Below are positions 1 through 64,000 of a stretch of 64,000 nt of DNA, in pieces (within the stretch, counting starts at the first letter, position 1; each line of letters starts with the position of its first letter). The stretch comes from Fimbriimonadales bacterium (GTDB lineage: Bacteria; Armatimonadota; Fimbriimonadia; Fimbriimonadales; GBS-DC): positions 62,001 through 126,000 of the forward strand of contig AP024673.1 in assembly GCA_025998675.1 (NCBI GenBank). Direction: 5' to 3'. The notes beneath the pieces are model-generated. The model was not told the DNA's origin, did not search any database, and saw only the letters and a program-made list of their open reading frames with translations. The position numbers and the translations under genes are program-made.

Positions 1-1584
1 GGGATGCCGTTTGTGGATCTGGATCGTGTGCAGCCGGAGCCGTCCGCGCTGAATGTAGTCAAAGAGCATATCGCCAAGCGCTACAATGTGATCCCCGTGA
101 AAAAAGACGGCAACATCCTCTATCTGGCGATGTCGGACCCCAGCAATGTGATGGCGATAGACGATGTGCGTGTCAACTCGCGCTGCACAGTGCGTCCGGT
201 GATTGCCGCGCCCGGCGCGATTGAGGACGCCATTCGCAAGGCATACGGCGGCTCGGCGGCGGGCGACGGCGCGCCGGCGGCGCCGGGGGACGGCAACGCG
301 CCTGCGCGCCCTGCCGACCTGCGCGGCAGCGTGATGACCGATATCGCCGCCTATAGCGCGCGCGGCGACGCCGAAGACGACGAAAAAGCCGTGCTGCGCG
401 AAGCCGAAGAAGGTCCCATCGTGCGCGTGGCGAACACCATCATCCAGCAAGCCATCAACGAACGCGCCAGCGATATCCATGTCGAACCGCAAATCCGCAA
501 CCTGCGCATCCGCTACCGAATCGACGGCGTGTTGCACGAAGCGCTCTCCCTGCCCAAATATGTGCAGGCGCCCCTCATCTCCCGCTACAAAATCATGGCG
601 GAGATGAACATCGCCGAGAAACGCCTGCCGCAAGACGGGCGTATCCCCATTCGCTACCAGAACAAAGACTACGACCTGCGCGTCTCGTCCATCCCGACCC
701 CGCACGGCGAGAAAATCGTCATGCGTATCCTGGACAAGACCAGCGTGTTGCTGGGACTCAACAAGCTCGGCTTCACCCCCGAAACACAGGCGCGCCTTGA
801 AGAGCTGGTCATCCAGCCGCAGGGCATGGTGCTGTCCACCGGTCCCACAGGGTCGGGCAAAACGACCACCCAGTATTCGGTACTCCACAAACTGAACTCC
901 GTCGAAAAGAACATCTTGACGATTGAAGACCCGATTGAGTACCAGTTGCCGGGAATCTCGCAGGTGCAGGTGAACCGCAAGGCGGGCTTGACCTTCGCGA
1001 GCGCGCTGCGCGCGTTCCTGCGTCAAGACCCCGACATCATCATGGTCGGCGAGATGCGCGACCTGGAGACGGCGGAGATTGCGATTGAAGCCTCGTTGAC
1101 GGGACACCTGGTGCTGTCGACGCTGCACACAAACGACGCGCCCTCCGCCGTGATTCGTATGGTGGACATGGGCGTGGAGCCGTACCTGATTGCGGCGACC
1201 GTCACGGGCGTGATGGCGCAGCGCCTCGCGCGCCGCGTGTGCCAGCACTGCAAGGAGCCGCGCGAAATCCCCGCCGCCGACCTGCGCGCCTTCGGGTTCC
1301 AGATTGAGAACCCCGACCAGATGGTCACCATCTGGGAAGGCGTCGGGTGCGACCACTGTCGCGGGCGCGGCTACGCAGGGCGCGTCGGTATCTACGAACT
1401 GATGGTGGTCAACGCCGAAATCGCCGAGCTGATTGTGCGCCGCGCGCCGCTGTCCGACATCAAAGAAGCCGCCAAAGCGAACGGCATGAAAGAGCTGCGC
1501 GAGGACGGACTGGTCAAAGTCCTCGAGGGGCTGACCACACCCGACGAGGTACGCCGCGTGGTCTTCACCGCAGGATTCTATTAA
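1..1584 (+). CDS. pilB: Type IV pilus assembly / type II secretion ATPase PilB/GspE (5' end outside window)
   Basis: This is the hexameric cytoplasmic ATPase that powers pilus extension or pseudopilus assembly. The visible 526 residues begin inside the N-terminal MshEN-type domain (MPFVDLDRVQPEP). Family members usually have a further N-terminal stretch and the frame is open to the window edge, so the true start lies upstream. The Walker A motif GPTGSGKTTT is near visible residue 280, and the Asp box and Walker B region follow. A CQHC...CDHC zinc tetrad typical of PilB/GspE lies near residue 410-450. It is followed after a short gap by pilT, pilC and pilD on the same strand, so it is the first visible gene of a pilus operon. 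PilB and GspE cannot be told apart by sequence alone. The neighbouring pilT favours type IV pili. Confidence 0.93.
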   Translation, partial: GMPFVDLDRVQPEPSALNVVKEHIAKRYNVIPVKKDGNILYLAMSDPSNVMAIDDVRVNSRCTVRPVIAAPGAIEDAIRKAYGGSAAGDGAPAAPGDGNAPARPADLRGSVMTDIAAYSARGDAEDDEKAVLREAEEGPIVRVANTIIQQAINERASDIHVEPQIRNLRIRYRIDGVLHEALSLPKYVQAPLISRYKIMAEMNIAEKRLPQDGRIPIRYQNKDYDLRVSSIPTPHGEKIVMRILDKTSVLLGLNKLGFTPETQARLEELVIQPQGMVLSTGPTGSGKTTTQYSVLHKLNSVEKNILTIEDPIEYQLPGISQVQVNRKAGLTFASALRAFLRQDPDIIMVGEMRDLETAEIAIEASLTGHLVLSTLHTNDAPSAVIRMVDMGVEPYLIAATVTGVMAQRLARRVCQHCKEPREIPAADLRAFGFQIENPDQMVTIWEGVGCDHCRGRGYAGRVGIYELMVVNAEIAELIVRRAPLSDIKEAAKANGMKELREDGLVKVLEGLTTPDEVRRVVFTAGFY

Positions 1585-1607
1585 TACTCAGGAGGTCTCA
1601 CCAAGCC

Positions 1608-2813
1608 ATGCATATGAACCAGACGCCGAACACACCGACGCACGGAGGCGGGGCGGCGACAGCGCCTGCCGCACAGCCCGCGGTCGCGCAACCGCGCAGC
1701 CTCGAAGATACCCATATCGACGAGCTGCTCTACATCGTAACCGAGAAAGGCGCGTCCGACCTGCACCTGTGCCCCTTTGTGGAGCCTGTGATTCGCGTGG
1801 ATGGGCAGCTGCTGCGCCTCAACTACGAGAAAGCGCAGCCGACCCAGACCCAGCGCATGATGTACGAAATCCTGACCGACGAACAAATCCAGAAGTTCGA
1901 AACGAATTACGAGCTGGACTTTTCGTACAGCCTGCACAAAATCGCGCGCTTCCGCGTGAATGTGTACAAGGACAAGGGCGCAGTCGCCGCCGCGTTCCGT
2001 TTGATTCCCGCCCGTGTGCCGACGGTGCGCGAGCTGAACCTGCCGCCTGTGCTGGAAGAACTCACTCGTCGCCCGCGCGGACTGATTCTGGTGACGGGTC
2101 CCACCGGGTCGGGCAAGTCCACCTCGCTCGCGGCGATGATTAACCAGATTAACACCGAGCGCAGCGTGCATATCATCACCGTTGAGGACCCCATTGAGTA
2201 CCTGCACCAGCACCGCTCCAGCATTATCAACCAGCGCGAGCTGGGACAGGACACCAAGTCGTTCGCGGCGGCGCTGCGCTCCGCGCTGCGTGAAGACCCC
2301 GATGTGATTCTGGTCGGCGAGATGCGCGACCTGGAGACCATCCAGCTGGCAATCACCGCCGCCGAGACGGGACACCTGGTGTTCGCCACGCTCCACACGA
2401 ACAACGCCGCCGAGTCGATTGACCGTATCGTCGATGTGTTCCCGCCGGGGCAACAGGAGCAGATTCGCATTCAGCTGGCGAACAACCTGCAGGCGATTGT
2501 CAGCCAGCAGCTGTTGCCGCGCGCGGGTCAACCGGGGCGCGTGCCCGCCGTCGAGGTGATGATTGCCACGCCCGCCATCCGCAACCTCATCCGCGAGAAC
2601 AAGACCCACCAGATTCACACCATGATTCAGACCAGCGGGCAGATGGGCATGCAGACGATGGATCAGTCGCTGCGCGACCTGTATGTGAAGGGCTGGGTGA
2701 CTTATGAGGAGGCGATGTCGCGGGCGATTAACCCCGACGAGCTGCGCAAGATGATTGCGCCCACGGGCGGCGTGCCGGGCGCGCCGGGCGCACAGCCCCC
2801 GCGCGGACGCTAA
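1608..2813 (+). CDS. pilT: Type IV pilus retraction ATPase PilT
   Basis: PilT is a hexameric ATPase that depolymerises the pilus for twitching motility. The product is 401 residues, close to the family norm plus a low-complexity Ala/Pro/Gln N-terminal extension of about 40 residues. It has Walker A GPTGSGKST near residue 163, the EDPIEYLHQH Asp box, VGEMRDLET Walker B, and the C-terminal AIRNLIRE signature that separates PilT from PilB. The start at 1608 follows GGAGG at 1591-1595. The ATG at 1614 is an alternative. A longer open frame reaches back into pilB, but it has no ribosome site and overlaps conserved pilB sequence. The gap to pilB is 23 bases, so the two are probably co-transcribed. 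Confidence 0.95.
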   Translation: MHMNQTPNTPTHGGGAATAPAAQPAVAQPRSLEDTHIDELLYIVTEKGASDLHLCPFVEPVIRVDGQLLRLNYEKAQPTQTQRMMYEILTDEQIQKFETNYELDFSYSLHKIARFRVNVYKDKGAVAAAFRLIPARVPTVRELNLPPVLEELTRRPRGLILVTGPTGSGKSTSLAAMINQINTERSVHIITVEDPIEYLHQHRSSIINQRELGQDTKSFAAALRSALREDPDVILVGEMRDLETIQLAITAAETGHLVFATLHTNNAAESIDRIVDVFPPGQQEQIRIQLANNLQAIVSQQLLPRAGQPGRVPAVEVMIATPAIRNLIRENKTHQIHTMIQTSGQMGMQTMDQSLRDLYVKGWVTYEEAMSRAINPDELRKMIAPTGGVPGAPGAQPPRGR

Positions 2814-2834
2814 ACACTCAGGAGGCAAGCGACC

Positions 2835-4055
2835 ATGCCGTACTTTAACTACACAATTCGGGACGCGAACGGGCAGACCCGTTCAGGCAAGGTAGAAGCG
2901 CCCAACGCGGAAGAGCTGAAGAAGCGGCTGCAGGCGGAAGGGCTGCAGGTGCTGGAGGTGTCCGAGGACCGCAAGGCGCCGCGCGTGCCTGCAGGCGGCT
3001 ACGGGCGCGTCAAACTCAGCGACCTTGCCATCTTCGCCCGCCAGTTCTCCACGATGCTCGACGCGGGCGTGTCGCTGATTCGCTGTCTGGATGTGCTGCA
3101 GGCGCAGACCAACAACGCCCGCCTGCGCAAAATCCTGATGGACCTGTCCGCGCGCGTTGAGTCGGGCGAGAGCCTCTCCCGCTCGATGGCGCGCCACCCG
3201 AAAGCGTTCAGCCAGCTGATTATCGGTCTGATTCGCGCGGGCGAGGTCGGCGGCGTGCTGGAAGAGTCGCTCCAGCGCATCGCGGGCTTCCTTGAGAAGG
3301 ATGTGGAGTTGCGCCGCAAAATCCGCTCCGCGCTGACCTACCCGGTGATTGTGTTGCTGGCGGCGGTCGGGATAGTGATTTTCCTCGTCTCGTGGCTCGT
3401 GCCGCAGTTCGCCAGCCTGTTCAAGGAGCTGGGCATCAAGGAGATGCCCGCGCCAACGCAGTTCTTGATTGACCTGAGCGCGCTGTTTACGCAACGCTGG
3501 TATGTGGTGATTATCGCGGTGGTCGCGATTCTAATTGCGTACAAGCTGTTCGTGAGTACGCGCGTGGGACGGCGCGTCGCTGATCGGGTCAAGCTGCGCG
3601 TACCCGTGTTCGGGCCGCTCCATCACAAAATCGTGATGGCGCGCTTCAGCCGTACGATGGGCACGCTGCTGGCGTCGGGCGTGCCGATTCTGCAGGCGAT
3701 GGAGACCGTCGCGGGCGTCGTGGGCAACTCGGTCGTCTCGGACGCCGTGATCGAATCACGCGCCCGTATCCGCGAAGGTGAGAAAATCGCCGACCCGCTC
3801 CAGCGCAGCAAGATGTTCCCGCCGATGGTCGTCCATATGGTCAGCGTCGGCGAGGAGTCGGGCTCGCTGGACCACATGCTCAACAAAATCGCCGACTTTT
3901 ACGAGAACGAGGTGGAGATGACCATCGCCAGCCTCACCGCCGCGATTGAGCCGGTGATGATTGTGCTGCTGGGCTTCATCGTCGGCTTCATCGTCATCTC
4001 GATGTTCCTGCCGATGATTGAGGTCATCTCGAATCTCAGCCAGACCCAGTCGTAA
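2835..4055 (+). CDS. pilC: Type IV pilus inner-membrane platform protein PilC (GspF family)
   Basis: This is the polytopic inner-membrane platform on which the PilB and PilT ATPases act. It is 406 residues, the usual PilC length. Two T2SSF domains (about residues 65-190 and 270-395) each end in strongly hydrophobic segments, near residues 170-195, 220-240 and 375-395. The N-terminus MPYFNYTIRDANG is typical of the family. AGGAGG sits 8-13 bases before the ATG. The gene starts 21 bases after pilT, and its stop codon TAA overlaps the ATG of pilD by one base, so translation is probably coupled. Confidence 0.95.
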   Translation: MPYFNYTIRDANGQTRSGKVEAPNAEELKKRLQAEGLQVLEVSEDRKAPRVPAGGYGRVKLSDLAIFARQFSTMLDAGVSLIRCLDVLQAQTNNARLRKILMDLSARVESGESLSRSMARHPKAFSQLIIGLIRAGEVGGVLEESLQRIAGFLEKDVELRRKIRSALTYPVIVLLAAVGIVIFLVSWLVPQFASLFKELGIKEMPAPTQFLIDLSALFTQRWYVVIIAVVAILIAYKLFVSTRVGRRVADRVKLRVPVFGPLHHKIVMARFSRTMGTLLASGVPILQAMETVAGVVGNSVVSDAVIESRARIREGEKIADPLQRSKMFPPMVVHMVSVGEESGSLDHMLNKIADFYENEVEMTIASLTAAIEPVMIVLLGFIVGFIVISMFLPMIEVISNLSQTQS

Positions 4056-5092
4056 TGCTTCCTGCGTGGAGCATTGTGTTCGGCGTCGCGTTCGGGGCGG
4101 CGGTAGGGAGCTTCTTAAATGTGCTCATCTACCGTCTGCCCCGAAACCTTTCGATAGCCTTCCCCCCTTCGCACTGCCCGAAGTGTGGGCATCGGCTGGG
4201 CGTGCGCGACCTGTTCCCCCTGCTGAGCTACCTGATGCAGGGCGGTAAGTGTCGCTATTGCCGTGCGCCAATACCTCTGCGCTACTTTCTGGTGGAGCTG
4301 TGGAACGCGGGCGTGTGGGCGTGGTTGTGGCATCAGTGGCTGATTGTGGGCGAATCGCCGCTACGGTTTGTAATATACGCGCTGGCGGCGTCCGTGTTGA
4401 TTGCGATTTTTTTCATCGACCTGCAGCACTACATTATCCCCGATGAGCTGAATGTCGCGCTGCTGATTCTGGGCTTGCTCCATGCGGGGTTGCTGAAGGG
4501 CGCGCCGACCGACTGGGACTGGGCGTCGCTGGGCGCGCTGAGCCTGCGCAATGCGACAATTGGCGCGCTGATTGGCGCAGGGCTGTTCAGCGCGATTGCG
4601 ATTCTGGGGCGGATTGCGTTTCGGCGCGATGCGATGGGGCACGGCGACATCAAGCTCGTGCGGGGAATGGGCGCGCTGCTGCTTGCGCCCGGCATGCTGG
4701 TCGCGTTCGGCGTCTCGATTGCGACAGGCGCGATTCTGGGCGGGCTATGGAGCTACTGGCGCGCTCGCCGCGCCCGTCCCGCACACGACGCCGCACCCGA
4801 CGATACGGAGGCGCCGCTCCCGCCCGAACCGCTGGGGAGCCTGCTGCTGTCGTGCCTGCTCTATACGCTCTGGGTGGATGCGCTCATCACGCTGCTCCCG
4901 CGCCGCGTGCAACAGCGCGTCTACGCCTCGCTGGGTCAGACCGAGGAGGAACTCGCCGACGAATCCTTCGAAGAGACGCCTACCATGCTGCCCTTCGGAC
5001 CGTTTCTGGCAATCGGCGCGCTGCTGGTGATGCTCTTCGGGGCGACCTTTTCAGGCTGGGTACACGCCTATCTCGAATGGGCGGGCTTTTAG
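4055..5092 (+). CDS. pilD: Prepilin leader peptidase / N-methyltransferase
   Basis: This bifunctional membrane aspartic protease cleaves type III signal peptides of prepilins and N-methylates the new N-terminus. The 345-residue protein has the N-terminal GSFLNVLIYRLPR segment, a zinc tetrad (C41, C44, C66, C69) in the cytoplasmic loop, and the two catalytic aspartates of the family: D122 in FFIDLQH and D198 in the GHGDIKL motif. About seven to eight hydrophobic helices are visible. A hydrophilic Arg/Pro-rich stretch (about residues 230-265) interrupts the C-terminal membrane part and makes the protein longer than usual. It overlaps pilC by one base. No prepilin gene is seen downstream in this window. 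Confidence 0.94.
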   Translation: MLPAWSIVFGVAFGAAVGSFLNVLIYRLPRNLSIAFPPSHCPKCGHRLGVRDLFPLLSYLMQGGKCRYCRAPIPLRYFLVELWNAGVWAWLWHQWLIVGESPLRFVIYALAASVLIAIFFIDLQHYIIPDELNVALLILGLLHAGLLKGAPTDWDWASLGALSLRNATIGALIGAGLFSAIAILGRIAFRRDAMGHGDIKLVRGMGALLLAPGMLVAFGVSIATGAILGGLWSYWRARRARPAHDAAPDDTEAPLPPEPLGSLLLSCLLYTLWVDALITLLPRRVQQRVYASLGQTEEELADESFEETPTMLPFGPFLAIGALLVMLFGATFSGWVHAYLEWAGF

Positions 5093-5130
5093 GTATCGTC
5101 GCCGCGTGATTACGACTTGTGCGCGCACGC

Positions 5131-5210
5131 CGTCTTTATGGAGTGCGGAACCGGAGCTTCCGCGCATGCTGAACCTGCGCTTCAGTACTCCAAAAGGCTT
5201 TGCATGCGAA
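5131..5210 (-). repeat. Dispersed palindromic repeat, family R2 (inverted, diverged copy)
   Basis: This GC-rich hairpin-forming stretch starts with TCTTTATGGAGTGCGGA and ends near CAGTACTCCAAA. Read on the minus strand it matches the cores of the elements at 8420-8580 and 55440-55588. It lies in the 207-base gap between pilD and tatA, which holds no gene. The outer arms are poorly preserved here, so only the core is annotated. Confidence 0.6.
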
Positions 5211-5263
5211 GCGCACTCTACCGATAAGGGCGCGGTTGCAAAAACAACACACGAGCGCTTAGA

Positions 5264-5271
5264 GGTATAAT
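5264..5271 (+). promoter_or_regulatory. Extended -10 element upstream of tatA
   Basis: GGTATAAT lies 28 bases before the tatA start and matches an extended -10 box. No well-spaced -35 hexamer is visible (TTGCAA at 5236 is 24 bases away). It probably drives tatA-secG-hydrolase transcription. Confidence 0.55.
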
Positions 5272-5299
5272 ACTCCCGCCGCGTGGAGCGGAGGCAATT

Positions 5300-5527
5300 A
5301 TGTTTGGGAGCATCGGCTTTAGCGAAATCATGGTCTTGTTCGTGATTGCGCTGCTGATTTTCGGGCCGCGCAAACTGCCCGAAATCGCGCGCTCCGTCGG
5401 GCAAGCCATGCGCGAATTCAAAAAAGCGGGCGAGGAAGTCTCCCGCTCGCTCGAGGAACCCGTCGACGAAATCCGTGAGCGGATCCAGAACATAGAGTAC
5501 GACGAGGAGCGACAATGGAGATCTTAA
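5300..5527 (+). CDS. tatA: Sec-independent protein translocase TatA/TatE
   Basis: This is the pore-forming subunit of the twin-arginine translocase, which exports folded proteins across the inner membrane. The 75 residues show the family layout: a short N-terminal helix (residues 5-20), the FGPRKLPEIAR hinge, then an amphipathic and charged C-terminal tail. The gene overlaps secG by 13 bases, so two different export pathways are encoded in one transcript. No tatC is present in the window. A likely TAT substrate is the ferritin-like protein at 26928. TatB is less likely because the tail is short. Confidence 0.93.
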   Translation: MFGSIGFSEIMVLFVIALLIFGPRKLPEIARSVGQAMREFKKAGEEVSRSLEEPVDEIRERIQNIEYDEERQWRS

Positions 5528-5745
5528 AAGCAGTGCTGACCTGGGTGGACATCATTGTCATGGTGGCTTTTATCGGGCTGGTCGCGATTCAGACCTCGCG
5601 TTCGGAGGGCATCTTCAGTCCGGGCGCGGCGGACAGCATGTTTGGCAAGGCGAAGCCCGGCTTCGACGACAACCTGTCGCGCCTGACGCTGATTCTCGCC
5701 GTGACGATGTTCGTGCTGACCGCAGTGGTGACCTACATGCCCTGA
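5515..5745 (+). CDS. secG: Preprotein translocase subunit SecG
   Basis: This is a small accessory subunit of the SecYEG channel. The 76 residues contain two hydrophobic helices (about 7-27 and 54-75) joined by a loop with the QTSRSEG...FG signature. It overlaps tatA by 13 bases and shares one base with the downstream hydrolase (TGATG), which indicates a coupled operon. Confidence 0.9.
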   Translation: MEILKAVLTWVDIIVMVAFIGLVAIQTSRSEGIFSPGAADSMFGKAKPGFDDNLSRLTLILAVTMFVLTAVVTYMP

Positions 5746-6386
5746 TGGTACATATCGAGAAACTGACGCTGGGCGTGCTGCAGGCGAACTGCTACCTGGT
5801 GCAGTGCTTGGCGACCCGCCAGACCGCCGTGATTGATCCCGGACTGGAGCCTGAACGCATTCTGGAGCGGCTGCGCGCGCTGGGCGACCCGCCCGTCGCG
5901 GCGATTCTGGCGACGCACGGGCATTTTGACCATGTGGTGGGCGTGCGCGCGGTGCAGGCGCACACAGGCGCGCCGTTCTGGATTGCCCGCAACGAGTGGG
6001 AGCTGTGGGCGCAGCAGGCGCATGAGCATCCTGTGTATCTGAATCTGCCGCCGACCGAGCCTGTGCCGACGCCGGACCGATTTCTGGCGGAAGGCGACGA
6101 GTTCTGCATCGGCGCACTGGCGTTCGAAACGCTCGATCTGCGCGGGCACGCGCCCGAACATCTAGGGTTCCTGCTGAAAAACACACAGCCGATGCGCCTG
6201 TTCTGCGGCGACGCCATCTTCGCGGGCAGCGTCGGACGCACGGACATTCCCTACGCGGATATGCACACCCTGCGCGACCACCTGCACACGCGCGTGATGC
6301 AGCTGCCCGACGACACGATTCTGCACCCCGGACACGGACCCGACACGACCGTCGGCGTCGAACGGGCAACGAATCCCTACTTATAA
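5745..6386 (+). CDS. Metallo-beta-lactamase-fold hydrolase (glyoxalase II-like)
   Basis: This 213-residue soluble protein has the MBL fold and zinc ligands THGHFDH near residue 60, a later GHAPEH, CGD with the bridging Asp, and a C-terminal HPGHGPDT. This set matches the YcbL/glyoxalase II-like subgroup, which hydrolyses thioesters such as S-lactoylglutathione. The physiological substrate cannot be read from sequence. The start codon overlaps the secG stop by one base, so expression follows the tatA-secG unit. Confidence 0.85.
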   Translation: MVHIEKLTLGVLQANCYLVQCLATRQTAVIDPGLEPERILERLRALGDPPVAAILATHGHFDHVVGVRAVQAHTGAPFWIARNEWELWAQQAHEHPVYLNLPPTEPVPTPDRFLAEGDEFCIGALAFETLDLRGHAPEHLGFLLKNTQPMRLFCGDAIFAGSVGRTDIPYADMHTLRDHLHTRVMQLPDDTILHPGHGPDTTVGVERATNPYL

Positions 6387-6408
6387 CCGTTTTGTAAGGA
6401 GGCGCACG

Positions 6409-7167
6409 ATGCAACCCAAAATCGGACTGCAACTCTACACCCTGCGCGACGATTTGAAGGCGGACCTTGAGGGAACCATCCGCGCCGTCGCGCAGATGGG
6501 CTACGAATACATCGAGACGACCGGCTTTATGGGCGAACACTCGCCCGCGATGGCGCAGTTGCTGCAGGAGACCGGGCTAAAAATCGCCGGGCTGGGCTTC
6601 GACCTGAACACGCTGGAGAGCGAGCCGCAGCAGGTCATCGACGCCTGCCGCCAGTGGAACGGACACTACGCCGTGACCTTCTGGATTGACGAATCGCAGC
6701 GCCAGTCGGCGGACGACTGGAAGCGCATCGCCGAGCGATTCAATCGGATTGGCGAATCGCTGGCGGCGGGGAATGTGCCGTTCCTGTACCATCTGCACGG
6801 CTACGAGTTTGTGGAATACGACGGCGCGCGCGCCATCGACATCCTGATGGCGAACACCGACCCGCGCTACTTCAATCTGGAGCCCGACATCTACTGGGTG
6901 GAGTACGGCGGCGCGAACGCCGTGGAGCTGTGCCAGCAGTACGCGGACCGTATCCGCGCGCTGCACATAAAGGACTACATCAGCAAGCCTGAGATGCACG
7001 ATGTGGAGGTCGGCGAGGGCGCGATTGACATGCCCGCCATCCTGCGCCTCGCCTTGCAACACCAGTGGGAATGGCTGATTGTGGAGCAGGAGCGCTACCA
7101 TCGCCCGCCGATTGAAGCCGCTGCCCGCTGCCTGCAAAACATCAAGCGCATGCTGTCGAATCTGTAG
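6409..7167 (+). CDS. Sugar phosphate isomerase/epimerase (xylose isomerase-like TIM barrel)
   Basis: This 252-residue protein belongs to the AP endonuclease family 2 / xylose isomerase-like barrel superfamily, whose members isomerise sugars, inosose or hydroxypyruvate using a divalent metal. The visible features are the opening KIGLQLYTLRDDL, the metal-ligand regions LEPDIYWVEYG and HIKDYIS, and the late VEQERYHRPP glutamate. TAAGGAGG sits 8-15 bases before the ATG. It begins 22 bases after the MBL gene and may be its last operon partner. The substrate is unknown. Confidence 0.82.
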   Translation: MQPKIGLQLYTLRDDLKADLEGTIRAVAQMGYEYIETTGFMGEHSPAMAQLLQETGLKIAGLGFDLNTLESEPQQVIDACRQWNGHYAVTFWIDESQRQSADDWKRIAERFNRIGESLAAGNVPFLYHLHGYEFVEYDGARAIDILMANTDPRYFNLEPDIYWVEYGGANAVELCQQYADRIRALHIKDYISKPEMHDVEVGEGAIDMPAILRLALQHQWEWLIVEQERYHRPPIEAAARCLQNIKRMLSNL

Positions 7168-7228
7168 CAGGAGTTGTCGGCGCAGCGGCGAAACCCAAAC
7201 TATGGAATAACCGAGAGGGATGATTTCT

Positions 7229-7579
7229 ATGTTCGCGTTGAACTTCTATACGGACCTGTATGAGGACATGCTGCGTTCCCTGCGCAAAACGGCGACGATA
7301 CGGTTGGGAGATAAGTCCCGCAAATACAGCGCAGGGCAGATTGTGTGGATTACGGTCGGACCGCGCTTCGGCAAGCGCAAGCGACTGTTCACAGCGATTC
7401 TGGATCGCGTGGAGGTCAAGCCGATTGCGGACCTCAGTCCGCGCGATATCGAGCGCGAGAACCCGGAGTTCCGCACCTTAGAAGATGTGATTGCCCTGCT
7501 GGAGCGTATCTACGACCGCCCCGTGTCGATGGACGACCTGGTGACGGTGATTTACTTCTCGCCTGTCGAGGAGGGCTGA
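7229..7579 (+). CDS. ASCH/PUA-like domain protein, probable RNA-binding
   Basis: This small soluble protein of 116 residues has the ASCH-type pattern: LNFYTDLYEDMLRSLRKTATIRLGDKSRKYSAG near the start, a GQIVWITVG strand, and a closing VTVIYFSPVE. ASCH domains resemble PUA folds and are thought to bind RNA. I chose the ATG at 7229 because GAGAGGG is about 10 bases upstream. The ATG at 7220 touches that ribosome site directly. No operon partner is evident. Confidence 0.65.
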   Translation: MFALNFYTDLYEDMLRSLRKTATIRLGDKSRKYSAGQIVWITVGPRFGKRKRLFTAILDRVEVKPIADLSPRDIERENPEFRTLEDVIALLERIYDRPVSMDDLVTVIYFSPVEEG

Positions 7580-7642
7580 CGCCCGTCTTCGTACCAGTTT
7601 TCGAGCGCAACCCCGTAGGGCTGACAGCAGGATTCGCGCGAA

Positions 7643-7659
7643 TTGGCACGCACTGCGCT
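7643..7659 (+). promoter_or_regulatory. Weak sigma-54-like -24/-12 element
   Basis: TTGGCACGCACTGCGCT carries the invariant GG and GC at sigma-54 spacing, but lacks the TT before the -12 GC. It lies 41 bases upstream of a PEP-CTERM gene. Two other PEP-CTERM genes (60762 and 61594) have full matches, so this is a plausible weaker member. Confidence 0.3.
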
Positions 7660-7699
7660 ACTGTTCCTCTCGACTGCGATTGGCAGTCGGGAGGAAACC

Positions 7700-8359
7700 A
7701 TGAATAAACACTACGGTCTTCTGGGAGCAACGATTGGGTTGAGCGCTGTGCTGCTGAGCGGCGCTTTTGCGAACGCGACGCTGTTCAACAACGATAAAGT
7801 GTCCCTGCTGGGCACAGTGACCCTGACGCTGAATTCGGTTTCGCCCGGCGGTTCCGTGCAGATTACTTACAACACGAACCCGTCCACCACAACGGCAGGC
7901 GTTTTCAATCTCTCGACAACCGCACCTGAGAGTCAGGCGTTCTGCGTCGACCTGGACCATGTGATTAACTTCAGCCAGAATTACACCTACGAGCTGTGGC
8001 TGGCGTATGGTCGCGTCGGCGCGCTGTTGAACCTGAAGGACACCTTCATCACGGGTTCCGACCTGAACAACAAGGGACGCGCCTTCCAGATTGCGATGTG
8101 GGAGATTGCGCACGACCATTCGCTGGGCAACCCCGACAACTTGAGCGGAGATGTGTTCCAATACAGTCAGGACAGCACGGTTGTGGGGTATGCCAACTCG
8201 CTGTTGAGCGCGACGGCAGGTCAGGCGGACTACTACTACTTCCTGCGCAGTATTGACGACCCGCAGACCCAGAATCTGGCGATGGTTCCTGAGCCGGCGT
8301 CGCTGATTGCGCTGGGCACGGGGTTCATCGGATTGCTGGCGCGCCGTCGCCGCCGCTGA
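7700..8359 (+). CDS. PEP-CTERM exported protein with thioester-domain-like motifs
   Basis: This 219-residue secreted protein has a signal peptide (residues 1-26, cleavage near AFANA) and a C-terminal PEP-CTERM sorting tail (residues 196-219: VPEPAS, hydrophobic helix, five arginines) recognised by exosortase-type enzymes. The body contains FCVDLDH with C82 and GRAFQIAMWEI with Q130. In thioester domains of the TQXA type, a Cys in a (Y/F)C motif and a Gln in a phi-Q-x-x-phi-W motif form an internal thioester that binds host or surface nucleophiles. The resemblance is by eye only. GGAGG precedes the ATG. A strong terminator follows. Confidence 0.7.
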   Translation: MNKHYGLLGATIGLSAVLLSGAFANATLFNNDKVSLLGTVTLTLNSVSPGGSVQITYNTNPSTTTAGVFNLSTTAPESQAFCVDLDHVINFSQNYTYELWLAYGRVGALLNLKDTFITGSDLNNKGRAFQIAMWEIAHDHSLGNPDNLSGDVFQYSQDSTVVGYANSLLSATAGQADYYYFLRSIDDPQTQNLAMVPEPASLIALGTGFIGLLARRRRR

Positions 8360-8384
8360 ACGAAATCGGACGCCATCACTCGCG

Positions 8385-8416
8385 GCGCGTCTCTGCTTCG
8401 GCAGGGACGCGCTTTT
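8385..8416 (+). terminator. Rho-independent terminator after PEP-CTERM gene
   Basis: A 12-bp GC-rich stem (GCGCGTCTCTGC with GCAGGGACGCGC, one G-T pair) closes on a TTCG tetraloop and is followed by TTTT. It ends the 7700-8359 transcript. Confidence 0.88.
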
Positions 8417-8419
8417 GAT

Positions 8420-8580
8420 TAAGTGTCTTTGCAGTGAATTTTCAGCGACTCCCCTGTCCGCGCATGCGCGTAATTTGGAGTGCTGAAGCGGGAGCTTCTG
8501 CCTCGCGGAAGCTCCCGCTTCCGCACTCCATAAAGACGGCGCAGCACGCGCATGTCGCAATTCTCGCGCAAAGACACTTA
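8420..8580 (+). repeat. MITE-like element, family R2 (best-preserved copy)
   Basis: The element is about 161 bp with terminal inverted repeats: TAAGTGTCTTTGC at the left and GCAAAGACACTTA at the right, extending imperfectly over about 22 bp. Inside is a long hairpin (GGAGTGCTGAAGCGGGAGC paired with GCTCCCGCTTCCGCACTCC). Related copies occur at 5131-5210, 13872-13900 (fragment) and 55440-55588. It carries no transposase and fills the gap between a PEP-CTERM gene and purH. Confidence 0.75.
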
Positions 8581-8630
8581 GCGTCGGGAGAGGTTCACTG
8601 CAATACCCCATTCCGTTGGCCCGCGTGGGG

Positions 8631-8636
8631 TATCCT
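8631..8636 (+). promoter_or_regulatory. -10 box giving a probably leaderless purH transcript
   Basis: TATCCT preceded by GGGG lies 7 bases before the purH ATG, and no ribosome-binding site is present. A start site about 7 bases after the box would coincide with the ATG. Confidence 0.5.
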
Positions 8637-8643
8637 GAATCGT

Positions 8644-10200
8644 ATGCCGCGAATTGCACTCATCAGCGTCTCCGACAAGAGCGGGCTGGAGCCGTTTGCC
8701 CGCGCCCTGCACGCGCTGGGCTTCGAGTTTTTGTCCACGGGCGGCACGGCGCGCGCCCTGCGCGAATGGGGGCTGCCCGTGCAGGAGGTCAGCGACTGGA
8801 CTGGCTTCCCCGAAATTCTGGATGGGCGCGTCAAGACCCTGCACCCGCGTATTCACGCCGCGCTGCTGGCGAACCGCCGCCTGCCCGAACACGAGCAAAC
8901 CCTGCACGAGCTGGGCATCCCCCCCATCGAGCTGGTGGTGGTGAACCTGTACCCCTTCGAGCAGGCGTTGCGGGCGGGCGCATCGGAAGCCGAGCAGATT
9001 GAGCAGATCGACATCGGCGGTCCGACGCTGATTCGCGCGGCGGCGAAGAATTTCGAGCATGTGGCGGTGGTGGCGCGTCCGGCGGACTACGAGTGGGCGG
9101 CGGCGCGGTTGCAGGCGGGCGGCTTTACCCGCGATGAGCGCGCCGTGCTGGCGTATCGCGCGTTTGCCCATGTCGCCGAGTATGACGCGCTGGTTGCCGA
9201 TTGGTTCCGCCGCTACGACCCCGACGGCGCGCTGCCGGAAACGCTGACGCCCACCTTCCGCCTCGCCCAGCGACTGCGCTATGGCGAGAATCCGCACCAG
9301 CAGGCGGCGTTCTACCGCGAGCCGTTCGCCCCTGCAGGCTGTATCGCAACCGCTGAGCAACTCTGGGGCAAGGAGCTTTCATACAACAACCTGCTGGACG
9401 CCGACGCCGCGCTGGAGCTGGTGCGCGAGTTCACCGAGCCTGCCTGCGCGATTATCAAGCACACGAACCCGTGCGGGGTCGCGCTGGGCGACAGCCTCAC
9501 GGAGGCGTTCCTGCGCGCGCTGGAGGCGGACCCCGTGTCGGCGTTCGGCGGGATTATCGCCTGCAACCGCCCGATTGACCGCGAGGCGGCGGAGGCGATG
9601 GTCGCACCGGGCACTTTCTTTGAAGTAATTCTCGCGCCAGAGTTCGCCCCCGACGCACTGACGGTGTTTCAGGAGCGCAAGGGCTGGGGGCAGAATGTGC
9701 GCCTGCTGCGCACAGGGCAGTTGCTCCCGCCCGATCAGATGCGCGGCTACGCCCTGCGCAGTCTCACGGGCGGCGTCCTCTACACTGAGCGCGACACGCT
9801 GGACTGGAACCCTGACGCGCTGCAGGTGGTCACCGAGCGCATCCCGACCGAGAGCGAGCAGCGCGATTTGCACTTCGCGTGGCGCGTGGTCAAGCATGTC
9901 AAATCGAACGCGATTGTGGTCGCACGCGGCGGCGTGGTGTGGGGCGTCGGCGCGGGGCAGATGAACCGAGTCGGCTCGGTGCGGCTCGCGCTGGAGCAGG
10001 CGGGCGAGCGGGCGCAGGGCGCGTCGCTGGCGTCGGACGCCTTCTTCCCCTTCCCGGACAGCGTTGAGCTGGCGGCGCGGGCAGGCGTCCGGGCGATTGT
10101 GCAGCCGGGCGGCTCGAAAAAAGACCCCGAGGTCATCGCCGCCGCCAACGAACTTGGCGTCGCGATGGTGTTTACCGGGATTCGGCACTTCCGGCATTAG
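8644..10200 (+). CDS. purH: Bifunctional AICAR transformylase / IMP cyclohydrolase
   Basis: PurH carries out the last two steps of de novo purine synthesis (AICAR to FAICAR to IMP). It has 518 residues, as expected. The N-terminal IMP cyclohydrolase (MGS-like) domain begins ALISVSDKSGLEPFA and includes STGGTARAL and DGRVKTLHPRIH. The C-terminal transformylase domain holds the catalytic region IIKHTNPCGVALG and ends FTGIRHFRH. The start at 8644 is the canonical one. An upstream extension in the same frame only translates the repeat element. No other pur gene is adjacent. Confidence 0.96.
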   Translation: MPRIALISVSDKSGLEPFARALHALGFEFLSTGGTARALREWGLPVQEVSDWTGFPEILDGRVKTLHPRIHAALLANRRLPEHEQTLHELGIPPIELVVVNLYPFEQALRAGASEAEQIEQIDIGGPTLIRAAAKNFEHVAVVARPADYEWAAARLQAGGFTRDERAVLAYRAFAHVAEYDALVADWFRRYDPDGALPETLTPTFRLAQRLRYGENPHQQAAFYREPFAPAGCIATAEQLWGKELSYNNLLDADAALELVREFTEPACAIIKHTNPCGVALGDSLTEAFLRALEADPVSAFGGIIACNRPIDREAAEAMVAPGTFFEVILAPEFAPDALTVFQERKGWGQNVRLLRTGQLLPPDQMRGYALRSLTGGVLYTERDTLDWNPDALQVVTERIPTESEQRDLHFAWRVVKHVKSNAIVVARGGVVWGVGAGQMNRVGSVRLALEQAGERAQGASLASDAFFPFPDSVELAARAGVRAIVQPGGSKKDPEVIAAANELGVAMVFTGIRHFRH

Positions 10201-10221
10201 GGGAGTAGGTACCATTTTTGT

Positions 10222-12906
10222 ATGATAGCACCTGAGGCAATAACGCAGGCTCCCCTGCTCACAGAACACACACACGCATCGGCAGTCCCCCTACACGAGT
10301 GGACGCTGGAGGTAGAGGGCAAATCCATTCCCGTGCGCGTGCCCAGCGCGTGGGAGGATTACGGCGTCCCGCGCGCGTTCGAAGGTCCGTCCACCTATCG
10401 GTGCGCGCTCGAAGCGCGCCCTGAAGCGGGCAAGCGCTACTGGCTGCACTTTGGAGGCGCGAGCTATGAGGCGCGCGGGGTTCTGAACGACGCGCCCATC
10501 GGCGCGCATCGCGGCATCTGGGATAGCTTTTGCTGGGACATCACTGACGCGCTTCGATCAGGTGAAAACCATCTGCGTGTGCAGGTCATCAAAAACGGCG
10601 GCGCGACCTATCCCGTGCCGCAGGCGCTGAGCGGGTTCCTGCCCTATGTGTCGTGCGCGTTTGGGGGGCTGTGGCAGCCCGTGTATTTGTTTGAGACGGG
10701 CGAGTCGTGGCTGTGCGACCTGTGGGTGCGCGGCGAGGCAGACGGGCAGGTGATTATCGAGGGCGCACTGGGCGGCGCGCTCCCCGCTACCGTCCGCCTC
10801 ACGGTGCAAGACCCCAACGGGCGCGCGGTCGCCGACATGCAGTTCGAAGCCAGTGCGCCCCGATGGACGCACGCACTGCGGATTGACGACCCACAGCCCT
10901 GGACGCCTGCCCAGCCGCGCCTGTACCGCCTGACGGCGGAGACCTGGCAGGAGGGGCGGCGCAGCCACGCCTTCGAGACCGCGTTCGGGCTGCGCACGGT
11001 CGCTGTGGATGGCGCAACTATCCTGCTGAATGGGCAGCCGATTTACCCGCGCGGCGTGTTGCACTGGGGCTGGTATCTGCACACGCACGCGCCAAATCCC
11101 GACCGCGAGACCGCCGCACGCGAGCTGCAAGCCGCCCAGCAGTGTGGGTTCAATCTGCTCAAGGCGTGCCTGTGGGTTCCCAGTCGCGAGTATCTGCGCC
11201 TGTGCGACGCGCTGGGGATGCTGGTGTGGCTGGAGCTGCCGTTGTGGCTGCCGCAGATGGACGCCGAGCAGATTGCGCAGGCGCGACGCGAGTATGCGGC
11301 AATCGTGCGCCAGACGCGCAACCACCCGTCGATAATCCTGTGGACGCTGGGCTGCGAGTTGTCGGCGCGTTTCCCCAGCGACGCGCTGGGCGAGCTGTAC
11401 GCGCTGGTGAAACAGCTCACAGGCAGCCCGCTGGTGCGCGACAACAGCGGCGGCGGCGAGTGCTACGGCGGCGCGTTGCAGGAGTACGCCGACTTCGCCG
11501 ACTACCACCTCTACGGCGACGCCCACTTCGCGCGGACAACCTTCCGCGCCTTTCTGGACACGCCCCGCACGCCCGCGCCATGGCTGCAGGGCGAGTTCGC
11601 CGACCACGATACCATGCGCGACTTTGCGACCCTGCGCCAGCATACGCCCGCCGAGCAGCTCTGGTGGCTCTCACGCGACCCCGAAGTGAACCCGCAGGGC
11701 GTGCGCTGGTTCTACGAGACGCCCTTTGTCGAAGAGCGGCTGCATAGCGCAGGCGTCGCCGACGCGCTGCCTGAACTCGTGCGCACCTCACGCTTCGAGA
11801 TGGTCGCCTATCATAAACTCGTGCTGGAAACGATGCGCGCGCTGCAGGGCGCTTCGGGCTATGTGGTCACGGCGCTGAAGGACACGCCCATCAGCACCGC
11901 GGGCATCCTCGATGAGCGCGGAATGTTGAAGATTGCGTCCGAAACCTATACAGGCTTCAACGCTGACACGGTGCTGCTGCTGGACTGGCATCGGCGGCGC
12001 GACTGGATTGCTGGCGGCGACCGACCTGCGAATCCCGACCCCTACAATCACTTCGCAGGGCGCACGGTCTACCCGCGCCTGAGCGTGTCGCACTACAGCG
12101 CGCCGATTGAGAACGCGACTCTGCACTGGCGGCTGGAGGCAGAGTCGGGCGAGCGCGTGCAGGCAGGCGAAACGCCTGTTGGACGAATTACCGGGGGCGT
12201 CGCGTTCCTGACGCAGGCGGAGCTGAGGCTGCCCGACACGCCTCTGCCAGCGAGCGTGCGCTTCGTCGCCGAATTGCACGATTCGTCGGGCGCAGTGGTG
12301 AGCGCGAACGAGTGGCGCTGGGGCGTCTACCCCCTGCCTGCGTGGGAGTCGCTGGGGCAGGTCTGTGTGTACGACCCGACGGACACGCTCTGGGGACTGC
12401 CGACGCCCGAAAACTTTGTGCGCCTGCAAAGTGGCGACGCGCCTCCTGCGGGAAGTGTGCTGCTCACCACGCACTGGGAGCCGTCGCACACGGCGTTTGT
12501 GGAGCAGGGTGGGTGTGCGCTGTGGCTGATGCCCGCGCCGACGCCCGCATGCGTGCGCGTACCCTTCTGGCGCGAGGCGGCGCACCAGTTCCTGCCCCAT
12601 CCACTCTGGGAGCGCCTGCCGCGCCCGGAGTATCTGGACGCGCGCCTGCTGGCGTTCAGCGCCGACTTCGCGTTGCAGGCAGACGCGCTGCTGGGCGCGC
12701 CCCTGCGCCCCGTGTGGCGGCGCATCGACACGCGCACGGGGTACACCCATACCTACCTGGCGGAGGCGCATCTCGGAGTGGGCAGGCTGCTGGTCAGCAC
12801 GCTCCACTTCGCGGGACATCAGGGCGACACGCCCATCACCCTGCGCTATCACCCCGCAGGGCAATACTGGCTCTGGGCGATGCTGGGCTATCTGGCGAGC
12901 AGGTAG
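10222..12906 (+). CDS. Glycoside hydrolase family 2 protein (beta-galactosidase/glucuronidase-like)
   Basis: This 894-residue retaining glycosidase has the GH2 order: a jelly-roll sugar-binding domain (about 25-160), an immunoglobulin-like domain (about 160-270), a TIM barrel (about 270-560) and a long beta-rich C-terminal part. The acid/base region reads WTLGCEL with E379, where most GH2 enzymes have Gly-Asn-Glu. The predicted nucleophile is E458 in WLQGEFADHD. No signal peptide is visible, so the enzyme is probably cytoplasmic. No ribosome site is seen. A TACCAT box 6 bases before the ATG fits the leaderless pattern found elsewhere here. It converges with the next gene, overlapping it by 19 bases. 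The substrate is unknown. Confidence 0.82.
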   Translation: MIAPEAITQAPLLTEHTHASAVPLHEWTLEVEGKSIPVRVPSAWEDYGVPRAFEGPSTYRCALEARPEAGKRYWLHFGGASYEARGVLNDAPIGAHRGIWDSFCWDITDALRSGENHLRVQVIKNGGATYPVPQALSGFLPYVSCAFGGLWQPVYLFETGESWLCDLWVRGEADGQVIIEGALGGALPATVRLTVQDPNGRAVADMQFEASAPRWTHALRIDDPQPWTPAQPRLYRLTAETWQEGRRSHAFETAFGLRTVAVDGATILLNGQPIYPRGVLHWGWYLHTHAPNPDRETAARELQAAQQCGFNLLKACLWVPSREYLRLCDALGMLVWLELPLWLPQMDAEQIAQARREYAAIVRQTRNHPSIILWTLGCELSARFPSDALGELYALVKQLTGSPLVRDNSGGGECYGGALQEYADFADYHLYGDAHFARTTFRAFLDTPRTPAPWLQGEFADHDTMRDFATLRQHTPAEQLWWLSRDPEVNPQGVRWFYETPFVEERLHSAGVADALPELVRTSRFEMVAYHKLVLETMRALQGASGYVVTALKDTPISTAGILDERGMLKIASETYTGFNADTVLLLDWHRRRDWIAGGDRPANPDPYNHFAGRTVYPRLSVSHYSAPIENATLHWRLEAESGERVQAGETPVGRITGGVAFLTQAELRLPDTPLPASVRFVAELHDSSGAVVSANEWRWGVYPLPAWESLGQVCVYDPTDTLWGLPTPENFVRLQSGDAPPAGSVLLTTHWEPSHTAFVEQGGCALWLMPAPTPACVRVPFWREAAHQFLPHPLWERLPRPEYLDARLLAFSADFALQADALLGAPLRPVWRRIDTRTGYTHTYLAEAHLGVGRLLVSTLHFAGHQGDTPITLRYHPAGQYWLWAMLGYLASR

Positions 12907-13862
12907 CGTACAAATGCGTCGGTGTGGTCGGGCGCGTTCGGGTCGTCCGTGAGCGTGTAGCCGTGCGTCTCCGCCCACTCCTGTGCGAGCTGGCGCAGAA
13001 TCTGCTGGCGCATGCGCTCGTTCGCGGCGAGTCGGGCGCGCGGGGCGTCGTGCAGGGGCTGTGCTGGCATGCTGACGCGCAGGGGTGGGGTGGACGCCTT
13101 GCGCGTGGGCGCAGGCGGCGGCGTCTGCGGCGGCGGCAGGTACAGCGCGGCAGGGTCGGGCTGATTCGCTAACTGCGCCTGCACCTCCTGCTCAGCGTTG
13201 CGCACATACTCGCGCCTGCGGGCGTTCACGCGCACGGCAATCTCCTGCTCAATCCGCAGCAGCCGCGCCTGATAGGCTGCGGCGAGGGCTTGCTCGCGCT
13301 GTTGCCACGCACGGTCGTGCTGGTCTAACTGCGCCTGCGCCCTGCGGCGGGCGTCGCTGTCGGGGGTGGTGAAGAGCAGGGCGACCAGCAGGGGGAAGCG
13401 CGCCTGTCCGTATGCCTGAAACGCCTCGCGCCATGCGGCGTCGTGTTCCGCGCGGAGGGCGCTCAGGTCGTATTCGGCGCGCAGCTCCGCCGTCCAACGC
13501 GCCTCCAGTTCGGGCAAGCCCTGCAGGCGCGCCTGCAGGAGTTGCTCGCGCACGGCGGCGCGCTGCTGCGCAATGCTCTCCAGCGCAAGCGCGCGTCGCC
13601 TGCGGAGCGCCTCGGTGGGCGCAGGCGCTTCGAGACGGGGCAGCACAGCCGCGTCGGGCGCCGCGACAATCGCCTGCGCGGGCAGCTGGATTGGCGGCAT
13701 AGGCGCAGGGGCGAGCGCGACCGCCTGCGCCGCGCGTGAAAAGTCTATCCGCACACGCGGCTCAGTCCGACTCTGACACGCAGAAAGCAGCACGGACACG
13801 CCCAGCACAAACGCGAAGGTGATGGGGAGACGCCAATCATAGAGAGTCCGCGAGCGCGGCAT
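12888..13862 (-). CDS. Predicted lipoprotein with coiled-coil region, function unknown
   Basis: A 324-residue product if read from the ATG at 13862. An N-terminal membrane segment ends in the lipobox LLSAC, giving a lipidated Cys near residue 29. This is followed by an Ala/Pro-rich linker and a long Arg/Glu/Gln-rich region (about 110-240) with strong coiled-coil character, then a Pro-rich stretch and a short C-terminal part. I recognise no family. An upstream in-frame extension to 13964 would translate the R2 repeat fragment at 13872-13900, so the shorter start is preferred, although no ribosome site is obvious. The composition is very Ala/Arg-rich. Confidence 0.6.
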   Translation of the reverse strand: MPRSRTLYDWRLPITFAFVLGVSVLLSACQSRTEPRVRIDFSRAAQAVALAPAPMPPIQLPAQAIVAAPDAAVLPRLEAPAPTEALRRRRALALESIAQQRAAVREQLLQARLQGLPELEARWTAELRAEYDLSALRAEHDAAWREAFQAYGQARFPLLVALLFTTPDSDARRRAQAQLDQHDRAWQQREQALAAAYQARLLRIEQEIAVRVNARRREYVRNAEQEVQAQLANQPDPAALYLPPPQTPPPAPTRKASTPPLRVSMPAQPLHDAPRARLAANERMRQQILRQLAQEWAETHGYTLTDDPNAPDHTDAFVRYLLAR

Positions 13863-13871
13863 CAGCCACTG

Positions 13872-13900
13872 GCGGAAGCTCCGCTTCCGCGCTCCATAGA
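13872..13900 (+). repeat. Fragment of palindromic repeat family R2
   Basis: GCGGAAGCTCCGCTTCCGC followed by GCTCCATA is the core hairpin half found in the copies at 8420 and 55440. It lies immediately upstream of the lipoprotein start on the minus strand and could affect its expression. Confidence 0.6.
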
Positions 13901-13986
13901 TCTCTTCACCCTGCGTGAACCGCCTGCGTGCCGGCATTTCTGCGCGCGAGTATACCCGCCTCAACCTCGAAACGCGCCCTTCCCCC

Positions 13987-14017
13987 TTGCATTTAACCCC
14001 CCGAATTGTGCTACAAT
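13987..14017 (+). promoter_or_regulatory. Putative sigma-70 promoter of the clpC unit
   Basis: TTGCAT (13987-13992) and TACAAT (14012-14017) are separated by 19 bases, lying about 80 bases before the leader ORF. The spacing is slightly long. The region between promoter and leader ORF contains no recognised CIRCE or CtsR operator. Confidence 0.5.
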
Positions 14018-14094
14018 ATAGGCGGGGAGAAATTAGACTTCAGTCGCCGATAATTCGGCTGGCGAGCATCTCCTGATGAATCACTGGAGGTTGT

Positions 14095-14165
14095 ATGGAA
14101 ACATTCTATCGATACGATGTTGTCCAAATAGATGACGGCGACTATGCCGCGCTGGAGGGTCGAGA

Positions 14166-14169
<4 letters not shown>
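14095..14169 (+). CDS. 24-residue leader peptide translationally coupled to clpC
   Basis: A short ORF begins with ATG at 14095 and is preceded by CACTGGAGG at a good distance. It encodes [11 protein letters not shown] followed by an acidic [13 protein letters not shown]. Its TGA overlaps the clpC ATG in an ATGA junction, so ribosomes finishing the small ORF could re-start on clpC. clpC itself has only the weak GGAGGG inside the leader as a ribosome site. It is too short for family assignment. It could act as a regulatory leader or a true small protein. Confidence 0.55.
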
Positions 14170-16658
<2,489 letters not shown>

Positions 16659-16691
16659 ACCTTGCGCGCTGGCGACAGGCAAACGAAAAAT

Positions 16692-16716
16692 GGGCTGAGA
16701 GTTTTCTCTCAGCCCT
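16692..16716. terminator. Bidirectional terminator between clpC and a PEP-CTERM gene
   Basis: A perfect 10-bp stem GGGCTGAGAG/CTCTCAGCCC with a TTTT loop separates two convergent genes. An A-rich tract on the left gives a U run for the minus strand, and TATTCTGTT follows on the plus strand. Confidence 0.8.
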
Positions 16717-16748
16717 ATTCTGTTACGCCCGGAAAGGAAGTCTCGGAC

Positions 16749-17408
16749 TTACTTTTTGCGGCGCCGCAGGGCAAGCGCGCCGAGACCCGTCGCGAGCGCA
16801 ATCAGGCTCGCAGGCTCCGGCACCCAGTCCTGCTCCACCAGCAGCAGACCCGCCGTGTCCACGCCCGGCGCGTTCGCGCCTGCAATATCGAGAATGAAGA
16901 CCTCGAACACGGTGAAGTTGCTGGAAGGCGTTGTGAGCGCAATCGGGACATTCACGCTGAACGCGCCGTCCGCGCCGCCCGCATACGCGCCGCCCAGAAA
17001 GACGCCGGAGCCATCGTAGAGAACTTCGCTCGTGTCGCGGTCGACGACTTTCTTGAACCAGACGATGCGACCCGTGCCCTGCACAAAGCCGCTCACCACA
17101 AAGTTGAAGCCCGTCAGCGGACTCTTGGAGTTGGAGGCATCGTTAATCGAGTAGACGCCCGAGAAAGTGCCGTTCGTAAAGGAAGTGCCGTCGCCGACGA
17201 GAATCGGGTTCGGGTTGCCGTTCGCGACATCGAAAGTCACCTGAGGCAGCGGGTTCGAAATAACAATCGCCGGCACATTGGTCACAACACTGCCCGGGTT
17301 CAACACACCCGTGCTGTTGATAATCGTCACATTCCAGCCTGAAGCGTAAGCGCCTGCAACAGCAACTGCTGCTGCAATGCTCATTACCAGTTTATTCCAT
17401 CGCGTCAT
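16749..17408 (-). CDS. PEP-CTERM exported protein, paralogue family with 60762 and 61594
   Basis: This 219-residue secreted protein has a signal peptide ending near AYASG, a body beginning WNVTIINSTGVLNPG, and a C-terminal PEP-CTERM tail (residues 196-219). The body aligns by eye along its whole length with the proteins at 60762-61409 and 61594-62238, sharing PILVGDG, FTNGTFSG, LTGFNFV and LLVEQDW. It has no recognised domain and is probably a surface or matrix protein. The ATG at 17408 is chosen because AAAGGAGG lies 6 bases upstream. The ATG at 17414 abuts it. Unlike its paralogues it has a sigma-70-type promoter. Confidence 0.75.
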   Translation of the reverse strand: MTRWNKLVMSIAAAVAVAGAYASGWNVTIINSTGVLNPGSVVTNVPAIVISNPLPQVTFDVANGNPNPILVGDGTSFTNGTFSGVYSINDASNSKSPLTGFNFVVSGFVQGTGRIVWFKKVVDRDTSEVLYDGSGVFLGGAYAGGADGAFSVNVPIALTTPSSNFTVFEVFILDIAGANAPGVDTAGLLLVEQDWVPEPASLIALATGLGALALRRRKK

Positions 17409-17469
17409 AGACATCCTCCTTTCTGAGGGTGGACTACTGCGCTGGGGCGAACCAGCGCAGCGCAATCAA

Positions 17470-17499
17470 ATTATAGCACATTTTACAGGGGATTGTCAA
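17470..17499 (-). promoter_or_regulatory. Sigma-70 promoter of the 16749-17408 PEP-CTERM gene
   Basis: On the minus strand, TTGACA (17499-17494) and TATAAT (17475-17470) are 18 bases apart, both exact consensus hexamers. They lie about 60 bases upstream of the start codon. Confidence 0.85.
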
Positions 17500-17577
17500 G
17501 GGCGCAGCAGCCGTTTTCATGGGGTTTTGGCATAATTTTGAGCGAATTTAACATTCGCGGACGCCTCCGCTGACGGG

Positions 17578-17583
17578 TACAAT
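17578..17583 (+). promoter_or_regulatory. -10 box of aspS
   Basis: GGGTACAAT lies 12 bases before the aspS ATG, with no ribosome site in between, so the leader is very short or absent. Confidence 0.45.
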
Positions 17584-17595
17584 CATGCCCGCGCT

Positions 17596-19377
17596 ATGGA
17601 GAACTGGAAACGGACGCACGAATGCGGTGTTTTGCGCCCGGCGCATGCCGGCGCGCAGGTTCGACTCAACGGTTGGGTGCATCGCGTGCGCGATTTGGGC
17701 GGATTGGTGTTTGTGGATTTACGCGACCGCACGGGACTGGTGCAGGTGGTGTTCGACCCTGCGGTTGACGCGGCGCTGGTGGCGCAGGCAAGCGACCTGC
17801 GCGTGGAATACTGTATCGCAGTTGCAGGCGAGGTGCGCCGTCGTCGCCCCGGCGCCGAGAACCCCAAGCTGGCGACTGGCGAAATCGAGGTGTTCGCGCA
17901 CGCGCTCCATGTGTTCAGCCCCTCCAAAACGCCGCCCTTCCAGCTGAACGAGGAGACGCTGGAAGTCGATGAGAGCGTGCGCCTGCGCTACCGCTATCTC
18001 GACCTGCGCCGACCTGCGATGTACCAGCGGCTGGAGCTGCGCCACCGCATCGTGAAATATATCCGCGATTTCCTCTCCGCGCGCGGCTTTCTGGAGGTGG
18101 AGACGCCCATCCTCATCAAAAGCACGCCCGAAGGCGCACGCGACTACCTCGTGCCGAGCCGCCTCTACCCGGGCAAGTTCTACGCGCTGCCCCAGTCGCC
18201 CCAGCAACTCAAGCAGCTGCTGATGGTCGCGGGCGTCGAACGCTACTTCCAGATTGCCCGCTGCTTCCGCGACGAAGACCCCCGCGCCGATCGCCAGCCC
18301 GAATTCACCCAGCTCGACCTCGAAATGTCGTTCGTCACGCAGGACGACATCCTCAACCTCATCGAGGAACTCTACATCGGAATGATTGAGAGCTGCACGG
18401 ACAAGCGCGTGATGAAACCCTTCCCGCGCCTGACCTACGACGAGGCGATTGCGCGCTATGGCACGGACAAGCCCGACCTGCGCTTCGGGCTGGAGCTGCA
18501 TGACCTCACCGACCTGCTGCGCCAGACGGAGTTTCAGGCGTTTCGGGGCGTGATCGAGGCAGGCGGGATGGTCAAAGCGCTCTGTCTGCCCGGCTGCGCC
18601 GACTACTCGCGCAAGCAGATCGACGAGCTGACCGAATTTGTAAAGCGATTCGGCGCGAAAGGGCTGGCGACGATTGCCTTCACCAGCGAGGGCGTGCGCT
18701 CGCCGATAGCGAAGTTCCTCTCGGACGCCGAGCTGCAGGCAATTCGCGACCGCACGGGCGCACAGACGGGCGACCTGCTCGCGATTGTTGCGGATAAACC
18801 CCGCATCGTTCACGAGTGCCTCAGCCGCCTGCGCCATCGCATGGGGCAGACGCTGGGGCTGGCAGACCCCAACCTGATGGCGTTTGCGTGGGTGGTGGAC
18901 TTCCCCCTGCTGGAGTGGGACGAGGACGAGGGGCGTTGGAACCCCTCGCATCACCCCTTTACCTCGCCGCGCGAGGAAGACATCCCGCTGCTGGACGCCG
19001 ACCCCGGCAAAGTGCGCGCGAATTGCTACGACCTCGTGTGCAACGGCAGTGAACTCGCCAGCGGCAGTATCCGTATCCATCGGCGCGACCTGCAGGACAA
19101 AATCTTCAAGCTGCTGGGCTACTCGGACGCCGAGATTCAGGAGCGGTTCGGGCATCTGCTGGAGGCGTTCGAGTACGGCGCGCCCCCGCACGGTGGAATC
19201 GCGCCCGGCATCGACCGTCTCGTGATGCTGCTGGCGGGCGACGAGACGATACGCAATGTGATTGCCTTCCCCAAAAACACGGCGATGGTGGACTTGATGT
19301 TCGGCGCGCCGTCGCCCGTGAGCGAAGAGCAGTTGCGCGAGCTGCATCTGAGGATTGTGTCGGATGACGACGCTTGA
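17596..19377 (+). CDS. aspS: Aspartyl-tRNA synthetase (bacterial type)
   Basis: A class II synthetase that charges tRNA-Asp (possibly also tRNA-Asn). The 593 residues show an N-terminal OB-fold anticodon-binding domain (VRLNGWVHRVRDLGGLVFVDLRD), the class II core with motif 2 (FRDEDPRADRQPEFTQLD), the bacterial GAD insertion domain (about 290-410), and motif 3 (GIAPGIDRLVMLLAG). The length and GAD insert mark the bacterial type. Its 3' end overlaps ispE by 14 bases. Confidence 0.96.
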   Translation: MENWKRTHECGVLRPAHAGAQVRLNGWVHRVRDLGGLVFVDLRDRTGLVQVVFDPAVDAALVAQASDLRVEYCIAVAGEVRRRRPGAENPKLATGEIEVFAHALHVFSPSKTPPFQLNEETLEVDESVRLRYRYLDLRRPAMYQRLELRHRIVKYIRDFLSARGFLEVETPILIKSTPEGARDYLVPSRLYPGKFYALPQSPQQLKQLLMVAGVERYFQIARCFRDEDPRADRQPEFTQLDLEMSFVTQDDILNLIEELYIGMIESCTDKRVMKPFPRLTYDEAIARYGTDKPDLRFGLELHDLTDLLRQTEFQAFRGVIEAGGMVKALCLPGCADYSRKQIDELTEFVKRFGAKGLATIAFTSEGVRSPIAKFLSDAELQAIRDRTGAQTGDLLAIVADKPRIVHECLSRLRHRMGQTLGLADPNLMAFAWVVDFPLLEWDEDEGRWNPSHHPFTSPREEDIPLLDADPGKVRANCYDLVCNGSELASGSIRIHRRDLQDKIFKLLGYSDAEIQERFGHLLEAFEYGAPPHGGIAPGIDRLVMLLAGDETIRNVIAFPKNTAMVDLMFGAPSPVSEEQLRELHLRIVSDDDA

Positions 19378-20368
19378 GGGGCGCGCGCCCGCGAAGCTGA
19401 ACCTGACGCTGGAAGTGCTGGGGCGGCGTCCCGACGGCTATCACGAGGTCGCCAGCGTGATGCACACGCTTGAGCTGTACGACACGCTGACGCTGGAGCT
19501 GCCCCCGCCGGAGCGTTTTGACCCTGTACGCGGCGCGATTCGAATCGCAGGCGACGGCGCGCCTGCGCACGAGGCGATTCCGACTGACTCGCGCAATCTG
19601 GTGTGGCAGGCGGTGGCGCGGTTTGCGGAGACGTGTGATGCCCTCACCCCCTCTGTCCCCCTCTCCCGCGTGGCGGGAGAGGGGGAAGTCAGCTCCCCTC
19701 TCCCACAGCGTGGGAGAGGGGCAGGGGGTGAGGGCCTGCTGTCATGGCGTGCGATACTCACCAAGCGCATTCCGTCGCAGGCGGGGCTGGGCGGCGGCAG
19801 CAGCGACGCCGCGCTCGCCCTGAAACTGCTCAACCAGTGGGCGGCGCGCTGGGACTGCGCCCTCTCGGATGAGCGACTGCATGCGCTCGCTCGCGCGCTG
19901 GGCGCGGATGTGGCGTTCTTCCTCAGGGGCGGGTGCGCGCTCGCACGGGGCATGGGCGAGCAGCTCCAGCCCCTGCTGACGCTGCCATCCTTCTGGTGGG
20001 TGGTGACGAAACCCCATGCGGTGGGCGTCCCCACAGGCTGGGCGTATGCGCAACTGAAGCGGGGCGACTACAGCGACGCCGTGCGCCCCATCCACACCGA
20101 ACGCCTGCTGCACGCCCTGCCAACGATTCGCACGCCCGACCAGCTCGCGCCCCTGCTGCACAACGATTTCGACGCGCCCATTCTGGAAGCCGTCCCTGCG
20201 CTCCAGCAGGTACGCCGCCTGATGGAACGGGCGGGCGCACGGCGCGTAATACTATGCGGCAGCGGCGCGGCGCAGGCGGCGTTGTGCGAATCTGAATACC
20301 ACGCCCAAACCCTTGCGAAAACCCTTTCCCAGCAGAATTACTGGGCGATTGCGACGCGCAACTGTTGA
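19364..20368 (+). CDS. ispE: 4-diphosphocytidyl-2-C-methyl-D-erythritol kinase with in-frame repeat insertion
   Basis: IspE phosphorylates CDP-methylerythritol in the MEP isoprenoid pathway. The 334 residues include the N-terminal PAKLNL with K11, the GHMP motif SQAGLGGGSSDAA (about 138-150) and the C-terminal GSGAAQAAL. Residues 93-124 (bases 19640-19735) are foreign to the family. They are an exact 96-base, 32-codon palindromic element rich in Ser, Pro, Gly and Arg, inserted just before the strand that leads into the ATP-binding loop. The frame is preserved and both flanks match normal IspE, so the enzyme may still fold with an extra surface loop. The start at 19364 overlaps the aspS end, and GAGG is 10 bases upstream. 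Confidence 0.9.
   Translation: MTTLEGRAPAKLNLTLEVLGRRPDGYHEVASVMHTLELYDTLTLELPPPERFDPVRGAIRIAGDGAPAHEAIPTDSRNLVWQAVARFAETCDALTPSVPLSRVAGEGEVSSPLPQRGRGAGGEGLLSWRAILTKRIPSQAGLGGGSSDAALALKLLNQWAARWDCALSDERLHALARALGADVAFFLRGGCALARGMGEQLQPLLTLPSFWWVVTKPHAVGVPTGWAYAQLKRGDYSDAVRPIHTERLLHALPTIRTPDQLAPLLHNDFDAPILEAVPALQQVRRLMERAGARRVILCGSGAAQAALCESEYHAQTLAKTLSQQNYWAIATRNC
19640..19735. repeat. Palindromic core element R1 inserted inside ispE
   Basis: The 96-bp element is bounded by perfect 11-bp inverted repeats (GCCCTCACCCC and GGGGTGAGGGC). It contains two internal hairpins around CTCTCCCGCGTGGCGGGAGAG and CTCTCCCACAGCGTGGGAGAG. The same core, 117 bp long, lies inside the elements at 21776 and 35273. 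Its length is a multiple of three and the reading frame through it has no stop. Confidence 0.85.
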
Positions 20369-20392
20369 TTCGCGTAAAAACTGGGGTATAAT
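20365..20392 (+). promoter_or_regulatory. Sigma-70 promoter of the secreted dockerin-like gene
   Basis: TTGATT (20365-20370) and TATAAT (20387-20392) are 16 bases apart, and GGGG precedes the -10 box. The ATG follows after a leader of about 40 bases with AGGAGG. Confidence 0.75.
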
Positions 20393-20441
20393 TAGAAATG
20401 CTTGCTTGAAGGCAGGCAAATTTTACCTCAGGAGGTCACTT

Positions 20442-21692
20442 ATGAAAGGCTTTACTTTGCTGAGCGCGGTAGCGCTGACGACGATGGCGTTCACAGGCGC
20501 GGCTTTTGCGCAGAAGTCCGTTTCTGCGACGACGCTGACCGAGGAAGGCGTCCGCACCCTCACCCTCACAGGGCGCCCCACCATCCACCGAATCGACCTG
20601 CGCGGCGACTTCCAGCCCGCAGGCGCAACCCCCGATCCCTACCTCTACCTGCAGACGATGTTCGCGCGCTGGAACGATGCTGGGTCGTATATCTTTTCGT
20701 ACTTCACCTTCGCAGGCGGACGCACGCTTGGCGACGATGTGGTGCTGCTGGGCGGCGCGCCAGACCCGGGCACGGCAGGATACGACACGACAACCCCCGT
20801 CGCCTGTATCTCCGAGATCACTTTTGCTTTGATTTCTGTAGACCCGATTGGCGGGGACCTGGCGCTCCGACTGGATATCCATCCGTGGAATGGAGTGTTT
20901 GGCACGGCGGCAGGCGCGTCGATTGCGAGCGCAACCCTCAACCTGACTATTCCGCCTGTGAGCAACCCGCCTGGGTTTGCCATCTTCCTGATTACGGTTC
21001 CTGTGCAGCCCAGCCTGCCTGTGCCCAAAGCGTTCTGGGTCGCCGCCACGCCGGACTCGCTCAGCTCCACCATTAATCTCGCGAACATCGGTCCGATGCT
21101 TGCCAACAGCACGCCTGGCAATGTCTCGATGCTTCCCGGACGGGGCTACTTCCGCGCAGCAACGCCTCCGACTGTCTTCACTGGCGTCACGGCAGGCTCT
21201 GTGTTCACCACGCTGCCGCAGGGCTCGTTCTATCTCGCCATTCGTGGCACGCATAACTTCGCAGGCACGGTGGACATGAGCGCGCTGAACGACCGCGCCA
21301 AGCCGAGCGACCCGCTCGCGTTCGAGTTCGACGACGACCCTACGGGCGATCCTGATGAGGGCATCGAGGAAGCCCTCCGCCGCAACATCGTCGATGTGGA
21401 GGTGGTCAACGACTCGGGTGCAACCCCGTTCACCTCGCGCTTCACCACCTACCTGGACGAGAATGGGCGGTTCACGCTGCCTGTGTCTGCGGAAATCGCC
21501 TCCGTCACGGTGCGCCGCTGGGATAACGGGCTGAAGGTCACCTTCAACCGCCCTGCAGGCGGCTGGAGCACGGATTCGTGCAACCCCACCGCAGAAACGC
21601 AGACGATGACCTTCGGCGATGTGAACGGCGACGGCATCATCGATGACGCGGATCTGCTGGCGGTGCTGTTCGGCTTCGGCAGCGGCGAGTAA
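20442..21692 (+). CDS. Secreted protein with C-terminal dockerin/EF-hand-like segment
   Basis: This 416-residue exported protein has a clear signal peptide (residues 1-25, AAFAQ cleavage). The large beta-rich body is rich in Thr, Pro and Gly. Its C-terminus has the calcium-loop pattern GDVNGDGIIDDADLLAVLFGFG, a single dockerin type I-like repeat. Such tails on exported Armatimonadota and Planctomycetes proteins often act as calcium-stabilised modules or anchors. No enzymatic domain is recognised. AGGAGG precedes the start and a strong terminator follows. It stands alone as a transcription unit. Confidence 0.65.
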   Translation: MKGFTLLSAVALTTMAFTGAAFAQKSVSATTLTEEGVRTLTLTGRPTIHRIDLRGDFQPAGATPDPYLYLQTMFARWNDAGSYIFSYFTFAGGRTLGDDVVLLGGAPDPGTAGYDTTTPVACISEITFALISVDPIGGDLALRLDIHPWNGVFGTAAGASIASATLNLTIPPVSNPPGFAIFLITVPVQPSLPVPKAFWVAATPDSLSSTINLANIGPMLANSTPGNVSMLPGRGYFRAATPPTVFTGVTAGSVFTTLPQGSFYLAIRGTHNFAGTVDMSALNDRAKPSDPLAFEFDDDPTGDPDEGIEEALRRNIVDVEVVNDSGATPFTSRFTTYLDENGRFTLPVSAEIASVTVRRWDNGLKVTFNRPAGGWSTDSCNPTAETQTMTFGDVNGDGIIDDADLLAVLFGFGSGE

Positions 21693-21713
21693 TTGCCCGC
21701 ACCGGGTGTTCTT

Positions 21714-21752
21714 TCAAGCCCCCGACCTTATGCGGGTTGGGGGCTTTTGTTT
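21714..21752 (+). terminator. Terminator after the dockerin-like gene
   Basis: AAGCCCCCGACC and GGGTTGGGGGCTT form an imperfect GC-rich stem around TTATGC, followed by TTGTTTT. Confidence 0.8.
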
Positions 21753-21775
21753 TAATGCATGGGGAATGGCTGCTT

Positions 21776-22000
21776 ATACCAATCAGCATGTCAGACTTCG
21801 TAATTGCCGCATGTCTACAGCCAGAGCCACGCGCCCTGTTGCCCTCACCCCCAACCCCTCTCCCGCGCGGCGGGAGAGGGGAGCCGTGCGAGCGGCGCGC
21901 GACGCGCTATCCCCCTCTCCCAACCCGTTGGGAGAGGGGGACAAAGGGGGTGAGGGCAACAAGCGTCGCCGATTTACGAACTATGACCCGCAGATTGGTA

Positions 22001-22001
<1 letters not shown>
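21776..22001. mobile_element. MITE-like element M1, copy A, carrying core R1
   Basis: This non-coding element of 226 bp has terminal inverted repeats ATACCAATC...GATTGGTAT and subterminal TTCGTAA/TTACGAA. Its centre (21841-21957) is the R1 palindromic core. Copy B at 35273-35497 is about 85-90% identical by eye over the full length. It encodes no transposase, so it would need one supplied in trans. The bases just outside its right end form the stop codon of metY (minus strand). Confidence 0.8.
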
Positions 22002-23335
<1,334 letters not shown>

Positions 23336-23383
23336 TCATCTGGAATTCATCTCCAGTTCAGTTTTTTCTAAGCGTATTCAGGC

Positions 23384-23389
23384 TATAAT
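23384..23389 (+). promoter_or_regulatory. -10 box of a leaderless histidine kinase transcript
   Basis: An exact TATAAT ends 6 bases before the ATG at 23396. A start site 6-7 bases after the box would be the A of the start codon. No ribosome site is present. Confidence 0.6.
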
Positions 23390-23395
23390 AAGGCT

Positions 23396-25183
23396 ATGGT
23401 CGCCGAGAAGACAGATTTCGTTAGCTGCCGTTCAGAGGAGGCGTACCGACAGTTGCTGCTGGAGGTAAGCCTTTTCTTCCATCCAGACCCTGAGGTCTCG
23501 TATCGGTTCGTGGCGGATCGGCTGAGCGCGTTTTATGGGGGCGCGACCGCCGCCATCACCCTGCATCAGGGCGCGCAGATTCTGTTCAAGTATGTCGCCA
23601 ACGCGCCTGAATGGACGCGCGGACTGTGCAGCATTCCGACGGAGGACGCCTACTGCGCCCGCACGCTCCGCAGCAATCGGGTGACCTGCATTCAGGATGT
23701 TCGCGCCGACTCGGAGTTTTGCCGGTTTCCAACGGTGGCGCTGGGCTGGACGCGCTATCTGGGGGCGCCCATCCGCGACACGCAGGGACGCCCCATCGGC
23801 ACGCTGTGTATCATCGACAACAACCACGACGAGCCGCTGCACGCGCTTGATTATGAACTGGTCGCCCTGTTAGCGATGCGCGTGAGCGTGGAGCTGGAGC
23901 GCGAGCGCTTGTTCGAGGAGCGAGTCGCCCATCAGCGCCGTGCGCTTGAGGAGCGTAGTCGCCAGCTGGAGCGCACGCAGAGCGCGCTGGACGCCGTTGC
24001 GCAGGCGCTCCGCGCCGCCAATACGACGGAAGACCCCGACGCGCTGGCGCATGCGCTGGGGCGCGCCTTCGCGCAGGTGCGCGGCGTGCGCGGGGTCGCC
24101 GTCGTTCGTGCGGAGGGCGCGACACATGCGCTTCACACGGTCGCCCTCTACAGCAAGGAAGCGCCACTGGAGACGTTGCCTCCTGCCGGTCTCAAACGAC
24201 TGTGGCGACAGTTAGCGGCGCACCCGCGCGCGACGCTCTCCTCCGCTCTGGCGCGCGCGCTGGGCGGGCAATCGGGCGTCGCGCGCGCCTACCATGATGC
24301 AGAAAGCGCCGCCGGCATGATTGTGATTGCCTACCACTCCGACGAGGAAGACGACGCCTTCCGAACCGTCTATCTGGAGCCGATGATGGAGCTGGCGGCG
24401 CAGGTGATGGAAGGCTATTACCTGCGCCAGCGATTACAATCGATGTATGAAGACCTCGCGCAGATGCAGCAGCAACTCATCCAGCATGAGAAGCTCTCGG
24501 CGATTGGCACGCTGGCGGCGGCGACCGCGCACAACATTCACAATATCGTCAGCTCGTTGAACCTGCTGATTACCCTCAGTCAGGACAACCCTGAACGACT
24601 GCTCGCCGAGCTGAAGCACCAGCTGGATCGGCTGAAGATTATGGCGTACCAGCTGCTTTCCTACGCGCGCCCGCGCCAGCTGGTGTTCGAAGAGGCGCAT
24701 TTGCCCAGCCTCATCCAGCGCGTGGTCGATTTGATAGGCTCCAGCGCGCAGATGGCGCGCGTCTCGATTCAGCTCGACCTTGCGCCGCGCTTACCGCGCG
24801 TGCAGGCGGACGCTACCCAGCTGGAGAACCTGCTGTTGAACTTAGCGCTGAACGGTATTAAAGCGATGGAGCCTCAAGGCGGCGGTGTGCTGACCATCGC
24901 GGCGCGCCGCGCCCCGCGCGGGGTTCTCCTGTGTGTGAGCGACACAGGCGTTGGTATCCCCGAGCCGGTACGCGCACGCCTGTTCGAGCCGTTCGTCTCC
25001 AACCGAGAATCAGGATTTGGCTTAGGGCTGTTCAGCGTCAAGCGCACCGTGGACATGCATCACGGAACCATCCGCGTCGATTCGCGTCCCTCGGGCGGCG
25101 CGACCTTCGAGATTTATTTGCCGACTCGACAGCCTGGCACAGGAGTCGCCCATGCCCCATCGCGTTCTGGTGATCGAGGATGA
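23396..25183 (+). CDS. GAF-domain sensor histidine kinase
   Basis: This 595-residue soluble kinase has a GAF domain (about 20-175) with the IPTEDAYCARTL...GAPIRDTQGRPIGTLCIID pattern. A coiled-coil and a second, weaker GAF-like region (about 205-345) follow, then dimerisation and catalytic domains. The phospho-acceptor is probably H379 in ATAHNIHNIVSSLN, which departs from the usual HELNNP. The ATP lid has an N box (LLNLALNGIKAM), G1 (DTGVGIP) and GFGLGLFSVKRTV. No membrane segment is seen, so the signal is likely cytoplasmic, such as redox state, a small ligand or light. It overlaps its response regulator by 32 bases. Confidence 0.88.
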   Translation: MVAEKTDFVSCRSEEAYRQLLLEVSLFFHPDPEVSYRFVADRLSAFYGGATAAITLHQGAQILFKYVANAPEWTRGLCSIPTEDAYCARTLRSNRVTCIQDVRADSEFCRFPTVALGWTRYLGAPIRDTQGRPIGTLCIIDNNHDEPLHALDYELVALLAMRVSVELERERLFEERVAHQRRALEERSRQLERTQSALDAVAQALRAANTTEDPDALAHALGRAFAQVRGVRGVAVVRAEGATHALHTVALYSKEAPLETLPPAGLKRLWRQLAAHPRATLSSALARALGGQSGVARAYHDAESAAGMIVIAYHSDEEDDAFRTVYLEPMMELAAQVMEGYYLRQRLQSMYEDLAQMQQQLIQHEKLSAIGTLAAATAHNIHNIVSSLNLLITLSQDNPERLLAELKHQLDRLKIMAYQLLSYARPRQLVFEEAHLPSLIQRVVDLIGSSAQMARVSIQLDLAPRLPRVQADATQLENLLLNLALNGIKAMEPQGGGVLTIAARRAPRGVLLCVSDTGVGIPEPVRARLFEPFVSNRESGFGLGLFSVKRTVDMHHGTIRVDSRPSGGATFEIYLPTRQPGTGVAHAPSRSGDRG

Positions 25184-25844
25184 CGGCTTTTTGCGGGAGA
25201 ACTTGATTCGCCTGCTGGAGCAGTATCAGTACGAGGCGGTCGGCGTTGGCAACGCGGCGGCGGCAATTCGCGCGCTGGCGGAAACCGAGTACCATCTGAT
25301 TGTGCTGGATCTGGGGTTGCCCGACGCCGATGGCTTCGATGTGTGTCGGCGCATCCGCCAGAAGTGGCGCACGCCGATTCTTATGCTGACCGCGCGCACC
25401 GACTCGATGGATAAGGTGATTGGACTGGAGCTTGGCGCAGACGACTATCTGACGAAGCCGTTCGAGCCGAAAGAGCTGCTCGCGCGTGTGCGCGCCCTAC
25501 TGCGCCGCGCTTACGAGTATCAAAGCGAGCCATCCCAGGAAACGACTCGTTGCTTCGGCGAAATAGTGATCGACTATGCGCGGCGTCAGGTGCTTGTGCG
25601 CGGGCAGCCCATCTCGCTCACCCGACGCGAGTACGACCTGCTGGCGTACCTCACGCAGAACGCCAATCGCGTCATCCCGCGTGAACAGCTGTTCGAGCAG
25701 GTGTGGGGCTACAGTATCGAGTTCAGTTCCAATACGCTCGATGTGTATATGTATCGGCTGCGCAAGAAAATCGAGCGCGACCCCGACCAGCCGCAGCACC
25801 TGATTACCCACCGGAGCTACGGCTACGAATTTCGAATCGCCTGA
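25152..25844 (+). CDS. OmpR/PhoB-family response regulator
   Basis: A 230-residue transcription factor. The receiver domain (1-120) has the acidic pair near residues 9-10, phospho-acceptor D53 in VLDLGLPDADG, the Thr of MLTARTDS and the Lys of LTKPFEP. The C-terminal winged helix (about 135-230) includes SLTRREYDLLAYL and RLRKKIERDP. It is coupled to the kinase by a 32-base overlap and so forms a two-component pair. The target genes are unknown. The downstream DUF4394 gene is 105 bases away. Confidence 0.93.
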   Translation: MPHRVLVIEDDGFLRENLIRLLEQYQYEAVGVGNAAAAIRALAETEYHLIVLDLGLPDADGFDVCRRIRQKWRTPILMLTARTDSMDKVIGLELGADDYLTKPFEPKELLARVRALLRRAYEYQSEPSQETTRCFGEIVIDYARRQVLVRGQPISLTRREYDLLAYLTQNANRVIPREQLFEQVWGYSIEFSSNTLDVYMYRLRKKIERDPDQPQHLITHRSYGYEFRIA

Positions 25845-25949
25845 TTTTTCAAAAGCTGATAATCCCCCGTTCATTCGCAGTTCAGATGCCCCATGTATAC
25901 TGTGGGTGTACGCAATCGCGTGCAACCATACTTACAGGAGGCGTATGCA

Positions 25950-26864
25950 ATGCGATACACAATCGAAAGGGTTCTCGGAACCTGTTTGGTGGGATTGGCG
26001 CTGACAGCGGGGTCTATCATCGGCGCCTATGCACAGCTGGTTTATGGCGTTACCGAAGACAATCGCCTGATTACTTTCGAGGCGAACAACCCGACCGCTC
26101 TGTTGAGCAACCGACCGATTACCGGGCTGGCGCAGCCATCTGAGTTAATTCTTGGACTCGATGTGCGCCCGCGCACGGGTGAACTCTACGCGCTGGGCAG
26201 CTCGAACCGCATTTATAAAATCGACCCGATGACAGGGATGGCGATGACGGTGGGCAGCGGGATGCCCTTCTCGCCCGTACTGCAGGGAGTCGAGTTTGGA
26301 TTCGATTTCAACCCTGTGGTGGATCGGATTCGCCTGACCGCGGACAGCGGACAGAACCTGCGCTTGCATCCCGATACGGGAATGGTTATCGGCGTGGACG
26401 GTACGCTGCAATACAACGCCGGCGACCCCAACTTCGGGCGTCAACCGTGGATTGTCGGCTCCGCCTACACGAATAACTTCGACGGCACGACCGCGACTGT
26501 TCTGTATAACATCGATGCCCGCCAGGATGTGCTGGTGATTCAGAACCCGCCCAACGCGGGCGGGCTGGTCACGGTCGGCTCGTTGGGCATGAATGTCAGC
26601 ACCGTGCTGGGGTTTGACATCCTGACGGTCAACGGCAACGACATGGGCTATGTGGCGATCATCGATATGGATCGGGGCGATTTCCGCTCGTGGTTTGGCG
26701 AGATTGACCTGAGTACGGGGATGATTATGCCCGTCGGTCCGATTGGCGGCGTCGCGCTGCGGGTGCGCGACATCGCAGTGGTCGTGCCGGAGCCTGCGTC
26801 GCTGATGGCGCTGTCGGCGGGGCTGGCTGCTCTGGCGGCGCGACGCCGACGACGTCGCAAATAA
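25950..26864 (+). CDS. DUF4394 PEP-CTERM exported protein
   Basis: This 304-residue secreted protein has a signal peptide (about 1-28), a DUF4394 beta-propeller-like body (LVYGVTEDNRLITFE, LGLDVRPRTGELYALGS, FDFNPVVDRIRLTADSGQNLRL) and a PEP-CTERM tail (279-304). DUF4394 proteins are exported and of unknown function. The start at 25950 has ACAGGAGG at good distance. A GC-rich palindrome (GGGCGCG/CGCGCCC) lies just after the stop but lacks a U tract. Confidence 0.8.
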   Translation: MRYTIERVLGTCLVGLALTAGSIIGAYAQLVYGVTEDNRLITFEANNPTALLSNRPITGLAQPSELILGLDVRPRTGELYALGSSNRIYKIDPMTGMAMTVGSGMPFSPVLQGVEFGFDFNPVVDRIRLTADSGQNLRLHPDTGMVIGVDGTLQYNAGDPNFGRQPWIVGSAYTNNFDGTTATVLYNIDARQDVLVIQNPPNAGGLVTVGSLGMNVSTVLGFDILTVNGNDMGYVAIIDMDRGDFRSWFGEIDLSTGMIMPVGPIGGVALRVRDIAVVVPEPASLMALSAGLAALAARRRRRRK

Positions 26865-26927
26865 CGCTACTCTGCTGGCGGGGGCGCGTCGCGCCCTCCG
26901 CCTGATACCGCTACGGAGGCAAACGCT

Positions 26928-27710
26928 ATGGAGAAAACCGTGATGAATCGGCGTAAGTTTCTTGGCATGGCAGGCGCACTGGGCGTCGCCGCGTTGGGGA
27001 GTGTGGCTCTGAGTGGGTGCGGCGGCAACGGCAGCCCCACCACGCGCCAGCCCAGCCGCGATGAGGAGATTCTGGGCGCGGCGCAGATTGCCGAAGCGCT
27101 GGCGACCACGATGTATACCGCCATCATCGAGCAGGCGCCTTTCTTCCAGCGCCTGAGCGCATTTGACCAGAACTATTTCCGCGCCGCGCGCGAGGTGGAA
27201 ATGGCGCACTACCAGTTGCTGATGTCCGCGCTCAATAACCGTCCCTCGCCCATTACCACTTTCTATTTCCCTCAGGGGATGTTTACCGACGCGCAGATTA
27301 CGCTGGACACGCTGGTGACGCTCGAGGAGGCGTTTATCGCCGCGTATCTGGTGGGGGTGCGCGACCTCTCCACGCCCGAACTGAAGGTCACCGCCGCGCG
27401 GATTCTGGCGATTGAGAGCGACCATCGCACAGTTGCCCGCGTCGTCGCCGCCGAGGTAGACCCTGCCGACGGCGGACCTCTCACGCGCGTTCGCGGGCTG
27501 TCGGGGCAACAGGAGCCAATTGACCCGCCCAACGACAACGCCTTCGCGCGTACCTACCAGTTAGGCTCTATCGCCGACGCCGTGAATGCGCTGCGCCCGT
27601 TCATCAACCGCGAAGCGGCGCAGCAGGCGGGATACGATGTGAATCGCCCGATTGAATTTCGTCCCTTCACCCCGAACCTGCCCAACCCGCGCGGCGGCGT
27701 GAATGGGTAG
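26928..27710 (+). CDS. Ferritin-like domain lipoprotein with TAT signal
   Basis: The 260-residue product begins with a twin-arginine motif (NRRKFLGMAGALG) followed by a lipobox (LSGCGG), so it is probably exported folded and lipidated. The mature part (about 45-190) is helical and of Ferritin_2 type: ILGAAQIAEALATTMYTAII, FRAAREVEMAHYQLL, LVTLEEAFIAAYL and RILAIESDHRTVAR, with Glu/His residues placed for a di-metal centre. The role is uncertain (metal storage or oxidative protection). It links functionally to the tatA gene at 5300. CGGAGG precedes the ATG. Confidence 0.82.
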   Translation: MEKTVMNRRKFLGMAGALGVAALGSVALSGCGGNGSPTTRQPSRDEEILGAAQIAEALATTMYTAIIEQAPFFQRLSAFDQNYFRAAREVEMAHYQLLMSALNNRPSPITTFYFPQGMFTDAQITLDTLVTLEEAFIAAYLVGVRDLSTPELKVTAARILAIESDHRTVARVVAAEVDPADGGPLTRVRGLSGQQEPIDPPNDNAFARTYQLGSIADAVNALRPFINREAAQQAGYDVNRPIEFRPFTPNLPNPRGGVNG

Positions 27711-27738
27711 GTCCGACATAGCCTACCACACCCCTCAC

Positions 27739-27774
27739 TTGCGAGGTGAATGCTCTCTTCACCTCGCTTTTTTT
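27739..27774 (+). terminator. Terminator after the ferritin-like gene
   Basis: A perfect 10-bp stem GCGAGGTGAA/TTCACCTCGC with a 7-base loop is followed by seven T residues. It lies immediately upstream of the mnmE -10 box. Confidence 0.92.
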
Positions 27775-27779
27775 GCAGG

Positions 27780-27785
27780 TACACT
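27780..27785 (+). promoter_or_regulatory. -10 box of mnmE, near-leaderless
   Basis: GGTACACT ends 10 bases before the mnmE ATG, with no ribosome site between. A start site about 7 bases after the box leaves at most a few leader bases. Confidence 0.45.
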
Positions 27786-27795
27786 TGATTCCGCC

Positions 27796-29160
27796 ATGCG
27801 TGCCGATACCATCGCGGCGATTGCGACTCCACCTGGCGAAGGTGGGGTGGGGATTGTGCGCGTCAGCGGGGCGGAGGCGTTTCCGATTGCCGAGCGGCTG
27901 TTTCGGCGTCGGGGGCGCGCGCCGCTGCAGAGCCATCGCGCCTCCTTCGGCGCAATTGTCGACCCCGCGACGGGCGAGACGCTCGACCGCGCGCTGCTGC
28001 TGCCCTTCCGCGCGCCGCGCAGCTACACCGGCGAGGATGTAGTGGAGTTTCACTGCCATGGCAGTCCCTACCTGTTGCGGCGGGTGCTGGCGCTGGTGTG
28101 GCGCGAGGGGGCGCGCCCTGCGGAACCGGGCGAGTTCACCCTGCGCGCGTTTCTGAACGGCAAGCTCGATCTGGCGCAGGCGGAGGCGGTCGCCGACCTC
28201 GTGCGGGCGCGTTCGGAGGCGCAACTGCGCAGCGCGCTCGCCCTGCACGAAGGCGCGCTTTCCAGACAGGTACACGCGCTCGGCGAGGAGCTGCTGCGCC
28301 TGCTGGCGACGGTGGAGGCGCATATCGACTTCTCTGAGGAGCTGGGCGATCTGGACCCCGACGCGCTCGCGCCTGCGCTGACGCGCCTGCTTCAGCAACT
28401 GGAGTCGCTCCTGCAGGGCGCGCGTGGGGGACGAATCCTGCGCGAGGGGGCGCGCGTCGCCATCGTCGGACGCCCCAATGTGGGCAAATCGTCGCTCTTG
28501 AACGCGCTGCTGGGCGAAGAGCGCGCCATCATCGCCGACATTCCGGGCACCACGCGCGACACGCTGGAGGAGAGCCTGCTCATCGGGGGCGCGCCCCTTG
28601 TGATTCTGGACACCGCGGGCTTGCGCGAAAGCGCGGATGTGGTGGAGCAGATTGGCGTCGAGCGCGCCCGCCGCGCCGCCGAACGCGCCGACCTGATTCT
28701 GTTCGTGTACGACCTGACCGCGCCCGACTGGGACGCCGACCGCGCCCTGCTGGAGACGCTGCCCACCCACACGCCCCGCGTACTGGCGGGCAACAAGACC
28801 GACCGTGCGACGCTCCCGCAACGCCAGCGCGCCCTGCAAGCGTTCCCGAATAGCGTGCTGATTTCTGCGCGGACAGGCGAGGGGCTGGACGCGCTGAAGC
28901 ATGCTATCCTGACCGCGCTGGAGTTGCAGCGCATCGGCGAGGAGACGCCTGCGCTGACCCATCAGCGACACATTCAGGCGGTTGAAGACGCCCGCCGCGC
29001 CCTCGAAAGCGCGCACACGGCGCTTGTGCAGGGCTACCCGCCCGACCTGATTGCGGTAGACCTGCGCAGCGCGTGGCTCGCGCTCGGCGTCATCACAGGC
29101 GACACGGCGGACGAAACGCTCGTCCATCGCATCTTCCGTGACTTCTGCATCGGGAAATAG
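27796..29160 (+). CDS. mnmE: tRNA uridine-5-carboxymethylaminomethyl(34) synthesis GTPase MnmE
   Basis: MnmE works with MnmG to modify the wobble uridine of several tRNAs. The 454 residues comprise an N-terminal folate-binding domain (TIAAIATPPGEGGVGIVRVSG), a helical domain, and an inserted G domain with GRPNVGKSSLLNALLG (about 225-240), IPGTTRD, DTAGLRE and NKTD. The essential C-terminal CIGK is present. The start at 27796 gives the standard N-terminus. No mnmG is nearby. Confidence 0.96.
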   Translation: MRADTIAAIATPPGEGGVGIVRVSGAEAFPIAERLFRRRGRAPLQSHRASFGAIVDPATGETLDRALLLPFRAPRSYTGEDVVEFHCHGSPYLLRRVLALVWREGARPAEPGEFTLRAFLNGKLDLAQAEAVADLVRARSEAQLRSALALHEGALSRQVHALGEELLRLLATVEAHIDFSEELGDLDPDALAPALTRLLQQLESLLQGARGGRILREGARVAIVGRPNVGKSSLLNALLGEERAIIADIPGTTRDTLEESLLIGGAPLVILDTAGLRESADVVEQIGVERARRAAERADLILFVYDLTAPDWDADRALLETLPTHTPRVLAGNKTDRATLPQRQRALQAFPNSVLISARTGEGLDALKHAILTALELQRIGEETPALTHQRHIQAVEDARRALESAHTALVQGYPPDLIAVDLRSAWLALGVITGDTADETLVHRIFRDFCIGK

Positions 29161-29204
29161 GCGTAAAGTATGGAATAATCTCCGTGCGGACGCAGGGTGA
29201 TGCT

Positions 29205-30584
29205 ATGCGAGTGCTAATTGCAGAGGACAGCGTCGTGGCGCGGAAGTTGCTGGAGCGCAACCTCCAGCAGCTGGGCTATGAAGTCATCGCCGCCCCGGAT
29301 GGCGCGCGCGCGTGGGAGCTGTATCAGCAGTCGCCCGCGCCGATTGTGATTACCGACTGGGAGATGCCCCAGATGAACGGCGTCGAGCTGTGTCGCGCCA
29401 TCCGCCAGCAGAGCCAGCCCCACTACATCTACCTGATGATGCTGACCGCGCGCGGGCAAAAAGAGGATAAACTGCAGGCGCTGGAAGCAGGCGCGGACGC
29501 TTTCCTGAGTAAGCCACTGGATATGGCGGAACTGCAGGCAAATCTGCGCGTCGCCGAGCGAATCCTCAAAGCCGAAGCTGACCTGCTTGCGCAAAAACAG
29601 CAGTTGCAAGACCTCAACGATGAGCTTACCAGTCAGAACGAGCAGTTGCAGCAATCGTATCGAATGGTTGAACACGCCAATCGCCGCTTCTCCGAGCTGT
29701 TCGAGAATGTGCCTGTGGCGTGCTTCACCGTGGACCTGGAAGGCATTATCCACGAGTGGAACCTCGCGGCGCAGCAACTCTATGGATACACCAAAGAGGA
29801 GGTACTCTTCCAGCCCTTCTACGCGCGGGTTTTTCGGGGCGCGACCGCCTCGAGCCTGCACGACATCCTCCAGCGCGTGATGCAGGGCAGTGTTATCACG
29901 GGCATCGAATCGGAGGATTACGACTCGGAGGGCAATCTGCACTATGTGCTGCGCAGCGCGTTCCCCATCCATAACCCCCAGCGCGAAGTGGTGGGCGCAA
30001 TCGTGTCGGTAGTGGACATGACCTATCGCGTCGAGTACGAAAACCAGCTCAAGGCGCTCAATCAGAAGTTGCAGAACCTTGCGGTCACGGATGGCTTGAC
30101 GGGACTACATAATCATCGCGCGTTCCAGGACTATCTGGAAGAGCAGTTCCAGGTTGCCATGCGCAACAAGCAGCCGCTGGCGCTGATCTTGATGGATGTT
30201 GACCATTTCAAGCAGTATAACGACACCTACGGGCATCAGGCGGGCGACGAGGTGCTGCGTCAGGTGGCGCAGATACTGTCCGAGCGGGTGCGCGACGGCG
30301 ATTTTGTGGCGCGCTATGGCGGCGAGGAGTTCGTGATTGTGCTGCCGCGCGCCGATCTGGAGAGCGCAGTTGCTGTCGCGGAGCGATTGCGTCAGGCAAT
30401 CGAGTCTGCCGAGTGGGGGCTGCGCCCCGTTACAGGCAGCTTTGGCGTGGCGTGCATCCGCCCCGACATGGAGACGCGCCAGGAGCTTATCGAAGCGGCA
30501 GATCAGGCGCTCTATCAGGCAAAACAGAACGGGCGCAACCGCGTGGAGGCGTGGAGCTACCGCCTGCTGCTCAAAGCCGCCTGA
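29205..30584 (+). CDS. Response regulator with PAS and GGDEF domains (diguanylate cyclase)
   Basis: This 459-residue signalling protein has a receiver domain (1-120; phospho-acceptor D51 in ITDWEMP), a coiled-coil linker, a PAS domain (about 160-280) and a GGDEF domain (about 295-455). The active-site motif is GGEEF at 372-376, and an RxxD inhibitory site (RDGD, 363-366) stands five residues upstream. The enzyme is therefore predicted to make cyclic di-GMP with product inhibition. Type IV pilus genes elsewhere in the window are a possible output, but no effector is adjacent. The ATG at 29205 fits the receiver start. Upstream in-frame codons add seven non-conserved residues. Confidence 0.92.
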   Translation: MRVLIAEDSVVARKLLERNLQQLGYEVIAAPDGARAWELYQQSPAPIVITDWEMPQMNGVELCRAIRQQSQPHYIYLMMLTARGQKEDKLQALEAGADAFLSKPLDMAELQANLRVAERILKAEADLLAQKQQLQDLNDELTSQNEQLQQSYRMVEHANRRFSELFENVPVACFTVDLEGIIHEWNLAAQQLYGYTKEEVLFQPFYARVFRGATASSLHDILQRVMQGSVITGIESEDYDSEGNLHYVLRSAFPIHNPQREVVGAIVSVVDMTYRVEYENQLKALNQKLQNLAVTDGLTGLHNHRAFQDYLEEQFQVAMRNKQPLALILMDVDHFKQYNDTYGHQAGDEVLRQVAQILSERVRDGDFVARYGGEEFVIVLPRADLESAVAVAERLRQAIESAEWGLRPVTGSFGVACIRPDMETRQELIEAADQALYQAKQNGRNRVEAWSYRLLLKAA

Positions 30585-30637
30585 CAGGAAAATTCACGCG
30601 AGTGGGGAACTCTTACACACAACAAAGGGTCAAAGCC

Positions 30638-32026
30638 ATGATGAGTCGAGTGCGAACACAGACGCGCGTCGAGGTCAAAGCCGCGCCGCAAGCCAGTCTG
30701 GGCTTGAAGATGCTGGCGCGGATGCTCACACTCAACTCCGAGGAACTCCTCAAACTCATCGAGCAGGAGCTGGAGGAAAATCCTGCCCTCGAAGCGACCG
30801 ATGAGGAGCGGGTGCGTGTTTTAACGCCCACACCGCCCATGCTGTCGCTGGACGCGGAGTATGGCGCGCTCAGCGACGAGGGCGACCTCGACGATTGGCT
30901 CGAACTGCGCCTGGCGACGCCCCCGATGGACTTGAAAGCGCATGTGGCGGGACAGCTGCGCCTGATGATCGAGCCTGCACTGCTGCCAATCGCCGAGCAT
31001 CTGGTCGAATCGCTCGATATTCATGGTTATCTGCGCCCCGATGTGGTGGAAGAGGCGGCGCTCTTTTTGAGCGCGCCGCTCGAACAGGTGGAGTATGTGC
31101 TGGAGCAGTTGCAGGCGTGCGATCCGCCAGGGGTGGGCGCACGCGACCTGCGCGAGTGCCTGCTGCTCCAGCTGCGCGCGATTTCCCCCCTGCCCGACGA
31201 CGAAGTCCTCGAGTGGACGCAGAAGGTCGTGCAAAAGGGCTGGGACGAGTTTTCCAGCGGACGTTGGGAAACGCTCCAGCGCAAACTGAAACTCGACGCG
31301 GAAGCCATCGAGGCGGTCAAGCGGTTTATTCGGAGCGAGTTGCGCCCATACCCTGCGTGGGAGCTGGAGGCGTCCGAGGCGCTGTATGAGCCAATCGCGC
31401 CGCAGGAGCCCGACATCATCGTGCGCGTTTCACAGAGCGGGCTGCGCATCGAGATTGGCGGGGCGCACGCCGACGCGCTACGGCTTAGCCCTGCCTATCT
31501 GGAGCAGGCGATACGGCTCACGCGCGGCGAGCTGCGCTGCGCCGACGACGAGCGCGAACACATCCAGCACTATCTGGAGCGTGCGCGCATCTTCCTCCAG
31601 GCGCTCCAGCAACGCTACCAGACGCTCAAGCGCATTATGGAGGTAATCGCCCAGCGCCAGTACGGCTTCCTGATGACCAGCGACGCGCGCTTTTTGCAGC
31701 CGATGACGCGCGTCGAGATTGCCGAGGCGACGGGCTTCCATCGCTCCACCATCGGGCGCGCCGTGCGCAACAAGCGGCTGCAGCTGCCCAGCGGGATGGT
31801 CGTGCCGCTGGAGATATTTTTTGACGCCTCGTATCGCACGGCGATGCTGATTCAGCAGATTCTGGAGGCGCATGAAGGCGCGGGCGCGCGACTCACCGAC
31901 GCCGAAATCGCCGAGAAGCTTGCCGAGATGGGCATCGAGGTCGCGCGGCGCACCGTCGCCAAGTACCGCCAGCGGCACAACATCCTCTCGTCGCACTGGC
32001 GTGAACGGCAGCGGCTGGTCGGCTGA
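30638..32026 (+). CDS. rpoN: RNA polymerase sigma-54 factor
   Basis: This alternative sigma factor recognises -24/-12 promoters and requires an AAA+ activator. The 462 residues contain region I (LGLKMLARMLTLNSEELLKLI), an acidic linker, the core-binding domain, the helix-turn-helix region (MTRVEIAEATGFHRSTIGRA) and the RpoN box ARRTVAKYR at 436-444. No enhancer-binding activator gene is in the window. Two strong -24/-12 promoters lie at 60667 and 61524, giving direct candidate targets. The start is taken at 30638 because region I follows. An upstream extension overlaps the diguanylate cyclase gene and is not conserved. Confidence 0.95.
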   Translation: MMSRVRTQTRVEVKAAPQASLGLKMLARMLTLNSEELLKLIEQELEENPALEATDEERVRVLTPTPPMLSLDAEYGALSDEGDLDDWLELRLATPPMDLKAHVAGQLRLMIEPALLPIAEHLVESLDIHGYLRPDVVEEAALFLSAPLEQVEYVLEQLQACDPPGVGARDLRECLLLQLRAISPLPDDEVLEWTQKVVQKGWDEFSSGRWETLQRKLKLDAEAIEAVKRFIRSELRPYPAWELEASEALYEPIAPQEPDIIVRVSQSGLRIEIGGAHADALRLSPAYLEQAIRLTRGELRCADDEREHIQHYLERARIFLQALQQRYQTLKRIMEVIAQRQYGFLMTSDARFLQPMTRVEIAEATGFHRSTIGRAVRNKRLQLPSGMVVPLEIFFDASYRTAMLIQQILEAHEGAGARLTDAEIAEKLAEMGIEVARRTVAKYRQRHNILSSHWRERQRLVG

Positions 32027-32027
32027 G

Positions 32028-33437
32028 CTACCGCTCCACCGTCAGCACCTGAATCATGTTCGTGTTGCCTGGCACATTCACGGGCACGCCCGCCGTCAGC
32101 ACCACGCGGTCGCCCCCTTTCACCAGGCGCGTCTGCCGCGCGGCAATCATCGCCTGCGTGGTCATCTCGTCGGTGGTGTTCGCCCGCGGGATAAGAAGCG
32201 GCGCAACGCCCCACAGCAGCGTCAACCGCCGCCAGAGGGGCGCGTTGTCGGTCAGCGCGAGAATCGGCTGGTAGGGGCGAAAGTGCGACACCCAGCGCGG
32301 CGTGCCCCCCGAGCTGGTGGGCGTGAGGATGGCTTTTGCGCCGACCATTTGCGCAACGGTACATGCGGCGCGGGCGACGGCGACCGTCGCGTTGCCTGCC
32401 GTGTGCGCGTCCAGCTCGCCCAGCTGCAAAAACTCCAGATGCTCCTCCGCCACCTCTGCAATCCGCGCCATCCAGCGCACTGCCTGCGTCGGGTACGCGC
32501 CGACCGCCGTCTCGCCCGAGAGCATCAGCGCGTCCGTGCCGTCCAGCACGGCGTTCGCCACATCGGTCGCCTCCGCGCGTGTGGGACGCCCCTCGCGAAT
32601 CATGCTCTCCAGCATCTGCGTCGCCGTAATCACAGGCTTGGCATGCTGGTTGCACAGGTGGATAATCTGCTTCTGCAGGATGGGCACTTCCGCGAGGTCT
32701 ACCTGCACACCCAGATCGCCCCGTGCGACCATAATCCCGTCCGCCACCTCCACAATCGGCTCCAGATCGTCGAGTGCGGCGGGCTGCTCGATTTTGGCAA
32801 TCACGGGCAGGTTCGCGCCATGCTCGCGGATGAGCGCCTGCAGGTTCATCACATCGGTCACGGAACGCACGAACGAGAGGGCAATCCAGTCCACCCCCGC
32901 GCGGATGCCCTCGAGCAGGTCGTCGCGGTCTCTGGGCGTCATCGAGGGCAGCGCGAGCGTGCGGTGGGGAAGCGTCACGCCCTTGTGCGAGCGCAGTTCG
33001 CCGCCCTCCAGCACGGTCGCCTCCAGTCGCTCCGTGTCCACGCGCGTAATCTGCAGTTCAATCGCGCCGTCGTCCAGCAGCAATCGGTCGCCCACGCGCG
33101 TGGCGCGGAACACCTCCGCCACTGGCAGCGGAATCGCCGAGTCGGACTGCTGGTCGCTCAGGGCAAACGCCGCCTGCTCGCCCTCACGCAGTTCCAGCGG
33201 CGCACGCAGGCTGCCGATGCGAATCTTCGGTCCCGCAAGGTCTAACAAAACGCCGAGCGGGGTTTTGTAGGTCTGCTCGGCGTCGCGCACCCATTCGATC
33301 CATCGGCGACGGGTGTCCCAGTCGCCGTGCGCGGAGTTGATGCGAAAGAGGTTCGCGCCCGCCTCGACCAGCTCGCACAGTTTCTCGGCGGAGTCGATGG
33401 CGGGACCGAGCGTGGCGATAATCTTCGTGCGTCGCAT
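32028..33437 (-). CDS. pyk: Pyruvate kinase
   Basis: Catalyses phosphoenolpyruvate plus ADP to pyruvate plus ATP, the last step of glycolysis. The 469 residues match the bacterial length, with TKIIATLGPAID at the start, LDLAGPKIRIG, the IAKIEQPAALDDL active-site segment, ARGDLGVQ, and LSGETAVGAYP. It lies 3 bases downstream of eno, so eno-pyk form an operon of consecutive glycolytic steps. Its 3' end faces rpoN with one base between. Confidence 0.96.
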   Translation of the reverse strand: MRRTKIIATLGPAIDSAEKLCELVEAGANLFRINSAHGDWDTRRRWIEWVRDAEQTYKTPLGVLLDLAGPKIRIGSLRAPLELREGEQAAFALSDQQSDSAIPLPVAEVFRATRVGDRLLLDDGAIELQITRVDTERLEATVLEGGELRSHKGVTLPHRTLALPSMTPRDRDDLLEGIRAGVDWIALSFVRSVTDVMNLQALIREHGANLPVIAKIEQPAALDDLEPIVEVADGIMVARGDLGVQVDLAEVPILQKQIIHLCNQHAKPVITATQMLESMIREGRPTRAEATDVANAVLDGTDALMLSGETAVGAYPTQAVRWMARIAEVAEEHLEFLQLGELDAHTAGNATVAVARAACTVAQMVGAKAILTPTSSGGTPRWVSHFRPYQPILALTDNAPLWRRLTLLWGVAPLLIPRANTTDEMTTQAMIAARQTRLVKGGDRVVLTAGVPVNVPGNTNMIQVLTVER

Positions 33438-33440
33438 AGG

Positions 33441-34781
<1,341 letters not shown>

Positions 34782-34817
34782 TCACGGACTTGCAGACGAA
34801 GGTAGAATTACTGCGCC

Positions 34818-35267
34818 ATGCGCGAGATCAGCGACGCCCAGCGATTGGTTTTAGACCTGATGCGCCACGGGAATTTCAATCAGTTCGACGGAGACGCCGT
34901 CGCCGACGACCTGATGCAGCATTCCGATTTATGGATCGCCTGCTGGTTTGGCGATCACTCGATGCCGCTGCGTTCTCTGGCGAACCTCAGTCTCTACGGC
35001 TCGATACATGGCGACTCGCTCTATGTGCTGACCACTGAGGAAAACTGGGAATCACTCGTGAGCCTGGCGGAATCGTGGGAATACGACGAAATCTACGCCG
35101 TGTTCCAGAATTCAGACACGGTTCTGCTGATTGCAGGCGATGAGACCTACACCACAGACCCTGAGACGAAGCAGGAGCTGGAGAATAGCATGGGGTACGC
35201 GCTGGAAACCCTGAGCGAAGACCTGAATATCCCTGCGCTTGTGCTGCTTCAAATCTGGTGGGATTAG
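34818..35267 (+). CDS. Hypothetical protein of 149 residues
   Basis: This acidic soluble protein (MREISDAQRLVLDLMRHGNFNQFDG...) has a Trp-rich core (WIACWFGDHS, ENWESLVSLAESWEYDEIYAVF) and no signal peptide or membrane segment. I recognise no family. A TAGAAT box lies 9 bases before the ATG and no ribosome site is seen, which again suggests a leaderless message. It stands alone between eno (divergent) and MITE copy B. Codon use is similar to its neighbours. Confidence 0.6.
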   Translation: MREISDAQRLVLDLMRHGNFNQFDGDAVADDLMQHSDLWIACWFGDHSMPLRSLANLSLYGSIHGDSLYVLTTEENWESLVSLAESWEYDEIYAVFQNSDTVLLIAGDETYTTDPETKQELENSMGYALETLSEDLNIPALVLLQIWWD

Positions 35268-35272
35268 CAGTT

Positions 35273-35497
35273 ATACCAATCTGCGCATCAGACTTCGTAA
35301 TTGCTGTGCGCCTACAGTCAGAGCCGCGCGCGTTTTGCCCTCACCCCCAGCCCCTCTCCCGCGCGGCGGGAGAGGGGAGCCGTGCGAGCGGCGCACGATG
35401 CGCTATCCCCCTCTCCCGAACCTTCGGGAGAGGGGGACAAAGGGGGTGAGGGCTGCAAGCGTCGCTGATTTACGAACTATGACGCGCAGATTGGTAT
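35273..35497. mobile_element. MITE-like element M1, copy B, carrying core R1
   Basis: This 225-bp element has the same ATACCAATC...GATTGGTAT ends and R1 core (35337-35453) as copy A at 21776. It begins 5 bases after the stop of the 149-residue gene and lies between that gene and the end of the CRISPR operon. It encodes nothing convincing. Confidence 0.8.
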
Positions 35498-35706
35498 TAA
35501 TTGGAGAAAGCAAGTTTACGCCAGCTGCGCAGTCATAGTTCATAAAGCGATAAGTTATGGAGTGCGAGAGGCGACGCTGAGGCTGGCGATTCAGCACCCC
35601 GAAAGACGCACACGCGAGCGCACACGAATAAAGGAGCTGCTGCAAATTTAATACAACGACAGTTAGTAGGATCGTAACACTCACACTATCCAGATATCAG
35701 ACCCCC
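35498..35706. other. Intergenic stretch after MITE copy B
   Basis: These 209 bases hold no supported gene. Around 35552-35620 the sequence TTATGGAGTGCGAGAGGCG...CAGCACCCCGAAAGACG loosely resembles the R2 repeat core, but is too diverged to call. The right half is AT-rich compared with the rest of the window (TTTAATACAACGACAGTTAG), which is compatible with transferred or degraded DNA at the operon boundary. Confidence 0.5.
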
Positions 35707-36015
35707 TTAGAAGATATTCTTCGCCATCCTTACGCCCCAACCCCACGCGCGCGCTTTGTCTCTCCCTGTCAGCCCGCACTGGGGACTCCATTGTTGCCAG
35801 ACGCGATAGAGTTCGCGATAGTATCTCTGCGTGCGCTTGCTGCGTGGGGGCGGGTTGTTCGCCATCGTCTCGAGATACTTTTTCATCGCCTCTTCGTCGC
35901 AGTCTTTGAACAGGTAGTAGCCGATTGCCTTTTCCGCCTCGTTGAGGTCGATTTCTGCGCGGCGGAGCAGGTTCTCAAGCTTTTTCGCTGCCTCGATAAT
36001 CGCGTCCCAGTTCAC
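35707..36015 (-). CDS. Small helical protein, last gene of the type III CRISPR operon, function unknown
   Basis: This 102-residue protein has a GTG start and AGGAGG. It is entirely helical in appearance and charged (MNWDAIIEAAKKLENLLRR...DKARAWGWGVRMAKNIF). It begins 12 bases after the TIGR03986-like RAMP gene, so it belongs to the operon. I recognise no family. Its size and helicity suggest a second small subunit of the Cas11/Cmr5 kind, or a regulatory partner, but no motif proves either. Confidence 0.6.
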   Translation of the reverse strand: MNWDAIIEAAKKLENLLRRAEIDLNEAEKAIGYYLFKDCDEEAMKKYLETMANNPPPRSKRTQRYYRELYRVWQQWSPQCGLTGRDKARAWGWGVRMAKNIF

Positions 36016-36027
36016 GGCGTCCTCCTG

Positions 36028-37026
36028 TCAGTAGGGGTCGGCAGGGGCGGTCTCATTCAGCCCTGCTTCGTCGAGAATTGACTCAATCTCGCCCAGCGCG
36101 TCGGGTTCTATCAGCGTGTCTGACGCCTCAAACCACTCTCTGAGCGCGTTTTCAAGCGCTGTACCCGTGAGGCGGGGCGGTTGTCCCATTCTGCCCGTGT
36201 TTTTGACGGTGGTTGCGCCGCTGTGCAGGGCGACGGCGTTGAGTATCACGCGCACGCTGCCGAGCCCCACGGGCTTGCCGCCGCCCAGCTTGATGGGGAA
36301 GGGATGCTCCGGGTGCAGTCCCAGCGCGGTGAGCAGCAGCCCCAGCTCGGCGGCAGTGAGGTTCGTGAAATGGATACGCGCTGTCAGCTCCGCGCCCGCT
36401 TTGATGCAGGTGCGGGGGTCGACGCCCTGCGGGTTGCGCGCGTGGTAGTAGAACTTGCGCCCCTTCGCCTGCCGATTGTCGAGATAGCGGGGTGGCAGCC
36501 CGCGCGCGCCCCGCGCGGGCGACCAGAGCAGCGGCGTGCCCAGCAGCACCAGTGAGCCTTTCGGCGCGAGGGCGTCCTCGAACTGCAGATGCCCTTGGTA
36601 GTCCTGTGCGCCGAACAGGCGGCACGCAAGGCACAATCTATCTGCGCTGAGGCAACCACCATACCCTTGCGGGATGTACGGACGATGTTTGCCCTGAGTC
36701 ACGCGGACGCAGGAGCGCGAAATCGCCTCCACGATGCTGCGCACTGCCCCCTTGAGCGAAGAGCCCGGAATGAGGTAGCGTCTGCGGAGCGCGTTCTCTT
36801 CAACGACGCGCCTGGACGCCTGCAGCGCGGCAAGATACTCCTGATTGCCCGCTTTCACAAAGTCGCTGTAGCCCGAACCGACATGCACGGGCGTGAGCGT
36901 CTCGAGGGTCAACTCAAGCACGCCGCTCAGCCGATTCGCTTTCAGGCGATCCTGCCCGACGCCCGCCTCGCGTGCGGGCGGTTTGTTCGGAAACGGTACA
37001 AAATCGTAAGGCTTTTCTCCATTCAT
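36028..37026 (-). CDS. RAMP (Cas7-like) protein of type III CRISPR complex, TIGR03986-like
   Basis: This 332-residue RAMP-superfamily protein has an opening MNGEKPYDFVPFPNKPP, the segment LTLETLTPVHVGSG, the RAMP loop LIPGSSLKGAVRSIVE, a cysteine pair region CLSADRLCLACRLFG, and a glycine-rich loop GGGKPVGLGSVRV. The N-terminus resembles the CRISPR-associated TIGR03986 family as I recall it. Unlike the other RAMPs of this operon, I see no aspartate at the usual target-cleavage position. It probably packs at the end of the crRNA backbone. It lies 2 bases after the Csx19-like gene, with GGAGG before the ATG. Confidence 0.75.
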   Translation of the reverse strand: MNGEKPYDFVPFPNKPPAREAGVGQDRLKANRLSGVLELTLETLTPVHVGSGYSDFVKAGNQEYLAALQASRRVVEENALRRRYLIPGSSLKGAVRSIVEAISRSCVRVTQGKHRPYIPQGYGGCLSADRLCLACRLFGAQDYQGHLQFEDALAPKGSLVLLGTPLLWSPARGARGLPPRYLDNRQAKGRKFYYHARNPQGVDPRTCIKAGAELTARIHFTNLTAAELGLLLTALGLHPEHPFPIKLGGGKPVGLGSVRVILNAVALHSGATTVKNTGRMGQPPRLTGTALENALREWFEASDTLIEPDALGEIESILDEAGLNETAPADPY

Positions 37027-37028
37027 CG

Positions 37029-37544
37029 CTAAAACTCCTCCGTGTCGATGTTGGCGTAGCGACTGTAGCACAGGCGTTTCAGGGAGTCGTAATAGCCGCG
37101 CGTGCGGGCGACGACCTTGCGGGTTGCCTCGCGGCTGGGCGCGAGCGAGACCCCGTAGTCGAACGCGCTGGGGTAAGCGACATCGGCGAGGGCGGTCGTC
37201 TCGCTTCCGGCGCTTTTGGGCGGGTCGCCCAGCAGTAGACGCGTCTCCTCACGGGTCTCATACTCGCCGCAGGAACGCCATTCGTCCGAGGGCGTTAGCG
37301 ATTCTGTGAGCAGCAGTACGACGGGTTTCCCCCCGCGCGCGAGCAGGCGCAGTTCCGCCTGTTCGCAAAACAGGCTCAGCCGCTCCCAGTCTGCATCGGG
37401 CAGGTCGCCTTCCAGACGGTTGGGCAGGTACATCGCCGTCTCACTCCAGCCGTACCACCACGCCTCGCCTGCGAGGTTCAGGCTTCGCCAGAGCGCAAGC
37501 GGGTTCATTTCCGCGCCTGTGTAGCGGTACACCCTACCCTGCAC
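37029..37544 (-). CDS. Csx19-like / TIGR03984-like type III-D associated protein
   Basis: This 171-residue protein starts at GTG after GAGGAGGTG and overlaps the preceding RAMP gene by 11 bases. The visible segments are WWYGWSETAMYLPNRLEG, LSLFCEQAELRLLARGG and a C-terminal RTRGYYDSLKRLCYSRY. The position, size and Trp/Tyr-rich start resemble the Csx19/TIGR03984 family that accompanies type III-D operons. That assignment is from memory and is moderate at best. Its role in the complex is not established. Confidence 0.5.
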   Translation of the reverse strand: MQGRVYRYTGAEMNPLALWRSLNLAGEAWWYGWSETAMYLPNRLEGDLPDADWERLSLFCEQAELRLLARGGKPVVLLLTESLTPSDEWRSCGEYETREETRLLLGDPPKSAGSETTALADVAYPSAFDYGVSLAPSREATRKVVARTRGYYDSLKRLCYSRYANIDTEEF

Positions 37545-38433
37545 GCTGCACCTCCTCGACCCAGCAGGGCGCAGCGGTTTCTAACCATCGGCGAATCTCA
37601 GTGTCGTTATTGCTCTGCGCCTGATAGTAGAGCGAGTCGCGGCGCACGGGCTGGTATCCCTCCAGCGTTAGGGAGTCGCTGTCGGGTAGCGCGTAGCGCT
37701 GGCGTATTTTGTCGGGCGCGAGCGCGCCGACGCCCAGCAGCTGGTTGCCCTGACTGGCGCACTGGCGGAACTCGGCGCGGGTGAACTCGATGCATACGCG
37801 CCCCAGCCCGCGCGACTTGGCGTGCCCCAGCGCGACCAGCCCATCGGCAATGTCCAGTAGCGCCGCGCCCAGCAAGCCCAGCTGCCCCACGGTGAAGTTG
37901 CGCAGCACAATCCGCCCCTCAAACCGTCCGTCGGTGACCACTTCGAGGTCGAACGGTCCCACTGCGACTGCGCCCGTGATGCGGTCGATGGCGACGCCGA
38001 AGCGCGATTCGCTGAGCGGCGCGTGCGGCGGGTACAGGTCGCTCATCTGCACGCGCGAGGCGACGCCTGTGTTGCCAAACAGACGGCAGGCATAGCAGGA
38101 CTCTTGGTAAAGCCGATCTGCACTCTCCTTATCCTCCTTCAGCCCCTTCTGGCGCAGGCAAAACTTTTTCGCCTCGACATAGCACGCGTGCCGCTCGTCG
38201 ACCGTGCGCAGGAGCCGTTCGGCGTGTGCGCGCACGACCCCGCGCAGGCTGGAGCCGGGGATGTAGACCACTTCGTCCACGGCGCCGTCGGGCGTGCGTC
38301 GGCGCGTGCGCACAAACTGCATATCGGGCAACGCGGGGTCGATGCTCGCCTTCTGTCCCGACTTAATCAGCAGCGGCGTCTGGGGCAGAATCGCCACCTC
38401 AAGCGACAGTTCGTTGTAAAGTCGTCCGTGCAT
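37534..38433 (-). CDS. Cas7-like RAMP protein (Csm3-type), third Cas7 subunit
   Basis: This 299-residue protein has the RAMP loop VYIPGSSLRGVVRAHAERLL and the late glycine-rich loop GHAKSRGLGRVCIEF. Before the loop, D37 in LPDMQFVRTRR aligns by eye with the target-RNA-cleaving Asp of Csm3. The insert between Asp and loop is longer than in Csm3. A cysteine cluster (CYACRLFG) follows. It lies 2 bases after the upstream Csm3-like gene and overlaps the next gene by 11 bases. It likely forms part of the crRNA-binding backbone. Confidence 0.83.
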   Translation of the reverse strand: MHGRLYNELSLEVAILPQTPLLIKSGQKASIDPALPDMQFVRTRRRTPDGAVDEVVYIPGSSLRGVVRAHAERLLRTVDERHACYVEAKKFCLRQKGLKEDKESADRLYQESCYACRLFGNTGVASRVQMSDLYPPHAPLSESRFGVAIDRITGAVAVGPFDLEVVTDGRFEGRIVLRNFTVGQLGLLGAALLDIADGLVALGHAKSRGLGRVCIEFTRAEFRQCASQGNQLLGVGALAPDKIRQRYALPDSDSLTLEGYQPVRRDSLYYQAQSNNDTEIRRWLETAAPCWVEEVQRAG

Positions 38434-38435
38434 GG

Positions 38436-39218
38436 TTAGCCTCCCATCTGCTGAAAGAGCTGTTCGAGCCGCGCGTTAATCCATGCGGCGTCGACAGGCG
38501 CGGCTTGCCCCTGCTTCAGGTAGTTCAGCAGGTTCTTTTTGTCTACCCACTCGTAGCGTGCGTTTTCGAGTTTGACAACGCCCAGCCCGCGCCCCTTGAA
38601 GCCGCCGATGCGTATTGCGCCGTTTTCCAGCTCGCGCACGCCCAGCAACAGCAGCCCCAGTTCCACATCGTCGAGGTTCTCGGCGATGATTTCGAGCTTG
38701 AAGCGCACTCCTGCAGGCATCGCCTCGAAGTCGTACTTGTTGGCGACGCTCTCCTTCTCGCGGTCGATGGAGACGCTATCGCGCAGCTCTGGCTCCACGC
38801 GCTCCGTGAGCAGCGGCAGGTCGGTAAAGCGCACGCGCGAGGCGAGCCATGGCGAGCCAAACACGCGCTCGACGCGGCACGACTCTTCGAAAACCTCGCG
38901 CTCGTAGGTATCCCGATTCGCCAGTTGCCGCCTGCGTTCGGGCGGTATTGCCCATTCGCTGGGTTTCACGGGATTCGATGCGCCTTTCCCGCTGCCTGCA
39001 TCTGGCTCGAATGCCCGTACGATGCGCTCCACATGCGCGCGCACCGCGCCGCGCAGGCTGGAGCCCGGAATGAACGGGCGTCCCTGTGAGTCTTTGATGA
39101 CGGGCAGGTCGGTCGCGGTGGGCATCGCGGTCTCCGCGCTCATCCCCACGCGCACGCCTGTCTCTGTAAATAGATCGCCTGTGATGTACAGACGGTTCTC
39201 AAAAGTGTCCCACATCAT
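38436..39218 (-). CDS. csm3: Csm3-like Cas7 backbone RNase, type III complex
   Basis: The closest match to classical Csm3 in this operon, at 260 residues. It contains TDLPVIKDSQGRPFIPGSSLRGAVR, in which D37 corresponds to the catalytic Asp (D33 in Streptococcus thermophilus Csm3) that cuts target RNA every six nucleotides. The C-terminal GGFKGRGLGVVKLE is the glycine-rich loop. It overlaps the small-subunit gene by 4 bases (ATGA). Confidence 0.88.
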   Translation of the reverse strand: MMWDTFENRLYITGDLFTETGVRVGMSAETAMPTATDLPVIKDSQGRPFIPGSSLRGAVRAHVERIVRAFEPDAGSGKGASNPVKPSEWAIPPERRRQLANRDTYEREVFEESCRVERVFGSPWLASRVRFTDLPLLTERVEPELRDSVSIDREKESVANKYDFEAMPAGVRFKLEIIAENLDDVELGLLLLGVRELENGAIRIGGFKGRGLGVVKLENARYEWVDKKNLLNYLKQGQAAPVDAAWINARLEQLFQQMGG

Positions 39219-39604
39219 CTGGCGCTCACCTCCCGAAACTGTGCGGGAATCTGGTCCAGGTATTTCAGCGCAATCAGGGTGCGACGCACGAAGCCGAGAA
39301 AGTTGGTGAGATGCGCGGCGGCATTCTGGGGATATTTCTCGTGCAGATGCTGTGCGTAGTCGTAGATTTGTTTGCCGAACGCGCCGTTTTTGCCCGCTGT
39401 CCGCCAGAACTCTTCGCGCGCCATCTGATAGCGCAGCCAGTTGCAGAACACCGTCACGGAACGCGACTGGTTGATCGCGTCGATGGCGTTGGAGACCTGT
39501 GTGCGACCTGTCGTGTTGGTTGAGTTCGACGGTTGTGAGAAGCAGTCGGCTACAATCTCCTCTGCTTTGCGCACCAGTTCATCAGTGATTTCTTCGCGAT
39601 TCAT
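39215..39604 (-). CDS. Probable Cas11 small subunit (Csm2-like)
   Basis: This 129-residue, mostly helical basic protein begins MNREEITDELVRKAEEIV and contains TGRTQVSNAIDAINQSRSVTVF, which resembles Csm2-like sequences (Thr-Gln-(Leu/Val)-x-Asn...). Small helical subunits form the inner filament of type III complexes that contacts target RNA. The start uses AGGAGGTG, and the gene overlaps csx10 by 4 bases. The family call rests on position, size and this weak motif. Confidence 0.6.
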   Translation of the reverse strand: MNREEITDELVRKAEEIVADCFSQPSNSTNTTGRTQVSNAIDAINQSRSVTVFCNWLRYQMAREEFWRTAGKNGAFGKQIYDYAQHLHEKYPQNAAAHLTNFLGFVRRTLIALKYLDQIPAQFREVSAR

Positions 39605-40788
39605 TGCGCACCTCCTGAGTATTGGGTAATGTCGTTGTCGAGATGATAGCGGCTGCAGGCGACCAGTTGCCCGTAGCCTTCCGCTGTGCGTTCGCCGATG
39701 CTGTGCGTGTTGAGTTGCTGGAGCCACGCCTGCAGAGCGTCCCGATCGTCCTGGGCGTAGGTGTAGGTGAACACGCTGCCGGGCGCGAACGCCTGCTGCA
39801 CAGGTTTGGGCATGCCCCACGCGCCCGACCAGCCGCTCACCTGCACGCGCTCGATGCGGGTCGCTTCGGGCAGAAGACGCACCGAGTCGGGCAGTCCGGG
39901 CAGGTACTCGCGCAGCAGTTCGGGCGAGAGGGTGTGTGCGGGCGCGCCGCTGGCGTCGTGAACCAGCACGGGCGTGCGCGCGAGTAGGGTGAACACGGGC
40001 GCGCCTGCGCGTTTCTCGAACGCGTCCAGGTCTGCCGGCGTTTCGGGAAGCGATTCGTCAGCGAGTTTCAGCACGACCTCGCCGAAGCCGCGCGTGCGCG
40101 CCGAGCCGATTCGCAGTCGCACCGCGCCGTCGCGCCAGCGTAGCGCCTCGAGAATCGTATTGAACGCCCTCTCGCAGGCGTCGTCGGGGAAGACGACCGC
40201 GCCCCGAAAGGCGACAGGCGCGCCCTGAGCGTCTGTGGGATCTATCGCCTCCAGTGTGTAGAGTACGCCTTCCTGCGCCGCCTCCAGTTTTCGGTTCAGT
40301 CCCACCCGCACGAAGGCGCGCGGGGCAGGCGTCGTCGCCTTGCGCCATTCGCCGTTTTTAGGGACGAGCCAGCCCCGCCCGCGCTCCAGACGCGCGCCCG
40401 TTCGGGGGCACTCCATCTCGTACTTCTCATCGCGCAGTAGGGCAAACAGCGTGTCGTAGAGATACTCGTCGCGTTGCTTGTTGAACAGCGCAGTCGCGGG
40501 GGCGGGGATCCAGTCCTGATTGGCGAAAGGCATCAGGAAGCCGAACTGTGCGCCGTCTTTGCCGAAGCAGGTTTCGAACGCCTGTTGGAGCGCGGGGTCG
40601 CCTGCGCCGAGCATGCGTCGGCTGGAGCGATGCATGCCGAGTTGCTCCAGCACGGCTTGCGCAAGCGCGCCGCGCAGCACGCCGCCGGGGATGTAGCGCA
40701 TGCTCTCGCGCACATTGCTGCGCGAGGACATCCACTCGCCGACGGCAATCGGCGACTGCGCCTCCAGTTGCACGGCGATTCGTTTCAT
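39601..40788 (-). CDS. csx10: Csx10 RAMP protein (Cas5-like), type III-D signature
   Basis: This 395-residue protein has the two-RAMP layout of Csx10: N-terminal MRYIPGGVLRGALAQAVL with a following FGFLMPFANQD, a central glycine-rich loop SARTRGFGEVVLK, then a second half with LARTPVLVHDASGAP, VSGWSGAWGMPKP, AFAPGSVFTY and IGERTAEGYGQL. The last motif corresponds to the GIGERR-EGFG hallmark. Csx10 takes the Cas5 position and holds the crRNA 5' handle. It marks the system as type III-D. It overlaps both neighbouring genes by 4 bases. Confidence 0.85.
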   Translation of the reverse strand: MKRIAVQLEAQSPIAVGEWMSSRSNVRESMRYIPGGVLRGALAQAVLEQLGMHRSSRRMLGAGDPALQQAFETCFGKDGAQFGFLMPFANQDWIPAPATALFNKQRDEYLYDTLFALLRDEKYEMECPRTGARLERGRGWLVPKNGEWRKATTPAPRAFVRVGLNRKLEAAQEGVLYTLEAIDPTDAQGAPVAFRGAVVFPDDACERAFNTILEALRWRDGAVRLRIGSARTRGFGEVVLKLADESLPETPADLDAFEKRAGAPVFTLLARTPVLVHDASGAPAHTLSPELLREYLPGLPDSVRLLPEATRIERVQVSGWSGAWGMPKPVQQAFAPGSVFTYTYAQDDRDALQAWLQQLNTHSIGERTAEGYGQLVACSRYHLDNDITQYSGGAQ

Positions 40789-41507
40789 GGGCGCGCCTCC
40801 TGCAGCATGGTCAGCATGTCGTCAGGGGGTACTGGTTGCCATGCGCCGTTTTTGCGCAGGTGGAGCGTCTGCACGCAGACTGTGGCGCGCCCCAGCCCGC
40901 GCGCTTTTTGCCCGCCGAAGTGGGTGATGAGCTTCAGCGCGGCAATCAGGCGGGCAATCTCCTGCTCGGTCGCCCAGCCGCGAATCGCGCCTGTGTAGCG
41001 ATTGACCTGCTGGTCGGTACAAGGATTCTCGTGATATTGGTCAGACTTGCCGCTAATCGTGCCTGTGTTGTGATTGACCTGCTGGGGCGCCGCCTCATAG
41101 AAGAAGAGTCGTCCCTCCTCGACGGTATTCAGTTTCCGATTGACGCCCACGCCGATGCGCGTGGTGGGTTCGGCGGCTTGGGCGGGCGCGAGATCAGTGA
41201 ACTCCACACGCCCCTGTTGGACGGGCGCGCCGAACAGCGCGCAGGCGAGGCAGAGGTCGTCTGGGTCGTTGCACATCGTGGCGGGGTTGGGCGGCTTGCA
41301 GCCCTTGAGGTCATACCCCAGCGCAGAGAGCAGTCGCTCGTAGTGGGCGCGTGTGCGCCCTTTGAACGAGGTAGACGGTATCAGCGGACGCCCGCGCACA
41401 TCCCGCTCGATACAGCGGTCGATCAACGCCACTGAGCGCCCCACACCCGAAATGTGCAGGTCGCTCTGCAAAACAACTGCCACTTCCAGTTCAAACGGAT
41501 AGAGCAT
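40785..41507 (-). CDS. Cas7-like RAMP protein with internal duplication, type III complex
   Basis: This 240-residue protein has RAMP loop LIPSTSFKGRTRAHYERLL, a cysteine cluster (CKPPNPATMC...CLACALFG) and glycine-rich loop GQKARGLGRATV. D30 in ALIDRCIERD aligns by eye with the Csm3 cleavage Asp. Near residues 140-175 a segment of the form QQVN-x-x-TG-x-I-x-G occurs twice, 24 residues apart. In DNA, 31 bases at 40983 and 41055 are nearly identical, so this is a recent in-frame tandem duplication. It follows cas10 by 9 bases. Confidence 0.82.
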   Translation of the reverse strand: MLYPFELEVAVVLQSDLHISGVGRSVALIDRCIERDVRGRPLIPSTSFKGRTRAHYERLLSALGYDLKGCKPPNPATMCNDPDDLCLACALFGAPVQQGRVEFTDLAPAQAAEPTTRIGVGVNRKLNTVEEGRLFFYEAAPQQVNHNTGTISGKSDQYHENPCTDQQVNRYTGAIRGWATEQEIARLIAALKLITHFGGQKARGLGRATVCVQTLHLRKNGAWQPVPPDDMLTMLQEARP

Positions 41508-41516
41508 CCCAGCCTC

Positions 41517-43769
41517 CTAACGCAAACTCTTGGTGATTTCCAGCAGGTCCAGAATCGGCGCGAAGTAGTTGTGTTCAGGCTTGGCACTGTCCACAGTGAT
41601 ACGGGGGAGACGCTGAATGGGAAACAGTTGCGCAGTTGCACCCTGCCCATTCGACGCGCGGAGCTTGAGCAGGTTATCGAAGAACGCGGCGCGGTCTTCC
41701 GCGTTCTGTGCGCGCGCCTGCTGGTAGGCGAAGTGCAGCAGCGCGGCGGAGAGCGGCTGGCGCACGAACGGCTCCGCGAGGCGTTGCAGGCTGCCCAGCT
41801 GATTGGTATCGATAATCTGCTGAGCGCACTGCAGGAAAGCGTCCAGCTCCGCAGCGGTCATCGGCTGCATGGTGAGGTAGACGGGGACGCTCCCTGACGC
41901 GTCTTTGCCCGCGCGCGCCTCGCGTCGATAGTTGCAACGCAGGTGGTCGTTGTAGTCGCCTGGAATCTGGTCGGCGTTGGTGGTGAACAGGAAGGCAATT
42001 GCGCCGCGTTTGTGTTGGGGCACGCCGCGCTTGGCGAATTTGAGCAGCTGGCTCTCGGTGAACTCTACCACGCGGTACACGGGCGCCTTCTCGTCGCTAA
42101 TCAGGCAGCCGACGCCGAAGCAGATGGGTGTGTCGCCGACGATACACTGATTGCTGTCGCCTTTTTCGAACTCCAGATCGGTCAGGCGCACGAACTGTTC
42201 GCAGAACCGCAGCGCCAGACGGCTCCATGTGAACAGGCTAAAGTCGTCGCCGCCAATCACCAGCGCCTCGAAGGGCATGCGCTGGAGCGTCGTGTTCTCG
42301 GCGAGCGCAGTCTCTATGCTGCGGCTGACGGCGAGCGCGACGGCGGCGCGGGTGACCAGCTCCGCGCGGCGCGTCCACTGCAGGCTCAGCGCCAGCGAGG
42401 TGAGGTTTTTCGTAATCCGTCCGAAGTTGCTCCCGTCGCCGTAGATAAAAGCAACCTGCTTTTTCTGCTCGGATTCGCCCGTTTCGGGAACCAGCTCGTT
42501 GAGACCGCCCAAGAAAGCTCTTGTTGGGTGCTTGAGCAGGCTCTGCCAGCCGACGACTCCCGCATCGTGCAAGAGTTTTTCACCTGCTTTGCGTCGCTCG
42601 TCAGCGTCGCCCTTTTCGCGCTTGATAATGCACACAGGGCAAATGGACAGCAACTCCCCATCGGGCGTGCGCTGGAGCGTCGTCGCTGCGCGCCTGCGGC
42701 AAAACGCGCACCGAGCTTCAAACGGCAGGCACTCCCACACGGGCAGCTCCGCCTGGTAGCGATCGGCGTCAAGTGCCGATAGGAACGCGCGCATCGAGTC
42801 GCTGTATTTATCCAGCATCTGATGTAGCGCGACCTCGTGCGCGGCGGCGGCGCAGAACGCGCTCAGGGTCTTCTCGTAAAACCTGCGCTTGAGCTGGTTC
42901 ACCCAGTCGCCCGCGTCGGGCGCAAGGAAAATCAGCGTGGAAGCGACCTGCTGGAGCACGCACTCGCGCCCCAGCTGATCGGCGACTTCACGAGCCGCCT
43001 TCTCAACTACCTCGTCCAGCAGGATCGACGCGCCGCGAATTTCGGGCAAGCCGGGCGTCTCGAACACATACTGCTTGATGCGCTGCGCCGCCAACCCGAC
43101 GATGCAGAGTGGATACGCATCAGGCAACAAGTCGGCTCGCCCGCCATGCACGGCGTCAATCAGGGTCTTGTGGTCGCGCAGGGCTTCTGGAGGTTCAGAC
43201 GCCTCGCCTTTCAGATATTGTGCCAGCGCGAGTGCGAGGGGCGCGCCCTGCAGTAGGTCGCGCACTTCGGGCAGGTCAATCAATTCGTGCGTTAGCGCGC
43301 CCAGCCGCGCCTGATGCACGGTTTCCTCGTCCGCGCCTGCGCGGCGCAGGCACACATTCATCAGCGCCGCGGTAATCAGGTGATGGTCGGCGGCGAGCAG
43401 GGCAGGCGAGTCGGCTTCGGACGGCTGCGTCTCGGCGGGCAGAATCGGCGGATAGCGCATCTCGTCCAGAAAATGCGTGCGCCACTGGGCGGCGTTAGGG
43501 ACACCAAGCGCGCCATTCGCAGAGGCGTAGGCGAGCGTTGCGCCTGTCGTGAACCCCGCCTGCACGCCCTCGCGTCCGAAGCGCAGCGGGAAGACGCGCT
43601 CGTAGTAGGCATGCCAGAACTCGGCGATAGCATTCGCCTGATCTTTAGGCGTCTTACCCTCGCGCGCGCAGGCGGCAATCTCGTGTGCGATTGCCGCGCG
43701 AATCGCGGCGCGCTGCTCTTCGCTAAGCCGATACTCGCTTCCCGTAAACCGATCGAGCCAGGTCGTCAT
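41517..43769 (-). CDS. cas10: Cas10 large subunit with intact GGDD cyclase motif
   Basis: This 750-residue large subunit of a type III complex has a first palm domain region near QRIKQYVFETPGLPEIRGASILLDEV (230-254), a zinc finger (C354, C357, C377, C380) and a second palm with FIYGDGSNFG (441-450) and the cyclase motif GGDDF (506-510). Target binding should therefore activate cyclic oligoadenylate synthesis. No canonical His-Asp dyad of the HD nuclease is seen. The best candidate, THELIDLP (160-167), has His-Glu, so DNase activity is probably lost. GGGAGG precedes the chosen ATG. An upstream in-frame extension is non-conserved. It is the first gene of a nine-gene leftward operon. Confidence 0.9.
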   Translation of the reverse strand: MTTWLDRFTGSEYRLSEEQRAAIRAAIAHEIAACAREGKTPKDQANAIAEFWHAYYERVFPLRFGREGVQAGFTTGATLAYASANGALGVPNAAQWRTHFLDEMRYPPILPAETQPSEADSPALLAADHHLITAALMNVCLRRAGADEETVHQARLGALTHELIDLPEVRDLLQGAPLALALAQYLKGEASEPPEALRDHKTLIDAVHGGRADLLPDAYPLCIVGLAAQRIKQYVFETPGLPEIRGASILLDEVVEKAAREVADQLGRECVLQQVASTLIFLAPDAGDWVNQLKRRFYEKTLSAFCAAAAHEVALHQMLDKYSDSMRAFLSALDADRYQAELPVWECLPFEARCAFCRRRAATTLQRTPDGELLSICPVCIIKREKGDADERRKAGEKLLHDAGVVGWQSLLKHPTRAFLGGLNELVPETGESEQKKQVAFIYGDGSNFGRITKNLTSLALSLQWTRRAELVTRAAVALAVSRSIETALAENTTLQRMPFEALVIGGDDFSLFTWSRLALRFCEQFVRLTDLEFEKGDSNQCIVGDTPICFGVGCLISDEKAPVYRVVEFTESQLLKFAKRGVPQHKRGAIAFLFTTNADQIPGDYNDHLRCNYRREARAGKDASGSVPVYLTMQPMTAAELDAFLQCAQQIIDTNQLGSLQRLAEPFVRQPLSAALLHFAYQQARAQNAEDRAAFFDNLLKLRASNGQGATAQLFPIQRLPRITVDSAKPEHNYFAPILDLLEITKSLR

Positions 43770-43870
43770 CCCAAGCCTCCCTTTGCCACAGGCAGATACA
43801 TTCATGATACGAAACGGTATTCCTGCCAGTTTCCTGTGCGAATTGGGGAAAATTCGGGCAATCGCACGGG

Positions 43871-43876
43871 TACACT
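43871..43876 (+). promoter_or_regulatory. -10 box of a leaderless acetyltransferase gene
   Basis: GGGTACACT ends 8 bases before the ATG at 43885, without a ribosome site, matching the pattern seen at purH and the histidine kinase. Confidence 0.45.
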
Positions 43877-43884
43877 CCATGCCG

Positions 43885-44373
43885 ATGGCTGGGCTGACCG
43901 AGATTCGTCCCGTCGCGCGGGCGGAGTTGCCGATTCTGCTGCGCCTGATTCGCGCGCTGGCGGCGTATGAGCGTCGGCTGGAGCAGGTGGTCGCCACAGA
44001 AGTCGATCTGGAGCGCGCGCTGTTGGGGCAGCCGCCTGTCGCGGAGGCGGCGCTGGCGTGGCAGGGCGCACAGGCGGTGGGCTACGCGCTCTACTATCCT
44101 GTGTTCTCCACCTTTCGCGGGCGCGCCGCGCTCTATCTGGAGGATATTTTCGTCGTTCCAGAGGCGCGCGGGCAGGGCGTCGGCTACGCGCTGATGCGCT
44201 ATCTGGCGCAGCTGGCACGCGCGCGCGGCTACGACCGCCTCGAATGGAGCGTGCTGGACTGGAACGCCCCCGCGATCGCGTTTTACCAGCGGCTGGGCGC
44301 AGTGCCCAAAGAGACGGGCTGGGTCGGGTACATGCTTACAGGCGAGGCGCTGGAGGCGCTGGCGCATGGGTGA
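43885..44373 (+). CDS. GNAT-family N-acetyltransferase
   Basis: A 162-residue acetyl-CoA-dependent acetyltransferase. It shows the acetyl-CoA loop DIFVVPEARGQGVGYALM and the C-terminal LEWSVLDWNAPAIAFYQRLGA, typical of the diamine/spermidine or amino-acid acetyltransferase-like branch. The substrate is unknown. The start at 43885 is preferred to 43879 because the promoter box would place the transcript start between them. It diverges from cas10 across 115 bases and overlaps the next gene by 8 bases. Confidence 0.85.
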   Translation: MAGLTEIRPVARAELPILLRLIRALAAYERRLEQVVATEVDLERALLGQPPVAEAALAWQGAQAVGYALYYPVFSTFRGRAALYLEDIFVVPEARGQGVGYALMRYLAQLARARGYDRLEWSVLDWNAPAIAFYQRLGAVPKETGWVGYMLTGEALEALAHG

Positions 44374-44893
44374 ACAGGCGATTCAGCAACTGCTGGACAT
44401 GCTGGCGGCGGAGGTGGACACGCGCTTTGACGGGGCGCAGGGGGACTACCGCGCGCTGATAGTGATCAACCCCACCGACGCGCCCTACACAGGCGTCGCC
44501 GTGCTGCATGTGGACATGCCGCTCAAGGCAGGCTCGGAGCCGCGCCCCGCCGCCGTGTGGACGCCTGACGGCGTGCGCGCGCCCTGCCAGATTCTCAACA
44601 GCCGACTGGAGCCTGTATCCGAATGGCGCACGCCTGACGGCGCCGTGCGCGCCCTGCCCGCGGGCAGCCGTCGCTGGCGGTTCGACATGGCGTTCTGGGT
44701 GGAGAATCTGCCCCCGCGCAGCTATCGCGTGTACCGCTCCGCATGGAGCGCCGACGAGCTGCCCCTGCCTGCTATTCCCGACGCCGAGCCGCCCGTGCGC
44801 GTGCGCGAAGCGCTCCCACACGCAGGCGCGCTGGGCAAGGAAGGAGCGCTGGACGAACCCGCAACTGAGTCGCGCGATATAATCGGGTATTAA
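44366..44893 (+). CDS. Hypothetical beta-rich protein resembling a GH38 C-terminal domain
   Basis: This 175-residue soluble protein overlaps the acetyltransferase by 8 bases. The central part (ALIVINPTDAPYTGVAVLHVDMP ... VRAPCQILN ... WVENLPPRSYRVYRS) resembles the beta-sandwich that follows the catalytic domain in GH38 alpha-mannosidases, but no catalytic domain is present. It may be a stand-alone domain or a relic of a larger enzyme. The C-terminus is low-complexity and acidic. Confidence 0.45.
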   Translation: MGEQAIQQLLDMLAAEVDTRFDGAQGDYRALIVINPTDAPYTGVAVLHVDMPLKAGSEPRPAAVWTPDGVRAPCQILNSRLEPVSEWRTPDGAVRALPAGSRRWRFDMAFWVENLPPRSYRVYRSAWSADELPLPAIPDAEPPVRVREALPHAGALGKEGALDEPATESRDIIGY

Positions 44894-44958
44894 AGGTACA
44901 CTCTTTTGGAACTATTCACGCTGTGAGAGCGTATTCTCACGCGGGAGGAGGGAAACGG

Positions 44959-45534
44959 ATGGAGTTTATTACGGGACTTATTTGCATCGGAGCGGGCGCC
45001 ATCGGATTGGCGATTCTGTACGCCATCCTCTACAACTCGCTGATTGGCAAAAAGAATCAGGTCGAGTACGCCTTCAGCGGCGTCGATGTGCAACTCAAGA
45101 AGCGCCATGACCTGATTCCGAACCTGGTGGCGACGGTCAAGCAATACATGGAACACGAGCGCGGACTGCTGGAGCGCATCACCGAGCTGCGCAGCCGCGC
45201 CCTCAGCCCGAACCTGCCCGAAGGCGAGCGCATGCAGATAGAAACCGCCCTGTCGGGCGCGCTGCGCAGCCTGATGGTCGCCGTCGAGAACTACCCACAA
45301 CTGCGCGCTAACGAGAACTTTCTGCACCTGCAGGCGTCGCTGAACGAGATCGAGGAGCAAATCGCCGCCGCGCGACGCACCTACAACGCCGCCGTGACCG
45401 ACTACAACAACGCGATTGAGATGTTCCCCACGAACTTCATCGCATCCACGATGGGACTCAAACGACGCGCGGTGTTCGAAGCGGAAGAGGCGGAACGCGC
45501 CACGCCCAGCGTCTCGCAACTGTTCCAGCAGTAA
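44959..45534 (+). CDS. lemA: LemA family membrane protein
   Basis: This 191-residue protein has one N-terminal membrane helix (about 5-27), the IGKKNQVEYAFSGVDVQLKKRHDLIPNLV signature and a helical cytoplasmic or periplasmic domain. LemA proteins have no firmly established biochemical role. GGGAGGAGG precedes the ATG. It is followed after 3 bases by a DUF3137 gene, an arrangement common for this family. Confidence 0.92.
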   Translation: MEFITGLICIGAGAIGLAILYAILYNSLIGKKNQVEYAFSGVDVQLKKRHDLIPNLVATVKQYMEHERGLLERITELRSRALSPNLPEGERMQIETALSGALRSLMVAVENYPQLRANENFLHLQASLNEIEEQIAAARRTYNAAVTDYNNAIEMFPTNFIASTMGLKRRAVFEAEEAERATPSVSQLFQQ

Positions 45535-45537
45535 GCC

Positions 45538-46527
45538 ATGCAGACCAGCCCGGTAGAGGTGCTGCGCGAGCTGGAGCCAATCCTGCGCGAGATAGAAGCC
45601 GAGCGCAGCCAGAAGGTACACCAGTTCGCGCAGATTACCCTCTGGAGCGTGATTATCGGCGGGATGCTGAGCCTTGCGCTGGCGCTGTTTCGCGTCGGCG
45701 GTTGGGCGCTGGCGCCGCTGGGGGTTGCCCTGCTGGTTATCGGCGTCGTCTACGCATCCAAAGCGAACGACTGGCGCAACACCTTCAAGGTGCGCGTGAT
45801 GAGCCAGCTGGTCAGGTATTTCCACCCCAACCTGACCTATTACCCCCATCGCGCCATCGCCGAGCATGAGTACCGCCTGAGCCTGCTGTTTCACAACTCG
45901 CCTGACCCCGACCGCTATCGCGGTGAGGACTACATCGAGGGCGTCATCGACAAGACCGACATCCGCCTCTCGGAACTGCACACGGAGTACAAACAGGTCT
46001 CCTACGACAGCAAGGGGCGTCGGCGGGAGCACTGGGTGACCATCTTTCGTGGGCTGTTCATCAGCGCGGACTTCCACAAGGAGTTTCACGGCGTTACGCT
46101 GGTGCTGCCCGACACGGAGCAGTCGTGGCTGGGCGGGTTCGGGCAGTGGCTGCAGAGCCTCAGCGCGAAGCTGGGCAACCAGCCCGGCGAGCTGGTCAAG
46201 ATGGAAGACCCCGAATTCGAAAAGCTGTTCAAGGTCTTCTCCACCGACCCGATCGAGGCGCGCTACATCCTCACGCCCAACATGATTCGGCGCATTGTGG
46301 AGTTTCGCAATAAGAGCAAGGCGCAGGTGCGGCTGTCGTTCATCGCCTCGCGCGTGTTCGTGGCGATTTCGACCTATCATAACTACTTCGAGCCGCCGTC
46401 GCTGTTTGCGCCTGCCGACAAGTTGCTCGACCCTGCGACGCTGGCGCAATACTTTGAGGAACTCAAATTTGCGCTGGCGGTGGTGGACGAGCTGAACCTG
46501 AACACGCGCATCTGGACGAAGCGGTAG
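45538..46527 (+). CDS. DUF3137 domain membrane protein
   Basis: This 329-residue protein has an N-terminal coiled region, two membrane helices (about 33-52 and 56-76), and a soluble DUF3137-like domain (HRAIAEHEYRLSLLF ... RYRGEDYIEGVIDKTDIRLSELHTEY ... FRGLFISADFHKEFHG). It lies 3 bases after lemA and is very likely co-transcribed. LemA-DUF3137 pairs recur in bacteria, which suggests a joint membrane function not yet defined. Confidence 0.85.
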   Translation: MQTSPVEVLRELEPILREIEAERSQKVHQFAQITLWSVIIGGMLSLALALFRVGGWALAPLGVALLVIGVVYASKANDWRNTFKVRVMSQLVRYFHPNLTYYPHRAIAEHEYRLSLLFHNSPDPDRYRGEDYIEGVIDKTDIRLSELHTEYKQVSYDSKGRRREHWVTIFRGLFISADFHKEFHGVTLVLPDTEQSWLGGFGQWLQSLSAKLGNQPGELVKMEDPEFEKLFKVFSTDPIEARYILTPNMIRRIVEFRNKSKAQVRLSFIASRVFVAISTYHNYFEPPSLFAPADKLLDPATLAQYFEELKFALAVVDELNLNTRIWTKR

Positions 46528-46586
46528 CCCTCAGCAGGTATACTTCAGCAGGGAAACCCGCGCGTCTAACGAACATGGAGGTCGGT

Positions 46587-48101
46587 ATGCGGAAAACGAT
46601 TTGGGCGTTGTTGTTGGGCTTGATGTGGGCGGCGGCTTGGACGCAGACGCCTGCAGCGATGTGGCGATTCTTCGGCAATCCCGCCGCGAACAACCCCGCG
46701 CTGCCCGGCGTGGGCGAGGCGACGATTTACTATCCGTGTCTCACCCGCCTGTATGCGGTGAACCTCGCGGACGGCACGCTGAAATGGCAATATCCCGCGG
46801 ACGCGCCGCTGGACGCCACCATCATCGGACAGCCTGTGGAGGGCGAGGGGCTGGTCTATGTCGGCGTGAGCAACGGGAACATGCTGGCGCTGGATGCGAA
46901 CACGGGTAGCCTGCGCTGGGTGTTCACCGCCGACAGCGCGCCCACCGCACGCCCGATTCTGGACGAGGGCGTATTGTATATCGGCACGGGGCGGGGGGAA
47001 CTCTACGCCCTCAACGCCCGCAACGGCGAACCCCTCTGGCGCGAGCCGTATCGCGCGGACGACTACATCGCGGGCAGACTGGTCAAAGAGGGCGACACGC
47101 TCTTTTTCGGCACGAACGGCGGCTTCGTGCACGCGGTGAACACCGCCGGGGGACGCCGACGCTGGCTGTTCCGATTGCCCGCGCCCAACTATGACCCGCA
47201 GCCTGTGTTCGCCAACGGCAGCCTCTTCGTGACCACCAACGATGTGGTGATTGCGCTCAATCCCAACAGCGGCGCGCCCCGCTGGACGCGGCGGTTCAAC
47301 ACCGAGTTCCGACTCGCGCCCACTGCCGATGAGAACTATATCGCCGTGCTGACGCGCGAGAACCGCCTGTTCGTGTTCGATCATCAGGGCAAAATCGTCG
47401 CGGGCGACCGTGAGCCGATTGAGATGCTGTACGAACCGCTGGGCGCGCCCGAGATTCACAGCGGCAAGCTGTGGGTGGCGACGCGGCGCGGCACGCTGCT
47501 GTGCTATAGCCTGCCCGACGGCAAGCTGGAGTGGGTCTACACGCTGCGCCCGCCGGAAGGCACGGTCGATCAGAACAATCGGCGCGTGGCGTATCTGGCG
47601 CTGACGGGTAAGCCCGTGTTCACACCGGGCGGTTTTGTGGTCGCCACGGCGGAGGGCAACCTCACGGCGTTCGGCATAGGCTGGGTGGATCGCACCGCGC
47701 CGCAGGTCGTGCGCACAAGCCCCGCTATCGGCGAGATGCTGTCGGGGCAGCTGCCGCTCGATTTCACCGCGCGCCTGCGCGATGAGGGCAGCGGGATTAA
47801 CCCCGCCAGTGTGCAGTGGCTGTTGAACGACGAGCCGTTGCCCGCCGAATACGAGGCGTCGCTGGGCGAGGTGACGGTGCGCCTGCGCGCGGGAACCGCC
47901 GCCAAACCTCTGCCCGATGGACGCCATACCATGACCCTCGTCGCGACCGACTGGGCAGGCAACACCACCCGCTACAGCTGGGCGATTTACATCGACAACA
48001 GCCTGCGTCGTGCCCCTGCACGCCCGCAACAGCAACAACAAGGCGGTCCGGGCGCCCCCGGTGGACGCGGAGGACGCGGTGGCGGTGGTCCCGACCTCTA
48101 A
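46587..48101 (+). CDS. Secreted PQQ-like beta-propeller protein
   Basis: This 504-residue exported protein has a signal peptide (residues 1-19) and repeated beta-propeller blades of the PQQ/quinoprotein-like type (DGTLKWQYP, LDANTGSLRWVF, LNARNGEPLWRE, LNPNSGAPRWTRRF). An immunoglobulin-like domain (about 365-475) and a Gln/Gly-rich tail follow. It is probably a scaffold like BamB-type propellers. No enzyme residues are evident. The ATG at 46587 has GGAGGT 4-9 bases upstream. The ATG at 46575 is an alternative. A TATACT box lies near 46537. Confidence 0.8.
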   Translation: MRKTIWALLLGLMWAAAWTQTPAAMWRFFGNPAANNPALPGVGEATIYYPCLTRLYAVNLADGTLKWQYPADAPLDATIIGQPVEGEGLVYVGVSNGNMLALDANTGSLRWVFTADSAPTARPILDEGVLYIGTGRGELYALNARNGEPLWREPYRADDYIAGRLVKEGDTLFFGTNGGFVHAVNTAGGRRRWLFRLPAPNYDPQPVFANGSLFVTTNDVVIALNPNSGAPRWTRRFNTEFRLAPTADENYIAVLTRENRLFVFDHQGKIVAGDREPIEMLYEPLGAPEIHSGKLWVATRRGTLLCYSLPDGKLEWVYTLRPPEGTVDQNNRRVAYLALTGKPVFTPGGFVVATAEGNLTAFGIGWVDRTAPQVVRTSPAIGEMLSGQLPLDFTARLRDEGSGINPASVQWLLNDEPLPAEYEASLGEVTVRLRAGTAAKPLPDGRHTMTLVATDWAGNTTRYSWAIYIDNSLRRAPARPQQQQQGGPGAPGGRGGRGGGGPDL

Positions 48102-48867
48102 CCAGCATGCGCACGCGGCAGGAGAGACCGCCTCTCCTGTCGCCGTCCGCGCCGAGAACCTCACCAAAGAATTCAAACTCGCCCATCACGCTTACGCTTC
48201 GCTCAAGGGCTTGCTGCTCTCGTTCCTGCCCCGCCGCGTGGAGCGCATGGTCGCTCTGCAGCAGGTCAGCTTCACCATCCATCGAGGCGAGACCGTCGGC
48301 GTGATTGGGCAGAACGGGTCGGGCAAAAGCACGCTGCTGGGGCTGATTGCGCGGGTCTACCGCCCCACCTCTGGCGTGCTGGAAGTGAACGGGCGCGTTG
48401 CGCCCCTGCTCGAACTCGGCGCAGGGTTCCATCCCGACCTCACAGGGCTGGAGAACATCTATTTCAACGGCGTGATTCTGGGGCTGACGCGCAAACAAAT
48501 CGCCGAGCGGCTCGAGGCGATTGTGCAGTTCGCCGAGCTGGAGGGCTACATCGACGCGCCCATCCGCACCTACTCGTCGGGGATGCTGATGCGACTGGGC
48601 TTCGCCGTCGCTGCGCATGTGGACGCCGACATCCTGCTGGTGGACGAGGTGCTGGCGGTCGGGGACGCGCGGTTCCAGCAGAAATGCTACGATAAAATCC
48701 GCCAGTTCCAGCGCGAGGGGCGCACGATCCTGTTCGTGTCGCACGATATGGAGGCGATTACGCAGGTCGCGGCGCGCGCGCTGTGGCTGGACAGAGGCGT
48801 ACTGCGCGCGGACGGCGACGCGCCGAGCGTCGTACAGGCGTACCTGCGCGCGGTGCAGGCTGGGTAG
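48085..48867 (+). CDS. ABC transporter ATP-binding protein (Wzt/TagH-like)
   Basis: This ATPase of about 260 residues has Walker A GQNGSGKST, the Q-loop region, signature TYSSGMLMRL, Walker B DILLVDEVLAVGD and the switch His in FVSHDMEAI. LELGAGFHPDLTGLENIYFNG and the early LSFLPRRVERMVALQQVS are typical of polysaccharide O-antigen or teichoic acid exporters (ABC-2 type). The start is uncertain. GTG at 48085 has GGAGGA 10 bases upstream and lies within the end of the propeller gene (17-base overlap). GTG at 48079 is possible. No partner permease is adjacent. Confidence 0.85.
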   Translation: MVPTSNQHAHAAGETASPVAVRAENLTKEFKLAHHAYASLKGLLLSFLPRRVERMVALQQVSFTIHRGETVGVIGQNGSGKSTLLGLIARVYRPTSGVLEVNGRVAPLLELGAGFHPDLTGLENIYFNGVILGLTRKQIAERLEAIVQFAELEGYIDAPIRTYSSGMLMRLGFAVAAHVDADILLVDEVLAVGDARFQQKCYDKIRQFQREGRTILFVSHDMEAITQVAARALWLDRGVLRADGDAPSVVQAYLRAVQAG

Positions 48868-48868
48868 G

Positions 48869-48874
48869 TATACT
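48869..48874 (+). promoter_or_regulatory. -10 box of the 3-hydroxyacyl-CoA dehydrogenase gene
   Basis: GGTATACT lies 24 bases before the ATG. GGAGGG follows, so this transcript has a short leader with a ribosome site. Confidence 0.45.
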
Positions 48875-48898
48875 TACCCCCACCGATGGAGGGCTGGT

Positions 48899-51226
48899 AT
48901 GGTTAACGGCAACTTGCGCAAAGGACACGCCGTCGTGTTGGGCGCGGGCACGATGGGCAGCGGGATCGCCGCGCTGCTGGCAAGCATCGGCTGGCGCGTG
49001 CATCTGCTGGATCAGGGCGACATCGCCGCACAGGCGCTGCAACGCTTGCAACAGTCAGGCGCGTTTTATCAGCCGCAGGACGCCGCGCGTATCACGCCCG
49101 GCGATGTGAACGCTGATCTGGACTGCGTGCGCGACGCCGACTGGGTCGTGGAAGCCATCATCGAGCAGATTGAGCCCAAGCGTGCGCTGTGGCGACAGGT
49201 CGCCGAGCGGGTGAATCCCGACGCGGTGCTGAGTTCCAACACCTCCGGGCTGGGGATTGCTGAAATCGCGCTCGCGCTGCCCGAACCGATGCGCCGCCGC
49301 TTTCTGGGCACACACTTTTTCAATCCCCCGCGCGTGATGCGCCTGCTGGAGCTAATCCCCACCGAAGACACCGACCCGGACTTGACCGTGCGCTTCACGA
49401 CCTTCGCCGAGCGACTGCTGGGCAAGCGCGTCGTGCTAGCGAAAGACCGTCCGGGCTTCATCACCACGCGAATCGGCGTCTACGCAATGATGCAGGCGCT
49501 GGTGAGCGCGATTCAGCACGGGATTACGCCCGAAGAGGCAGACCTGTTGCTGGGGACGCTGGTCGGTCGCCCGCGCAGCGGCGTGTTCCGCCTGACCGAT
49601 CTGGTGGGGCTCGATATCGCCGACAACATCATCCGCAACCAGAAGGAGCGGTTGCCTGACGACGCCTACATCCAGTCGCTGGAGACGCCGCCGCTGTGGC
49701 GCGCGCTGATTGAACAGGGGCGGCTGGGCGAAAAGGCGGGCGCAGGCTTCTACCGTCGCGAGGGCAAAGAGATACTCGCGCTGGACTACGCGACGCTGGA
49801 GTACCGCCCGCGCATCGAGCCGAACCTGCCGATAGACCCCTCGCTGAGCCGCGCGCCTTACGCTGAACGGCTGCCGGCGTTGCTGAACCTGCCCGACCCC
49901 TACGGCGCGTTTTTCCGCGAGGCGTTCCTCAAGCCGCTGGCGTATGGCGCGGCGGTGATGCCCGATGTCGCCTACGACATTCCCTCGCTCGATATGGCGA
50001 TGCGACTGGGCTACAACTGGGAGCTGGGCGTGTTCGAGACATGGGACGCGCTGGGCGAGGCGGGACGCGACGCGCTCCAGACGCTGCGCCTGCCCGAAGA
50101 GCCAGCGACGCTGCGCGCCCTGCGCACGGCGGGACTGAAAACCTTCTACGCTACAAAAGGCGCGAGTCGACTCTATTTTGAGCCGCGCGACGAGCAGGGC
50201 GATTACACGCCGTTGATGACCCCGCAGTTTTTTGTGCGCCTCGATGACCTCGCCCACGCGGGCAGAGTGCTGGACGAGACGCCCGAATGCCGCGTCATCG
50301 ACCTCGGCGACGATGTGGCGTGCGTTGAGTTCCGCACTAAAGCGAATGTGCTGACGCCCAGCCTGATGGAGTTTCTGCTGGCGTTTCTGGAGCGCGCGGA
50401 GCGCGCCCATGTCGGCGTGGTGATTGGCAATCAGGGGCGCATGTTCTCGGCTGGGTTCAACCTGAACCTGTTTCTGGAGTATATCGCCCGCGAGGACTGG
50501 GCGGGCATGGAGCGTGGGCTGTCTCTACTGCAGACGCTGAGCCAGCGCATTCGGTACTGTGGCGTGCCTGTGGTGGCGGCGGTGCATGGCTACGCGCTGG
50601 GCGGCGGGCTGGAGGTTGTGCTGCCGTGTGTGCATGTGCATGCGCATGTGGACGCGGGGCTGGGGCTGCCCGAAGCGTCCGTCGGGCTGATTCCCGCAGG
50701 CGGCGGCACGACGCTGATGACCCGACGCGCCCTGCAGAGCCTGCCGCCCGAAGCCGACCCGCTGCCGCACCTGCGCGCGCCGTTCCTGACGCTCGCCTAC
50801 GGCAAACGCTCCAGCAACGCCTTCGACGCCTACACGCTCGGCTTTTTGCGCGAACGCGACACGCTCTGCTGGAACATCGATCGCCTGCTCTACGAAGCCA
50901 AGCAGCATGTGCTGGCGCTCTCACGGGCAGGCTACCGTCCCCCCGAGCCGACGCCGATACTGGCGACGGGCGTCAACGGCTACAGTCGCCTGATGATGGA
51001 GGTTCACTGGATGCATCAGGCGGGGCAAATCAGCGACCACGACCGCCTGATTGCCGAGAAAATCGCCTTCGTGATGACGGGCGGCGACCTGCGCGACGCA
51101 GTGCCCATGCCCGAAGCGCACTTCCACGCGCTTGAGCGGCAGGTGTTTCTCGAACTCTGTCAGACCGAGAAGACCGTCGCCCGCATCCGCCACATGCTGG
51201 AGACAGGCAAGCCGTTGCGGAACTGA
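48899..51226 (+). CDS. 3-hydroxyacyl-CoA dehydrogenase / enoyl-CoA hydratase fusion (FadN-like)
   Basis: A 775-residue bifunctional beta-oxidation enzyme with the dehydrogenase first. The NAD-binding motif VLGAGTMGSGIAALLA is at about 12-27, with SSNTSGL and GTHFFNPP, and a dehydrogenase C-terminal domain extends to about 310. The crotonase-like domain (about 480-660) has FSAGFNLNLF, GGGLEVVLPC and LPEASVGLIPAGGGT, keeping both catalytic glutamates. This order (dehydrogenase then hydratase) is that of FadN/YusL, the reverse of FadB. No thiolase or acyl-CoA dehydrogenase gene lies beside it. Confidence 0.9.
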   Translation: MVNGNLRKGHAVVLGAGTMGSGIAALLASIGWRVHLLDQGDIAAQALQRLQQSGAFYQPQDAARITPGDVNADLDCVRDADWVVEAIIEQIEPKRALWRQVAERVNPDAVLSSNTSGLGIAEIALALPEPMRRRFLGTHFFNPPRVMRLLELIPTEDTDPDLTVRFTTFAERLLGKRVVLAKDRPGFITTRIGVYAMMQALVSAIQHGITPEEADLLLGTLVGRPRSGVFRLTDLVGLDIADNIIRNQKERLPDDAYIQSLETPPLWRALIEQGRLGEKAGAGFYRREGKEILALDYATLEYRPRIEPNLPIDPSLSRAPYAERLPALLNLPDPYGAFFREAFLKPLAYGAAVMPDVAYDIPSLDMAMRLGYNWELGVFETWDALGEAGRDALQTLRLPEEPATLRALRTAGLKTFYATKGASRLYFEPRDEQGDYTPLMTPQFFVRLDDLAHAGRVLDETPECRVIDLGDDVACVEFRTKANVLTPSLMEFLLAFLERAERAHVGVVIGNQGRMFSAGFNLNLFLEYIAREDWAGMERGLSLLQTLSQRIRYCGVPVVAAVHGYALGGGLEVVLPCVHVHAHVDAGLGLPEASVGLIPAGGGTTLMTRRALQSLPPEADPLPHLRAPFLTLAYGKRSSNAFDAYTLGFLRERDTLCWNIDRLLYEAKQHVLALSRAGYRPPEPTPILATGVNGYSRLMMEVHWMHQAGQISDHDRLIAEKIAFVMTGGDLRDAVPMPEAHFHALERQVFLELCQTEKTVARIRHMLETGKPLRN

Positions 51227-51240
51227 GAGGGCAACGCGGG

Positions 51241-51246
51241 TATACT
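51241..51246 (+). promoter_or_regulatory. -10 box giving a leaderless mntA-like transcript
   Basis: GGGTATACT ends 7 bases before the ATG at 51254, and no ribosome site intervenes. Confidence 0.5.
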
Positions 51247-51253
51247 TGCGTCT

Positions 51254-51589
51254 ATGAAACGGCGCGAGCACACTCTGCAGGAGTTCGCAGATCCGATACA
51301 GGAACGCGAGTATATCCGCGCGGCGCTTCGGAAGCATCTGCCTGAGCTACAGCAGCGCTATCGTGTGCGTGCGCTCTGGCTGTTCGGGTCGCATGCCCGC
51401 GGCGAGCAACGGCGCCATAGCGACATTGATGTGCTGGTGGACTTCAGCGAGACGCCGTCTTTGCTGGAACTGGCGCGCTTGCAACAGGAATTAACTCGGC
51501 TCCTGAGTAAGCGTGTTGACCTTGCCCTCAAGGATACGCTCAAGCCGAACATCGCAAAGCGCATTCTCAAAGAAGCAATTCTGATATGA
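51254..51589 (+). CDS. MNT-type nucleotidyltransferase (MntA-like antitoxin)
   Basis: A minimal nucleotidyltransferase of 111 residues. It has the GSHARGEQRRHSDIDVLVDF motif (GSxxRG...DxD), which binds metal and ATP. In type VII toxin-antitoxin pairs the MNT protein adenylylates and silences a HEPN RNase encoded just downstream. Here the downstream frame overlaps by ATGA and begins like a HEPN gene, but is broken. The protein carries an N-terminal extension (about 40 residues) with helical character. Confidence 0.85.
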   Translation: MKRREHTLQEFADPIQEREYIRAALRKHLPELQQRYRVRALWLFGSHARGEQRRHSDIDVLVDFSETPSLLELARLQQELTRLLSKRVDLALKDTLKPNIAKRILKEAILI

Positions 51590-51720
51590 AACGCTCGACG
51601 CGCGACATCCGAGATTACCTCTAAGATATTCTCCAGTATGCTGAGAAAGTACAACGCTTCACGGAAGGTGTTGAGTCGCTGTTCTGGGAACCTTTTCGCG
51701 CTGTTGGCAGTATCATAGAG
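51586..51720 (+). pseudogene. Degraded HEPN (HepT-like) toxin gene
   Basis: The frame starts MKRSTRDIRDYL, meets a stop TAA at codon 13, and then continues in the same frame as DILQYAEKVQRFTEGV and FRAVGSIIE. This matches the start of HEPN partners (xxYLxDILxAIEKIxRFTxG). An intact HEPN protein would be about 110 residues. Here the middle and the RxxxxH catalytic part are missing as well, so both a nonsense change and a deletion are likely. The antitoxin-like gene upstream remains intact. Confidence 0.7.
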
Positions 51721-51752
51721 TACCGCAGAATTACCATGAGGAGGATGACCCG

Positions 51753-51938
51753 ATGACAACGGTCAAGGAGACGGTGCGCGTCAACGACGCGGAGTTCGAG
51801 ATTGAGCTGAAGCCCGTGCTGCCGAACACGGTGAACGACCCGATGGTGCTGGATGCGCCGCTGCCGACGCCCGACGAGGTTCTGGAGCGTGTGCCCGCCG
51901 TTGAGCAACTGCCGCGCTGGGAGGATGGGGGCTGCTGA
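51753..51938 (+). CDS. 61-residue protein ending Gly-Gly-Cys, coupled to an E2-like gene
   Basis: The ATG follows GAGGAGG. The protein begins with a beta-hairpin-like stretch (TVKETVRVNDAEFEIELKP), continues with PLPTPDEVLERVP and ends WEDGGC. The stop overlaps the start of the E2-like gene (TGATG). A C-terminal di-glycine is a hallmark of ubiquitin-like proteins, and prokaryotic E2 family genes usually lie beside such proteins. At 61 residues it is short for a beta-grasp fold, and the extra Cys would need removal or is used directly. The ubiquitin-like assignment is a hypothesis. Confidence 0.6.
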   Translation: MTTVKETVRVNDAEFEIELKPVLPNTVNDPMVLDAPLPTPDEVLERVPAVEQLPRWEDGGC

Positions 51939-52423
51939 TGGACGCACGCCTGAAGCGTATCCACTACGAGGTCGCGCTGGCGGCGGTGCGCTACTCGCGC
52001 ACACGCAGCGCGGACTTCGACGACGAATCGGGCAGCTGGGTCATCGTCAAGGATTTTCCGCTCCCCGAAGGCTACAACTACGAGACGACCGACATCCTGA
52101 TTCTGCTGCCGTCGAACTACCCGCAGACGCCGCCTGACTGGTTCTATGTGGACGATAATCTGCGTCTGGCGAACGGGCAGCGCCCAAGCCATGTGTTTTA
52201 CCAGAATACCCAGCATGACCCGAATGTACGCCGCGCCGCCAGCGAGCCGCCCCAGATGAAGGGCTGGACGGGGTGCTGCCTGCATATCCGCTCGTGGCAG
52301 CCCGCGGCGAACCCTGTGGAAGGACACTCGCTGTTGAGCGTGTGTGAGTTGATCCGAGGCGCGCTGGAACGCTGGCGCAAGCCACAGAAGGCTGTGATTG
52401 TGGTCGACGATCCGTTTCTATGA
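51938..52423 (+). CDS. E2-like protein (prokaryotic E2 family E)
   Basis: This 161-residue soluble protein contains TTDILILLPSNYPQTPPDWFYVDDNLRLANGQRP, the classic E2-fold loop (PxxYPxxPP), followed by WTGCCLHIRSW and a C-terminal helix (VCELIRGALERW). This matches the prokaryotic E2 family E described in bacterial ubiquitin-like gene clusters. Two adjacent cysteines near residue 112 stand in the region where E2 catalytic residues lie. It is co-translated with the 61-residue GGC protein. No E1-like or JAB peptidase gene is adjacent, which is unusual. Confidence 0.7.
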   Translation: MDARLKRIHYEVALAAVRYSRTRSADFDDESGSWVIVKDFPLPEGYNYETTDILILLPSNYPQTPPDWFYVDDNLRLANGQRPSHVFYQNTQHDPNVRRAASEPPQMKGWTGCCLHIRSWQPAANPVEGHSLLSVCELIRGALERWRKPQKAVIVVDDPFL

Positions 52424-52429
52424 GCCGTG

Positions 52430-53443
52430 TTATCGCCCAGGAGAGGCGTCCTTAGCAGGCGCGCCGAGCGACTGGGCGATGCGCTCCATCTCGGCTTTGG
52501 GCAGGTTGCCCACGATGCCGAACCAGTAGTCGCCGCTCTGCCAGAACTGGGCGTGCGGTCGCCCGCGTCGCCGCTTGCCGCCGAACTCGTCGGGGCGGCT
52601 CTTGTGCGCCTGAAAGAGGGAGAACCGTCCGCCCGTCGCGCGGTAGTGCAACACCACGACCTGTCCCTGTGGGCGCGGCTGCACAATCACACGCTCCAGC
52701 GACGCGCCCGCGGGCAGATAGCCCGGCGTGCGAATCGGGAAACCGACGGCGCGCTGCGCCTCCTCGACCGTTTCGTACATGCCCCCCAGCGGACGCACGA
52801 CCACATCGGGCGGCAGCGTGAACAGCTCCGGCGACAGGCGCGGGCGCAGTTCCATGCGCCTGAGTTCCATGCGCATCACAGGCGCGCCCTCGCGCAGGGC
52901 GACCTCGCGTTTGAGCGCAAAGCCTGTCTCGCGGTCAATCCAGAGTGTGACTGAGGCAGGGAAGGGGGGACGCGGCGGCTCGTCGCGCATGAGCGGTGGG
53001 CGCACAAGCGTCAAGCGCACCACCACACAGGAGCGTCCCAGCAGAGTCGCTTCTGGCTGCATCTCCGCCAGCACCACGCCGCTCTGCACCAGCTCTTTGG
53101 CGGTCTTCAGCAGCATAGCGCCCTGAATGGGCATGCGGGGCATTTCGAACGCCTCTTTCGCATTGGGGCGCATCACGAGCCAGCGTCCGCCCTGATACAG
53201 CAGCACCTCCCCGCGCCGTTCCGCGGGGGCAAGCACCTCGATGCGTTCGGCGCGGGCGCCCTGTCGCCAGAACCGCTCCTCGATGCGCTGCACGGTGCGC
53301 CCTGCCGTAATCTCCACCACACGCACGCCTGTCATCGCCAGCGTCTCTTCTGCCTGTTGCGCGCGTTGGAGCCAGTGGATGGGACGCTCCTGCGCCCAAC
53401 CCACAGTCCACACCAGCGCACTCAGCAGAAGGACGGCTCTCAT
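52430..53443 (-). CDS. MucB/RseB-like exported regulator
   Basis: This 337-residue exported protein has a signal peptide (1-17, GWAQ). The N-terminal part (about 18-215) resembles the MucB/RseB and LolA-like lipoprotein-sensing fold (RIEERFWRQGARAERIEV, RWLVMRPNAKEAFEMP, SVTLWIDRETGFALKREV). The C-terminal part (GGMYETVEEAQRAVGFPIRTPGYLPAG) resembles DUF4367-type domains. It overlaps the anti-sigma gene by 4 bases and is the third gene of an ECF sigma operon. In this setting RseB proteins protect the anti-sigma factor from proteolysis. Confidence 0.72.
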   Translation of the reverse strand: MRAVLLLSALVWTVGWAQERPIHWLQRAQQAEETLAMTGVRVVEITAGRTVQRIEERFWRQGARAERIEVLAPAERRGEVLLYQGGRWLVMRPNAKEAFEMPRMPIQGAMLLKTAKELVQSGVVLAEMQPEATLLGRSCVVVRLTLVRPPLMRDEPPRPPFPASVTLWIDRETGFALKREVALREGAPVMRMELRRMELRPRLSPELFTLPPDVVVRPLGGMYETVEEAQRAVGFPIRTPGYLPAGASLERVIVQPRPQGQVVVLHYRATGGRFSLFQAHKSRPDEFGGKRRRGRPHAQFWQSGDYWFGIVGNLPKAEMERIAQSLGAPAKDASPGR

Positions 53444-53901
53444 CGTGTGTATCCTGTGCTGATAAAGTAGCTCGGCGTCGGCGAGGGCGACCAGTCCGCC
53501 AGCTCCAGCTGCTCATGCAGTTCCACGAGCGACTCGGTCGGATCTTCGGCGAGGGTGTTCGCGGCGGGCGACGGCTGCAGCGCCTGCCAGCCCCACCACA
53601 TGGCGGCGGCAAGCAATCCGAGCGCGGGCGCGAGCGCGATGCGCCGTCCCCAGTGCGCCCAGTCGATTCGTCGGCGCGCGGGCGCGGCAGCGATTCGGCG
53701 ACGCACCTGCTCCGACAGGTTTTCAGGCGCACGGCGGCGCGGCAGCGCATGCAGGGCGCGATAGGTCGCCTGCGCCGCCTCCAGCTGACGCTGGCAGTGC
53801 GGGCACGCCTGCAAGTGCGCCTCAAACGCCTGCGCCTGCGCGGGGGACAAATCCCCCTCTACATACGCCCACAACTGCCGTTCATAACGCTTGCAATTCA
53901 T
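53440..53901 (-). CDS. Zinc-finger anti-sigma factor
   Basis: This 153-residue single-pass membrane protein has an N-terminal ZAS motif H29-x3-C33-x2-C36 (HLQACPHC) for binding the sigma factor, an Arg-rich linker, one membrane helix (about 90-110) and an acidic periplasmic tail. The ATG at 53901 has GAGGTG upstream. It begins 10 bases after the ECF sigma gene, as cognate anti-sigma genes usually do. Confidence 0.88.
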   Translation of the reverse strand: MNCKRYERQLWAYVEGDLSPAQAQAFEAHLQACPHCQRQLEAAQATYRALHALPRRRAPENLSEQVRRRIAAAPARRRIDWAHWGRRIALAPALGLLAAAMWWGWQALQPSPAANTLAEDPTESLVELHEQLELADWSPSPTPSYFISTGYTR

Positions 53902-53911
53902 TCCAATCACC

Positions 53912-54574
53912 TCACTTCATAGACCGCGCCTGCGTGGGGGCGGGCGCGTCGTTCAGGTACGCCGCGACCTGCTTCTGAATCTGGGCGCGTGCATGGTTCA
54001 GGCGCGACTTCACAGTGCCCATCGGGATGTTCAGCACCCGCGCAATCTCCTCATACGACAGTTCCTCGACATCGTACAGCAGCAACACGGTCTTCAACTT
54101 GGGCGATAGATTGGCTATCGCCGTTTCGACCACCTGTTCCAGTTCACGGTTCAGCGCGGCGTCCATCGGGTTCGGCGTCTGCAGGTCGGGAAAGTCCCAC
54201 TCGGTCGTCTCGCCGTCCTCGTCTTCCTGCGCGGAGTACGAGACGGTCGTCACGCGCCGCGCCCGCTTGCGCTGATGGTCGATACAGAGGTTCGTCGCGA
54301 TACGGTACAGCCATGTGCCGAGGCTGGCGCGCCCATCGAAACTGGGCAGCCCCTGATAGGCGCGCAAGAAGGTCTCCTGCACGAGGTCCTCCGCATCGGT
54401 CGCGTTGCCCACCATGCGCAGAATGTAGTTGTAGAGGCGGTCGGCATAGAGGCTCATAATCTGCTCGAACGCCGCCTCATCCTGCGCTCTGGCGCGCTCC
54501 ACAAGTCGTGCCTCGACGGATAGGGTGTCCACAGCGACAAAGCTCCTGCTTAAGGATACCGTCTCGCGGAACAT
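53912..54574 (-). CDS. ECF sigma factor (RpoE-like)
   Basis: A 220-residue extracytoplasmic-function sigma factor. Region 2 contains YILRMVGNATDAEDLVQETFLRAY and WLYRIATNLCIDHQR. Region 4 contains LSYEEIARVLNIPMGTVKSRLNHAR. The start at 54574 lies 6 bases after TATACC on the minus strand, which fits a leaderless start. A GTG at 54598 is an alternative. It leads a sigma/anti-sigma/RseB-like operon, so envelope stress control is likely, and auto-regulation is common for such operons. Confidence 0.92.
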   Translation of the reverse strand: MFRETVSLSRSFVAVDTLSVEARLVERARAQDEAAFEQIMSLYADRLYNYILRMVGNATDAEDLVQETFLRAYQGLPSFDGRASLGTWLYRIATNLCIDHQRKRARRVTTVSYSAQEDEDGETTEWDFPDLQTPNPMDAALNRELEQVVETAIANLSPKLKTVLLLYDVEELSYEEIARVLNIPMGTVKSRLNHARAQIQKQVAAYLNDAPAPTQARSMK

Positions 54575-54608
54575 CGTATGGGTATAGACGCTCTGCACAC
54601 GGTTTAGT

Positions 54609-55433
54609 TCACTGAGTAGTATCGCCTGTGTGAGGCGCGAGCCGTTGCTGGATGGCGTCTGGGTCGTCCTGTTGGAGCGCGTCCGCGAGTTGCTGGAGCC
54701 GCTCGATGAGTTGCTCCAGCCAGCGGCGCGTCGGCTCGCGGTTGAGCGCCATCAGTTGCGCCCACAGCGCGGGGTCGCTCTGCGCCACGCGCGTCGCCGA
54801 GCGCCAGCTCCCGCCTCCCTGCAACTGCGTGGGGTTCTCGCGATGGAGCGCGACGAGGCTGAACGCCAGCGCGTGCGGCGCGAAGCTCAGCAGGGCGAAC
54901 TCATGGTCGTGCTGCGCGGCGTCCATCGTGAGTGGAACCGCGCGCAGGGTCTGCACGAACGCCTGCACACGCTGCAGGGCGTCGGGGTCGGTCTGCTCGG
55001 TGGGCGTCAGCGCCCAGGGCGCGCCCTGAAACAGGTCGGCGCGCGCGGCGCGGATACCGTGATGCTCCGTGCCTGCAATCGGATGCCCGCCCACGAATCG
55101 GCTGGGGTAGGGCAGGTACTGCGCCGCCCAACGCAACACAGGCAGTTTGACGCTCACAACATCGGTCAGCACGGTCTCAGGGCGCAGGTGGGGCGCAAGC
55201 TGCTGGAACACTTCGGGGATTGCCAGCGGCGGCGTCGCCAGCAGGATGAGCGCGGCGTCGGCGCACTCGGCGAGGCGCTCGGCAAGCTGGTCCACCGCGC
55301 CCGCCTGCAACGCCTCGCGCGCCGCGTCGGGGTTCACATCGTAGCCCAGCACGGCGCACTCCAGCGCACTGTGCTGCAGCGCCAGCCCCACCGACGCGCC
55401 TATCCCGCCCAGTCCAACGATAGCCACTCGCAT
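54609..55433 (-). CDS. tyrA: Prephenate dehydrogenase
   Basis: NAD(P)-dependent oxidative decarboxylation of prephenate to 4-hydroxyphenylpyruvate in tyrosine synthesis. The 274 residues show a Rossmann motif VGLGGIGASVGLAL at the start, LATPP, DVVSVK, VGGHPIAGTEHHGI with the catalytic His, and a helical C-terminal domain. It has no ACT or chorismate mutase domain. It lies next to the R2 repeat copy at 55440 and is not in an aromatic amino acid cluster. Confidence 0.92.
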   Translation of the reverse strand: MRVAIVGLGGIGASVGLALQHSALECAVLGYDVNPDAAREALQAGAVDQLAERLAECADAALILLATPPLAIPEVFQQLAPHLRPETVLTDVVSVKLPVLRWAAQYLPYPSRFVGGHPIAGTEHHGIRAARADLFQGAPWALTPTEQTDPDALQRVQAFVQTLRAVPLTMDAAQHDHEFALLSFAPHALAFSLVALHRENPTQLQGGGSWRSATRVAQSDPALWAQLMALNREPTRRWLEQLIERLQQLADALQQDDPDAIQQRLAPHTGDTTQ

Positions 55434-55439
55434 GCTTCT

Positions 55440-55588
55440 ATGTGTCGTTATAGCAGGTTGTTAGCGTCCGCCACGCGCGTAATTTGGAGTGCTGAAGCGT
55501 CAGCTTCAGCCTTGCGGAAGCTCCGCTTCCGCACTCCATAAAGACGGTTCTGTGCGCATGCGCTTCAATTCTCGCGTGAAGATACTTA
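55440..55588 (+). repeat. MITE-like element, family R2, second full copy
   Basis: About 149 bp. Core hairpin GGAGTGCTGAAGCGTCAGC...GCGGAAGCTCCGCTTCCGC ends with CACTCCATAAAGACGG, and the right arm AATTCTCGCGTGAAGATACTTAA matches the right arm at 8559-8580. The left arm is diverged. It fills the gap between divergent tyrA and the Uma2 gene. Confidence 0.7.
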
Positions 55589-55632
55589 AGGATACCCACA
55601 CACAGGTAGGGTATGATACAGGCGGTGAGCGC

Positions 55633-56232
55633 ATGGCGATTACCGTACCCGCAAAGACTCGAATGACCGTCGAGGAGTTCTGGCGGCTCTGCGCGGACGG
55701 CAAGCCGCGTGAACTCGTTCACGGACAGGTGGTGGAGACGATGCCCGCAGGCTTCGAGCATGGACGCATCGCGCAGTGGGTCGCCGCCCAGCTCACGCTG
55801 TGCCAGCAGCAAATGCGTCAGTACCTGGGCGAGGTGGTGATCGAGACAGGGTTCGTGATACGCCATCCCGACGGCGATTCGGTGCGTGCGCCCGATGTCG
55901 CCTTTATTCGCAAAGAGCGCATTCCTGAGCCGCGTCCGTGCACTTTCGCCGAGTTTGCACCTGACCTTGCGGTTGAAGTGGTCTCGCCCAACGACTCCTA
56001 CACAACAGTCCGCGAGAAGGTCGAGGCGTGGCTTCAGGCGGGCACAGAGGTCGTGTGGGTGGTGGACCCCCGCAGGCGCACGGTGGAGGTCTTTCAAGCC
56101 GACGCTCCTGCGCAAACGCTCCGCGAGGGCGATGTGTTGACCTGTGAGACGATTCTGCCTGGCTTCGCGCTGCCGCTGACGACGCTCTTTGGCGGGCTGC
56201 AGGCGCAGCTGGAGCCGCCCGCGCAGGGTTAG
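55633..56232 (+). CDS. Uma2-family putative endonuclease (DUF820)
   Basis: This 199-residue protein has the PD-(D/E)xK-like Uma2 pattern: MTVEEFWRLCADGKPRELVHGQVVE, RAPDVAFIRKER, DLAVEVVSPNDSYTTVREKVEAWL, with the Asp, Glu and Lys in order. The biological role of Uma2 proteins is unclear, although they are numerous in cyanobacteria, Chloroflexi and Armatimonadota. A TATGAT box 15 bases upstream and no ribosome site suggest a short leader. An upstream frame only translates the R2 repeat. It converges with accA with a 4-base overlap. Confidence 0.82.
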   Translation: MAITVPAKTRMTVEEFWRLCADGKPRELVHGQVVETMPAGFEHGRIAQWVAAQLTLCQQQMRQYLGEVVIETGFVIRHPDGDSVRAPDVAFIRKERIPEPRPCTFAEFAPDLAVEVVSPNDSYTTVREKVEAWLQAGTEVVWVVDPRRRTVEVFQADAPAQTLREGDVLTCETILPGFALPLTTLFGGLQAQLEPPAQG

Positions 56233-57188
56233 CCCACCGCCTCGAACACGCCCATCTGTCGGAATCGCTGGTAGCGGTGGTCGCGCAGGGCTTCGGGCGA
56301 CAGCGCGCTCAGTTCGTCCAGTTGCTGCAGCACGGCGGCGCGCACACTTAAAGCTGTGGTCTGCGGGTCGCGGTGCGCCGCGCCCAGTGGTTCGGGAATC
56401 ACCAGGTCAATCAGCCCCAGCTCCCGCGCGCTCTCGGCGGTCAGCTTCAGCGCGTCTGCCGCCTGCGGGGCTTTGCTGGGATCGCGATACAGAATCGCCG
56501 CGCACCCCTCAGGCGGGATGACCGAGTAGATGGCGTGTTCCAGCATCAGCACTCGGTTGGTCGCCGCCAGCGCAATCGCGCCGCCGCTGCCGCCTTCGCC
56601 CAGAATCACCGCTGCCGTCGGCACGGTCAGCTCGAACAGCGTCAGCATCGACTGCGCAATCGCCTCGCTGATGCCGCGCGATTCGGACTCCACGCCCGGG
56701 TCGGCGGCGGGGGTGTCCACCAGCGTCAGCACGGGCAGGCGGAACTTCTCGGCGAGGCGGAACAGGCGCATCGCCTTGCGATAGCCTTCGGGCTTCGCCA
56801 TCGCGAAGTTGCGCTTCTGGCGTTCCTTCAAGTCGCGCCCCTTCTGCTGTCCGACAATTACCAGGTTGCGCCCGCCCAGCTTCGCCAGCCCGCCGACAAT
56901 CGCGGGGTCATCGAAGCCGAGTCGGTCGCCGTGCAGCTCCAGAAAGCTCTCGCACATCAGGCGGATATAGTCCAGCGCGTAGGGGCGTTTCGGGTGGCGC
57001 GCCAGCAGCACCTTGTCCCACGGGCGCAGGTGAGCGAAGATTTGCTTGAGCAGGCGTTCGCGCTGCGCCTCCAGCTCGGCAATCTCGCGCGATCGATCCA
57101 GCCCCTTCTCCGTCGCCAGCTGGCGCAGCTCGGCAATCGCGCTCTCCAGCTCGTTGATGGGCTTCTCGAAATCGAAAATCGTCATCAT
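56229..57188 (-). CDS. accA: Acetyl-CoA carboxylase carboxyltransferase subunit alpha
   Basis: Forms the A2D2 carboxyltransferase that transfers CO2 from biotin to acetyl-CoA to give malonyl-CoA. The 319 residues have the N-terminal DFEKPINELESAIAELR helix, ARHPKRPYALDYI, and the oxyanion region GEGGSGGAIALA. The C-terminus is of normal length. Its start overlaps the accD end by 4 bases (ATGA), so the two subunits are co-translated. Confidence 0.96.
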   Translation of the reverse strand: MMTIFDFEKPINELESAIAELRQLATEKGLDRSREIAELEAQRERLLKQIFAHLRPWDKVLLARHPKRPYALDYIRLMCESFLELHGDRLGFDDPAIVGGLAKLGGRNLVIVGQQKGRDLKERQKRNFAMAKPEGYRKAMRLFRLAEKFRLPVLTLVDTPAADPGVESESRGISEAIAQSMLTLFELTVPTAAVILGEGGSGGAIALAATNRVLMLEHAIYSVIPPEGCAAILYRDPSKAPQAADALKLTAESARELGLIDLVIPEPLGAAHRDPQTTALSVRAAVLQQLDELSALSPEALRDHRYQRFRQMGVFEAVG

Positions 57189-58009
57189 GGCGCGTCGCCT
57201 CCTGTGCAGGGCGCTTGAAACATCTCCAGCAGGTAGCTCAGCGTGGGGCGGATATTGCGGCGGGGCACGATGAGGTCAATCATCCCGTGTTCGTGCTGGA
57301 ACTCGGCGGTCTGGAAGTTGGCGGGCGGTTTGCCGACGCTCGCCTGCGCGGCGACGCGCTGCCCTGCGAAGCCGACCAGTGCGCCCGGTTCGGCGAGAAT
57401 CACATCCGCCAGCGACGCGAAACTCGCCAGCACGCCCGCCATCGTCGGGTCGGTGAATACAGCGATATAGGGCAGCCCTGCGCGGTTGAGTCTGCCGACC
57501 GCCGCCGTCGTCTTCGCCATCTGCATCAGCGAAATCAGCCCTTCCTGCATCCGCGCGCCCCCCGACGCGCAGAACAGAATCACGGGACACCGTCGCTCGA
57601 CCGCCCGTTCGAAGGCGCGCGCGACTTTCTCGCCCACGACGGAGCCCATGCTGCCGCCCATAAAGCCAAAATCCATCGCGCCGATGATGATGGGCACACC
57701 GCTCAGGCATGCCTCTCCAATCAGCATGGCTTCCGTCTCGCCTGCGGATGCTGTCCCTTTGCGCAGTTTGTCGGCGTACTCAGGGAAACTCAGCGGATCG
57801 CCCGGACGCAGGTCGGCGTCGGTCTCCTGAAAGGTGTCGGGGTCTACCGTCAGCAGAATGCGCTCGCGGGCGCGCAGCCGGTGGTGATGCCCGCAGTGGG
57901 GACACACCCGCAACGCCCGCTCAAAGTCGGGACGGAACAGGATTTTTTTGCAGCGCGCACACTGCACCCACTGTTCCGCATTCGCCTGCACAATCGCCCG
58001 CTTTTGCAT
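57185..58009 (-). CDS. accD: Acetyl-CoA carboxylase carboxyltransferase subunit beta
   Basis: The zinc-ribbon partner of AccA. It is 274 residues, with a zinc ribbon C17-C20...C36-C39 (CARCKK, CPHCGHHH), then the crotonase-like core with GGSMGSVVGEK and CASGGARMQEGLISLMQMAK. It is first of the accD-accA pair, and tRNA-Leu lies 23 bases upstream on the same strand. Confidence 0.96.
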   Translation of the reverse strand: MQKRAIVQANAEQWVQCARCKKILFRPDFERALRVCPHCGHHHRLRARERILLTVDPDTFQETDADLRPGDPLSFPEYADKLRKGTASAGETEAMLIGEACLSGVPIIIGAMDFGFMGGSMGSVVGEKVARAFERAVERRCPVILFCASGGARMQEGLISLMQMAKTTAAVGRLNRAGLPYIAVFTDPTMAGVLASFASLADVILAEPGALVGFAGQRVAAQASVGKPPANFQTAEFQHEHGMIDLIVPRRNIRPTLSYLLEMFQAPCTGGDAP

Positions 58010-58032
58010 CCCGCCCTCTCACGAAATACGCA

Positions 58033-58121
58033 TGGTGCCGGAGGTGGGACTCGAACCCACACCTGGGTCGCCCCAGACCGATTTTTGAGACCGGCGCGTC
58101 TGCCTGTTCCGCCACTCCGGC
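58033..58121 (-). tRNA. tRNA-Leu (anticodon CAA)
   Basis: An 89-base class II tRNA read on the minus strand. The acceptor stem GCCGGAG/CTCCGGC is perfect, the 3' CCA is encoded, the anticodon stem is CCGGT/ATCGG around loop CTCAAAA, the variable arm is long (GGGGCGACCC) and the T arm is GTGGG-TTCGAGT-CCCAC. The CAA anticodon reads UUG leucine codons. Confidence 0.95.
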
Positions 58122-58131
58122 GTGGAGCAGG

Positions 58132-58137
58132 ATTATA
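58132..58137 (-). promoter_or_regulatory. -10 box of tRNA-Leu (and possibly accD-accA)
   Basis: GGTATAAT on the minus strand ends 10 bases before the tRNA 5' end. Only 23 bases separate the tRNA and accD, so the carboxylase genes may be read from the same promoter. Confidence 0.55.
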
Positions 58138-58164
58138 CCCGACTGCGTGCGCAGAAAGCGAACG

Positions 58165-59868
58165 CTACCGCGTCTGCACAGGCGCGCGCACGGCGCGCCA
58201 CGCGACCACCGCCTCGCCCACCAGCCACACCGCCAGCGCGAAGATGACCGCGCTGAAGCCCAGCAGGAGCGTGTTGCCCTGCGTCGCGAAGTTGCGCATG
58301 CCAATCGTCAGCGCGGTGAGCGTCGCGATTAGCATAAAGCCCATCGGCAGCAGGGTATACAGCGTCGGTCGCCCCAGCGAGCGCAGGTAGAGCGAGATTA
58401 CCAGCAACGCAAGCGCCGCCAGCAACTGATTGGACGCCCCAAACAGCTGCCACAGCAGCGCGCCCACCGACTTCAGCTCGCCCGTGAGGGGGTCAGGCGC
58501 TTTCAGCAGCGCGAAAAAGCCAATCAGCCCCACCGCCAGCGCGGTGCTGAGCGTGGCGTGGCGCAGCGGGGCAATCCCCCACGCGCGTCCCAGCTCCTGC
58601 AGGTTGTAGCGTATCAGGCGCGCGCCCGTGTCCAGCGTCGTGAGCGCGAAGCCAATCGCCACGGTCGCCACAAACACTTTGGCGAGCGCGAGGGGCACAC
58701 CGACCGCGCTCACCAGCGCGCCCGCGCCATGCACGAAGTTCGCCAGCGCGCCCTTGCCCGCCGAGAGCCAGTCCGCATAGCGCGTCTGCCACTCCGCGCC
58801 CAGCCCCGCCGCCACCGCCAGCAGCGCGAGCGTCGCCAGCAAGCCCTCGGTCAACATCGCGCCGTAGCCAATCGGCAGCGCGTGCGAGGCGCGGTCTACC
58901 TGGCGCACGGTCGTGCCCGACGCCACCATCGAATGGAAGCCCGACACCGCCCCGCACGCAATCGTGATGAAAAGCAACGGCACCATCGGCGGCGCGCCTG
59001 CAGGCGCAGGGTTGAACGCTGGCGCGCTCAGTGTGAACCCGCCCACCAGCGCGCCCAGCAGCAACAGCCCCATCCCCAGAAACAGCTGGAACGAGTTCAG
59101 ATAGTCGCGCGGCTGGAGCAGCAACCACACGGGCAACAGCGTCGCCGCCAGCGCGTAGCCCAGCAACAGGTAAGTCCACCGCTGCGCCGTCAGCTCCCAC
59201 CCGAACAGGCTCGTGATGGGGTACTGCACGCCCAGCCATACGAACACCAGGCTCGCCAACAGCGCGGGCAGGGTGAGTCGGGATAGGGCAATCCGATAGC
59301 GATAGAACAGCACGCCTACCCCCAGCGCCAGCACAATCAGCATCGCGCTGGGCAGCACCGCTTCGGGCACATGCCCGCCCTCCGCGCCGCCCGCGCCGGG
59401 CGCAAACAGGTTGGCGATGTTAATCACGAACACGCCCATCGCCAGCGCGAGCGCGAAGATGCTGAACAGCAGGAACAGCGCGCGCGCCCGCACGCCCGCC
59501 ACATCGCACGCCAGGTCAGCGACGCTCCGCGCCCGATTGCGCAGCGAGCTATACAAACAGCCCAGATCATGCACCGCGCCGATGAAGATACAGCCCAGCA
59601 CAATCCACACCAGCGCGGGAACCCAGCCCCAGATAACCGCAATCGCGGGACCCAGCAGCGGTCCCAGCCCCGCAATCGACGCGAAGTGATGCCCGAACAC
59701 CATTAGCGGCGGCGCGGGCACAAAGTCGCGCCCGTCGCGCATCGTGTGCGCGGGGGTCGGCTCGGAATCGTCCAGCGGGAACACGCGCGCCGCCAGCCAG
59801 CGCCCGTACCAGCGATACGCCAGCATTAGCAGCGTCGCAACGCCCAGCACAATCCAGAACGCACTCAT
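58165..59868 (-). CDS. cstA: Carbon starvation protein CstA family transporter
   Basis: This 567-residue integral membrane protein has about 14-16 hydrophobic helices, as in CstA peptide/pyruvate transporters. Family segments visible are FGHHFASIAGLGPLLGPAIAVIWGW, GAVHDLGCLYSSLRN, GAVSGFHSMVASGTTVRQVD and FGASNQLLAALALLVISLYL. The ATG at 59868 is used. A GTG at 59877 is an alternative, and no clear ribosome site exists. It probably takes up peptides or pyruvate under nutrient limitation. Confidence 0.92.
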   Translation of the reverse strand: MSAFWIVLGVATLLMLAYRWYGRWLAARVFPLDDSEPTPAHTMRDGRDFVPAPPLMVFGHHFASIAGLGPLLGPAIAVIWGWVPALVWIVLGCIFIGAVHDLGCLYSSLRNRARSVADLACDVAGVRARALFLLFSIFALALAMGVFVINIANLFAPGAGGAEGGHVPEAVLPSAMLIVLALGVGVLFYRYRIALSRLTLPALLASLVFVWLGVQYPITSLFGWELTAQRWTYLLLGYALAATLLPVWLLLQPRDYLNSFQLFLGMGLLLLGALVGGFTLSAPAFNPAPAGAPPMVPLLFITIACGAVSGFHSMVASGTTVRQVDRASHALPIGYGAMLTEGLLATLALLAVAAGLGAEWQTRYADWLSAGKGALANFVHGAGALVSAVGVPLALAKVFVATVAIGFALTTLDTGARLIRYNLQELGRAWGIAPLRHATLSTALAVGLIGFFALLKAPDPLTGELKSVGALLWQLFGASNQLLAALALLVISLYLRSLGRPTLYTLLPMGFMLIATLTALTIGMRNFATQGNTLLLGFSAVIFALAVWLVGEAVVAWRAVRAPVQTR

Positions 59869-59892
59869 AGACGCCACAGGGCAACCGTTGCC

Positions 59893-60243
59893 CTACGGCG
59901 CAGGATTCGCGTCCGCAGCGGGCGTTTCCTGCTGATGCGCCTGCAGGAAATGGTCGTGCCCGACATAGTAATGCACGGAATGCTCCGCAGGCTTGAACCA
60001 CACGATGCCCTTCGGCATCACGGAAAAAAGCGGCTCCACGATGCGGTGGGCGTCCTCCAGCGCGACCTCCCCCCCGTCGACGCGCTCGACGCTGCAGTGC
60101 AGCAGGTCGTCCTCTCCCTCGAACTGAATGGTGTAGCCGTCCACTTCGGCGCGGTAGCGGGCGGCGTTGTCCAGACGAATGGGCAGCCCTGCCTGAAGGT
60201 CTTCAAGCAGGGCGTCCAGCATGCGCCGAATCGGCTCGGACAT
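59893..60243 (-). CDS. Hypothetical protein of 116 residues downstream of rplU
   Basis: This acidic soluble protein begins MSEPIRRMLDALLEDLQAG and contains IQFEGEDDLLHCSVERVDGG and GIVWFKPAEHSVHYYVGHDHFLQAHQ. I recognise no family. It lies 3 bases after rplU on the same strand, in the place where prp or rpmA usually stands, but matches neither. The His/Tyr-rich segment might bind metal. Confidence 0.6.
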   Translation of the reverse strand: MSEPIRRMLDALLEDLQAGLPIRLDNAARYRAEVDGYTIQFEGEDDLLHCSVERVDGGEVALEDAHRIVEPLFSVMPKGIVWFKPAEHSVHYYVGHDHFLQAHQQETPAADANPAP

Positions 60244-60246
60244 CGT

Positions 60247-60558
60247 TTACGCCTCGATGGACTTCACGCGCAGCACGGTCAGTCGCTGGCGGTGTCCCCA
60301 GCGCTTGCGCTCGTTCTTTTTGGGCTTATATTTGAAGCCGATGATTTTGGGCGCTTTGGTCTGCTTGATCACCTCGGCGACGACCTTCGCGCCGTCCACA
60401 TAGGGCGCGCCGACTTTCACGCCGCCGTCTGTGCGCACCATCAGCACCGCGCTGATTTCAATCTCCGTGCCCGGCTCCGCTTCAATCTTCTCTACGCTGA
60501 TGACCGTGTTCGGCTCCACGCGATACTGCTTGCCTCCAGTTTGAATAATCGCGTACAT
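60247..60558 (-). CDS. rplU: 50S ribosomal protein L21
   Basis: The 103 residues show the L21 pattern: YAIIQTGGKQYRVEPN, VKVGAPYVDGAKV, and KIIGFKYKPKKNERKRWGHRQRLTVLRV near the end. CAGGAGG precedes the ATG and a TATAAT box is at 60591-60586. An open extension upstream reaches past the promoter and is not real. The usual neighbour rpmA (L27) does not follow. Confidence 0.96.
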   Translation of the reverse strand: MYAIIQTGGKQYRVEPNTVISVEKIEAEPGTEIEISAVLMVRTDGGVKVGAPYVDGAKVVAEVIKQTKAPKIIGFKYKPKKNERKRWGHRQRLTVLRVKSIEA

Positions 60559-60585
60559 CGGTAGTTGCCTCCTGTTCAAAGGAGG

Positions 60586-60591
60586 ATTATA
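60586..60591 (-). promoter_or_regulatory. -10 box of rplU
   Basis: GGGTATAAT on the minus strand lies 28 bases upstream of the rplU start, with a ribosome site in between. Confidence 0.6.
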
Positions 60592-60633
60592 CCCGATGGG
60601 CGCACTGGCGCGGGTCTGCCCCCAGACGCCCGT

Positions 60634-60649
60634 AAAAATACCAGTTTTT
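60634..60649 (+). promoter_or_regulatory. Conserved 16-mer upstream of a sigma-54 promoter
   Basis: AAAAATACCAGTTTTT occurs here and identically at 61492-61507, each time 16-17 bases upstream of a -24/-12 promoter. The A/T arms are symmetric around ACCAG. It could bind an activator or bend the DNA. Confidence 0.65.
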
Positions 60650-60666
60650 CTTGCACTATGGAACTT

Positions 60667-60682
60667 TGGCACGAAAATTGCC
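60667..60682 (+). promoter_or_regulatory. Sigma-54 (-24/-12) promoter of the first tandem PEP-CTERM gene
   Basis: TGGCACGAAAATTGCC matches the TGGCAC-N5-TTGC consensus exactly. The transcript start would fall about 12 bases downstream of the GC, roughly 70 bases before the ATG. rpoN is encoded at 30638. Confidence 0.85.
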
Positions 60683-60761
60683 TGTCCAAAGGTAGGCTTA
60701 TGTGGGGTTGATTGTCTGTTACGCCCGATTCGCCCCTCCAAGCCGCAAAGGAGGTATCTGT

Positions 60762-61409
60762 ATGATGCGACGAATGATTACTTCGGTCATGGTAGCCAGC
60801 GTGCTGGCGACTGGCGCATTCGCGTCCTGGAATGTTACGGTTCTCAACAGCAGCGGGGTTCTCAACCCGCCGTCGACGGTTGTCTCGGTGCCGACGATTG
60901 TGACCACCTCGCCCATGCCCCAGGTTACCTTTCTGACGGCGGCGGCGACGCCCAACCCGATTCTGGTCGGGGACGGCACACCCTTCACCAACGGTACCTT
61001 CTCGGGCGCCTACTCCATCTCGCCCGCCTCCAGCAGCGCGGGGATGCTCACGGGGTTCAACTTCGTGATTGCGGGCGTGGTGGACGGCAGCGCGATTATC
61101 ACCTGGCAGAAGAAAGTCGTCCGCAACTCGGACAACGCGATTCTCTACAACGATTCGGGCACATTCGCGGGTTCGGGCTTTGGCGGCACGGACGGCGCGT
61201 TCAATGTGGTTATTCCCGTCACCCTGTCCGCGCCTGCCGACGATGTCACGGTGTACGAGAACTTCCTGCTGTTCGTGCTTCCGACGAACCCTGTGTCGAC
61301 GGCGGGGCTGCTGCTCGTGGAGCAGGACTGGGTGCCTGAGCCTGCGAGCATGATTGCGCTCAGCAGCGGACTGGTCGGTCTGATGGCGCTGCGCCGCCGC
61401 AAGCGCTGA
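60762..61409 (+). CDS. PEP-CTERM exported protein, tandem paralogue 1
   Basis: This 215-residue secreted protein has a signal peptide (cleavage near FASWN), mature start WNVTVLNSSGVLNPPST, shared segments QVTFLTAAATPNPILVGDG, LTGFNFV and VRNSDNAILY, and a PEP-CTERM tail (191-215). It is homologous along its whole length to the next gene and to 16749-17408. AAAGGAGG precedes the ATG. It is driven by a sigma-54 promoter, so expression should depend on an enhancer-binding activator. Function unknown. Confidence 0.8.
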   Translation: MMRRMITSVMVASVLATGAFASWNVTVLNSSGVLNPPSTVVSVPTIVTTSPMPQVTFLTAAATPNPILVGDGTPFTNGTFSGAYSISPASSSAGMLTGFNFVIAGVVDGSAIITWQKKVVRNSDNAILYNDSGTFAGSGFGGTDGAFNVVIPVTLSAPADDVTVYENFLLFVLPTNPVSTAGLLLVEQDWVPEPASMIALSSGLVGLMALRRRKR

Positions 61410-61439
61410 GCCGCAAGCCGCTGTATCCTCCTGTCAGAG

Positions 61440-61468
61440 GCAGGGCGGGCGGAATGCTCGCCCTGTTT
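61440..61468 (+). terminator. Terminator between the tandem PEP-CTERM genes
   Basis: CAGGGCGGGC and GCTCGCCCTG form a 10-bp stem (one G-T pair) around GGAAT, followed by TTTTGTTT. Confidence 0.88.
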
Positions 61469-61491
61469 TGTTTAATCGCGAAAAAAACGCC

Positions 61492-61507
61492 AAAAATACC
61501 AGTTTTT
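61492..61507 (+). promoter_or_regulatory. Second copy of the 16-mer upstream of a sigma-54 promoter
   Basis: AAAAATACCAGTTTTT is identical to 60634-60649, with the same orientation and nearly the same distance to the promoter. Confidence 0.65.
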
Positions 61508-61523
61508 GCGAGGAAACGGCTTT

Positions 61524-61539
61524 TGGCACGCAAGTTGCT
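61524..61539 (+). promoter_or_regulatory. Sigma-54 (-24/-12) promoter of the second tandem PEP-CTERM gene
   Basis: TGGCACGCAAGTTGCT matches TGGCAC-N5-TTGC exactly. It lies 54 bases before the ATG and after the preceding terminator, so the second gene has its own promoter. Confidence 0.85.
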
Positions 61540-61593
61540 CAAATAATGGGCAGTGCGCGTCTTTCACGCGCCCAAAGAAACGGAGGAACTACC

Positions 61594-62238
61594 ATGAAAC
61601 GAGTCCTGACAACTCTTGCTGCACTGACCGTGTTCACGAGCGCGTTCGCCTCGTGGAATGTGACGATTCTCACCAGTAGCGGGGTTCTCAATCCCCCAAG
61701 TACGCCGATTACGGCGCCAACGCTGGTGCAGAGCAACCCTGTGCCGCAGATTACCTTCCTGACCGCCGCTGCAACGCCCCATCCCCTGATTGTGGGCATG
61801 GGCACGGGCTACACCTTAGGGAGCTTCACCGGTCAATACACCATCAACGACCCAACCAATAGCCTGCCTATGCTCAACGGTTTCAACTTCGTGATGGCGG
61901 GGTTCGTGTATGACTACGGGCGAATCACCTGGTTCAAGAAGGTGGTGCGCAACTCGGACAACGCCATCTTGTGGCAGGGCAGCGGCGTCTTCCTTGGCGG
62001 CGCATATGCAGGCGGCGCGAACGGCGCGTTCAGCGCTGTGATACCCGTCTCGCTCTCCGTGCCTGCCAACGATGTGACCGTGTACGAAACCTTCCAGCTC
62101 GGCGGGATTATCACCAACACCTCGTCTGCCGCGCTGATGCTGGTGGAGCAGGACTGGACCGTCGTGCCGGAACCGGCGAGCATGATGGCGCTGGCGACCG
62201 GGCTGGGCGGCATCCTGCTGCGCCGTCGCCGACGCTGA
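61594..62238 (+). CDS. PEP-CTERM exported protein, tandem paralogue 2
   Basis: A 214-residue paralogue of the preceding gene with a signal peptide (cleavage near FASWN), WNVTILTSSGVLNPPST, QITFLTAAATPHPLIVG, GQYTINDPTNSLPMLNGFNFVMAGFV, a shared WFKKVVRNSDNAIL, and a PEP-CTERM tail (191-214). It also shares GGAYAGGANGAFS with 16749-17408, so it is intermediate between the two. CGGAGG precedes the ATG. It has its own sigma-54 promoter. Confidence 0.8.
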   Translation: MKRVLTTLAALTVFTSAFASWNVTILTSSGVLNPPSTPITAPTLVQSNPVPQITFLTAAATPHPLIVGMGTGYTLGSFTGQYTINDPTNSLPMLNGFNFVMAGFVYDYGRITWFKKVVRNSDNAILWQGSGVFLGGAYAGGANGAFSAVIPVSLSVPANDVTVYETFQLGGIITNTSSAALMLVEQDWTVVPEPASMMALATGLGGILLRRRRR

Positions 62239-62271
62239 GTCTCCATCCTCCTTTCGCAGCGAATCACACGC

Positions 62272-62298
62272 GGGCGGTCGCTGACCGCCCTTTTTTTT
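62272..62298 (+). terminator. Terminator after the second tandem PEP-CTERM gene
   Basis: A perfect 8-bp stem GGGCGGTC/GACCGCCC with a GCT loop is followed by eight T residues. Confidence 0.93.
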
Positions 62299-62340
62299 GT
62301 TGGCAGGAGAAACCGACTCGCATGCGAATCGTCTTTGTGT

Positions 62341-63702
62341 ATGAGGATGCAACGACGCATGTGGGGAGGCTTCTGTGCGCTGCTGCTTGCTGGTATACTG
62401 GCAGGCTGCGGCGGCGAAAATCGGGTCGGCGTGGTGTCGGGAACCATCACGGATATTGAGGGCGATCCCGTCGCCGACGCGGAAGTGTTCGCCGCCAACT
62501 CCGTCAACAGTCGCACCCGTTCGCTGCAAAACGGCACCTACTACCTGACGAATGTGCCCGACCGATTCACGATTATCCGCGCCCGCGCCGTGATTAACGG
62601 GGTGGAATACACGGGGCAGAATGTGGCGCAGGTGTTCGAAAACGAGCAATCCAAAAGCGTGAACATCATGATTGCGCCCGCGAATCAGCAGGGTACCGTG
62701 GAGGGGTTCGTGCGCGATGCGCTGGGGCGGGGGATTGAGGGCGCGCGTGTGTTCGCGGGCGGCGCGCTCAGTAGCGCGTTCGCCGTCACGGACCAGCGCG
62801 GGTTCTATCGCATTGCGGGGCTGCCCGCAGGCTACGAGTACCCCATCGTTGCCTCCGCGCCCGACTACGAAAACGACCGGCGCACCGTGCAGGTCGTCGC
62901 GGGGCAGACTTCCGTCATCAGCTTCACGCTGAACGGTTCGGTCAACCGCCCTGTGCAGACGCCGCTGAACCTCTCGGCGACGGCGTGGACGCTGCCGCGC
63001 ACGCTGACCGCCACGCGCAGCGCGCGTGAACGCGACGCCTACGACGCGATCCGCGCCCTGTTCGACGACAAGCCGCGCCCCCGCCGCACGGTCGCCTCGC
63101 GCGCCACAGGCGATTACTGGATCGAGGTGAGTCTCAGCTGGGACTACGAGGAGCAGACCAGCCTGCTGGGGTACGGCATCTATCGCGGACGCACCCTCGA
63201 GGAACTCGACCGCAATGCGATTGCCTTCCTGCGCGACCCGCTGGCGGACTTTTTCGCCGATTTGGACCCTGCGCTGCAGCCGAATGTGACCTATTTCTAC
63301 GAAATCGTCGCGCTGAACACCGACTACCTCAACGAGCTGCCCGGTACGGTTTCGGGGCGGAGCAACCGCGTGAGCGCGCGCCCGTTCACGCCCATTGCCC
63401 TCACGCGCCCGTTCCCCAACGAGATGGTGGACGGACTTATCCTGCAGTGGACGCCCGTGCCCAACGCCGACTACTACCTCGTGCTGATTTATGACCGCTT
63501 CCCCGACTATCAGGTCGCGCCGTACTACCCGACGGACCTGAACAATCCGGGCGCGGCGAAGGTGTTCGCTCCCGCGACCTCGCTGGTCTACACGGGACCG
63601 ACGCTGGTGAGCGGGCGCACCTACTATGCGGTGGTGCTGGCGTTCACCAACGACCGCAGCACGCGCGCCATCAGCCAGATTGTGCCGTTTCAGGCGCGTT
63701 AG
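62341..63702 (+). CDS. Lipoprotein with carboxypeptidase-regulatory-like and fibronectin III-like domains
   Basis: This 453-residue exported lipoprotein has a signal peptide ending LAGC (lipidated Cys near residue 23). Two beta-sandwich domains of the carboxypeptidase regulatory type follow (about 30-105: VSGTITDIEGDPVADAEVF; about 115-200: VEGFVRDALGRGIEGARVF), then two fibronectin III-like modules (about 255-345 and 355-453). It is probably a cell-surface adhesion or carbohydrate-associated protein. The start is uncertain among ATGs at 62341, 62347 and 62359. A ribosome site upstream (GGAGA at 62305) serves a different frame. Confidence 0.7.
   Translation: MRMQRRMWGGFCALLLAGILAGCGGENRVGVVSGTITDIEGDPVADAEVFAANSVNSRTRSLQNGTYYLTNVPDRFTIIRARAVINGVEYTGQNVAQVFENEQSKSVNIMIAPANQQGTVEGFVRDALGRGIEGARVFAGGALSSAFAVTDQRGFYRIAGLPAGYEYPIVASAPDYENDRRTVQVVAGQTSVISFTLNGSVNRPVQTPLNLSATAWTLPRTLTATRSARERDAYDAIRALFDDKPRPRRTVASRATGDYWIEVSLSWDYEEQTSLLGYGIYRGRTLEELDRNAIAFLRDPLADFFADLDPALQPNVTYFYEIVALNTDYLNELPGTVSGRSNRVSARPFTPIALTRPFPNEMVDGLILQWTPVPNADYYLVLIYDRFPDYQVAPYYPTDLNNPGAAKVFAPATSLVYTGPTLVSGRTYYAVVLAFTNDRSTRAISQIVPFQAR

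Positions 63703-64000
<298 letters not shown>

Follow-up and report, generated by a model that had tools for sequence, protein, structure and literature searches.

Among described type III CRISPR systems, the multi-subunit III-D1 complex (PDB 8bmw) most resembles the locus studied here, both having separate cas10, several cas7s, csx10, a small subunit gene and csx19, as well as a Cas10 with a GGDD motif and no detectable HD domain. The HD domain is predicted to be absent from most III-D Cas10s (PMC11026444), and a Cas6 provided in trans is apparently used by most type III loci (PMC12669027). In this work, we analysed a window of 64,000 nucleotides (C1:62001-126000) belonging to a single 2,987,958-base contig (98.85 % complete) of a Fimbriimonadales bacterium. 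We conclude, with a probability of roughly 0.85, that a III-D (III-D1-like) complex encoded in this window relies on components located at other sites of the same chromosome.

Nine leftward genes were found at positions 35707-43769, all open and intact in the ORF check of the window, and joined by overlaps of 4-11 bp or gaps of 2-12 bp:

41517..43769, minus strand: cas10 (III-D large subunit), 750 aa; PADLOC Cas10 E=4.4e-36
40785..41507, minus strand: cas7 (Csm3-like) with conserved D30; Csm3 E=1.5e-20, RAMPs above cut-off
39601..40788, minus strand: csx10 (III-D cas5); Cas5_IIId E=1.2e-38
39215..39604, minus strand: cas11 (Csm2-like small subunit), 129 aa when read from the likely ATG start; Csm2 E=7e-17, scored on the longer ORF
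38436..39218, minus strand: cas7 (Csx7) with conserved D37; TIGR02581 164 bits, over the cut-off of 108
37534..38433, minus strand: cas7 (Csx7-like); Csm3 E=3.4e-38, TIGR02581 95.6 bits, under the cut-off of 108
37029..37544, minus strand: csx19; Csx19 E=2.8e-14
36028..37026, minus strand: TIGR03986-like cas7; TIGR03986 E=2.5e-41, 142.8 bits against a cut-off of 161
35707..36015, minus strand: csx21 (associated family, 102 residues); Csx21 PDLC01524 E=1.8e-40, orthologues in relatives

The ORF of the TIGR03986-like cas7 opens at 37071, and its likely ATG start was set from the alignment, in which the relatives begin MNGEKPYDF. The csx10 product also matched TIGR02674 (E=3.5e-37, 128.5 bits, under the curated cut-off of 177.3). 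When compared with PDB sequences, the operon proteins matched III-D chains (8bmw and 8s9t among the nearest), Cas7-11 and Csm3, the best match of the cas10 product being the III-D Cas10 chain 8bmw_K (E=1.8e-05). Chance can be excluded for this operon because strong profile matches are combined with orthologues in several relatives. The first-pass annotation had described nine leftward genes with overlaps or small gaps, III-D-like in content; ORFs, profile matches and orthologues confirmed the former, and III-D profile matches, including Cas5_IIId and Csx19, the latter. The 102-residue protein that it had left as unknown belongs to the known associated family Csx21.

With III-D profile matches for all its core genes, the operon is predicted to encode a type III-D (III-D1-like) effector complex, and the profile searches that had been proposed as a check did place it in III-D. 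A csx10-type cas5, a cas10 without HD match and csx19 were all found. Membership in III-E, III-D2 or III-Dv was rejected, as the Cas7s, Csx10 and Cas11 are all encoded by separate genes, with no fusions.

Alignment of seven Cas10 sequences revealed an invariant GGDD (506-509) and four invariant cysteines (354, 357, 377 and 380), likely to form a zinc finger, and searches of Cas10 with Pfam HD models gave no match; the GGDD motif and the missing HD domain had both been correctly read at first pass. Such a Cas10, with GGDD and without HD, is predicted to be cyclase-competent. That the invariant H129 and H161-E162, located in a helical region, are a relic of an HD domain is only a guess. The AlphaFold model of Cas10 was too poor to interpret (mean pLDDT 41.1). 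Regarding the Cas7s, the presumed catalytic Asp is invariant in the first two (D30, D37) when aligned with relatives, and the third keeps it in all aligned sequences but that of one relative, which carries a local deletion.

Related Cas10s were present in 10 of the 101 genomes searched (this one included), all from the same genus or family. Gene order was alike in the relatives whose contigs were long enough, and most operon proteins were 46-81 % identical; the III-D operon is a stable module of this lineage. In one relative (G004), two reading frames are needed to cover cas10, and likewise csx10 (L057:10045-14254, plus strand), through either decay or assembly error.

Several modules are dispersed along the chromosome, the III-D operon being one of them, which corrects an impression limited to the window. 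No CRISPR array was found inside the 64 kb, as first stated, or within 20 kb to either side, but the chromosome holds six, whose loci comprise 122 repeats of one sequence; the nearest starts at C1:150360, which puts it 24 kb past the window edge and at a distance of about 45 kb from cas10. The 37-nt repeat (GTAGCATTCACCCCCAAGGGTGGGTGCTAATTGAAAC) occurs 120 times genome-wide when up to 3 mismatches are allowed; a reversed-pattern control gave 0. All six arrays are preceded by one conserved leader of about 300 bp, and together they carry 115 spacers, of which 114 are unique, with a mean length of 41 nt. Sequence overlaps between some spacers of the 150k array and some of the 2711k array suggest that different arrays sampled related targets; two sequences common to spacers of different arrays had no match in 2.9 million viral contigs, so that no protospacer was identified. 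Similarly, the absence of cas1 and cas2 stands for the window but not for the chromosome, where cas1 lies at C1:737942, followed by a 98-aa cas2, with an array beginning beside them. Best matches of both were of I-C type. At about 2 kb from another array (2397k), matches to the PsyrT and PsyrA models point to a likely toxin-antitoxin pair of the PsyrTA type (L051:3928-6893, i.e. C1:2391927-2394892).

A second complex, a III-B operon (cmr1-6), was found at C1:1201532-1207867. Its Cmr2 (L087:1989-3644, minus strand) is short (551 aa) and keeps a palm-2 domain and a GGDD motif; neither cas6 nor an effector gene adjoins this operon either. A CARF effector, indeed missing from the window, is encoded twice on the chromosome, by full-length CARF-HEPN csx1 genes at C1:1767993-1769144 and C1:2481908-2483122 (383 and 404 aa), both products having an intact R-x4-H motif. 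No cas neighbours are evident for either, and homologues directly adjoin cmr6 in two relatives (G011 and G010). These Csx1 proteins may respond to the III-D Cas10, although their genes are unlinked here and, in relatives, linked to III-B and not to III-D.

The genes of the III-D complex, the six arrays with their common leader, cas1-cas2, the III-B complex and the two Csx1 genes can be read directly in the DNA, and from them we infer how the system would operate. Pre-crRNA of the six arrays would be cleaved where the repeat hairpin ends on its 3' side, leaving an 8-nt AUUGAAAC handle, and III-D (and III-B) complexes would take up the resulting crRNAs. Target RNA would then be cut by Cas7 subunits that keep the conserved Asp, the GGDD Cas10 would make a cyclic-oligoadenylate (or similar) messenger, and the orphan Csx1 RNases would respond to it. 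The dispersed modules would share arrays and probably signals too. Against this reading stand the lack of any Cas6 or I-C Cas5 match in the genome, the unlinked position of the Csx1 genes and the failure to identify a protospacer. The first-pass view that both crRNAs and effectors have to be borrowed is thus upheld, their source being the rest of the same chromosome; its term stand-alone is wrong or overstated, given the arrays, cas1-cas2 and two Csx1 found there. Its main oddity dissolves because it is usual for type III systems to draw on parts in trans (PMC12669027), and, an HD-less Cas10 being predicted for most III-D systems (PMC11026444), an action different from classical type III need not be invoked.

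The processing of crRNA deserves separate consideration. A search of the rest of the genome, recommended at first pass, recovered arrays and Csx1 but no cas6: the Cas6 models PF01881, PF10040 and PF19308 had no match genome-wide, so that the absence noted for the window holds for the genome as far as these three models tell, and a divergent Cas6 could escape them. In 14 control genomes, the same models matched in 5, 2 and 3 cases, respectively, none over the cut-off for PF19308. Near the arrays, cas6 was absent among the 25 of 79 PADLOC families listed for 73 ORFs, and the matches in this list were to cas1 and to PsyrT/PsyrA/DpdF-type models. The I-C Cas5 model PF09704 likewise gave no match in this genome, whereas relatives do have I-C loci, whose Cas5 would be the enzyme to process their repeats.

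When folded, the repeat forms a 12-bp hairpin whose end coincides with the beginning of the 8-nt AUUGAAAC tag. Published handles measure 8 nt in type III, as against 11 nt with I-C Cas5d (PMC5965380), so that this geometry is as expected for a type III handle. The arrays resemble the I-C loci of relatives (G008, G010 and G001) in repeat length (37 nt), in repeat ends (GTWGCA...ATTGAAAC), in leader motifs and in Cas1c/Cas2c-type adaptation proteins. They differ in that Cas1 is here only 52-54 % identical, I-C Cas5 has no match, and the I-C repeats of two relatives form a 9-bp hairpin followed by 11 nt, against 12 bp and 8 nt here. Presumably, some nuclease reads the repeat; it may be a Cas6 of divergent sequence, an RNase of the host or the effector complex. 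In the Cas6-less III-B system (III-Bv) of Synechocystis, likewise a type III without its own Cas6, the host nuclease RNase E has been reported to mature crRNA. A stronger version, which we hold only tentatively and think rather unlikely, is that the genome is truly devoid of Cas6 and I-C Cas5 and keeps six arrays with an 8-nt type III handle, as against the 11-nt I-C handle of relatives, with crRNA maturation falling to a non-canonical nuclease, which might be a host RNase or the III-D complex. How crRNAs are made from the 115 spacers for both type III complexes without a recognisable Cas6 or I-C Cas5 is the loose end of this analysis.

Relatives also differ from this genome in the slot following csx21, for which we recorded the following features:

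35268..35706, no strand: intergenic slot, empty here; in relatives, HEPN-like and/or membrane SAVED gene
L053:2354-3625, minus strand: HEPN-like gene of a relative
L054:143-1426, minus strand: HEPN-like gene of a relative
L057:18191-19486, plus strand: HEPN-like gene of a relative
L058:1177-2436, minus strand: HEPN-like gene of a relative
L058:156-1190, minus strand: membrane SAVED gene beside III-D in a relative
L088:2583-3404, plus strand: membrane SAVED gene beside III-D in a relative
L092:5180-6226, plus strand: membrane SAVED gene of G007, beside the same GNAT neighbour

In four relatives, a HEPN-like gene of about 420 aa directly follows csx21, with pairwise identities of only 14-22 %, the neighbouring operon being far more conserved. 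The Arg and His of an R-x4-6-H motif are nevertheless invariant in the four-sequence alignment, and on this motif alone the protein may be an RNase. It had no PADLOC or Pfam match above cut-off (weak HEPN Pfam matches below cut-off in two of the four), and its AlphaFold model was too poor to interpret (mean pLDDT 47.8). A membrane SAVED gene lies downstream of the HEPN-like slot in two genomes (L058 and L088); G007 keeps its SAVED gene yet shows no match to the III-D cas10 of this genome. G004 has a broken SAVED gene, and G010 a truncated HEPN-like gene. In the latter genome, a CorA-like protein (PADLOC CorA E=2.1e-26; L055:2882-4306, minus strand) is encoded about 3.6 kb past the III-D operon. 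The position after csx21 looks like a rapidly changing effector position, and the HEPN-like gene, fast-diverging and unannotated in a fixed III-D slot, is a candidate new effector or partner.

Neither the HEPN-like nor the SAVED gene of relatives was found in the present genome, and a remnant effector in 35268-35706 was rejected, as tblastn gave no credible match to the relatives' proteins. One could suppose, from the absence of both genes and from the linkage of Csx1 to III-B in relatives, that the III-D operon is losing function, its dedicated effectors being gone and the arrays now mainly serving III-B. We judge this improbable, as none of the nine reading frames is interrupted, their junctions are tight and the catalytic motifs (GGDD, Cas7 Asp) are kept; moreover, the HEPN-like and SAVED genes are decaying in other relatives too, so that their loss need not imply a loss of III-D function. 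A new stand-alone type III variant acting without arrays, effectors or cyclic-nucleotide signalling, suggested only by the compact layout and by partners missing inside the window, is scarcely credible, given that matches to III-D or type III-associated families were obtained for every gene, that the cyclase motif is kept and that arrays and Csx1 occur in the same genome.

A functional III-D complex supplied from the same chromosome is thus the reading we retain, and compared with known systems it is a fairly standard one, ordinary but for the question of crRNA processing, with its partners encoded in trans. With respect to III-D1, the operon has an additional csx21 and no adjacent array, cas6, cas1-cas2 or effector; the array, cas1-cas2 and effector lie elsewhere on the chromosome, and cas6 was not found. 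It shares Csx10-, Csx19- and Cas7-type subunits with the III-Dv system of Synechocystis (PDB 8s9t; PMC11026444), whose Cas10 is also predicted to be without HD nuclease activity (PMC11026444), but it has no gene fusions, and the Synechocystis operon is adjoined by cas6-2a, adaptation genes, an array, csm6 and csx1, which is not the case here. Finally, several subunits show weak Cas7-domain similarity to the III-E Cas7-11 (gRAMP), from which the present system differs in having separate genes and a Cas10 instead of a single-protein effector.
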